The translations under genes were made by a program, and so were the position numbers. Positions 1 to 30,929 of a stretch of DNA of 30,929 nt are shown here, in pieces; within the stretch, counting starts at the first letter, position 1, and each line of letters starts with the position of its first letter. Below the pieces are notes generated by a model. That model was given only the letters and a program-made list of their open reading frames with translations. It did not search any database and was not told the origin of the DNA. This stretch comes from a virus. The stretch lies in IMG/VR virus record IMGVR_UViG_3300017917_003471, positions 1 through 30,929 of that record, one strand, 5' to 3'.

Positions 1-66
1 AACTCAGTGGAATAGAGTAACGCTCTTCTAAAGCGTGAGTCGTTGGTTCGAATCCAACCTAGCCCG
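1..66 (+). tRNA. tRNA-Arg(UCU), 5' truncated
   Basis: The anticodon arm ACGCT-CTTCTAA-AGCGT gives anticodon TCT. A T arm (GTTGG, TTCGAAT loop, CCAAC) and the 3' acceptor strand CTAGCCC with discriminator G follow. The 5' acceptor strand lies outside the window. It is the first member of the tRNA cluster seen here. Confidence 0.88.
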
Positions 67-97
67 TTGACTTTTTGAGAAAAAAGTCTTATAAATA
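67..97 (+). promoter_or_regulatory. Hairpin overlapped by a promoter; includes T4-type late promoter
   Basis: An 8-bp stem (69-76 with 81-88) closes a GAGA tetraloop directly after tRNA-Arg. TATAAATA at 90-97 matches the T4-like late promoter. TTGACT at 67-72, partly in the stem, lies 17 nt upstream of TATAAA, so the same DNA could also serve as a sigma70-type promoter. The likely target is the small ORF at 119. Confidence 0.6.
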
Positions 98-118
98 AAC
101 TTACTTAGGTCGAAAACA

Positions 119-220
119 ATGTCTTATCCAATGTCCACAAAACAGTTTAGTGATCTCGATTGCCGTTATTGGCATATTGAGGGTACTCCCCTGTTTGCGG
201 ATATGGATAGACATATGTAA
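119..220 (+). CDS. Small hypothetical protein (33 aa)
   Basis: I do not recognise the family. The ORF begins MSYPMSTKQF and ends in a TAA stop after DMDRHM. It is rich in aromatic and acidic residues, with no membrane segment or Cys pair. Support for a real gene is positional: a TATAAATA late promoter ends 21 nt before the ATG and an intrinsic terminator follows the stop by about 28 nt, so it would make a one-gene late transcript inside a tRNA cluster. I see no strong Shine-Dalgarno. It could instead be a chance ORF in a structured spacer. Confidence 0.45.
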   Translation: MSYPMSTKQFSDLDCRYWHIEGTPLFADMDRHM

Positions 221-248
221 GATGTTTAATCCATAAAAGCAAAAAGAC

Positions 249-283
249 AGGGGAGAGAAACCAAAAGTTTCCTCCCCTTTTTT
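249..283 (+). terminator. Intrinsic terminator
   Basis: A G-rich arm starting AGGGGAG pairs with GTTTCCTCCCCT, with a one-base bulge and a short A-rich loop, and is followed by a run of T. It closes the transcript carrying the small ORF at 119-220. Confidence 0.75.
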
Positions 284-407
284 GTTGCCTGTGACGGTTT
301 CCTAAGCGTCCACCAATCTCTCCCCAGAGACCAAACGGTGGTATTTTTAAAGGGTGGTTAAAAGACCACCAGCACCTTGACAACTGAATATTTATCCTAT
401 ATTATTT
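284..407 (+). promoter_or_regulatory. Structured spacer and promoter ahead of tRNA-Tyr
   Basis: The spacer contains nested stems CCACC(310-314)/GGTGG(337-341) and TCTCT(317-321)/AGAGA(326-330), then a hairpin GGTGGTT(353-359)/GACCACC(364-370). GGTGGT at 337-342 can alternatively pair with ACCACC at 365-370. TTGACA at 377-382 is followed by TATATT (398, spacing 15) or TATTAT (400, spacing 17). Both -10 candidates sit very close to the mature tRNA 5' end at 408. Confidence 0.5.
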
Positions 408-498
408 GGGAGAGTGGCTACTGTTGGCAATAAGTGTGGCTGCGGTCTGTAAAACCGTTACATAAGAACCATCGGGGGTTCAATTCCCTCCTCTCCCA
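408..498 (+). tRNA. tRNA-Tyr(GUA)
   Basis: The acceptor GGGAGAG pairs with CTCTCCC. The anticodon loop CTGTAAA gives GTA. The extended variable arm is expected of bacterial tRNA-Tyr. The T loop is TTCAATT and the D loop is rather long. Confidence 0.87.
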
Positions 499-544
499 CT
501 GCATGATCTGCCCAATGATACCATTGGTAGTGGATTGTGCTCTT

Positions 545-617
545 GACCCTATAGTGAAGTGGTCTATCACGCTACCCTGTCACGGTGGTATCACGGGTTC
601 AAATCCCGTTAGGGTCG
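545..617 (+). tRNA. tRNA-Asp(GUC)
   Basis: The acceptor GACCCTA pairs with TAGGGTC. Anticodon loop CTGTCAC gives GTC. The T arm is ACGGG/CCCGT with loop TTCAAAT. The discriminator is G, as in tRNA-Asp. Confidence 0.92.
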
Positions 618-670
618 TCGTCCCTACACTTTCTTCAGTTTTGTGTGTGGGCAGTATTAATAAACTGAAA

Positions 671-742
671 CGCTCTGTAACTCAATTGGTAGAGTGGGTC
701 CATTACGGGACTAAGTTGCTGGTTCGAGTCCAGTCGGGGCAA
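671..742 (+). tRNA. Irregular tRNA-like element, possibly Val(UAC) or degenerate
   Basis: A standard D arm (ACTC/GAGT with TTGGTA) and T arm (GCTGG-TTCGAGT-CCAGT) flank an odd anticodon arm. With a five-pair stem GGTCC/GGACT the loop has only six bases (ATTACG), which would present TAC. Forcing a seven-base loop breaks most stem pairs. The first acceptor pair is C-A. A regular tRNA-Val(UAC) exists at 3865-3936, so this copy may be decaying or may have another role. Confidence 0.5.
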
Positions 743-922
743 TTGGAGATCATCAGTACGAATCTCCACGCATTCTTCAAAGGTTGCCAGTTTGCAGAAG
801 AATGTTGTAGTAATAACTGGAATTGGGGAGGGATTCCTAGACACCATCGGATGATGGCAGGATTCATAAGGCTACGAAGCGTAATCCATAAGTGACTTCG
901 TGTGGGATACCCCTCTCATCAT
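743..922 (+). ncRNA. Candidate structured RNA with pseudoknot between tRNAs
   Basis: The 180-nt spacer has no convincing ORF but dense pairing. GGAGAT(745-750) pairs with ATCTCC(762-767). CATTCTTC(771-778) pairs with GAAGAATG(797-804). CCAGTT(787-792), in the loop of that hairpin, is complementary to AACTGG(815-820) outside it, making an H-type pseudoknot. Further on are CCATC/GATGG around 853-866 and ACGAAG/CTTCGT near 874-902. Structured RNAs called manA and wcaG are known from marine cyanobacteria and cyanophages; whether this belongs to either is not established here. Confidence 0.45.
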
Positions 923-994
923 GGTCCTATCGACTAGCGGTTAGGTCATCACCCTTTCAAGGTGGCAGCACGGGTTCGAATCCCGTTAGGACTA
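923..994 (+). tRNA. tRNA-Glu(UUC)
   Basis: The acceptor GGTCCTA pairs with TAGGACT through one G-U. The anticodon arm is TCACC-CTTTCAA-GGTGG, anticodon TTC. The T arm is ACGGG/CCCGT with loop TTCGAAT. Confidence 0.92.
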
Positions 995-997
995 TAT

Positions 998-1073
998 CGG
1001 GGAATAGCTCAGTTGGTAGAGCACATGTCTGAAGAACATGGTGTCGGTAGTTCAATTCTACCTTCCTCGGCCA
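998..1073 (+). tRNA. tRNA-Phe(GAA), encoded CCA
   Basis: The acceptor CGGGGAA pairs with TTCCTCG through one G-U. The anticodon arm is CATGT-CTGAAGA-ACATG, anticodon GAA. CCA is encoded after discriminator G (1071-1073) and abuts the next tRNA, which suggests processing from one precursor. Confidence 0.92.
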
Positions 1074-1145
1074 GGAATCGTAGCTCAGTGGTAGAGCACT
1101 CGGCTGATAACCGAGCGGTCACAAGTTCAAATCTTGTCGGTTCCA
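1074..1145 (+). tRNA. tRNA-Ile(GAU)
   Basis: The acceptor GGAATCG pairs with CGGTTCC. The anticodon arm CTCGG-CTGATAA-CCGAG gives GAT. It starts at the base after the CCA of tRNA-Phe. Confidence 0.93.
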
Positions 1146-1149
1146 CTTT

Positions 1150-1232
1150 GGAAGATTGGCAGAGCGGTTAATGCAGCGGTTTGCTAAACCGTGAGGGTAA
1201 CACCTCCGTTGGTTCGAATCCAACATCTTCCG
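1150..1232 (+). tRNA. tRNA-Ser(GCU)
   Basis: The acceptor GGAAGAT pairs with ATCTTCC. The anticodon arm is GCGGT-TTGCTAA-ACCGT, anticodon GCT. A long variable arm (GAGGGTAACACCTC) marks a class II tRNA. It lies four bases after tRNA-Ile. Confidence 0.93.
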
Positions 1233-1319
1233 TAGGACTCCAGCAAGGTGCTTGCTAGGATATAAAAGACTGACGCCTCCCTCTGCAGAAAGAGTAACCA
1301 TTAGGTCAGCGTCCATTTT
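1233..1319 (+). other. Structured inter-tRNA spacer
   Basis: AGCAAG(1242-1247) pairs with CTTGCT(1251-1256). Downstream, CTGAC/GTCAG or alternatively GACGC/GCGTC can close a longer domain that contains CTCT/AGAG. There is no tRNA T loop, no ORF and no recognisable promoter. It may be a processing or folding element of the tRNA precursor, or a small RNA. Confidence 0.3.
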
Positions 1320-1391
1320 GGCAGTGTAGTTCAGTGATAGAACAGGAGATTCATACCCTCCATGTCGGTAGTTTGATTCTACCCACTGCCT
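1320..1391 (+). tRNA. tRNA-Met(CAU), first copy
   Basis: The acceptor GGCAGTG pairs with CACTGCC. The loop TTCATAC gives CAT. The anticodon stem has an A-C mismatch next to the loop. The first acceptor pair is normal, so this is more likely elongator Met (or a lysidine-modified Ile) than initiator. Confidence 0.82.
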
Positions 1392-1392
1392 T

Positions 1393-1463
1393 GTGACGTT
1401 AGCCTAGTGGTAAGGCAGTGGTTTGTGGAACCACCCAGATGGGTTCAAATCCCATACGTCACC
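1393..1463 (+). tRNA. tRNA-His(GUG)
   Basis: The acceptor GTGACGT pairs with ACGTCAC. The anticodon arm is GTGGT-TTGTGGA-ACCAC, anticodon GTG. Discriminator C is typical of bacterial tRNA-His. Confidence 0.92.
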
Positions 1464-1465
1464 CC

Positions 1466-1537
1466 GTTGGGTTGGTCTAATGGTAAGATGCAGGTCTCCA
1501 AAACCTTGCGATGGGGGTTCAAATCCCTCACCCTTCG
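1466..1537 (+). tRNA. tRNA-Trp(CCA)
   Basis: The anticodon loop CTCCAAA gives CCA. The T arm is GGGGG-TTCAAAT-CCCTC. Acceptor GTTGGGT with ACCCTTC leaves two T-T mismatches at positions 2 and 3, so the acceptor stem is weak. Discriminator is G. Confidence 0.82.
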
Positions 1538-1540
1538 CCT

Positions 1541-1614
1541 GTCCTTTTAGCTCAGTGGAATAGAGCAGTAGGCTACGAACCTATGTGTCGGGAGTTCAAA
1601 TCTCTCAAAGGACG
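1541..1614 (+). tRNA. tRNA-Arg(ACG)
   Basis: The acceptor GTCCTTT pairs with AAAGGAC. The anticodon arm is GTAGG-CTACGAA-CCTAT, anticodon ACG. Discriminator is G. A34 would need deamination by the host TadA to read all CGN codons. Confidence 0.91.
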
Positions 1615-1615
1615 C

Positions 1616-1649
1616 TTGACAAACTTGCAAAAGTTTGTTACTATATAAT
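1616..1649 (+). promoter_or_regulatory. Hairpin with overlapping promoter inside the tRNA cluster
   Basis: TTGACA (1616-1621) is followed after 17 nt by TACTAT (1639-1644), with TATAAT also at 1644-1649. A perfect 8-bp hairpin ACAAACTT-GCAA-AAGTTTGT (1619-1638) sits between the boxes and uses part of the -35. The design resembles the composites at 3820, 8403 and 30451. It would restart transcription for the second half of the cluster. Confidence 0.6.
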
Positions 1650-1658
1650 AGTGATAGA

Positions 1659-1704
1659 GGTTGAGTCCCTGTTACATCCTGATGAGATGTATCACACTCA
1701 ATCC
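1659..1704 (+). ncRNA. Candidate hairpin RNA at the 5' end of a tRNA transcript
   Basis: A long imperfect stem-loop starts about ten bases downstream of the -10. TTGAGT(1661-1666) pairs with ACTCAA(1696-1701), and TACATC(1673-1678) with GATGTA(1686-1691) around a seven-base loop. Extra pairs flank a U-U mismatch and a small internal loop. There is no ORF. It ends six bases before the next tRNA. Confidence 0.4.
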
Positions 1705-1709
1705 ATCGT

Positions 1710-1784
1710 CGCAGGGTAGTCAAGCAGTAAGACGTTAGGCTCATAACCTAAAGACCGTAGGTGCAAATCCTACCCCTGCTCCCA
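1710..1784 (+). tRNA. tRNA-Met(CAU), second copy; possible initiator; encoded CCA
   Basis: The anticodon arm is TTAGG-CTCATAA-CCTAA, anticodon CAT. Acceptor CGCAGGG pairs with CCCTGCT except at the first position (C-T). An unpaired 1-72 position is a hallmark of bacterial initiator tRNA, although the usual three G-C pairs in the anticodon stem are absent. CCA is encoded at 1782-1784. The alternative is a lysidine-type tRNA-Ile. Confidence 0.82.
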
Positions 1785-1786
1785 AT

Positions 1787-1859
1787 GGGGTCTTAGCTCA
1801 GTTGGTAGAGCGCCTGCTTTGCACGCAGGAGGTCAGGGGTTCGAACCCCCTAGATTCCA
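1787..1859 (+). tRNA. tRNA-Ala(UGC)
   Basis: The acceptor GGGGTCT pairs with AGATTCC through two G-U pairs. The anticodon arm is CCTGC-TTTGCAC-GCAGG, anticodon TGC. The T arm AGGGG/CCCCT is perfect. Confidence 0.92.
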
Positions 1860-1886
1860 TGGTGATAATATATCACCAGATTATAT

Positions 1887-1959
1887 TCCCCTATAGCTCA
1901 ATTGGCAGAGTGCGCGACTGTTAATCGCTCGGTTCCTGGTTCGAGTCCAGGTGGGGGAG
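1887..1959 (+). tRNA. tRNA-Asn(GUU)
   Basis: The acceptor TCCCCTA pairs with TGGGGGA. The anticodon loop CTGTTAA gives GTT. The T arm is CCTGG/CCAGG with loop TTCGAGT. Discriminator is G. Confidence 0.92.
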
Positions 1960-2045
1960 TTGGAAGTGATCCTGCGATAACCTCAAGAGCACTCCTTCCA
2001 ATTAAAACCTAGAATATTTCTAGGTCAGGGGGATGGCCTCCCCTG
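1960..2045 (+). ncRNA. Three-hairpin spacer, candidate structured RNA or terminator
   Basis: TTGGAAG(1960-1966) pairs with CTTCCAA(1995-2001). ACCTAGAA(2007-2014) and TTCTAGGT(2018-2025) form a perfect eight-pair hairpin. CAGGGG(2026-2031) pairs with CCCCTG(2040-2045). The last is followed by only three T, so termination would be weak. No ORF is present. Confidence 0.4.
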
Positions 2046-2049
2046 TTTC

Positions 2050-2121
2050 GCCCCTGTAGCTCAGTGGTAGAGCAGCGGTTTTGTAAACCGCTGGTCGCAA
2101 GTTCAAATCTTGTCGGGGGCT
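2050..2121 (+). tRNA. tRNA-Thr(UGU)
   Basis: The acceptor GCCCCTG pairs with CGGGGGC. The anticodon arm is GCGGT-TTTGTAA-ACCGC, anticodon TGT. Discriminator is T. It is the last tRNA of the dense cluster, 20 bases before the first protein gene. Confidence 0.93.
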
Positions 2122-2141
2122 CTTAAGTTTTTTATACTCTT

Positions 2142-2714
2142 ATGATTAAAGTAATAGACAACGTAATATCTAAAAAATATCAGGATCATTTAGAAGAAAC
2201 TTTTTTTGGTTTAGATATACCTTGGAGATTTAATAGTTATCTGGTTGATGAGGGTAAAGGCGAAGTTGGATTTACGCACAGTTTGATAGATCCTTATCAA
2301 AGGAGTGAATATTTTAATTATGTTTTACCTTTACTTTATGAAATTTCTGAAAAATCAGAAATAGATGTTTCTAATGTTCTTTTTGCAAGAAGTTTTTTGC
2401 AAATTCCATCAATTACTCCCCATAGAAGTGATTTATTTCATGTGGATGTTGCAGATACAGAACATGTTGTTTTTCTTTATTACTTAAATGATTCTGATGG
2501 AGACACTGTAATTTCCTCTGAAAGACATAATCCTTCTAGACCAAGATGGCATCCTAGAGAAAATAATTTTGAAATTTTAGAAAAAGTGACACCAAAAAAA
2601 GGAAGAGTAGTTGTTTTTGATGGGTGGTTATACCATGCAGCTGGAGTTCCTAAAGAAACAAAGAGGTGTGTTTTAAATTTCGATGTTATTGAAAAATTAC
2701 TTGACGAGGACTGA
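2142..2714 (+). CDS. 2OG-Fe(II) oxygenase, prolyl-4-hydroxylase-like
   Basis: A 190-residue single-domain protein of the 2-oxoglutarate/Fe(II) dioxygenase superfamily. Members hydroxylate protein side chains or small molecules using 2-oxoglutarate and O2. The iron triad is visible as H100-x-D102 (FHVDV) and H165 (LYHAAG), with R175 ten residues later as the 2-oxoglutarate carboxylate ligand. Such genes are common in cyanophages, with substrates largely unknown. The ATG at 2142 lies 20 nt after tRNA-Thr, so it may be co-transcribed with the tRNAs. No signal peptide is present. The stop region overlaps the promoter of the next tRNA. Confidence 0.88.
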   Translation: MIKVIDNVISKKYQDHLEETFFGLDIPWRFNSYLVDEGKGEVGFTHSLIDPYQRSEYFNYVLPLLYEISEKSEIDVSNVLFARSFLQIPSITPHRSDLFHVDVADTEHVVFLYYLNDSDGDTVISSERHNPSRPRWHPRENNFEILEKVTPKKGRVVVFDGWLYHAAGVPKETKRCVLNFDVIEKLLDED

Positions 2715-2729
2715 AAAATACTTTATAAT
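2701..2729 (+). promoter_or_regulatory. Sigma70-type promoter for tRNA-Gly
   Basis: TTGACG at 2701-2706 is followed after exactly 17 nt by TATAAT at 2724-2729. The -35 box lies in the last codons of the 2OG oxygenase gene. The downstream leader carries a hairpin TGGGAGA-GAAA-TCTCCCA at 2757-2774, just before tRNA-Gly. Confidence 0.75.
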
Positions 2730-2779
2730 AGTCTGGTCCGTGTGAAGGAAGTTCGTTGGGAGAGAAATCTCCCACCCTT

Positions 2780-2851
2780 GCGGAAGTAACTCAACGGTAG
2801 AGTCCCTGCCTTCCAAGCAGGTTGTTGCGAGTTCGAATCTCGTCTTCCGCT
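2780..2851 (+). tRNA. tRNA-Gly(UCC)
   Basis: The acceptor GCGGAAG pairs with CTTCCGC. The anticodon arm is CCTGC-CTTCCAA-GCAGG, anticodon TCC. A hairpin ACCCAA/TTGGGT (2853-2869) lies immediately downstream. Confidence 0.93.
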
Positions 2852-2852
2852 T

Positions 2853-2880
2853 ACCCAATAAATTTGGGTTATTAAATAAA
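2853..2880 (+). promoter_or_regulatory. Hairpin and late-promoter-like sequence
   Basis: ACCCAA(2853-2858)/TTGGGT(2864-2869) follows tRNA-Gly. The sequence after it contains AAATAAACTT, shared with the late-promoter region at 93-102, but the core reads TATTAAATA rather than TATAAATA, so it is at best a variant. It would serve the SLH-porin gene at 2908. Confidence 0.35.
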
Positions 2881-2907
2881 CTTCGTAGTTGTAATTCTTA
2901 ATACAAT

Positions 2908-3792
2908 ATGACTTTTCAAAATATTATCGTTGCTGGCGTAGTCGCTGCGACTTCTTTCGCCGCTCCTGTGATGGCACAAGTTACTAGTGTTTCTCAATTC
3001 AAAGACGTTCAACCTACGGATTGGTCTTATCAGGCACTTTCTAATCTGGTTTCGCGTTATGGTTGTGTCGCTGGTTTTCCTGATGGTACTTTCCGTTCTG
3101 GTCAACCCGCTACTCGTGCTCAACTTGCTGCACTAACTAATGCCTGTCTTGATCGTATTAGTGAGTATCAAAGTGCTGCTGATGCTGCTCTTGCCGCTGC
3201 TCTTCGTGCTCAATTTGCTAAAGAAATTGCTGCTACTAATACTCGTGTGAGTGCTCTTGAAGTTGCTGCTGCACAAAAGGCACAAGGTGTTGGCAACTAC
3301 CTGGGTGCTGGTGTGCTTCTTAATCAGCAAGGCGTTGCTGGTAATGGTTATGGTGCTCAGCGCACTGTTTCTGGTGCTACCATTCAGGCACGTTATGCTG
3401 TGAAGAACTTCACTAATTTGAATGCTGTTTCGGTTCGTCCTTATGCCAACCTTGTTGGTACTCCTGCTGGTCAGGTTGGTGCTGGTGGTGGTGCTCTGGT
3501 TTCTTATGATTGGAGCATTTCCCGTGCTAAGTCGGGTGTGAGCCGTGCTAACATCTACACTGGTGTTGGTTATCAGATTCCTTTTGTGAATAATACCACT
3601 GCTAATTATCAGTCGGCGGTTGGCAATCGTGGACAAGTTGTGATTGCTCTTGGTCTTGAAGGTCGTCTGACCAACTCTCTGGTTGGGTTTGCTGATCTGA
3701 AGTTCCCTACTACCAATGCTGCTAATAGTTACGGTGCTACTAATGGAACTTATTCTCCTGTGTTTACCACAGGTCTTGGATTCAAGTTCTGA
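2908..3792 (+). CDS. Exported SLH-domain porin-like outer-membrane protein
   Basis: This 294-residue protein resembles cyanobacterial SLH-porins (SomA/OprB type). Residues 1-23 form a Sec signal peptide ending in VMA before Q24. An S-layer homology domain follows at about 28-84 (FKDVQPTDWSYQAL, GFPDGTFRSGQPATRAQ). An Ala-rich, probably coiled-coil segment spans about 84-122, then a Gly/Asn/Thr-rich region with alternating beta-like strands ends in KF. A terminal Phe is the typical outer-membrane barrel signature. The family uses SLH to grip the periplasmic wall polymer. It is shorter than full cyanobacterial porins (about 500 residues), so the barrel is reduced. Its DNA is visibly richer in G and C and in GCT/GGT codons than its neighbours, suggesting acquisition from a host. 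A role in altering host envelope or uptake is inference. Confidence 0.82.
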   Translation: MTFQNIIVAGVVAATSFAAPVMAQVTSVSQFKDVQPTDWSYQALSNLVSRYGCVAGFPDGTFRSGQPATRAQLAALTNACLDRISEYQSAADAALAAALRAQFAKEIAATNTRVSALEVAAAQKAQGVGNYLGAGVLLNQQGVAGNGYGAQRTVSGATIQARYAVKNFTNLNAVSVRPYANLVGTPAGQVGAGGGALVSYDWSISRAKSGVSRANIYTGVGYQIPFVNNTTANYQSAVGNRGQVVIALGLEGRLTNSLVGFADLKFPTTNAANSYGATNGTYSPVFTTGLGFKF

Positions 3793-3819
3793 TAACTACT
3801 CATAAGTTGAGTTAAAAAT

Positions 3820-3855
3820 GGGGGGTTGACAAAATCTCCCCCCTCATCTTAAAAT
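3820..3855 (+). promoter_or_regulatory. Composite terminator-like hairpin and promoter ahead of tRNA-Val
   Basis: GGGGGG(3820-3825) pairs with CCCCCC(3838-3843). TTGACA(3826-3831) occupies the loop, and TAAAAT(3850-3855) follows 18 nt later. RNA from the SLH-porin gene would fold the hairpin, while as DNA it supplies the -35 for tRNA-Val at 3865. The run of T after the stem is poor. Confidence 0.6.
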
Positions 3856-3864
3856 AAAAACATC

Positions 3865-3936
3865 GGGCGATTAGCGCAGCGGTAGCGCAGCTGCTTTACA
3901 CGCAGTTGGTCATTGGTTCGAATCCGATATTGCCCA
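3865..3936 (+). tRNA. tRNA-Val(UAC)
   Basis: The acceptor GGGCGAT pairs with ATTGCCC. The anticodon loop TTTACAC gives TAC on a CTGC/GCAG stem. The T arm is ATTGG/CCGAT with loop TTCGAAT. The structure is regular. Confidence 0.92.
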
Positions 3937-3938
3937 CT

Positions 3939-3946
3939 TATAAATA
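3939..3946 (+). promoter_or_regulatory. T4-type late promoter
   Basis: An exact TATAAATA begins three bases after tRNA-Val and 25 bases before the Dps ATG at 3964. This places Dps-family expression in the late (virion assembly) period if it works as in T4-like phages. Confidence 0.75.
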
Positions 3947-3963
3947 GTTCAAAAAGTGGTATA

Positions 3964-4401
3964 ATGGAAGTACTTTTTAAACTATTGAGTGATGCTCAGG
4001 CATCACTTTTTGTTCTATTTCAAAAAACATGGATTTATCATTGGGATGTAGTTGGACCAAATTTCCATCAACTGCATACACTTTTTGGTGAACAATATGA
4101 AACCATGTTTGAAGAGATTGACAAACTCACTGAACACATGAGATACTTAGGGATGAAACCCGTCAGTGCTCTTTCGAGAGTGATTGAAGTTTCATCTATT
4201 TCTGAGGCTGATAGTGGGATTGCAAGCATGGAAATGGTTAACCAATTGATGCAAGATAATCAAAGACTTATTGAAATGCTTTCAATTGTTTCTGAGGAAG
4301 CAGATAATCAAAAACAATATGCTACGGCAAATATTGTTCAGGAGTTTATTGAAAATCACGGTAAATTTGTTTGGATGCTTAGATCCTTTTTTGAAGAATA
4401 A
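3964..4401 (+). CDS. dps: Dps-family mini-ferritin
   Basis: A 145-residue ferritin-like protein of the Dps family, which oxidises Fe(II) with peroxide and stores iron in a dodecamer; many members also bind DNA. The diagnostic HW-x-V-x-GPNF-x-QLH-x-LF segment lies at 26-41. Spacing reproduces the Dps inter-subunit ferroxidase ligands: H26, H38, D53 and E57 (separations 12, 15 and 4). It lacks the basic N-terminal tail used by E. coli Dps for DNA binding, and is slightly short. An upstream in-frame extension would run into tRNA-Val, so ATG 3964, 18 nt after the late promoter, is preferred. Phage Dps genes are uncommon. Protection of phage DNA or capture of host iron late in infection is inference. 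Confidence 0.87.
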   Translation: MEVLFKLLSDAQASLFVLFQKTWIYHWDVVGPNFHQLHTLFGEQYETMFEEIDKLTEHMRYLGMKPVSALSRVIEVSSISEADSGIASMEMVNQLMQDNQRLIEMLSIVSEEADNQKQYATANIVQEFIENHGKFVWMLRSFFEE

Positions 4402-4425
4402 AATAATTTAATTGGAATTAATAAA

Positions 4426-4677
4426 ATGTTAGTAATACGTTGTAAAAATTGCAATAAAGAATTAGTAAGTCATCCTAGTCATACTAAGTGTTGTGGATGC
4501 CCTAATATGACTACAGTTTGTGGGGAAAAAATTTCAGCACTTGACTTATCTGATGTTATTGTGGTAAACTCTGTACATACAAAATCAAAATCTTCTGTTT
4601 TAACTACTGAAGATATTGCCTGGCAAGAAGCAAGACGCCAACGAAAAGTTAAGCGTCTAGATTTTGAAGTCCGTTAA
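4426..4677 (+). CDS. Small Cys-rich, zinc-ribbon-like protein (83 aa)
   Basis: No named family recognised. The N-terminal third has C6-x2-C9 followed by C22, C23, C25 and C32, a pattern consistent with a single zinc-ribbon or Zn-knuckle. The C-terminal part is polar and ends in a basic stretch (EARRQRKVKRLDFEVR), suggesting contact with nucleic acid or protein. The gene starts 24 nt after dps, with an A-rich leader and no strong Shine-Dalgarno, and likely shares its late transcript. tRNA-Ser follows 11 nt after the stop. Confidence 0.7.
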   Translation: MLVIRCKNCNKELVSHPSHTKCCGCPNMTTVCGEKISALDLSDVIVVNSVHTKSKSSVLTTEDIAWQEARRQRKVKRLDFEVR

Positions 4678-4688
4678 GGACTTTTATT

Positions 4689-4775
4689 GGAAGGTCAATC
4701 CGATTGGCGACGGAACCTGTCTTGAAAACAGTTGAGGTGTTAAAGCCCTTGGGAGTTCGACTCTCCCACCTTCCG
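4689..4775 (+). tRNA. tRNA-Ser(UGA)
   Basis: The acceptor GGAAGGT pairs with ACCTTCC. The anticodon arm is CCTGT-CTTGAAA-ACAGT, anticodon TGA. A long variable arm is present and the T arm is GGGAG/CTCCC. Confidence 0.92.
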
Positions 4776-4803
4776 TTTATTACAATTTTGTTGCAAATAC
4801 TGC

Positions 4804-4822
4804 AAAAATTTAGAATTTTTTT
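4804..4822 (+). terminator. Probable weak terminator after tRNA-Ser
   Basis: AAAAATT(4804-4810) pairs with AATTTTT(4814-4820) around TAG, running into further T. The stem is entirely A-T, so strength is doubtful. Confidence 0.4.
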
Positions 4823-4851
4823 AATGTATGTATTTGTATCAACACAATACC

Positions 4852-4879
4852 TTGACATTTGAAGTGCAAGAAATAGTAT
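4852..4879 (+). promoter_or_regulatory. Sigma70-type promoter
   Basis: TTGACA at 4852-4857 and TAGTAT at 4874-4879 are spaced by 16 nt, 25 nt upstream of the ATG at 4904. It is the likely promoter for the run of small genes leading to talC. Confidence 0.6.
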
Positions 4880-4903
4880 ATAGTTATGTCAGACTAAAAC
4901 AAC

Positions 4904-5053
4904 ATGGACGAACACACCTATGAAAACTGGGTGAAGATCAAAGCAACTTTTGAATCTTCTGGTAATACGGATAACATGTTTTATAAAAGAGCATGTGAAA
5001 TTGTTAAAACCAGAAGAGATCCTTTGGCAAAGTTTCTTGGAGATGAGAAATGA
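4904..5053 (+). CDS. Small cyanophage-type hypothetical protein (49 aa)
   Basis: The protein begins MDEHTYENWVKIKATFE and ends DPLAKFLGDEK. It is soluble, charged and probably two helices, with no motif I can assign. Its ATG follows the TTGACA/TAGTAT promoter at suitable distance, and its stop overlaps the next start (ATGATGG), so translational coupling is likely. It resembles small conserved cyanophage proteins by style, from memory only. Confidence 0.72.
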   Translation: MDEHTYENWVKIKATFESSGNTDNMFYKRACEIVKTRRDPLAKFLGDEK

Positions 5054-5256
5054 TGGAACCTTTTGACGATGATTATGTAACTCGCACAGAAGTAAAGGAG
5101 ATGATTGATGCTGCTATACGACGACACAACCGTAATGCTTCTATCATTAGTATGTGCGTCGGTTGGGTGGTTCTTGCTTTATTTGCTGAAGGACTCCTCC
5201 GACTAGTTGGTGTTATTCCGCCACTACTTCCATGGCTCAAAATCACTCTGAACTGA
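5050..5256 (+). CDS. Small membrane protein (68 aa)
   Basis: An acidic N-terminus (MEPFDDDYVTRTEVKEMIDAAIRRH) is followed by a hydrophobic segment from about residue 32 to 64 that could cross the membrane once or form a hairpin. I do not recognise the family. Two adjacent ATG codons overlap the upstream stop. The end overlaps the next gene by 25 nt, typical of packed phage operons. A role at the host inner or thylakoid membrane is only a guess. Confidence 0.7.
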   Translation: MMEPFDDDYVTRTEVKEMIDAAIRRHNRNASIISMCVGWVVLALFAEGLLRLVGVIPPLLPWLKITLN

Positions 5257-5522
5257 TTTTTTTAGTTCCTTGGTTTGTCCTTGTTGGAATTGCTGTATCA
5301 ATGTTTATGCAAGGTTGGATGATAATGAATGCTCATCATGGGTATTCAAAAAATCCAAAAATTAAACATCCAGAAATGAATAATGTTAAAGCAGGAGATC
5401 CATTACTAGTGGTAAGATTCACAGACGAAGATTTACAAGAACTTCAACAAAGAGTTTTACAACAAAAAATAGATGAACTTTTTGAGGAACCATCTACATA
5501 TGAGGACGAAGATAATGATTAA
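5232..5522 (+). CDS. Small membrane protein with acidic tail (96 aa)
   Basis: Residues about 8-32 (ELIFLVPWFVLVGIAVSMFM) form one clear membrane helix. A short His-containing linker and a strongly acidic, helical C-terminus (ELQQRVLQQKIDELFEEP...EDEDND) would lie on one membrane face. No enzymatic motif is visible. It is placed in a chain of overlapping tiny membrane genes upstream of talC. The family is not identified. Confidence 0.7.
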   Translation: MAQNHSELIFLVPWFVLVGIAVSMFMQGWMIMNAHHGYSKNPKIKHPEMNNVKAGDPLLVVRFTDEDLQELQQRVLQQKIDELFEEPSTYEDEDND

Positions 5523-5604
5523 AACAATTATATCTTCGATTTTACTTTTTACATCCATAGGATTGTTTATCCAGTGGGGACTTACTCATGCATATCCACA
5601 ATAA
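5515..5604 (+). CDS. Tiny hydrophobic protein (29 aa)
   Basis: The ORF reads MIKTIISSILLFTSIGLFIQ then WGLTHAYPQ. It starts eight bases before the upstream stop. It is one predicted membrane helix with a Lys near the N-terminus, so it could be a single-pass membrane peptide or an uncleaved signal-like peptide. Overlap with the upstream gene and a spacing of 12 nt to the next start support translation. The function is unknown. Confidence 0.55.
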   Translation: MIKTIISSILLFTSIGLFIQWGLTHAYPQ

Positions 5605-5616
5605 AGGAAATATCAA

Positions 5617-5784
5617 ATGAATAGAATCGAACAATTTACTGAACAAGAAAGAAGAATGCTTGCTGAAGCGATTTGGAGAAGACAGAGAAGTTTTATCGCA
5701 GGTGATAAGCAATTTAAAGAATATGGAAAACTTTTAGATGAAGTATTAACTGGAATTGAATATAATCCAGGAAGAATTATTTAA
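5617..5784 (+). CDS. Small soluble hypothetical protein (55 aa)
   Basis: The protein begins MNRIEQFTEQERRMLAEAIW and continues with basic and acidic residues to PGRII. It is probably two amphipathic helices. AAGGAAA lies a few bases upstream of the ATG as a modest ribosome site. The stop is 24 nt before talC, so it belongs to the same transcript. No family is recognised. Confidence 0.68.
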   Translation: MNRIEQFTEQERRMLAEAIWRRQRSFIAGDKQFKEYGKLLDEVLTGIEYNPGRII

Positions 5785-5808
5785 ATATAAAAGTATAGGA
5801 GAAAAACA

Positions 5809-6471
5809 ATGAAAATATTTTTAGATACCGCAGAAGTAGATCAAATTAAATCGGCATATAATACAGGATTACTTGATGGTGTAACAACTAATCCAAGTTT
5901 AATTAAAAAAAGTGGAAGAGACCCTATAGAAGTTATAAAAGAAATCTCAACTTCTTTTCCAGATTTAGTGTCAATTTCTGCAGAAGTTGTTGCAGATTTT
6001 GCTGATGAAATGGTTTCTCAAGCAATGGATTTTATTGATTATGAAAATGTAACAATTAAAGTTCCATGCACAGTTGAGGGACTAAAAGCATGTAAAGAAT
6101 TAACTCGTAGAGATTTCGATGTAAATGTAACATTGGTTTTTACAGTTTCGCAAGCTATTCTTGCAGCAAAAGCAAATGCTAAGTATGTTTCTCCATTTGT
6201 TGGTCGCTGGTTTGATCAATCAATTGATGGAATTGAACTAATTAAAAATATTAGAAAAGTCTATGATCAAGATTATGATAATTTTAATACCGAAATTTTA
6301 TCGGCATCACTTCGTGATGTTCGTCAAGTAGAACAGTGTGCAATTGTTGGCACAGATGTTGTGACAATTCCTCCTGTAGTTTTCTGGGGAATGTATAAGA
6401 GTGTTTTAACTGAAAAGGGACTAGAACAATTTCAAAAAGATTGGGATAGTGTCAATGGATCCGCAAATTAA
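5809..6471 (+). CDS. talC: Transaldolase (TalC/MipB type)
   Basis: A 220-residue transaldolase of the short class, a (beta/alpha)8 enzyme of the pentose phosphate pathway that transfers dihydroxyacetone units between sugar phosphates. Family marks are MKIFLDTAEV at the start, DGVTTNPSLI at 23-32, the Schiff-base lysine K84 in VTIKVPCT, and SPFVGRWFD. Length is normal for TalC. An AGGAG ribosome site stands just upstream of ATG 5809. talC is a classic cyanophage auxiliary gene, thought to push host carbon through the pentose phosphate pathway for NADPH and ribose during phage replication. It overlaps the next gene by 17 nt. Confidence 0.96.
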   Translation: MKIFLDTAEVDQIKSAYNTGLLDGVTTNPSLIKKSGRDPIEVIKEISTSFPDLVSISAEVVADFADEMVSQAMDFIDYENVTIKVPCTVEGLKACKELTRRDFDVNVTLVFTVSQAILAAKANAKYVSPFVGRWFDQSIDGIELIKNIRKVYDQDYDNFNTEILSASLRDVRQVEQCAIVGTDVVTIPPVVFWGMYKSVLTEKGLEQFQKDWDSVNGSAN

Positions 6472-6652
6472 AAAAAGATACCATTTTGCCTTATCTTCTT
6501 TTTCTAGAATGCACGGATTTAAAAAAATTGATTCAGTGATGAGGCAATTTTGTCTAGAGTGGTCTACTTCAAATGTAAATGCACCTTTAAATGGTCTTGA
6601 TGAAGTAGACCAATATTTTTATTATGAGTATAAAAATTGGAGAGGCATATAG
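6455..6652 (+). CDS. Small hypothetical protein (65 aa)
   Basis: The protein begins MDPQIKKRYHFALSSFSRMH and has an aromatic, acidic C-terminus (DEVDQYFYYEYKNWRGI). A GTG two codons upstream could also start it, but ATG 6455 is preferred. It overlaps the 3' end of talC by 17 nt and is probably translationally coupled. No membrane segment, Cys pair or known motif is visible. Confidence 0.65.
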   Translation: MDPQIKKRYHFALSSFSRMHGFKKIDSVMRQFCLEWSTSNVNAPLNGLDEVDQYFYYEYKNWRGI

Positions 6653-6653
6653 A

Positions 6654-6770
6654 ATGATTCACCTTGTTGGGTCTTTGATAAATAATAATATATTCCTTTT
6701 TATTTTATGTTATTTGTTGATAGTTGCACCAATTATGGGAATTATTATTGTTCATAAAAATGTTAAATGA
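6654..6770 (+). CDS. Tiny membrane protein (38 aa)
   Basis: Beginning MIHLVGSLIN, most of the peptide is hydrophobic (FLFILCYLLIVAPIMGIIIV) and ends in HKNVK, so it is a single membrane helix with a basic end. It starts one base after the upstream stop and shares ATGA with the acetyltransferase gene. The function is unknown. Confidence 0.58.
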   Translation: MIHLVGSLINNNIFLFILCYLLIVAPIMGIIIVHKNVK

Positions 6771-7363
6771 CTAGAGAAATTAGTCCATATTTAGAAGTTG
6801 GTGAATATACATATGGAGAAGAACATATTAATATTCATTTTCCAACCAATAGATATAAAGTACATATTGGAAAATTTTGTTCTATAGGAGAAAATTGCAA
6901 TATTTATCTTGAAGCTAGTCATAGAACAGATTGGATTACTACCTATCCCTTTGGGAGAGTATTTCCGCATGTTTTTGAAAAATTTGTACCTGCTGGCCCT
7001 CCAAATGTTATGAAATGTAATGGCAGTGTAATCATTGGTAATGATGTTTGGATTGCCAAAAATGTTACTATTATGAGTGGAGTAACTATTGGTGATGGAG
7101 CAGTTATTGCAAATAATTCACATGTAGTAAAAGATGTTCCTCCATATGCAGTTGTTGGTGGAAATCCTGCCAAATTAATAAAATATAGATTTTCTGTAGA
7201 TAAAATTGAAAAGTTATTAGAAATACAATGGTGGAATTGGGATAATCAAAAAATTAAAAATAATATTGAAATTTTATGTTCCACTAGACTAGATACTTTT
7301 ATTTTTAATTCTAAGTATTTAAAATTTTTTAATGATGATGAAGATGTTTATCCAAACTATTGA
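6767..7363 (+). CDS. Hexapeptide-repeat acetyltransferase (CatB/VatD-like)
   Basis: A 198-residue left-handed beta-helix acyltransferase that uses acetyl-CoA, usually on sugars or antibiotics. Hexapeptide turns are visible at KVHIGKFCSIGENCNI (31-46) and in GSVIIGNDVWIAKNVTIMSG and VTIGDGAVIANNS. SHRTDWITTYPF at 51-62 contains the expected catalytic H52 and the conserved TTYPF. The family end-cap PPYAVVGGNPAKLIKYRF is complete. The gene is outside the main glycan operon, but sugar O-acetylation would fit it. It starts on an ATGA overlap and its stop overlaps the -35 of the tRNA-Pro promoter. Confidence 0.87.
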   Translation: MTREISPYLEVGEYTYGEEHINIHFPTNRYKVHIGKFCSIGENCNIYLEASHRTDWITTYPFGRVFPHVFEKFVPAGPPNVMKCNGSVIIGNDVWIAKNVTIMSGVTIGDGAVIANNSHVVKDVPPYAVVGGNPAKLIKYRFSVDKIEKLLEIQWWNWDNQKIKNNIEILCSTRLDTFIFNSKYLKFFNDDEDVYPNY

Positions 7364-7388
7364 CAGGATTTAAAAGACCATATATAAT
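7360..7388 (+). promoter_or_regulatory. Consensus sigma70-type promoter for tRNA-Pro
   Basis: TTGACA at 7360-7365 is followed after 17 nt by TATAAT at 7383-7388, a perfect consensus pair. The -35 overlaps the acetyltransferase stop codon. tRNA-Pro begins at 7405. Confidence 0.82.
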
Positions 7389-7404
7389 ATGATTGTTGAA
7401 ACAA

Positions 7405-7478
7405 CGGGGTGTAGCGCAGCTTGGTAGCGCAACTGCTTTGGGAGCAGTGGGTCGCAGGTTCGAATCCTGCCACTCCGA
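7405..7478 (+). tRNA. tRNA-Pro(UGG)
   Basis: The acceptor CGGGGTG pairs with CACTCCG. The anticodon arm is ACTGC-TTTGGGA-GCAGT, anticodon TGG. The T arm GCAGG/CCTGC is perfect. Discriminator is A. Confidence 0.93.
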
Positions 7479-7479
7479 T

Positions 7480-7531
7480 TGCCAGTTTTGAAATTGGCAC
7501 ACTTGACAACTATCAAATCCTATTTTAAAAT
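7480..7531 (+). promoter_or_regulatory. Hairpin then sigma70-type promoter
   Basis: TGCCAGTTT(7480-7488) and AAATTGGCA(7491-7499) form a nine-pair hairpin, with one G-U, right after tRNA-Pro. TTGACA(7503-7508) and TAAAAT(7526-7531) are spaced by 17 nt and precede the ATG at 7555. Confidence 0.7.
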
Positions 7532-7554
7532 ACTTGAGTAAATCGTTCACAACA

Positions 7555-7770
7555 ATGTCCGTCACTTCTAAGTTTAAGAAAGACATCAGCACTCTTAAAT
7601 CTGCCGCCGCTGGCGAATTCTATTTGGATGTTAAAAATCCTAAACTTTGCAAAAAACTTTATCGCTACTACCAAAATGAAGGTGTAGTGTTTTCTGGTGA
7701 TCCAGTAGATGATTATGATATTCTTATTGACTGTCTAATCGAGGATCTAGAAACAGCAGAAGTTGCATGA
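7555..7770 (+). CDS. Cyanophage-type hypothetical protein (71 aa)
   Basis: The protein begins MSVTSKFKKDISTLKSAAAG and has a compact alpha/beta look: a basic N-terminus, FYLDVKNPKLCKKLYRYYQN, then an acidic C-terminal helix (DDYDILIDCLIEDLETAEVA). No catalytic motif is seen. An upstream in-frame TTG at 7534 would lie next to the -10 box, so ATG 7555 is chosen. It uses GCC/GGC codons more than the neighbours. It overlaps the following gene by ATGA. Confidence 0.75.
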   Translation: MSVTSKFKKDISTLKSAAAGEFYLDVKNPKLCKKLYRYYQNEGVVFSGDPVDDYDILIDCLIEDLETAEVA

Positions 7771-8015
7771 CAAAAGTTCTTCTAGAACGTGAAGGATATC
7801 GCTTTATTGAAGCAGGTATCCTTGAAATAAACGGTAAACCCGATTATCGTTTACAAAAACAAAATTATTATACAAAACGTTGGAATGACATTTATCTTTT
7901 TGATAATGTGTTACAGTGCTCTACTGCAATGGAGGATATTGAATATGCGAAATGGTTAGATCCAGATCGCGTTCCCTGTTATGTAAAGGATGATGAAGAC
8001 ACGGATGGTCTATAA
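7767..8015 (+). CDS. Hypothetical protein (82 aa)
   Basis: The protein begins MTKVLLEREGYRFIEAGILE. The middle is rich in Tyr, Trp and Lys (YRLQKQNYYTKRWNDIYLFD) and the tail is acidic (YVKDDEDTDGL). It is probably a small soluble beta-rich protein. Start and upstream stop overlap, indicating coupling to the 7555 gene. No family is assigned. Confidence 0.72.
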   Translation: MTKVLLEREGYRFIEAGILEINGKPDYRLQKQNYYTKRWNDIYLFDNVLQCSTAMEDIEYAKWLDPDRVPCYVKDDEDTDGL

Positions 8016-8041
8016 CAGCACTGGTCGGGAGCAAACCCCTT

Positions 8042-8269
8042 ATGTCTAAAACAAGTGTCCTGAGATATCTTGGGAACCTTTTCCTTATAATTGGTTATCA
8101 AATCATGTTATGGGGAGATTTTAAAAACGGTTTATTGTTAAAGTGTATTGGAGGTTTTCTTACAGTACCATTTGCAATTAAACTCAAACTTTGGGATGTA
8201 CTTTTCTTATGTGCATTTTTTGGTATCTCCGAAATATCAAAGTTAACCCAACTTTTCTTGGTTTCCTAA
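8042..8269 (+). CDS. Small membrane protein (75 aa)
   Basis: Three hydrophobic stretches are apparent (LGNLFLIIGYQIML, CIGGFLTVPFAIKL, DVLFLCAFFGI), so two or three membrane passes are likely. The last codons and stop lie inside a strong eight-pair hairpin (8257-8275) that begins the structured intergenic region. No family is recognised. Confidence 0.68.
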   Translation: MSKTSVLRYLGNLFLIIGYQIMLWGDFKNGLLLKCIGGFLTVPFAIKLKLWDVLFLCAFFGISEISKLTQLFLVS

Positions 8270-8402
8270 AACCAAGTGGTGGAGTCAAGTTGACCCTCTT
8301 TAGAGTTTCCAATCTCTCTTTAAAGGATTGGTGGTGCGGATGGGGTAACCCCGCCTGGTTTCTTGCCTCCAGTCAAAGGGCAAGTGGCGAGCCTGAGTTA
8401 CC
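8257..8402 (+). ncRNA. Candidate structured RNA upstream of the glycan island
   Basis: There is no credible ORF, but at least five helices: CTTGGTTT/AAACCAAG (8257-8275), CTCT/AGAG near 8296-8305, CCAATC/GATTGG around 8309-8331, GGGG/CCCC near 8343-8352 with GCGG/CCGC possible around it, and CTTGCC/GGCAAG around 8363-8385. It is richer in G and C than its surroundings and ends at a strong terminator. Its position just before an exopolysaccharide-type operon recalls the wcaG RNA motif of cyanobacteria and cyanophages, but identity is unproven. An 82-codon ORF through here is considered chance. Confidence 0.45.
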
Positions 8403-8440
8403 AAAGGTGGGTTGCATAAACCCACCTTTTTTAGTATAAT
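8403..8440 (+). terminator. Strong terminator with embedded promoter
   Basis: AAAGGTGGGTT(8403-8413) and AACCCACCTTT(8419-8429) form an 11-pair stem with a five-base loop and a run of six T. TTGCAT (8412-8417), in and beside the loop, is 17 nt from TATAAT (8435-8440). It ends the upstream RNA and can start the transcript for 8466 and the glycan island. Confidence 0.8.
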
Positions 8441-8465
8441 AGATATTATAGAGTAACATACAAAT

Positions 8466-8627
8466 ATGACTGAACAACAACAGCATTTGAAAGAGTTAAT
8501 TGAAAAACAAAAGGATATTATTCAACAAATTGAAGGATTGAATAATGATATTATTCAAAGAAAAGAAATTCTTCTAAAACTTCAAGGAGCAATCGAATAT
8601 CTCCAACAAATTGGTGTAACTTTGTAA
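8466..8627 (+). CDS. Small coiled-coil protein (53 aa)
   Basis: MTEQQQHLKELIEKQKDIIQ and the remainder form one long amphipathic helix with Leu/Ile at heptad-like spacing (LKELIEKQKDIIQQIEGL, then LLKLQGAIEYLQQIG). It is probably an oligomeric coiled coil. It is the first gene after the composite terminator-promoter and ends four bases before the cytidylyltransferase start, so it leads the glycan transcript. The function is unknown. Confidence 0.75.
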   Translation: MTEQQQHLKELIEKQKDIIQQIEGLNNDIIQRKEILLKLQGAIEYLQQIGVTL

Positions 8628-8631
8628 TTTT

Positions 8632-9129
8632 ATGAAAATCGGATTTAATTGTAGTTGTTTTGATCTTTTTCATGCTGGGCACGTCACAATGCTCAAAATG
8701 GAAAAAGAAATGTGTGACTACTTAAAAGTAGCACTTCAAGTTGATCCCACGATTGACAGACCTGGTTTAAAAAATAAACCAACACAATCCATTTATGAAA
8801 GATATGCTCAATTGCAGGGATGCAAATATGTGGATGAAATTCTTGTTTATGATACTGAGGCAGACCTTCTAAATTTAATTAAAACTCAAACTTTCCACAT
8901 CAGATTCTTAAGCGAAGAATATAAAGATATTGATTTTACTGGAAAGCAATATTGTATTGATAATGATATTGAGATTCATTATCATCTAAGAAGGCATCAA
9001 TTTTCAACTACTGAACTTCGTAATAGAGTTTATGAACTTGAGAAAAAGAAAAGAGAAGAGAACGGTATCAAAGACATTAAACAATATTCTCCCGAACTTT
9101 TAGAAAAATATTCACTTAAGAATGATTAA
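8632..9129 (+). CDS. Cytidylyltransferase (TagD/RfaE C-domain-like)
   Basis: A 165-residue nucleotidyltransferase of the HxGH superfamily, which activates glycerol-3-phosphate, heptose-1-phosphate or a similar substrate with CTP or ATP. Seen: HAGH at 14-17 for phosphate binding, YERYAQL at 55-61, and FSTTELRNR at 124-132, equivalent to the family signature ISTT-x-L-x-x-R. The C-terminal 30 residues are a charged extension. It is the first enzyme of the glycan operon, separated by two bases from the rfbB-like gene. CDP-glycerol production is suggested by the GDPD-like enzyme at 18272, but substrate cannot be fixed from sequence. Confidence 0.82.
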   Translation: MKIGFNCSCFDLFHAGHVTMLKMEKEMCDYLKVALQVDPTIDRPGLKNKPTQSIYERYAQLQGCKYVDEILVYDTEADLLNLIKTQTFHIRFLSEEYKDIDFTGKQYCIDNDIEIHYHLRRHQFSTTELRNRVYELEKKKREENGIKDIKQYSPELLEKYSLKND

Positions 9130-9131
9130 TC

Positions 9132-10049
9132 ATGTCTATATTAGTTACTGGTGGCGCAGGGTTTATTGGAAGTAATTTTTTACACTTTCTTAAAAAAAGA
9201 ACAAATGAAGAAATTATTTGTGTAGATAAAATTACTTATGCTGGTGACTTTGGATATATTCATGACTTAGATATAAAATTGTATATTTCTGATATCAATA
9301 AGTGTGAATATATTTTTAAAAATCATAATGTTAAAACAATTTTTAATTTTGCTGCAGAAACACATGTAGATAATTCTATTAAAGATTGTTCTGAGTTTAT
9401 TGAAACCAATATTAAAGGAACAGTAAATCTTTTAAATTTATCTTTGCAGCATGGCGTAGAAAAGTTCATTCATGTTTCTACTGATGAGGTTTATGGATCT
9501 ATAGAAGAAGGTAAATTTAAAGAAGATACGAATTATTCACCAAGAAATCCATATTCAGCATCAAAAGCTGCAAGTGATCATTTTGTAATGGCATACCATA
9601 ACACTTATGGTTTACCAACAATTATTACTAATTGTTCGAATAATTATGGACCACATCAACATCCAGAAAAGTTTATTCCAACAGTTATTAGAAGTCTTTT
9701 AAGAAATCAAAAGATTCCTGTCTATGGTGATGGACAACAAATTAGAGATTGGCTATATGTAAAAGATCATTGTGATGCTTTATATACAGTTTTTCAAAAA
9801 GGAAATCTTGGAGAAAAATATAATATTGGTGGAGAATGTGAAGTTAAAAATATTGATCTTGTTAAAAAAATAATCGGTTTGATGGGAAAGAATGAAAGTA
9901 TGATAGAATATGTAAAAGATAGACCAGGGCATGACCGACGTTATGCTACAGATATTTCCAAAATTAAATCGGAATTAGGGTGGCATCCCAGTTATCATAT
10001 AGATAAGGGGTTAGAAAAAACTGTTGAGTGGTACATTAAACATTCATGA
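9132..10049 (+). CDS. rfbB: dTDP-glucose 4,6-dehydratase-like (RmlB/RfbB)
   Basis: A 305-residue extended SDR that converts an NDP-glucose to NDP-4-keto-6-deoxyglucose. Rossmann motif GGAGFIG is at 7-13, DKITYAG at 32-38, the active-site STDEVYG with T117-D118-E119, and YxxxK as Y141 and K145. The RmlB stretch KDRPGHDRRYATD near the C-terminus is intact. It is about 40 residues shorter than typical RmlB. RmlA, C and D are not recognised in the window, so the nucleotide may be dTDP from the host, or CDP for the RfbH-like enzyme at 28290. It overlaps the next start by ATGA. Confidence 0.88.
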   Translation: MSILVTGGAGFIGSNFLHFLKKRTNEEIICVDKITYAGDFGYIHDLDIKLYISDINKCEYIFKNHNVKTIFNFAAETHVDNSIKDCSEFIETNIKGTVNLLNLSLQHGVEKFIHVSTDEVYGSIEEGKFKEDTNYSPRNPYSASKAASDHFVMAYHNTYGLPTIITNCSNNYGPHQHPEKFIPTVIRSLLRNQKIPVYGDGQQIRDWLYVKDHCDALYTVFQKGNLGEKYNIGGECEVKNIDLVKKIIGLMGKNESMIEYVKDRPGHDRRYATDISKIKSELGWHPSYHIDKGLEKTVEWYIKHS

Positions 10050-10999
10050 TTAGCATTTATTATCTTCCTCATACTCGACCAATTGAGTATACAAAATTAA
10101 CTTTTCATTATTTAAATAAAATTAAATCTGAAAATAAGAAAAAAATACAATTAAACATATTTGCTACCAATGATGCAGATTGGATGCAATATGTTGATCC
10201 AGAAATCAAGACTAGAGTAATTATTTTTCCTTACAATGGAAATTATCTTCATAAAGTAAACATGGCAAGTGAAGATAATAATCCATACTGCGTCAAACTT
10301 GACGAAGATTGTTTTATGAGCAATCATGTTTGGGATTATTTAATTGAAAATATTGACATTCTTGAGTCTGAAGAAAATTTATTACTCTCTCCATTAGTTT
10401 CCACAAATATTCCTTTAGTGGATCAATTTATTGAGTCTTATATTCTTGATGAAGATATTAAGAATAAAATATATGATTATTTTCTCAATAGATTAATGCC
10501 AAATGATCTTTGGGGTGTGAATTATACTTCTTTAAATAAACACACTATTGAATCAAAGGAATGGAATCCTCAAGAATATTATGATTCTGTCTGGAAAATC
10601 AATCATTATTACAGAGGAATTCATCCAATTCGTATTTCAGTAGAATCTCAACTTTTAATCAGTGATTACATCTATCAAACTACAGATAGATTTTTTGCTA
10701 AACATGAGTATTCATTAAAAGAATTTGATCGTCCTTATTTTACAAATAATATTTTTGCGTTTAAAACTAAGGATTGGAAAAAAATTCTTATGATGCCAAA
10801 CGATGGATTTGATGAAGTTCCATTAAACGAATATAAAAATCAAGAAAAGAAAAAGTGTTTTTATATTGAGAACGGATTCTGTATGCATCCAATGTATAAT
10901 ACTGTTTTTGGGTTTAATCCAAAATTTAATATTGGCATGGATAATGGATTGCAAAAAGAGATAGAAATTGTCCAACAATTTGTTAACAAATTACTATGA
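10046..10999 (+). CDS. Putative glycosyltransferase, GT-A like (317 aa)
   Basis: No exact family recognised. An N-terminal alpha/beta region begins [20 protein letters not shown], and [17 protein letters not shown] around 88-104 has a DED in the place of the metal-binding DxD of GT-A enzymes. The C-terminal half is rich in Tyr, Phe and Asn ([28 protein letters not shown]), with no membrane segment. It overlaps both neighbours by four bases. Its location between two sugar-nucleotide enzymes supports glycosyl transfer. Confidence 0.6.
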
Positions 11000-11997
11000 A
11001 AAGAGCTTTAATTACTGGAATTACTGGTCAAGATGGTTCGTATCTTGCTGAACTTTTACTTGAAAAAGGTTATGAAGTTCACGGTATTATTCGTCGTGCT
11101 TCTCAAATCAATACTCAAAGAATTGATCATTTGTATCAAAATGTTAAGTTACATTACGGAGATTTAACAGACTCGACTAATATAGTTAGAGTTATTCAAA
11201 AAGTTCAACCTGATGAAATTTATAATCTTGGTGCTCAGAGTCATGTTAAAGTATCCTTTGAGATGCCTGAATACACTGCTGATGTCGATGCTGTGGGAAC
11301 TCTTCGTATTCTTGAATCCGTGCGTCTCTTGGGTATGGAAAATCAAGTCCGCATTTATCAGGCATCTACTAGTGAACTCTATGGATTAGTTCAAGAAATC
11401 CCACAGAAAGAAACCACTCCATTTTATCCTCGCTCTCCTTACGGTGTGGCAAAACTTTATGGATATTGGATAACCAAGAACTATCGTGAAGCATATGGAA
11501 TGTATGCTTGTACAGGTATTCTTTTCAATCACGAGTCTCCTCGTCGCGGTGAGACTTTTGTGACTAGAAAGATTGTTCGTGGTCTTGCTCATATCTCAAC
11601 CGGTCTTCAGGATGTTCTTGAACTTGGTAATCTAAATGCAAAACGTGACTGGGGACATGCTAAAGATTTTGTAGAAGCAATGTGGTTGATGCTTCAACAA
11701 GATAAAGCCGAAGATTATGTAGTTGCTACTGGTGAACAATATTCTGTTCGACAATTTGTAGAAGAGGCGGCACCTTATTTTGGTATGAACATTGTTTGGG
11801 AGGGTGAGGGTATTCAAGAAAGGGGAATTGATAAGTATACTGGAAAAACGGTTATCAAGGTTAACGCTAAATATTTTCGACCTGCTGAAGTGGAAACTTT
11901 GTTAGGTGATGCTTCTAAAGCAAAGGAAGACCTAGGATGGGAACCTAAGATTTCTTTTAAACAATTAGTTGAGGACATGTGTATTAATGGACAGTGA
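10996..11997 (+). CDS. gmd: GDP-mannose 4,6-dehydratase
   Basis: A 333-residue Gmd, full length, that converts GDP-D-mannose to GDP-4-keto-6-deoxymannose with bound [24 protein letters not shown] at 8-27 is the family N-terminus. Next come IIRRAS (31-36), the catalytic STSELYG (124-130) and YGVAK with Y149 and K153. [16 protein letters not shown] and [12 protein letters not shown], diagnostic of Gmd, are complete. Base composition and codon use (CGT, CTT, GGT) look a little less AT-extreme than nearby transferases. It is paired directly with fcl, overlapping it by 11 nt. Confidence 0.97.
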
Positions 11998-12919
11998 TTC
12001 TAGAGTATTAGTTGCAGGTGCCAATGGGATGGTTGGATCTGCAATCGTAAGAAACCTTGAAAAAAAAGGATATACCAATATTATTAAAGGAACTCGTCGA
12101 TCTGTAGATTTTACAGATGAACAGATAACCGATGAATATATTGAATCTGCAAGACCTGATTATGTTTTTGTTGCTGCTGCTAAGGTTGGTGGTATTATGG
12201 CAAACAATACATATAAGGCAGATTTTTTGACTCAAAATCTCCGTATTCAAACGAATATTATTGACTCTGCTTATCGTTGGGGTGTAAAGAAACTGTTGTT
12301 TCTTGGTTCATCCTGCATCTATCCCAAGTTTGCAACTCAACCAATTACAGAAGATCAGTTAATGACTGGTGCATTGGAACCTACAAATGATGCCTATGCA
12401 ATTGCAAAGATTGCTGGTATTATGTTATGTCAAGCATACCGTCAACAGCACGGTTTTAATGCTATATCTCTGATGCCTACTAATCTTTATGGTCCAAATG
12501 ATAACTTTGATTTTGAAACGTCACATGTTCTTCCTGCAATGATTGCAAAGTTTCATGATGCTGTTGCGAATCATAGTGAACACTGGGAAGTTAAACTTTG
12601 GGGTGATGGTTCTGCAATGAGAGAGTTTCTTCATGTTGATGATCTTGCAGAAGCATGTTATACTTGTATGCAGAACTATAATGAAGTAGAACATATTAAT
12701 GTTGGCACTGGTGAGGATGTGACAATTAAGCAATTGGCAGAAACAATTGCTGATGTTGTTGGTTATGACCGAGATATTAATTGGGATACTACTAAGCCAA
12801 ATGGTACTCCTCGTAAAGTTCTTAATGTGGATAAAATTAAATCTCTTGGATGGAAACCAAAAATTGGTCTCCGTGAAGGTATTGAATTAACTTATCAATG
12901 GTATAAAGAAAATGTCTAA
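11987..12919 (+). CDS. fcl: GDP-L-fucose synthase
   Basis: A 310-residue epimerase-reductase (Fcl/WcaG/GER) that turns the Gmd product into GDP-L-fucose using [14 protein letters not shown] lies at 11-19, GSSCIYPKF at 107-115 and YAIAK with Y137 and K141. The family stretch [12 protein letters not shown] is present. An upstream TTG could add six residues, but ATG 11987 inside gmd gives the normal start just before the first strand. Together with gmd it supplies donor for the four probable fucosyltransferases downstream. It overlaps the cupin gene by eight bases. Confidence 0.96.
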
Positions 12920-13256
12920 AACTGTATCTCGTCCTTGGGGGACTTATAAAAATATTCTTGAAGAGGAATATACAAAAGTAAAAAAAATTGTTATTAATCC
13001 TGGAGAATCTCCTAGTTATCAATATCACTTTAAAAGAAGTGAGGTATGGGTAGTTGTAAAAGGTACTGGTGAGGTAAAAATTGATGGTGCTATTTTAAAT
13101 TTGAATGCTGGAGAAGTTATTCGTATTCCAGTAGAAGCAAAGCATACAATCACAAACACTGGTGATGAGGAATTAGTTTTTATTGAAATTCAACTTGGTG
13201 AGTCTTTTGAAGAAGAAGATATTGTGAGAGTGGAAGATAAGTATGGCCGAGTATAA
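12912..13256 (+). CDS. Cupin, mannose-6-phosphate isomerase type II-like domain
   Basis: A stand-alone 114-residue cupin matching the C-terminal isomerase domain of bifunctional ManC/AlgA proteins: RPWGTYKNI at 7-15, GESPSYQYHFKRSEVWVVV at 31-49 with metal-binding Q, H and E, GTGEV, IPVEAKHTI, and the characteristic C-terminal IQLGESFEEEDIVR-x-EDKYGR. It likely interconverts fructose-6-P and mannose-6-P, feeding GDP-mannose for gmd. The guanylyltransferase half is missing here; one of the two fusion NTases or a host enzyme may replace it. It overlaps fcl and the next gene. Confidence 0.88.
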   Translation: MSKTVSRPWGTYKNILEEEYTKVKKIVINPGESPSYQYHFKRSEVWVVVKGTGEVKIDGAILNLNAGEVIRIPVEAKHTITNTGDEELVFIEIQLGESFEEEDIVRVEDKYGRV

Positions 13257-14790
13257 AGTTCTACTTACAACTAGTGGATTGGGATCAAGACTTGGAAACT
13301 TAACCAAGTTTACAAATAAAAGTCTTGTTCGTGTAGGTGATAAACCAATTATTTCTCATATCATCGAATCTTATCCAGATGATGTTGAATTTGTTGTTAC
13401 ATTAGGTCACTATGGATCTCATGTACAACAGTATTTGACACTAGCTCATCCAAAAAGAAAAATTAAATTTGTAGAAGTTGATAATTATATGGGAGAGGGT
13501 AGTAGTCTACTCTACTCCATTTCTTTGTGTGAAGAATATTTGCAATGCCCTTTTGTTTTTCATGCTTGCGATACACTACTTTCTTCTGATTATATTTCTA
13601 AAATTGATTTTTCCTCAAACTGGTCTATAGGTGGCCGTGGGAATAGTAGTCAATCCTATAGAACTATTAATTGTGTTAATGGTAAAATAGTATCAATTAA
13701 CGAAAAGGGAGAACAAAATTTTGATTATGTTTATGTTGGAGTTTCTGGAATAGCAGACTATGATGCTTTCTGGGATATTTGTAAATCAATATTAGATTTT
13801 ACACAAACTAGTGATCTTAGTGATTGCCATGTAGTTCGTAAAATGAATGATTTTTCAGTAGTTACTGTAGATGATTGGTATGATATTGGAAATATTGATT
13901 CTTTAAAATTGACTAGATCTAAAATTAAAGGAACGATTCATGTTTTAGATAAAGAAGATGAAAATATTTTTATTTTCGATGATTATGTAATTAAATTCTT
14001 CCACAATAAAAAAGTTTGTTATGATCGTGTATCTAGAACTGAAAAACTTAGTGGATTAGTTCCTAAACTTATTTCAAGTACGGAAAACTTTTACAAATAT
14101 GAATATGTAAAAGCAGACCTTTTTGCAAGTGTAGTTGATATTAAAAAATTTGCCAGTTTATTAAATTGGGCAAGTGATAATCTTTGGGTATCAAAAACAG
14201 ACGAAAATTATAAGCAAAATGCTTTATCCTTTTATAAGGATAAAACAATTTTAAGAGTAAATAAATTTTTAGAAAAATATAACTTACTAGATGAATCTGA
14301 TATTATTAATGGTGTATTTGTTCCATCAATGGAATCTTTAATTGAATTAATTAATTTTGATTCAATTATTGGATCTGATTCAACTGGATTTCATGGGGAT
14401 TTTATTTTAGATAATATTTTGATCAATAATGATCAGTTTACATTAATTGATTGGAGACAAGATTTTAATGGCAGTATTGATGCAGGGGACATGAATTATG
14501 ATCTTGCTAAATTGAATCATAATTTAACATTGACGCATGAAATTCTTGCAAACAATCAATATACTATTAATTTTGGTCAAGAAATTTATTGTGATGTATA
14601 TGTAAAGAAATCTTTGTTAGATTGTAAAAAAGTTCTTGAAGAATTTTGTAAAAAGAATTTCATTGATTACAAGTCAATTGAAATTTTGAGTTCTCTTATT
14701 TGGATTAATATGGCTCCTCTCCATGAACATCCTCTTGATATGTTTTTATATTATTTTGGCAAATATAATTTATTTTTAAATTTAAAGTAA
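13243..14790 (+). CDS. Fusion: sugar nucleotidyltransferase and APH/choline-kinase-like phosphotransferase
   Basis: A 515-residue two-domain protein. Residues about 1-225 are a GT-A-fold nucleotidyltransferase: GLGSRLG at 12-18, NKSLVRVGDKPII at 25-37, and ACDTL at 108-112 with a metal-binding Asp. Residues about 240-515 look like an aminoglycoside/choline kinase fold: HGDFILDNIL with HGD at 384-386 and N391, and IDWRQDF with D403. Such pairing fits phosphorylation of a small alcohol, sugar or amino acid followed by activation with NTP, as in LicA/LicC for choline. The true substrate is unknown. Overlap of 14 nt with the cupin gene and four bases before the methyltransferase place it in the operon. 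Confidence 0.8.
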   Translation: MAEYKVLLTTSGLGSRLGNLTKFTNKSLVRVGDKPIISHIIESYPDDVEFVVTLGHYGSHVQQYLTLAHPKRKIKFVEVDNYMGEGSSLLYSISLCEEYLQCPFVFHACDTLLSSDYISKIDFSSNWSIGGRGNSSQSYRTINCVNGKIVSINEKGEQNFDYVYVGVSGIADYDAFWDICKSILDFTQTSDLSDCHVVRKMNDFSVVTVDDWYDIGNIDSLKLTRSKIKGTIHVLDKEDENIFIFDDYVIKFFHNKKVCYDRVSRTEKLSGLVPKLISSTENFYKYEYVKADLFASVVDIKKFASLLNWASDNLWVSKTDENYKQNALSFYKDKTILRVNKFLEKYNLLDESDIINGVFVPSMESLIELINFDSIIGSDSTGFHGDFILDNILINNDQFTLIDWRQDFNGSIDAGDMNYDLAKLNHNLTLTHEILANNQYTINFGQEIYCDVYVKKSLLDCKKVLEEFCKKNFIDYKSIEILSSLIWINMAPLHEHPLDMFLYYFGKYNLFLNLK

Positions 14791-14794
14791 AATA

Positions 14795-15568
14795 ATGCCA
14801 ATATCTAAACAAGAAAGACAAGAAGAGTGTTTTGAGAAACTTATTGGTATATTTGAAAGTGGAAAGGTTAGTAAAAGCGGATCTCTTCAGAAAAATGATA
14901 TTATTGAAGAGGTTTTATCTACCATGGAGATAAAGTATGAACCTGAACCCGAAAGTGAAATTAGTGTACAAAATATGTCAAGAAGTAGTGTAGAATATGC
15001 ACTAACTCATATTAATCCTGAATTTAAAATTATTTTAGAATTTGGTGTTTGGAAAGGTGATAGTTTAAGATTAATTAGAGAATTGATGAATTCAAAATTC
15101 CATATTTGTGGATTTGATTCTTTTCAAGGACTTCCTGAAGATTGGAAAAATACACCATGTAAGAAAGGACATTTTAGTACTAAAGGTAAAGTACCTATTA
15201 TTGAAAAGGTCAAATTTTATGAGGGATGGTTTGAAGATACAATCCCAGAATATATAATTGATATTGAAAAAAATTCTAAAATTAAAAATAAAACAATAGG
15301 ACTATTACATATTGATTGTGATTTATATTCTTCCACAAAAACTATTTTTAAATATCTTCATCCATATATTAAAAAAGATACTATAATTGTTTTTGATGAT
15401 TGGTTTTATCATGGGGAAGAAATTTCTTTAAATGTTAATAAAAAGTATGCTGATGGAGAACAAAAAGCTTTTTATGAATATGTAATTGAGCACTGCATTG
15501 AATGGGAATATATTCCATTTGTGGATCTCCAAAATTTATATGAAAGAAAAATTGTAAGAATTTTATGA
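14795..15568 (+). CDS. TylF/macrocin O-methyltransferase-like SAM methyltransferase
   Basis: A 257-residue class I methyltransferase. ILEFGVWKGDSLR around 80-92 is the SAM-binding loop. GFDSFQGLPEDW follows, then LLHIDCDLYSSTKTIF and IIVFDDWF with acidic metal-binding residues as in TylF family sugar O-methyltransferases. The N-terminal 60 residues are a charged helical region beginning MPISKQERQEECFEKL, whose start resembles the small ORF at 18754. It probably methylates a sugar hydroxyl in the glycan. It overlaps the following gene by ATGA. Confidence 0.87.
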   Translation: MPISKQERQEECFEKLIGIFESGKVSKSGSLQKNDIIEEVLSTMEIKYEPEPESEISVQNMSRSSVEYALTHINPEFKIILEFGVWKGDSLRLIRELMNSKFHICGFDSFQGLPEDWKNTPCKKGHFSTKGKVPIIEKVKFYEGWFEDTIPEYIIDIEKNSKIKNKTIGLLHIDCDLYSSTKTIFKYLHPYIKKDTIIVFDDWFYHGEEISLNVNKKYADGEQKAFYEYVIEHCIEWEYIPFVDLQNLYERKIVRIL

Positions 15569-16560
15569 ATTTCCCAAAATACTACATAGGTCCAATGAGT
15601 CACAATGTTGTTGACTGTGTAATTAAACACGGGCAAAAACATTCTATTGGATTTATTCCCTCTAGAAGACAGGTTGACTTTTCTGGAGGATATGTTAATA
15701 ATTGGAATACTCAAACTTTTACAGAATATGTAAAAGGAAAAAATTCTTCTATCTTAATTTGTAGAGATCATGGTGGTGCTGAACAAGGTCAAGTCAGTGA
15801 TGATGGTTATGAATCTTTCGGAGCAGATTCTATTAATTTTGATTTAATTCATATTGATCCTTTTAGAGTTTCTAAAACAGTTCATGAATCTGCGGAAAAA
15901 ACAGTTGAGTATATTAAATTTTGTTATTCAAAAAATCCTTCTGTCTTTTATGAGGTAGGAACAGAAGAAGCAATATTTAAATATGAACCAAATGAGTTGG
16001 ATTACTTTTTAAGATATTTAAAAAACAACCTAACTGATTTAGAATTTTCTCAAATTAAATACGCTGTTGTTCAGTCTGGTACAGGACTAGATTTATCCAC
16101 AAGAACAAATACTGGAAATTTCAGTGCAAGTAGACTATCTAATTTTATTGAAGTTGTTAAGCACCATAATCTTTTAAGTAAAGAGCATAATGGTGATTAT
16201 TTAATTGATTCTTTTGATGTTAAAATTAGATATGCACTGGGATTAGATGCTATCAATATTGCTCCAGAGTTCGGTCAAATCGAGTCCGAGTATTACTTAG
16301 ATGTATGCAAAGGGACAAATCTTATTGAAGATCTCTATCAAATATGTTATAATTCAGGTAAATGGAAAAAATGGGTTAGGGATGTTTCTAGAGTTTCTAG
16401 AGAACAAATCATAATGATAAGTTGTCACTATATTCTTTCTAGTGATGAATTTTTATCAAAAATTAAATCTAATTTTCCAAATGCCGACAAAACAATAAAG
16501 AAAAGAATAACATCTCAATTGAATTTACTTTATGAGCAAACAAAAGACTATTGCCTTTGA
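15565..16560 (+). CDS. GatZ/KbaZ-like TIM-barrel protein
   Basis: A 331-residue protein that aligns by motif with the tagatose-bisphosphate aldolase non-catalytic subunit: SRRQVDFSGGYVNNWNTQTF (like QVNQFGGYTGMTPADF), ILICRDHGGAEQG (like ILGGDHLGP), FDLIHIDPF (like IHLDAS), YEVGTEEA (like IGTEVP), VVQSGTGLD, and a C-terminal KWKKWV. In enteric bacteria GatZ/KbaZ supports GatY/KbaY in making tagatose-1,6-bisphosphate. No class II catalytic subunit is seen here, so its role in sugar synthesis may be different or partner-free. It overlaps the HAD gene by 29 nt. The fold call is good, the reaction is unknown. Confidence 0.72.
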   Translation: MNFPKYYIGPMSHNVVDCVIKHGQKHSIGFIPSRRQVDFSGGYVNNWNTQTFTEYVKGKNSSILICRDHGGAEQGQVSDDGYESFGADSINFDLIHIDPFRVSKTVHESAEKTVEYIKFCYSKNPSVFYEVGTEEAIFKYEPNELDYFLRYLKNNLTDLEFSQIKYAVVQSGTGLDLSTRTNTGNFSASRLSNFIEVVKHHNLLSKEHNGDYLIDSFDVKIRYALGLDAINIAPEFGQIESEYYLDVCKGTNLIEDLYQICYNSGKWKKWVRDVSRVSREQIIMISCHYILSSDEFLSKIKSNFPNADKTIKKRITSQLNLLYEQTKDYCL

Positions 16561-16912
16561 TCTAGATGATGTTCTCTGTTTTAGGCCAAAAGGATACGAA
16601 CATTTGGGACCATCCAAGTATAATTACTGTTATCCAATTGAAGAGAATGTTCAATTAGTAAATTCTCTTTATAATGAGGGGTATAAAATTGTAATATATA
16701 CTGCAAGGGGAATGTCCCAATTTAATGGCAATGTAACCGAAATCTATAGTCAGTTATATAGTCAAACAATCAAACAGTTAAATTCTTGGGGATTGAAATA
16801 TCATCAACTAGTAATGGGCAAAATTCATTATGATGTTCTTATAGATGATAAAGTATTAAATTCCTATGAAATAGACAAAGAAGCAATTATAGAGTTTTTA
16901 TCTAATGAATAA
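16532..16912 (+). CDS. HAD-superfamily phosphatase (short)
   Basis: A 126-residue HAD hydrolase like the capsule-biosynthesis phosphatases. Nucleophile motif AFDLDDVL gives D10 and D12, motif II lies at IVIYTARG with T, and KIHYDVLIDDK supplies motif III Lys and motif IV Asp pair. Length is minimal: the cap is reduced to a short insertion. It may dephosphorylate a sugar phosphate made by the GatZ-like neighbour, or act with the NTase-HAD fusion next to it. It overlaps upstream by 29 nt and downstream by eight. Confidence 0.83.
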   Translation: MSKQKTIAFDLDDVLCFRPKGYEHLGPSKYNYCYPIEENVQLVNSLYNEGYKIVIYTARGMSQFNGNVTEIYSQLYSQTIKQLNSWGLKYHQLVMGKIHYDVLIDDKVLNSYEIDKEAIIEFLSNE

Positions 16913-18275
16913 GTTAGTAATTTTTGATCTTGACGGTGTTTTAGTCGATAGTCGAGATATGCACTATGAGGCACTTAATCGTGCTTTGTCAAATATTGAT
17001 GAGAAGTATGTAATCACCAGAGATGAGCATTTAAGTCTCTATGATGGTCTTCCAACTTCTAGAAAATTATCTATGTTAACTGAGAAGAAAAATCTTCCAG
17101 TAGATAAGCATCAACAGATTTGGGAAGACAAACAAAAAGCGACTCTTGAAATTTTTTCAAAGTTAGATCATGATCATGAATTAATGTATTATTTCCAGCA
17201 GTTAAAGGATAAAGATTATCAAATTGCTGTTGCTAGTAATAGTATTCGTAATACTGTTAAACTTGTTCTTTTAAAATTAGGTCTTCTTGAATTTATTGAC
17301 TACTATGTAAGTAATGAAGATGTAGTAAGAAATAAACCATTTCCCGAAATGTACTGGAAGTGTATGACTGCATGTAATGCACTTCCTAAAGATACTGTTA
17401 TTTTTGAAGATAGTCATATTGGGAGACAGGGAGCTTTGGATAGTAAAGCGCATTTAATTCCTGTTGAAAATCGTGATAATATGTCGCAAGAAAAAATTGA
17501 TGAAGCAATCAATATTCTTTCTCAATCAAATATAAGTCATATTCCTTGGAAGTCTGAAAAAATGAATGTTCTTATTCCTATGGCAGGTGCTGGTAGTCGC
17601 TTTGCGAATGCTGGTTATACCTTTCCTAAACCATTAATTGAAGTTAATGGTAAACCAATGATTCAAGTTGTGGTTGAGAACTTAAACATTGAAGCAAACT
17701 ATACATTTATCGTTCAAAAAGAACACTATGAAAAGTATAGTCTTCAGTATCTTTTGAACTTAATTGCACCTAACTGTAATATCGTTCAGGTTGATGGTTT
17801 AACTGAAGGTGCTGCTTGTACTACTCTGCTTGCTAAAGAGTTTATTGATAATGATGCACCACTTGTAATGGCAAACTCTGATCAGTTTGTAGAGTGGAAC
17901 AGTAATGAATGTCTTTATGCTTTTAATGCCGATGGCATTGACGGTGGTATTCTTACATTTAAAGCAACACATCCAAAGTGGTCTTATGCTAAGGTTGGTG
18001 TGGATGGATTTGTTTCTGAAGTTGCAGAGAAGAAACCAATTAGTGATAATGCTACTGTTGGAATTTATTTTTGGAAAAAAGGTTCCGACTATGTTAAGTA
18101 TGCTGAGCAAATGATTTCTAAAAATATTAGAACAAACAATGAGTTTTATGTTTGTCCAGTATTTAATGAAGCAATTGAGGACGGTAAAAAAATTAGAATC
18201 AAAGATATTCCTGGCATGTGGGGCATCGGAACTCCTGAAGATTTAAATTATTTCTTGGAGCACTATAAAGGATGA
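16905..18275 (+). CDS. Fusion: HAD phosphatase (PGM-like) and sugar nucleotidyltransferase
   Basis: A 456-residue protein of two joined enzymes. Residues 1-215 are a beta-phosphoglucomutase-like HAD: FDLDGVLVDS with D8 and D10, VASNS around 109-113, K144 in RNKPFPEMY, and FEDSHIG at 167-173. From M220 a nucleotidyltransferase begins: NVLIPMAGAGSRF, FPKPLIEVNGKPM, then MANSDQFVEW with a metal-site Asp. A single polypeptide that makes or trims a sugar phosphate and activates it would channel an intermediate. An internal ATG at 17562 could also yield the NTase alone. Its nucleotide may be GTP, CTP or dTTP; the sequence does not decide. It overlaps the next gene by ATGA. Confidence 0.83.
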   Translation: MNKLVIFDLDGVLVDSRDMHYEALNRALSNIDEKYVITRDEHLSLYDGLPTSRKLSMLTEKKNLPVDKHQQIWEDKQKATLEIFSKLDHDHELMYYFQQLKDKDYQIAVASNSIRNTVKLVLLKLGLLEFIDYYVSNEDVVRNKPFPEMYWKCMTACNALPKDTVIFEDSHIGRQGALDSKAHLIPVENRDNMSQEKIDEAINILSQSNISHIPWKSEKMNVLIPMAGAGSRFANAGYTFPKPLIEVNGKPMIQVVVENLNIEANYTFIVQKEHYEKYSLQYLLNLIAPNCNIVQVDGLTEGAACTTLLAKEFIDNDAPLVMANSDQFVEWNSNECLYAFNADGIDGGILTFKATHPKWSYAKVGVDGFVSEVAEKKPISDNATVGIYFWKKGSDYVKYAEQMISKNIRTNNEFYVCPVFNEAIEDGKKIRIKDIPGMWGIGTPEDLNYFLEHYKG

Positions 18276-18757
18276 AACTCATTGCACATCGAGGAAACAC
18301 TAATGGATCAAAACCATTAGAAGAAAATAAACCAGAATATATTGATATTGCCATCAGCAAAGGATATGATGTAGAAATTGACATTCGTTATGACACCTTT
18401 GAAAACAATTTTTATCTAGGGCATGATGAACCACAATATCTTGTAACTCCATATTGGTTAGCCCAACGTATGGAAAAATTATGGATTCATTGTAAAAATA
18501 TTGATGCACTTAATTATTTTGTATCTAAAACTGGAGGATATAATTATTTCTGGCATCAGGAAGATGATTTTACATTGACTAGTAAAAATTATATCTGGAC
18601 TTATCCTGGAAAAACATATACTCCAAATTCAGTAATGGTGATGCCAGAATGGAACATTGATATTTCAGATTTTAATGATCTTTTAGTGTACGGTTGTTAC
18701 GGTATCTGCAGTGATAATGTTGAATATATAAGAAAAAAGGAGGAAACAATCTTATGA
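18272..18757 (+). CDS. Glycerophosphodiester phosphodiesterase-like (GDPD/PI-PLC fold)
   Basis: A 161-residue protein with the GDPD opening IAHRGN-x-x-G (H6), ENKPEYIDIAIS, DVEIDIR with E35 and D37, and LGHD with H51, the usual catalytic and metal residues. It is about half the length of typical GDPD, and the later barrel strands are abbreviated. Related small GDPD-like proteins appear in capsule loci. It might release glycerol phosphate from a phosphodiester or form one on a glycan; this is inference. A very strong ribosome site AAGGAGG for the next ORF is inside its 3' end. Confidence 0.75.
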   Translation: MKLIAHRGNTNGSKPLEENKPEYIDIAISKGYDVEIDIRYDTFENNFYLGHDEPQYLVTPYWLAQRMEKLWIHCKNIDALNYFVSKTGGYNYFWHQEDDFTLTSKNYIWTYPGKTYTPNSVMVMPEWNIDISDFNDLLVYGCYGICSDNVEYIRKKEETIL

Positions 18758-18921
18758 TTAGAGAACAACAAAGAGAAAAAGAATGTATTGAAAAACTTGA
18801 TAATCTTTTAAAATCTAAAGATAAAGATCAAATTAAATTTGTTGATGTAGATAATCTTCCAGAAGAATTTAAAAATATTCCTATGTCTGGATCTTGGGAT
18901 TTTTCTCCCCAAAATAATTGA
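18754..18921 (+). CDS. Small ORF resembling a methyltransferase N-terminal module (55 aa)
   Basis: The protein begins MIREQQREKECIEKLDNLLK and continues to SGSWDFSPQNN. The first helix resembles the start of the TylF-like methyltransferase at 14795 (shared pattern R-x-x-x-EC-x-EKL). It has its own strong Shine-Dalgarno AAGGAGG (18737-18743), overlaps the upstream stop and ends one base before a methyltransferase gene. It may be a split-off N-terminal module, a remnant of a duplicated methyltransferase, or an independent accessory peptide. Confidence 0.6.
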   Translation: MIREQQREKECIEKLDNLLKSKDKDQIKFVDVDNLPEEFKNIPMSGSWDFSPQNN

Positions 18922-18922
18922 A

Positions 18923-19534
18923 ATGGAACATTTTTATGCAGAAGAACAATTTGGGGAAAATTGGTTTTCTTATTTGGAACTTTACCAACAAATGGTTGGA
19001 AGATTTCCAAGTGGAAGTCACTTTGTAGAAATTGGATCTTGGAAAGGAAAGTCTGCTGTTGCCATGGCAGTAGAAATTATTAACTCTGGTAAAAAAATAA
19101 AATTTGATTGCATTGATCCTTGGTATGATTTGGATTCATCTGTAGATGATTATTTTAAAAATTATGATACTGGATGCGTAGATCAAACTCTAAATTTATA
19201 TGAAACTTTTTTAAAAAATATTCAACCCGTAAATGAATATATTACTCCGATGAGAATGACATCAATGCAAGCAGTTGAATTATATGAAGATGAATCTTTA
19301 GATTTTGTTTTTATTGATGCAAATCATGAGTACGAATACATTTATGAAGATATTGAGAAGTGGTTACCAAAAGTAAAATATGGTGGTGTTTTGGCAGGAC
19401 ATGATATTGCATATCCTCCAGTATTTCAAGCTGTAAAAGATCATGGACTTGAACATGATATTAAGATTGATTGGGAGTCATGGATTTATGAAAAACATCA
19501 AGAAATTCCACCAGATTGTGTCATTGATTTATGA
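18923..19534 (+). CDS. Class I SAM methyltransferase (Methyltransf_24-like)
   Basis: A 203-residue methyltransferase. SHFVEIGSWKGKSAVAMA around 32-49 is motif I, KFDCIDPWYDLD holds the acidic motif II, and LDFVFIDANHEYEYIYEDIE with YGGVLAGHDI completes the fold. It lacks the N-terminal extension of the 14795 enzyme, which the preceding 55-residue ORF may supply in trans. The likely acceptor is a sugar. It overlaps the fucosyltransferase gene by ATGA. Confidence 0.85.
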   Translation: MEHFYAEEQFGENWFSYLELYQQMVGRFPSGSHFVEIGSWKGKSAVAMAVEIINSGKKIKFDCIDPWYDLDSSVDDYFKNYDTGCVDQTLNLYETFLKNIQPVNEYITPMRMTSMQAVELYEDESLDFVFIDANHEYEYIYEDIEKWLPKVKYGGVLAGHDIAYPPVFQAVKDHGLEHDIKIDWESWIYEKHQEIPPDCVIDL

Positions 19535-20406
19535 AAAGTATTAAAGTATGGTTTACCTCTTTCTGGGGTAGATTTGACATCTATGACAATTTATTTACTT
19601 ATGCATTATCTCATAGGTATAATGTCGAAGTAACTCCAGATAATCCTGATATTGTAGTAAGTAATCATTTTATTGAAAGATATCAAGATGCAAAAATGGT
19701 TTATTTCAGTGGCGAACCATTTTACGAATTGGGTGTTAATGATTATGCATTTACATCTTTTTATATTGATGATCCAAAATTTTTTAGAGTTCCATTGTAT
19801 CTTCTTTATGCATATGATTATTACAAAATGGGATTCACAAACTCATATGATGTAATTTTAAACAAATCAAATTTACTTGAATCTTTGTTCAATAAATCTG
19901 AATTCTGTAATTATATTGCAAGAGGTCCTGGAGGAACTCCAAGAAGAACTGAGTTTTTTCAAAAACTGTCTGACTATAAACGTGTTGATGCGCTAGGTTT
20001 GCATTTTAATAATGGTCCATTTGTTCCTGGGGAATCTGGAAGTATTGAAGGGTCGATTGAAAAATGTAAAGTTCAAAGAAAGTATAAATTTTCTATTGCT
20101 TTTGAAAATTCTTCAGAGTATAAAGGTAAAATAGGATATACTACTGAAAAGATTTTTGAACCAATGATTGCAATGAGCATTCCTATCTATTGGGGAAATC
20201 CATTAATTGATTGTGATTTTAATTCCAATAGTTTTATTAATTGGAATGATTATGGTAGTGATGAAAAGGTAATTGAAAGAATTATAGAAATTGATAATGA
20301 TAAAGATTTATATGCTGATTATATTACCGCAAATTATGTAAATAATACTAGACTTTTTCAAATCGAATATATAGTTGATATTTTTGATAAAATTATTGGA
20401 GATTAA
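19531..20406 (+). CDS. GT10-family alpha-1,3/4-fucosyltransferase-like
   Basis: A 291-residue GT-B transferase. The GT10 signature is in the C-terminal half: KYKFSIAFENSSEYKG followed by GYTTEKIFEPMIAMSIPIYWG, with the conserved Glu, the YTTEK-like GDP-fucose site and IPIYWG. The N-terminal half begins IKVWFTSFWGRFD and has VYFSGEPF, as in bacterial FucT. No membrane or heptad-repeat tail is present, so it is soluble or peripheral. The donor GDP-fucose comes from gmd and fcl. It overlaps upstream by four bases; the next ATG follows its stop directly. Confidence 0.88.
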   Translation: MKSIKVWFTSFWGRFDIYDNLFTYALSHRYNVEVTPDNPDIVVSNHFIERYQDAKMVYFSGEPFYELGVNDYAFTSFYIDDPKFFRVPLYLLYAYDYYKMGFTNSYDVILNKSNLLESLFNKSEFCNYIARGPGGTPRRTEFFQKLSDYKRVDALGLHFNNGPFVPGESGSIEGSIEKCKVQRKYKFSIAFENSSEYKGKIGYTTEKIFEPMIAMSIPIYWGNPLIDCDFNSNSFINWNDYGSDEKVIERIIEIDNDKDLYADYITANYVNNTRLFQIEYIVDIFDKIIGD

Positions 20407-20407
20407 A

Positions 20408-21082
20408 ATGATTATTGTATGTACTCATAAGAGTCCTGATGTTCTTGAGCAATGTTTGAGTTCCATTCGTAAGTTTTCAAAAGAGTTTCATAGAATTATT
20501 TGTATAGAAACATCCGATTCTCAAGAATCTAGAGAAATTGCTGAAAAGTATGATGCTTTTCTTGAAAATAGCAATTTAAAGTATGAGATTGGTGCATTTA
20601 ATTTTGCAACTAATATGTACCCAGGAGAAACAGAGTACTTCATGTTTCAAGACTCTGTTGAAATTGTTGCAGAAGATTGGGAACATATTTTAAGAGTTCC
20701 TTCTCAAGGAATTAAAATGGTAGCTCCTGCATCTTATCCACTTCTAGAAGATCCTTGTCCTGGATGTGGAGAAGATGTTTTTTACAACTTATATGGAAAA
20801 TCTTGGCCTTTACATCATGCTCACGGAGTATTAAACAATAATTTTTACATTCCACAAATGGGGTTAAGATTATTAAAACAGTTTGGTGTTGACAAATTAA
20901 CCGCCGAGTGTAAGAATGATACATTCGCAACAGAAAGAGTTTTAGGTGCAATTGCTCATTATACTTGCGGATTTGATTGTTCTGCTTCTCTAGTTGGTGA
21001 TTGGATTTGGGATGCAACTCAATATCGTAAAAACACAGGTTTTACAAAATATATTTACAAACATACTCTAATGAGACAATGA
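20408..21082 (+). CDS. Putative glycosyltransferase (GT-A like, 224 aa)
   Basis: MIIVCTHKSPDVLEQCLSSI is a typical start of GT2-type enzymes, followed by IICIETSDSQ. YFMFQDSVEIV around 75-85 would occupy the DxD region but has only one Asp there. The C-terminal part has a Cys-containing loop (CPGCGEDVF) and TFATERVLGA, where the Glu may be catalytic. A longer in-frame start at a non-ATG codon inside the upstream gene is less likely. The exact family is not recognised. Four-base overlap with the next gene. Confidence 0.6.
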   Translation: MIIVCTHKSPDVLEQCLSSIRKFSKEFHRIICIETSDSQESREIAEKYDAFLENSNLKYEIGAFNFATNMYPGETEYFMFQDSVEIVAEDWEHILRVPSQGIKMVAPASYPLLEDPCPGCGEDVFYNLYGKSWPLHHAHGVLNNNFYIPQMGLRLLKQFGVDKLTAECKNDTFATERVLGAIAHYTCGFDCSASLVGDWIWDATQYRKNTGFTKYIYKHTLMRQ

Positions 21083-21708
21083 AAATTCTTAATGAAATTT
21101 TTGATAAAATTTTAGTGATTACAATTCCTTCATTTGATGATCGAATTGAAAATATGAAACAAAGACTTGAAGGAGTTGAATACGAATTTTTTTATGGTGC
21201 ATATGGTAGAGATATTGATGTTGAATATTATCGATCAAAAGGATCTAGATTAACACGAGGTCAACTTGGGTGTGCATTAAGTCATTACCAAATTTATCAA
21301 AAAATGATTGATGAAAATTTGGACAATGTTTTGATTCTGGAAGATGATTGTGTTTTTAGCGAAAATGTAGTAGAATTACCTGAGTATTATTCTGAACTTC
21401 CTGAAAATTATGCGGTATTTTATTTGGGATATGATTGCCCATTTACATCTCCATATTCAAATAAATTAAATCTGTCTAATGGAAGTGTTGGTTGGACGCA
21501 CAGTATGAACGTTAGAAATCATTGCGCCGAAAAAATACTTGAGATTAATAAAGATCTTCTTTGGACAGCTGACGGTGCATTTGCACAACTACATAGTACA
21601 TATGGAACCCAATATCATTTGGCAATTCCTCAACTAACCTATCAAGATAATGATGGCACAACATCTACACTTGTAGAAGTAGATAAAAAATATGGAATGG
21701 GTTTTTAA
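21079..21708 (+). CDS. Glycosyltransferase family 25 (LPS-type)
   Basis: A 209-residue GT25 enzyme, a family of LPS beta-galactosyl- or glucosyltransferases. The diagnostic LTRGQLGCALSHYQIYQKMI is at about 58-77, followed by VLILEDDCVF with the metal-binding EDD. YLGYDCP and WTADGAFAQL complete the core. The family opening is present as ILVITIPSFDDRIENMKQRL. Soluble. A second GT25 gene is at 29614. Confidence 0.87.
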   Translation: MKILNEIFDKILVITIPSFDDRIENMKQRLEGVEYEFFYGAYGRDIDVEYYRSKGSRLTRGQLGCALSHYQIYQKMIDENLDNVLILEDDCVFSENVVELPEYYSELPENYAVFYLGYDCPFTSPYSNKLNLSNGSVGWTHSMNVRNHCAEKILEINKDLLWTADGAFAQLHSTYGTQYHLAIPQLTYQDNDGTTSTLVEVDKKYGMGF

Positions 21709-21710
21709 GT

Positions 21711-22403
21711 ATGAAATTTACTTTTGGAATTATATCTTCTGGACAAGAAGATCATAACGTTCATTTAGTAATCGATAGTATTGAACGTTTGAATATTCCC
21801 GAGTATGAAATCCTTATTATTGGAAATTCGGATGTATCTCGGATGCGAACAAGAATCATTCCTTTTAATGAAAATATTAAAAGAAAATGGATTACTAAAA
21901 AGAAAAATCTAATTACTGAAAATGCAAAATATGATAATGTAGTCTATACTCATGACTATGTTATTTTTGAACCTGATTGGTATCAAGGATTTTTGCACTA
22001 TGGTGATGATTTTAAAGTCTGTATGACTAGAATGTTAAATAAAGATGGTACAAGGTATCGTGATTGGTGCATTTGGCCGCATAATGATAATTTCGTGGAT
22101 GGTATTGTAACCAGACAAAGAGGATGTTTAATTCCTTATGATATGACCCATTTGTCAGAGTATATGTATTTTTCCGGCGCATATTGGGTAGGAAAAAAGG
22201 ATATCATGGCAGAGTTTCCATTGAATGAAAATTTGACATGGGGACAAAGTGAAGATGTTGATTGGTCGTTGAGAATTAGACAAAAGTATAATTTTTCAAT
22301 CAACAAATATTCTTCAGTTAGACTTTTAAAATATAAAGATCGTGCGTTTGACGAACCAGACGAACTTGCTATTCAACAATTTATGCTTATTAAAGGAAGA
22401 TGA
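21711..22403 (+). CDS. Glycosyltransferase, GT2-like (230 aa)
   Basis: The N-terminus MKFTFGIISSGQEDHNVHLV is followed by YEILIIGNSDVSRM, a GT-A nucleotide-binding fold. VVYTHDYVIFEPDW lies where DxD is expected. YFSGAYWVGKKDIM and WGQSEDVDWSLRIRQKY contain the ED-W pair typical of the catalytic region of GT2/GT7-like enzymes. The substrate is unknown. It sits two bases after the GT25 stop and overlaps the next gene by four. Confidence 0.75.
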   Translation: MKFTFGIISSGQEDHNVHLVIDSIERLNIPEYEILIIGNSDVSRMRTRIIPFNENIKRKWITKKKNLITENAKYDNVVYTHDYVIFEPDWYQGFLHYGDDFKVCMTRMLNKDGTRYRDWCIWPHNDNFVDGIVTRQRGCLIPYDMTHLSEYMYFSGAYWVGKKDIMAEFPLNENLTWGQSEDVDWSLRIRQKYNFSINKYSSVRLLKYKDRAFDEPDELAIQQFMLIKGR

Positions 22404-23092
22404 ATAACATTGCAATTTACTTTCACATTGTCGCTGCACTTAAATTCCAAGAAATTTTTGAGGAAATGTTTACTGAGGTAATAAACTCGGGACTTTTTGA
22501 TGCAGCAGATAAGATTAATCTTTGTGTTGTCGGAAATGAAGATTTGATGATTCCAGAATCCGATAAAATTGAAGTTGATTATGATCCACTTAGTTCAACT
22601 AATCTTCAACAATCTGTTGAATATGGTGAATTTTATACTTTAAAAAAATTAAAGCGATTTGCCAATAATTGTGAAACTAATACTAGAATTCTTTATACTC
22701 ATTTGAGAGGTGTTACAAGTCCTGGTAATTTACATATTCCTACTTGGAGAAAATATCTTACCTATCAAAATATTAATAAGTTTGAAGAATCTTTAAAAGA
22801 GCTTGAAACATGTGATGCAGTTGGAGTTGATTTAATTGATAAATCAGTTTGGCCATATTCCACACACTTTTCTGGAAATATGTGGTGGGCAAATTCTGAT
22901 TATATTAAAACACTTCCTGAAATTTCTGAAATTGATCATCCTGGTGCTCCTCAAAAAGCAACACTGAGACATAATGCAGAATTTTGGATTGGTATGAAGG
23001 ATGGCAATCTCAGAAGCAAGCATGATGCCGATATTGATATTTGTAGTAGGCATTTAATTAGTTGTCCAAAAGAGTATTATACTGAGAAATAA
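22400..23092 (+). CDS. Putative glycosyltransferase-like protein (230 aa)
   Basis: The family name is not recognised. The protein begins MNNIAIYFHIVAALKFQEIF. RILYTHLRGVTSP, IPTWRKYLTYQNI, CDAVGVDL and HFSGNMWWANSDYIKTLP are motifs I associate with uncharacterised glycosyltransferases of surface-polysaccharide clusters. A later RHNAEFWIG may carry the catalytic Glu. No membrane region is seen. It is embedded in a run of transferase genes with a four-base overlap upstream. Confidence 0.6.
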   Translation: MNNIAIYFHIVAALKFQEIFEEMFTEVINSGLFDAADKINLCVVGNEDLMIPESDKIEVDYDPLSSTNLQQSVEYGEFYTLKKLKRFANNCETNTRILYTHLRGVTSPGNLHIPTWRKYLTYQNINKFEESLKELETCDAVGVDLIDKSVWPYSTHFSGNMWWANSDYIKTLPEISEIDHPGAPQKATLRHNAEFWIGMKDGNLRSKHDADIDICSRHLISCPKEYYTEK

Positions 23093-23094
23093 TA

Positions 23095-23883
23095 ATGAGT
23101 CGTTGTTGTTTTATTATTTTTGCACATTCTCTTGAACAAGATGTTGATGATCTCAATGATATGATTGAGAATATTCAATATTTTCATGATGATTGTGATT
23201 TTATTGTTAATCATCCAAATATTGAGCATCCAAAAATAAGAGTACGTCATATTCCTGGTGTACTCAATTATTCTAATTTTATTTTTGGTGCATATGGTAA
23301 AGTTTTGAATGCTCTAAGTGTAGAAGAAATTAATTCTTTTGATCACTTTTGTTTAGTTTCTGCCAATCAATATTTTATTGATAAAATTCATTTTGAAAAA
23401 GGTGTAAACTATGTTCAATTTTATAATGCAGAAAATTGGGATGAATTGTACATAGGAAAAGATATGGATAAAACCATTATTGGTTTTCCGCTTCAACAAC
23501 CATATGGGCGTTGGGATCCAAAAGATTTGTATAAACAATACAACATTGAAACTCCTATGCCATCTAATTGGGAATGTTTGACTCTTACAAAGGAGTCTAT
23601 GTTACTTGCAAAACAAAATGTTGACTCTTGTTTGCAAACATACTATAATCAGGACATGATTAGCATTTTTCCGGGTTATATGGCTCTCATGTCTGGTCAA
23701 CCTTGGGAATTCCCTGCTCATTTTGGGACTTATGATCCTTCAAATCGTGCACTTAAAAATCATTTTCTGTTTCCTGAGCAAGTAGAACAAAAAAGAAATG
23801 AAGGATATTTTAGTGTAAAAAGAACAAATTATAGTCGCCATTGTCCTGTTAAAAATTTTATTCGTCAAAATTACATGAGGTAA
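23095..23883 (+). CDS. Putative glycosyltransferase, core-2/GT14-like (262 aa)
   Basis: CCFIIFAHSLEQDVDDLNDM at 4-23 is the start seen in GT14-like and related proteins, with later HFCLVSANQYFI equivalent to the acceptor-site strand. Downstream are YGRWDPKDLY and SIFPGYMALMSGQPWEFP. No DxD is obvious, consistent with metal-independent GT14 enzymes. The assignment is moderate. It is two bases after the upstream stop and three before the SnoaL-like gene. Confidence 0.55.
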   Translation: MSRCCFIIFAHSLEQDVDDLNDMIENIQYFHDDCDFIVNHPNIEHPKIRVRHIPGVLNYSNFIFGAYGKVLNALSVEEINSFDHFCLVSANQYFIDKIHFEKGVNYVQFYNAENWDELYIGKDMDKTIIGFPLQQPYGRWDPKDLYKQYNIETPMPSNWECLTLTKESMLLAKQNVDSCLQTYYNQDMISIFPGYMALMSGQPWEFPAHFGTYDPSNRALKNHFLFPEQVEQKRNEGYFSVKRTNYSRHCPVKNFIRQNYMR

Positions 23884-23886
23884 AAA

Positions 23887-24225
23887 ATGAAAGAAAAACT
23901 TAAAAAGTATTTTGAAACTTTCTCAAACAAAGATCTTGATGGTCTTTCTGAAATGTTTTCTGAAGATGTAATTCTAACTGATTGGGATATTTACGAAATA
24001 GGAAAAGAAAATGTCTTAAATGCAAACAAAAGAATTTTTGACTCTGTAGATAATATTTCAGTTCATCCATATTCTTATTATGGTGGTAACAATTCTTATG
24101 CTGTGGAAATTACTATTGAAGTAACACCTAAAGGTAGTAATAGTGTAGAAGAACTACAAGTTGTTGATGTAATTACATTTGATGAAAATGGTTTAATTGA
24201 TTGTATTAAAGCATATAAAAAATGA
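23887..24225 (+). CDS. SnoaL/NTF2-like small protein
   Basis: A 112-residue single-domain protein of the NTF2-like cone fold. KKYFETFSNKDLDGLSEMFS (about 6-25) is the typical first helix, then EDVILTDWD, GKENVLNANKRIF and a C-terminal beta sheet ending VDVITFDENGLIDCIKAYK. Members are ketosteroid isomerase-like enzymes, cyclases or binding proteins; related proteins occur in capsule loci. No catalytic residue can be named with confidence. It overlaps the GT10-like gene by ATGA. Confidence 0.8.
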   Translation: MKEKLKKYFETFSNKDLDGLSEMFSEDVILTDWDIYEIGKENVLNANKRIFDSVDNISVHPYSYYGGNNSYAVEITIEVTPKGSNSVEELQVVDVITFDENGLIDCIKAYKK

Positions 24226-25034
24226 AAGTAAAATTTAATCTTGTTGGTGATGCATTTACTCATCTAACCGGTGGTAATAAAGGTTATTCAGTTCATGGAA
24301 AAGAATCAAAATATGTTCAATGGGTAAAAGACCCAACCATTGGACGCACTTTTTATGTTGATGATACAATCAATTATGCTTTTTCTGATGGGGTGCAGGG
24401 GAAAAAATATGGATGGATTTTAGAATCAAAGTTTATCAAACCAGATGTTTTTTCGTCCGTAAAAAATCATTATCAAGAATATTTCAAAGTTTACGATACA
24501 ATTTTTACTCATAATCAAGAACTTCTTGAATTAGATTCTAGATTTAAGTGGTGCCCAGCCCAAGGATTTTGGATTCGTAATCCTAAAGTTTATGAGAAAA
24601 CAAAAATGATTTCGATGATTGCATCCAATAAACAAATGACAACGGGACAAAAACTTCGTCTTAAATGGGTGGAAATGATTGGAGATCAAGTTGATCTTTA
24701 CGGTAGAGGATTCAATGAAATTGTTCTAAAAGAAGAAGGATTGTGTGACTATATGTTTTCTGTTGTAATTGAGAATGGATTTTATGATTCTTATTTTACG
24801 GAAAAGATTTTAGATTGTTTTGCGACTGGAACAATTCCCGTTTATCTTGGTAGTCCAGATATTGGTAAGTATTTTAATATGGATGGAATTATTCGATTAA
24901 CGGAAGAGTTTGACGTATCAGAAGAAATATACTATAGTAAAATGGATGCAATCAAAGATAATCTGGAAAGAGCAAAACAATATGAAGTTCTTGAAGATTT
25001 TCTTTATCTTAACTATTTTAAAGAGGTGGAATAA
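24222..25034 (+). CDS. GT10-like fucosyltransferase, second copy
   Basis: A 270-residue protein with a GT10-type C-terminal half: CDYMFSVVIENGFYDSYFTE then KILDCFATGTIPVYLGSPDI. The N-terminal half begins MKVKFNLVGDAFTHLTGGNK and carries FTHNQELLELD, as in other short GT10-like proteins. It differs strongly from the copy at 19531, so linkage or acceptor specificity probably differs. Soluble. Its TAA stop shares a base with the next ATG. Confidence 0.8.
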   Translation: MKVKFNLVGDAFTHLTGGNKGYSVHGKESKYVQWVKDPTIGRTFYVDDTINYAFSDGVQGKKYGWILESKFIKPDVFSSVKNHYQEYFKVYDTIFTHNQELLELDSRFKWCPAQGFWIRNPKVYEKTKMISMIASNKQMTTGQKLRLKWVEMIGDQVDLYGRGFNEIVLKEEGLCDYMFSVVIENGFYDSYFTEKILDCFATGTIPVYLGSPDIGKYFNMDGIIRLTEEFDVSEEIYYSKMDAIKDNLERAKQYEVLEDFLYLNYFKEVE

Positions 25035-25885
25035 TGCCAATTGGTTATAATCGATTAGGATCAAACGGAAGACTTGGGAATCAAATGTTCCAGTATGCTG
25101 GTCTTCGTGGAATTGCTGCGGCTAGAGGATATGACTGGGTAGTTCCAAAACCAGATAGTTATGGTGACTCAAACTATGGTCTTTTTGACTGTTTTGAGAT
25201 GAGTTCGGTAAAAGATGAAAACTTTGGGTATGTTAATCGTCATAGTGTTGAAACTGGATGTTTTCATTATGATGGAGAATTTGTTCGCAATCTTCCAAAT
25301 AATGTAAATCTTCATGATTATTTTCAAAGTGAAAAATACTTTGAAAATGTTGCAGATGTGATTCGTAAAGACTTTACCTTTAAAAAGGAAATCTTAGAAC
25401 CATGTAAAGAAATAATGTCTGAACTGGACAATCCAATTTTTCTACATGTTCGTCGTGGTGATTATATTAATCATCAATATGCACACCCCATTTGCCCAAT
25501 TAGTTATTATCAAAAAGCACTTACTCATTTTGATGCATCATCTCCAGTATTAGTTTTTTCTGATGATATTGAATGGTGTAAACAACAAGAAATCTTTTCT
25601 GATGATCGTTTTATGCTTTCTGAATATAATGAAAAGTATCCTCAGAAATGTGACACAAACGATGGGAAACAACATGCACTAATTCCATATTTTGATATGT
25701 GTGTGATGTCCCTTTGTACTGGAGGAATTATGGCCAATAGTTCAATGAGTTGGTGGGGTTCATGGTTAATTGAAAATCCAACACAACCTATTGTTGCTCC
25801 TAAACGTTGGTTTGGTGAAAAATATAATCACTATTACATGGGAGATTTAATTCCTGAAAGATGGATTCAAATTGAGGTAGAATGA
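25034..25885 (+). CDS. GT11-family alpha-1,2-fucosyltransferase, copy 1
   Basis: A 283-residue GT11 enzyme that transfers L-fucose from GDP-fucose in alpha-1,2 linkage. GRLGNQMFQYAGLRG near 12-26 is the family opening. FLHVRRGDYI is the GDP-binding HxRRGD motif. VLVFSDDIEWCKQ and a late NSSMSWWGSWL are the other conserved blocks. It is a recent paralogue of the gene at 26693: 32 identical nucleotides at 25067-25098 and 26 at 25841-25866 match that copy. Four-base overlap with the next gene. Confidence 0.93.
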   Translation: MPIGYNRLGSNGRLGNQMFQYAGLRGIAAARGYDWVVPKPDSYGDSNYGLFDCFEMSSVKDENFGYVNRHSVETGCFHYDGEFVRNLPNNVNLHDYFQSEKYFENVADVIRKDFTFKKEILEPCKEIMSELDNPIFLHVRRGDYINHQYAHPICPISYYQKALTHFDASSPVLVFSDDIEWCKQQEIFSDDRFMLSEYNEKYPQKCDTNDGKQHALIPYFDMCVMSLCTGGIMANSSMSWWGSWLIENPTQPIVAPKRWFGEKYNHYYMGDLIPERWIQIEVE

Positions 25886-26706
25886 TGAATGACATTACTT
25901 ATATTCTTCCTACCAGAATTGAAACGGAAGACAGATTAAAAAATATTATTACTTCTGTAACTTACCTTTTGACTAAATTTCCAAAAGCAAAAGTTATAGT
26001 TAAAGAAGTTGATAAGAAGTCGGTATTTGCTGAAAAGGCAATTCCATATATTGAAAGATATGTTAGTACTGTAAATTTACGGCATATTTTTGAAGAAAAC
26101 GATGAAGATATTTTTCATAAAACAAGATATCTAAACGATTTAATTGTTGCTGCTGATACTGAAATTGTTGCTAGTCACGATGTTGATGTCATATATCCAG
26201 TTGAAAGTCATCAACTTGCATATGATTTAATTAAAAACGGGCAGTTTGATGTTGTATATCCATATGGTTGTGGAATTTATCAATATCAAGTTGATTATCC
26301 TATTCCAATTTTTGAACAATTTTTGGAGAGTGGATTTGATCTGAATGTGATTGCTCCACGCTGCAGACATGAGGCTTCTACGATTGGATGGACGCAATTC
26401 TATAATCGTGCTAAAGTGATTGAAGGATATATGTGGAATGAAAGTTTTCTTTCATGGGGAGCAGAAGATTGCGAATTCTATTTTAGATTTAATAGTCTAG
26501 GATATAATGTTGGAAGAATTGATTCTCATATTTTCCACTTTGAACACGGAAGAACTCATAATTCACATTATCACAATCCTAAATTTATTCAAAATGATAA
26601 TTTATGGAGATGGATTCGTGAACAGTCTAAAAATGATTTAATTGATTATTTTGAACATCAACCATACGTCGTAAACAGAAGGAGAGAACTTAATGTTAGC
26701 GTTTAA
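25882..26706 (+). CDS. Glycosyltransferase, GT2/GT7-like (274 aa)
   Basis: MMNDITYILPTRIETEDRLK is a GT-A start. IVASHDVDVIYP around 91-102 carries DVD as the metal-binding DxD. ESFLSWGAEDCEFYFRFNSL is the catalytic WGxED motif of galactosyltransferase-like domains, and IFHFEHGRTHNS adds a His metal ligand. It is flanked by the two GT11 paralogues and could have been captured between them by duplication. It overlaps copy 2 by 14 nt. Confidence 0.82.
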   Translation: MMNDITYILPTRIETEDRLKNIITSVTYLLTKFPKAKVIVKEVDKKSVFAEKAIPYIERYVSTVNLRHIFEENDEDIFHKTRYLNDLIVAADTEIVASHDVDVIYPVESHQLAYDLIKNGQFDVVYPYGCGIYQYQVDYPIPIFEQFLESGFDLNVIAPRCRHEASTIGWTQFYNRAKVIEGYMWNESFLSWGAEDCEFYFRFNSLGYNVGRIDSHIFHFEHGRTHNSHYHNPKFIQNDNLWRWIREQSKNDLIDYFEHQPYVVNRRRELNVSV

Positions 26707-27484
26707 TTATCTTGGTAAACTTGGAAGACTTGGGAATCAAATGTTCCAGTATGCAAGTCTTCGTGGCATTGCTGCTAATCGTGGATATGATTTTGGAATT
26801 CCTCCTTCCAATTTTAGGGACGTTTGGCAGGATCACCAATTATTTGAAGTTTTTGAACTTCATCATCTTCCTCCCAAAAATGTCAAGTATCTTGATATGG
26901 GACATGCTCCAGTAGCAAAAGAAACTACTTTTGGATTTGATCCTCTTCTTTTCAATCAATGTCCAAATGATATTTCTTTATGGGGATTTTTCCAATCAGA
27001 AAAATATTTTTCTCATATTGCTCATAGTATTAAAGAAGATTTTACTTTTAGGCAACACATTCTTGAACCTTGTCGAGAAATGATGTTTGGAATTGAATCT
27101 CCCATTTCACTACATGTTCGTCGTACTGATTATACGACAAACTCTAATCATACTACTCTTGATATTGAGTACTATAAAGAGGCATTAAAAAAGTTTGATG
27201 ATGATAGAACTGTAATTGTTTTTTCTGATGATCCTGAATGGTGTCAGCAACAATCAATTTTTTCTGATGATCGTTTTATGATTTCAGAAAATACTGATAA
27301 TGCTGTAGATCTTTGCCTAATGACACTGTGTTCAGATCATATTATTGCAAATAGTTCTTTTAGTTGGTGGGGTGCATGGCTTGCTAATTCTAGAAAAGTT
27401 GTTGCTCCTTCCAAATGGTTTGGTCCAGGAAATGCGGATAAAAGCACTGGAGATTTAATTCCTGAAAGATGGATAATTGTATGA
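26693..27484 (+). CDS. GT11-family alpha-1,2-fucosyltransferase, copy 2
   Basis: A 263-residue GT11 enzyme with GRLGNQMFQYASLRG near 11-25, LHVRRTDYT (Asp kept, Gly replaced by Thr in HxRRGD), VIVFSDDPEWCQQ and NSSFSWWGAWL. It shares the C-terminal GDLIPERWI with copy 1. The duplicated segments are still identical over 32 nt (26723-26754), while the middle has diverged, suggesting duplication followed by change of acceptor specificity, or partial gene conversion. ATGA overlap with the SDR gene. Confidence 0.92.
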   Translation: MLAFNYLGKLGRLGNQMFQYASLRGIAANRGYDFGIPPSNFRDVWQDHQLFEVFELHHLPPKNVKYLDMGHAPVAKETTFGFDPLLFNQCPNDISLWGFFQSEKYFSHIAHSIKEDFTFRQHILEPCREMMFGIESPISLHVRRTDYTTNSNHTTLDIEYYKEALKKFDDDRTVIVFSDDPEWCQQQSIFSDDRFMISENTDNAVDLCLMTLCSDHIIANSSFSWWGAWLANSRKVVAPSKWFGPGNADKSTGDLIPERWIIV

Positions 27485-28299
27485 CATATTCTGTTTATGG
27501 ATCTTCTGGATTTGTTGGAAGTAACTTCTGTAATCTTTTTCCAGATCTTATTCTAGAGCAACAAAGAGAAGAAAGAAAACCACAAACAAATAATCTCCTT
27601 TATTTTATTTCAACGACGCATAATTATAATGTACACTCAAACATTACTTTAGATGTTGAAACTAACCTTAAAGTTTTTTGCGAAGTTCTTGACTACTGTA
27701 GGAATTCTGAGTATACCATTAACTATATTAGTTCTTGGTTTGTTTATGGTGATGGACCGCTTCCTGCACGGGAATCGGATGTCTGTAAACCAACTGGATT
27801 CTATTCAATTACTAAGAGAGCAGCAGAAGAAATTTTAATTTCTTTTTGTAGAACTTATAATATAAAGTATAGAATTTTACGTTTGTGTAATGTTCTTGGT
27901 AAGGGGGACGGTAATGTATCTGCTAAAAAGAATGCACTTACATACATGATTGATTTATTGAAAAGAAATGAAGATGTATATCTTTATGATGGTGGCGGGG
28001 CTTATCGTGATGTAATGCATGTCAATGATGTGTGTAAAGCAATTGAGTTGGTGTGTAGAAAGGGAAATTTTAATGAAATATATAACATTGGTAGTGGACA
28101 ACCAACCAGGGTCTCTGATATAATAGAAGCATCAAAGACCTACTTAGGATCTACTTCAAACATTTTAAGTAAACCAACCCCTGAGTTCCATAAGATTGTT
28201 CAAACTGAAAGTTTCTGGATGGATACTTCCAAATTGAAAGGACTTGGATTTACTCAGGAAATTAGTAATGATTTAATTATTCAAGAATTATGTCGGTAG
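27481..28299 (+). CDS. NAD(P)-dependent sugar epimerase/reductase (extended SDR)
   Basis: A 272-residue extended SDR. GSSGFVGSNF at 7-16 is the nucleotide-binding loop, ISSWFVYGDG holds the catalytic Ser/Thr region, YSITKRAAEE gives the Tyr and Lys pair, and YRDVMHVNDVCKAIEL and IYNIGSG are late family blocks. An in-frame ATG at 27469 would overlap the GT11 gene more; ATG 27481 on the ATGA junction is preferred. Adjacent to an RfbH-like 3-dehydrase, it could be the C4 reductase that finishes a 3,6-dideoxyhexose, as RfbJ or RfbS do. That pairing is inference. Confidence 0.82.
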   Translation: MTYSVYGSSGFVGSNFCNLFPDLILEQQREERKPQTNNLLYFISTTHNYNVHSNITLDVETNLKVFCEVLDYCRNSEYTINYISSWFVYGDGPLPARESDVCKPTGFYSITKRAAEEILISFCRTYNIKYRILRLCNVLGKGDGNVSAKKNALTYMIDLLKRNEDVYLYDGGGAYRDVMHVNDVCKAIELVCRKGNFNEIYNIGSGQPTRVSDIIEASKTYLGSTSNILSKPTPEFHKIVQTESFWMDTSKLKGLGFTQEISNDLIIQELCR

Positions 28300-29609
28300 A
28301 AAACGAAGTTTCATCATTTATCAAAAATTTGCAGGACAAAGGTGAAAAACTTTTTCCTTATATTTGTAATAACTATTATGAAAAAGGTAAAAGTAACATC
28401 TATTATTCTGGACCTTATTGGGATGAAAGAGAAGTCGCAGCAGCAATTACAACTCTTTTAAGTGGAAAATGGCTTCCTTCTGGAGAGGAAGTTAATAAGT
28501 TTGAGCGCCAATTTTCAAAGCAGTTTGGATTTGGTCATTCTGTGATGGTAAATTCTGGCAGTTCTGCTAATCTCGTAATGATTGCTGCTCTTAAGAAGTA
28601 TTTTGAATGGAATGATGGTGATGAAATTATTGTTTGCGTATGTGGATTTCCGACAACGATTAATCCAATTATTCAAAATAATCTCAAACCAGTTTTTGTC
28701 GATATTGACTATTCTGATCTTAATTGGGATTTGGATCAAATACAATCAAAAATCACAACAAGAACTAGAGCAGTATTTTCATCACCAGTTCTTGGAAATC
28801 CTTATGACTATGACAAACTTCTTGATATTTGTCATCGGTACAATATCAAACTTATTTCTGACAATTGCGACAGTCTTGGATCCAAGTGGCGGGATGAATA
28901 TTTGACCAAACATGCAGTTGCTGCATCTTGCTCTTTTTATCCTGCACACCATATTTCCACAATTGAAGGTGGGATGGTTTCTTCCAACATTAAAGAGATT
29001 GTAGATATTGCTCGTTCTTTTGCCTGGTGGGGTCGTGATTGTTATTGTGTAGGATCACAAAATCTTTTAGAGTGTGGTGTGTGTGGAAAAAGATTTGATT
29101 ATTGGCTTGAAGGATACAATGAAATTGTAGATCACAAATACGTTTTTGGTAATATTGGATATAATCTTAAACCAGCAGATCTTCAGGGTGCAATTGGTCA
29201 AGTTCAGTTAACTAAAACTGAGGAAATTCACCAGAAACGCCGCCATAATAAAGAACGTCTTCAAAAGATTTTCGAAACTCTTCCTTTCACCAGAGTGATT
29301 GATGAAAGACCTGAAGCAGAAACAAGTTGGTTTGGTGTACCAATTGTTTGTGAGTATGAGAAATCAAGTCTAGTCAAATGGCTTGAAAATCACAAAGTTC
29401 AAACTCGTAATTATTTTGCAGGAAATATTTTAATGCATCCTGCATATAAGCATTTGGAAGATGCTCGTAATTATCCAAATGCATGTAAAGTTCTTGACAA
29501 TGTTTTCTTCGTTGGTTGTTCTCCTGTAATTACAGATGAAATGATCGATTATATTGCAGAAGTAGTTGAAGAATATCGTATTAACCACATCCATTATCAC
29601 CCAGTATAA
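28290..29609 (+). CDS. rfbH: RfbH-like PLP-dependent 3-dehydrase (DegT/DnrJ fold)
   Basis: A 439-residue protein of the sugar aminotransferase fold, but the PLP-binding lysine is replaced by His: SFYPAHH gives H220/H221, as in CDP-4-keto-6-deoxyglucose-3-dehydrase (E1, RfbH) and ColD. C193, C251, C253 and C262 reproduce, with one extra residue in the last gap, the Cys pattern I recall for the [2Fe-2S] site of E1, and the length matches RfbH rather than the shorter ColD. It would remove the C3 hydroxyl of a 4-keto-6-deoxy sugar nucleotide. The RfbB-like enzyme at 9132 could make the substrate. No E3-type reductase partner is in the window. It overlaps the SDR gene by 10 nt. Confidence 0.87.
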   Translation: MSVENEVSSFIKNLQDKGEKLFPYICNNYYEKGKSNIYYSGPYWDEREVAAAITTLLSGKWLPSGEEVNKFERQFSKQFGFGHSVMVNSGSSANLVMIAALKKYFEWNDGDEIIVCVCGFPTTINPIIQNNLKPVFVDIDYSDLNWDLDQIQSKITTRTRAVFSSPVLGNPYDYDKLLDICHRYNIKLISDNCDSLGSKWRDEYLTKHAVAASCSFYPAHHISTIEGGMVSSNIKEIVDIARSFAWWGRDCYCVGSQNLLECGVCGKRFDYWLEGYNEIVDHKYVFGNIGYNLKPADLQGAIGQVQLTKTEEIHQKRRHNKERLQKIFETLPFTRVIDERPEAETSWFGVPIVCEYEKSSLVKWLENHKVQTRNYFAGNILMHPAYKHLEDARNYPNACKVLDNVFFVGCSPVITDEMIDYIAEVVEEYRINHIHYHPV

Positions 29610-29613
29610 AATT

Positions 29614-30444
29614 ATGGACAAAAATAAATCATTACATAAATTAAACGGACTTCCCCCAATCTATTATCTGAACCTTGATGGGCAACCAGAGAGAGCACAG
29701 TATATGGAAGAACAATTTAAGTATTGGGGAATTGAAAACTATACTCGTATTTCTGCATATGATGGCAGACAAGATGATCTAAGCGATATCTTAAAAGGAA
29801 AGTATCCTGATATGATGACTTCTGGTGAAGTGGGTTGTGTAACTTCCCATCTTAAGGCCATGAAGCAATGGTTGGAGACATCTGATTCTCCTTGTGCAAT
29901 CATGATGGAAGATGATTGCGATCTTGATACTGTCAAACATTGGCAATTTACATGGAGGGATTTTTATTCCAAAGTCCCTTATGATTATGATGTTGTCCAA
30001 CTTGCTATTATTAATCCCATTCAAATTTCTATTCGAATGCATAAGAGATTTGTGAATGATTTTTCTACTGCTTGTTATATGATTACTAGGCATCATGCAA
30101 CAAAACTTTTAGCACTTCATGAACGTGATGGGAAGTATAAGTTGGATAATGGTGTTAAACCTCGTGCTGTTGCTGATGATTTGATTTATAATTCAGGGAA
30201 TACTTTTGCAGTTCCTTTGTTCATGTATAAGATTGAATTAGGATCTTCAATTCATGGTGAACACATTGCAGCGTTTCATCAAACAAGTTATGATGGACTT
30301 TGGAATTTTTGGAGAAATACTTCAAATACTATTGAAAGTTGGGATTCTGTATTTGAGTATGATCCATATTACGGAACTCTTCCCCCCGAAACAGAGAATA
30401 TAATGAGGGAGCAGCAACAAAGTCAAGAAACCAAAACCGAATAA
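29614..30444 (+). CDS. Glycosyltransferase family 25, second copy
   Basis: A 276-residue GT25 protein. PPIYYLNLDGQPERAQYMEE is the family start, TSGEVGCVTSHLKAMKQWL the diagnostic block, and AIMMEDDCDL the metal-site EDD. The C-terminal half is a Trp- and His-rich extension ending in a Gln/Glu tail. ATG 29614 follows the upstream stop by four bases; a non-ATG start further up is not needed. It is the last gene of the glycan operon, with a strong terminator six bases after its stop. Less AT-extreme codon use than the middle of the island. Confidence 0.87.
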   Translation: MDKNKSLHKLNGLPPIYYLNLDGQPERAQYMEEQFKYWGIENYTRISAYDGRQDDLSDILKGKYPDMMTSGEVGCVTSHLKAMKQWLETSDSPCAIMMEDDCDLDTVKHWQFTWRDFYSKVPYDYDVVQLAIINPIQISIRMHKRFVNDFSTACYMITRHHATKLLALHERDGKYKLDNGVKPRAVADDLIYNSGNTFAVPLFMYKIELGSSIHGEHIAAFHQTSYDGLWNFWRNTSNTIESWDSVFEYDPYYGTLPPETENIMREQQQSQETKTE

Positions 30445-30450
30445 TTCAAT

Positions 30451-30487
30451 AAAGGGGCTTGACGCCCCTTTATTTTTGCTATATAAT
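30451..30487 (+). terminator. Strong terminator with embedded promoter
   Basis: AAAGGGGC(30451-30458) and GCCCCTTT(30464-30471) form a perfect eight-pair stem with a five-base loop, followed by ATTTTT. TTGACG(30459-30464), which spans the loop, lies 17 nt from TATAAT(30482-30487). It ends the glycan operon and starts hli. Confidence 0.87.
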
Positions 30488-30514
30488 ACTGTAACAATTC
30501 TTAATGAATGTACA

Positions 30515-30709
30515 ATGACTGTAACAACTAATGAGCATGGGCAACAAAATATGTTTGCCAAAGAACCCACTATGTACTATGAAAATTATGGGATGCTGAC
30601 TCCCAATCAAGTCAAGGAGCGAACCAATGGACGCTGGGCAATGGTCGGTTTTGTTGCTGGTATTATTTCTTATGTTAGCACTGGCAACTTCTTCTTCGGA
30701 ATCTTCTGA
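30515..30709 (+). CDS. hli: High-light-inducible protein
   Basis: A 64-residue one-helix chlorophyll a/b-binding-like protein. The motif ExxNGRxAMxGF is complete at 35-46, with E35, N38 and R40 as pigment or helix-dimer contacts. One membrane helix spans about 41-62. Cyanophage Hli proteins are thought to protect photosystems and keep photosynthesis going during infection. ATG 30515 lies 28 nt after the -10 box; codons upstream of it in frame would lie in the promoter. It overlaps the next gene by one base. Confidence 0.96.
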   Translation: MTVTTNEHGQQNMFAKEPTMYYENYGMLTPNQVKERTNGRWAMVGFVAGIISYVSTGNFFFGIF

Positions 30710-30795
30710 TGACTGAAACAATTTTTACCATTATCTCAGTTGCATTTTTTGTGCTTTTGGGTTATGCTGTTGAGAAAGTCGCAGAAACTTATTAA
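30709..30795 (+). CDS. Single-helix membrane peptide (28 aa)
   Basis: The ORF reads MTETIFTIISVAFFVLLGYA then VEKVAETY. It is one membrane helix with an acidic start and a charged end, similar in size to small photosystem or cytochrome b6f subunits, but I cannot assign it. Start and stop share single bases with the flanking genes (TGATG and TAATG), which argues for translation and coupling with hli. Confidence 0.65.
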   Translation: MTETIFTIISVAFFVLLGYAVEKVAETY

Positions 30796-30929
30796 TGAGT
30801 GCTAATATGCTTGGGCAACTCTCTCTTGCCCTTCAAGAACTTGTAGAAAGTGGTGCCTGGTCTAATGAAGACGAACTTAAAGTTTGTGTAGCAGGTACTC
30901 TTCCAAAGGATAAATTTATAGTTATTCAA
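30795..30929 (+). CDS. Hypothetical protein, cut by window end
   Basis: The ORF begins MSANMLGQLSLALQELVESG and is open for 45 codons up to the last base. It is soluble and begins with an amphipathic helix, followed by DELKVCVAGTLPKDKFIVIQ. The ATG overlaps the previous stop by one base. No family is recognised, and the C-terminus is not in view. Confidence 0.7.
   Translation, partial: MSANMLGQLSLALQELVESGAWSNEDELKVCVAGTLPKDKFIVIQ

Follow-up and report, generated by a model that had tools for sequence, protein, structure and literature searches.

A probable promoter-terminator cassette with its −35 box in the hairpin loop in T4-like cyanophages

We analyzed a linear virus record from IMG/VR, 30.9 kb long (30,929 nucleotides in all, hereafter the window). 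Judged from its proteins and tRNA array, it is a T4-like cyanophage. An SLH-domain protein gene of cyanobacterial type (2908–3792) and a ferritin-like (DNA-binding/Dps-type) gene (3913–4401) are also present. The features that concern us are collected in Table 1. Toward the right end, a glycosyltransferase gene is followed, 4 nt past its stop codon, by a hairpin (−16.3 kcal/mol, z −4.3) and then by hli. A second hairpin (−17.1 kcal/mol, z −5.4) follows a wcaG RNA, which stops 4 nt short of it. Both fold far better than shuffled sequence, and both show the hallmarks of intrinsic terminators, a stem rich in GC and then a T run.

Table 1. Coordinates of the features discussed in the text (positions in the window)
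Position	Strand	Feature	Basis or remark
67–97	+	Conserved hairpin, then late-promoter-like TATAAATA	S-PM2 homologue
1616–1644	+	Putative promoter between tRNA genes, hairpin in spacer	Hairpin not conserved
3820–3855	+	Weak candidate, TTGACA in loop of G6/C6 hairpin, before tRNA-Val	No T run
8212–8291	+	Degenerate further wcaG-like unit	Weak match, 25.5 bits, below gathering score; unit spacing in relatives
8301–8398	+	wcaG RNA (RF01761), directly 5′ of the 8403 hairpin	97.4 bits, E 1e-17
8403–8429	+	Terminator-like hairpin, 11-bp stem AAAGGTGGGTT/AACCCACCTTT, loop GCATA, then TTT	Fold
8412–8417	+	−35-like TTGCAT, stem top and loop	TTGACA or TTTACA there in relatives
8435–8440	+	Putative −10 TATAAT, spacer 17	Boxes read from sequence
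8466–8627	+	53-aa ORF downstream of the 8403 element	With next gene: phrog_20934, phrog_7878, PF01467
8632–9129	+	Sugar-nucleotide (heptose) adenylyltransferase-like gene, after the 53-aa ORF	phrog_20934, phrog_7878, PF01467 (with the ORF)
29593–30444	+	Family 25 glycosyltransferase gene, upstream of hairpin	PF01755, phrog_2835
30448–30474	+	Terminator-like hairpin, 11-bp stem AATAAAGGGGC/GCCCCTTTATT, loop TTGAC, then TTTGC	Fold
30459–30464	+	Putative −35 TTGACG, loop plus first base of 3′ arm	TTGAC invariant in aligned relatives
30482–30487	+	Putative −10 TATAAT, spacer 17	CTATATAAT invariant in 10-sequence alignment
30515–30709	+	hli, high-light-inducible protein gene, predicted target of the 30448 element	phrog_178, E 1e-27

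A first-pass annotation had described 30451–30487 and 8403–8440 as strong terminators with a −35 box nested in or beside the loop and TATAAT 17 nt later, and at both places this description holds. In the 30459–30487 promoter, the spacer is occupied by the 3′ arm and T run of the hairpin. TTGCAT, the hexamer at 8412, is a poor −35 by Escherichia coli standards. The wcaG RNA that is capped by the 8403 element had been missed, as had the match to PeSLs, a class of composite element already described.

Three more sites had been grouped with these as five occurrences of one module; just two (30448–30487 and 8403–8440) follow the plan in the window, and a single module for all five is ruled out by the folds, the relatives, a missing T run and a late-promoter-like site. 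At 3820–3855, TTGACA does lie in the loop with a spacing of 18 (to TAAAAT, counted from the box at 3826), but the T run is absent and the fold is within chance (17/200 shuffles fold as well); in three relatives, the homologous SLH-domain gene is followed at this site by an ordinary terminator. At 1616–1649, a hairpin does separate the boxes, and the spacing of 17 is correct if TTGACA is paired with TACTAT (TATAAT is 22 away), but a relative keeps the promoter-like boxes and has lost the hairpin. At the third site (67–97), the hairpin is conserved in S-PM2 with a compensatory change in its stem (GACTTT/AAAGTC to GAGTTT/AAACTC), but S-PM2 lacks the TTGAC that had been taken as the −35. The supposed −10 reads TATAAATA in the window and S-PM2 alike, which is the consensus of T4 late promoters (PMC1524935). 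It thus looks like a T4-type late promoter site, different from the nested element. Also between tRNA genes, window 1650–1707 may form a conserved pseudoknot (GTGATA...TATCAC, GGTTGAGT...ACTCAATCC), with homologues in S-CREM1, S-RIM8 and one other genome (G003) and no match in Rfam.

Within the window alone, composite elements are too few to judge an excess over chance. Promoter-like matches there are close to the shuffle level (76 vs. 63.7 and 75 vs. 79.0), and this, with the weakness of three of the five examples, fits an origin of the overlaps by chance from AT-rich DNA and abundant terminators. Such an origin is nevertheless hardly credible, at least for the two strong examples, given the genome-wide excess, the fixed spacing and the re-pairing stems described below. 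Our scan covered 2.43 Mb in 14 genomes or long contigs of T4-like cyanophages; these had been picked for their names and their resemblance to the window and so are not a random sample. A case counted as nested only if its −35 began at −3 to +1 relative to the first base of the loop, with the −10 at 16–18. By this strict test, 16 of 865 terminators carry a nested promoter-like pair, compared with 2.1 predicted from other offsets (Poisson P ~1e-9), and four dinucleotide shuffles of the set gave 0, 0, 0 and 2. An excess over shuffled sequence, which the first-pass annotation had proposed as the check, is clear in these 14. The spacing is 17 in 15/16 nested cases versus 58/100 elsewhere. The nested cases are spread over 8 genomes (two are in S-PM2), and the other 6 gave none under the strict test; across the set, only 6/98 strong promoters are nested in terminators.

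A broader pattern scan of IMG/VR constrained only the 3′ side of the element, leaving the 5′ arm free. Among the 109 distinct matches listed, 104 have a hairpin, either nested (66, where 5.1 nested stems were expected) or in a two-hairpin form, GGGNAACTGGCAAAATCCAGTTGACRCCCC...TATAAT (38; e.g., L253, L259, L263, L265 and about 30 more). The latter stands mostly upstream of a small conserved phrog_431 protein of unknown function. Nearly all viral contigs listed (118/120) are nearest to cyanophage genomes of the analyzed set. The same 3′-side scan of bacterial genomes yielded 5 nested cases among the 44 matches listed, and we rejected a host origin on this count. Modules with TTGAC have a spacing of 17 in 154 of the 166 distinct cases among the matches listed; the paired fraction of 1.0 in that set arises by construction and carries no evidential weight. 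Genes 3′ of the modules include hli, psbA, a nucleotide-sugar epimerase and a phrog_878 small protein of unknown function, and also an ssDNA-binding protein, a polymerase processivity factor and a thioredoxin-fold protein.

Two other arrangements were seen. In the first, TATAAT is followed at once by a terminator hairpin (18 vs. 4.0 expected in the 14 genomes, P 3e-7; for example, DSL-LC03 L145, DSL-LC02 L238 and S-PM2 L134), so that the start would fall inside the 5′ arm. In the second, a GC-rich hairpin forms the 17-base spacer of a promoter-like pair (TTGAC, hairpin, TATAAT), as in RB49 (115005–115033, 117381–117409, 121708–121736 and 134521–134549), Syn9 (18628–18656) and S-T4 (71618–71646).

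Conservation of the element could be followed at 80 loci recovered by a protein search for hli relatives, and most of them have it. TTGAC, TTTTT and CTATATAAT are constant, and the stems vary in sequence yet re-pair (GGGGC/GCCCC, GGGGT/ACCCC, GGGGA/TCCCC, GAGGGG/CCCCTC); the S-SM2 element even has the polarity of its stem reversed (GGAACCC/GGGTTCC). Some relatives have the promoter-like boxes and no hairpin. In the hli alignment, the 5′ arms can be out of register with one another by as much as 2 nt, and we therefore preferred an arm-swap test to a count of pairs in fixed columns. At hli, own arms pair in 44/52 cases versus 33 after swapping (maximum 38), an excess that is modest because most stems are G-rich and then C-rich. 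For the elements linked to wcaG the result is stronger: among the matches listed, the own 5′ arm pairs in 56/58 versus 13.6 after swapping. With arms that co-vary in this way and a spacing that hardly departs from 17, the earlier suggestion of a recurrent, selected composite of near-fixed geometry is well borne out.

It could be argued that the element is kept chiefly as a recombination joint (the border of a mobile cassette), with transcription secondary. Indeed, 60% of pairwise homologies (1903/3153) end within 15 nt upstream of the hli −35, although the 3153 pairs are not independent, and a promoter that simply goes with hli would leave such a border as the upstream neighbors change. Stems of differing sequence would, moreover, be poor substrates for homologous recombination. 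We regard this explanation as rather unlikely.

The wcaG RNA at 8301–8398 is a clear member of its family, well above the gathering score of 42 bits. In the listed matches of an IMG/VR pattern scan for wcaG (98 distinct downstream stretches), a terminator and a −10, with a hexamer 17 upstream overlapping the loop, follow the RNA in 66; 12 have the terminator without a −10, and 20 have neither. The hexamers of the 66 listed elements are most often TTGCAT (36), TTTACA (13) or TTGACA (10), and likeness to TTGACA is highest at spacing 17. One could suppose that the loop is conserved for an RNA reason, such as contact with a protein or another RNA, and that the −35 likeness is incidental, and some wcaG-linked loops do read TTGACC or CTGACC without a downstream −10. 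Hairpins with a TTGACC loop after wcaG and no −10 downstream were noted at four loci (L497, L537, L546 and L267). We judge an RNA contact quite improbable as the main cause, since the hexamer varies while its distance to TATAAT stays at 17, the match to TTGACA peaks at that same spacing, and the polarity of the stem can flip around the hexamer.

In these phages, wcaG forms the last part of a tandem array with cores every ~50–55 nt, two to four in most arrays. The related hairpin units of such arrays (8212–8398 in the window; L489–L608) extend beyond the Rfam model, which spans the last two only. In 78/92 of the arrays listed, the stop codon that ends the upstream ORF is no more than 35 nt before the first core; ORF 8042–8269 of the window has its stop codon inside the first wcaG-like unit. 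The preceding ORF (7767–8015) ends in DEDTDGL, like relatives with a stop codon in the first unit, and a further lone unit may sit near 8015. A promoter of wcaG's own just upstream is no more frequent than expected (6/98 vs. 6.2 among the matches listed). Downstream genes in the listed matches are mostly sugar genes (41/90 in one epimerase cluster, 10 cytidylyltransferase-like). Sorting the neighbors of the listed matches into families (19 clusters on the upstream side and 24 on the downstream side, with at most 32/95 and 41/90 members, respectively) does not favor either neighbor as the partner of wcaG.

The published view is that wcaG is a cis-regulator in 5′ UTRs (PMC2864571, PMC9964418, PMC9602691). 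The hairpin at 8403 might then be the switchable terminator of a wcaG riboswitch, with read-through into the sugar genes and the promoter providing a basal level. Its position directly 3′ of wcaG, the sugar genes downstream and the listing of wcaG as a riboswitch candidate (PMC2864571) speak for this. Against it, hli and other genes are preceded by the hairpin with no wcaG present, the arrays start at the upstream stop codon, and pairing of wcaG with the terminator arms lacks a covariation signal in the matches listed (7.50 vs. 7.40 ± 0.08 swapped), on which ground we rejected an antiterminator between the two. A riboswitch terminator therefore seems unlikely to us, though it is the most serious of the competing explanations.

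With the array running from the upstream stop codon and the terminator-promoter following wcaG, the putative promoter sits between wcaG and the sugar gene, and, by sequence, the upstream transcript appears to carry wcaG at its 3′ end. We suggest, with confidence a little short of even, that cyanophage wcaG is not a 5′-leader riboswitch but the last stretch of an array of ~50-nt tandem units, which reaches from the upstream stop codon to the fused terminator-promoter. The array would act on the upstream 3′ end or be released as a small RNA, and the sugar genes would start from the nested promoter. Two points weigh on the other side: the sugar genes downstream are what control of that operon would lead one to expect, and transcripts that read through the terminator would again have wcaG in the leader of the downstream gene. 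If the suggestion is correct, wcaG lies upstream of the promoter and outside the leader of the gene it is thought to control. This can be tested by asking whether wcaG is found at the 3′ ends of upstream transcripts or in the leaders of sugar and high-light genes. We found no report linking wcaG, terminator and promoter in the literature searched; an earlier one may exist. At DSL-LC03 170347 (L611), the annotated start of a GDP-mannose 4,6-dehydratase is inside the wcaG RNA, 5′ of the nested promoter, and an ATG past that promoter is the likelier start.

Considering the element as a whole, we think it likely to be a nested promoter-terminator cassette of T4-like cyanophages, of the PeSL type; PeSLs are composite promoter-terminators of T4-like phages, as cited in a passage of PMC4503421. 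An incoming transcript from the upstream gene would fold into the hairpin and end in the T run. At the DNA level, this stretch would also serve as a host-type (sigma-70-like) promoter, with the −35 in the loop, the −10 right after the T run, and a 17-base spacer made of the hairpin 3′ arm and the T run. New transcripts would begin ~7 bases past the −10, beyond the hairpin, and consequently the terminator should act on incoming transcription only. A stopping polymerase would cover the new promoter, and might either block it briefly or restart there. Released polymerase can restart at a nearby promoter in vitro (37%, or 55% with added sigma) (PMC6978380). From their positions, we infer that the copy at 30448–30474 would end the glycosyltransferase transcript and divide that gene from hli, and that the other would close the wcaG array before the sugar genes. 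The element would allow some transcript borders to be predicted from sequence in aquatic phages of an abundant group. RNA fold and promoter would share a single stretch of DNA, and terminators that release polymerase onto a promoter would lend themselves to tests of reinitiation by recycling polymerase.

Of the related systems, the PeSL of coliphages RB49 and phi1 is reportedly the subject of Arbiol 2010 (GBE 2:140), and the form in Vibrio phage KVP40 reportedly that of Comeau 2014 (GBE 6:1611); PeSLs are said to have been proposed as recombination joints (mobile cassette borders) that shuffle neighboring genes. Taking the class as titles and citing text describe it, the cyanophage element is a nested PeSL-type element with diverse stems: a predicted sigma-70-like promoter and a terminator-like stem-loop are combined between genes, and the combination recurs with fixed geometry in T4-like phages. 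The nested copies of KVP40, about 14 on one strand, resemble the cyanophage form in having TTGAC or TTGC in the stem top and loop and a −10 at 17–18 nt. However, the KVP40 copies are near-repeats (AGGGTTGNN...NNCAGCCCT) with TATTAT, whereas cyanophage stems are diverse and the −10 is mostly TATAAT. The RB49/phi1 element likewise ties a terminator to an early promoter at fixed distance, but RB49 has the promoter after the terminator (seven copies, −35 at +28/29 counted from the loop start), whereas the cyanophage form is nested; no nested copies were found in RB49, nor in T4 by the strict test. The passage of PMC4503421 on PeSLs reports few in one region of S-PM2; the strict test finds two nested elements in that genome. 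Whereas wcaG has been published as a 5′-UTR cis-regulator, here a terminator and promoter-like boxes stand between it and the downstream gene (66 of the 98 listed). PhotoRC-II RNA (RF01717) resembles wcaG as a cyanophage RNA motif adjoining a nested promoter (S-T4), but there it lies downstream of the promoter, in the psbA leader, which is the opposite of the arrangement at wcaG.
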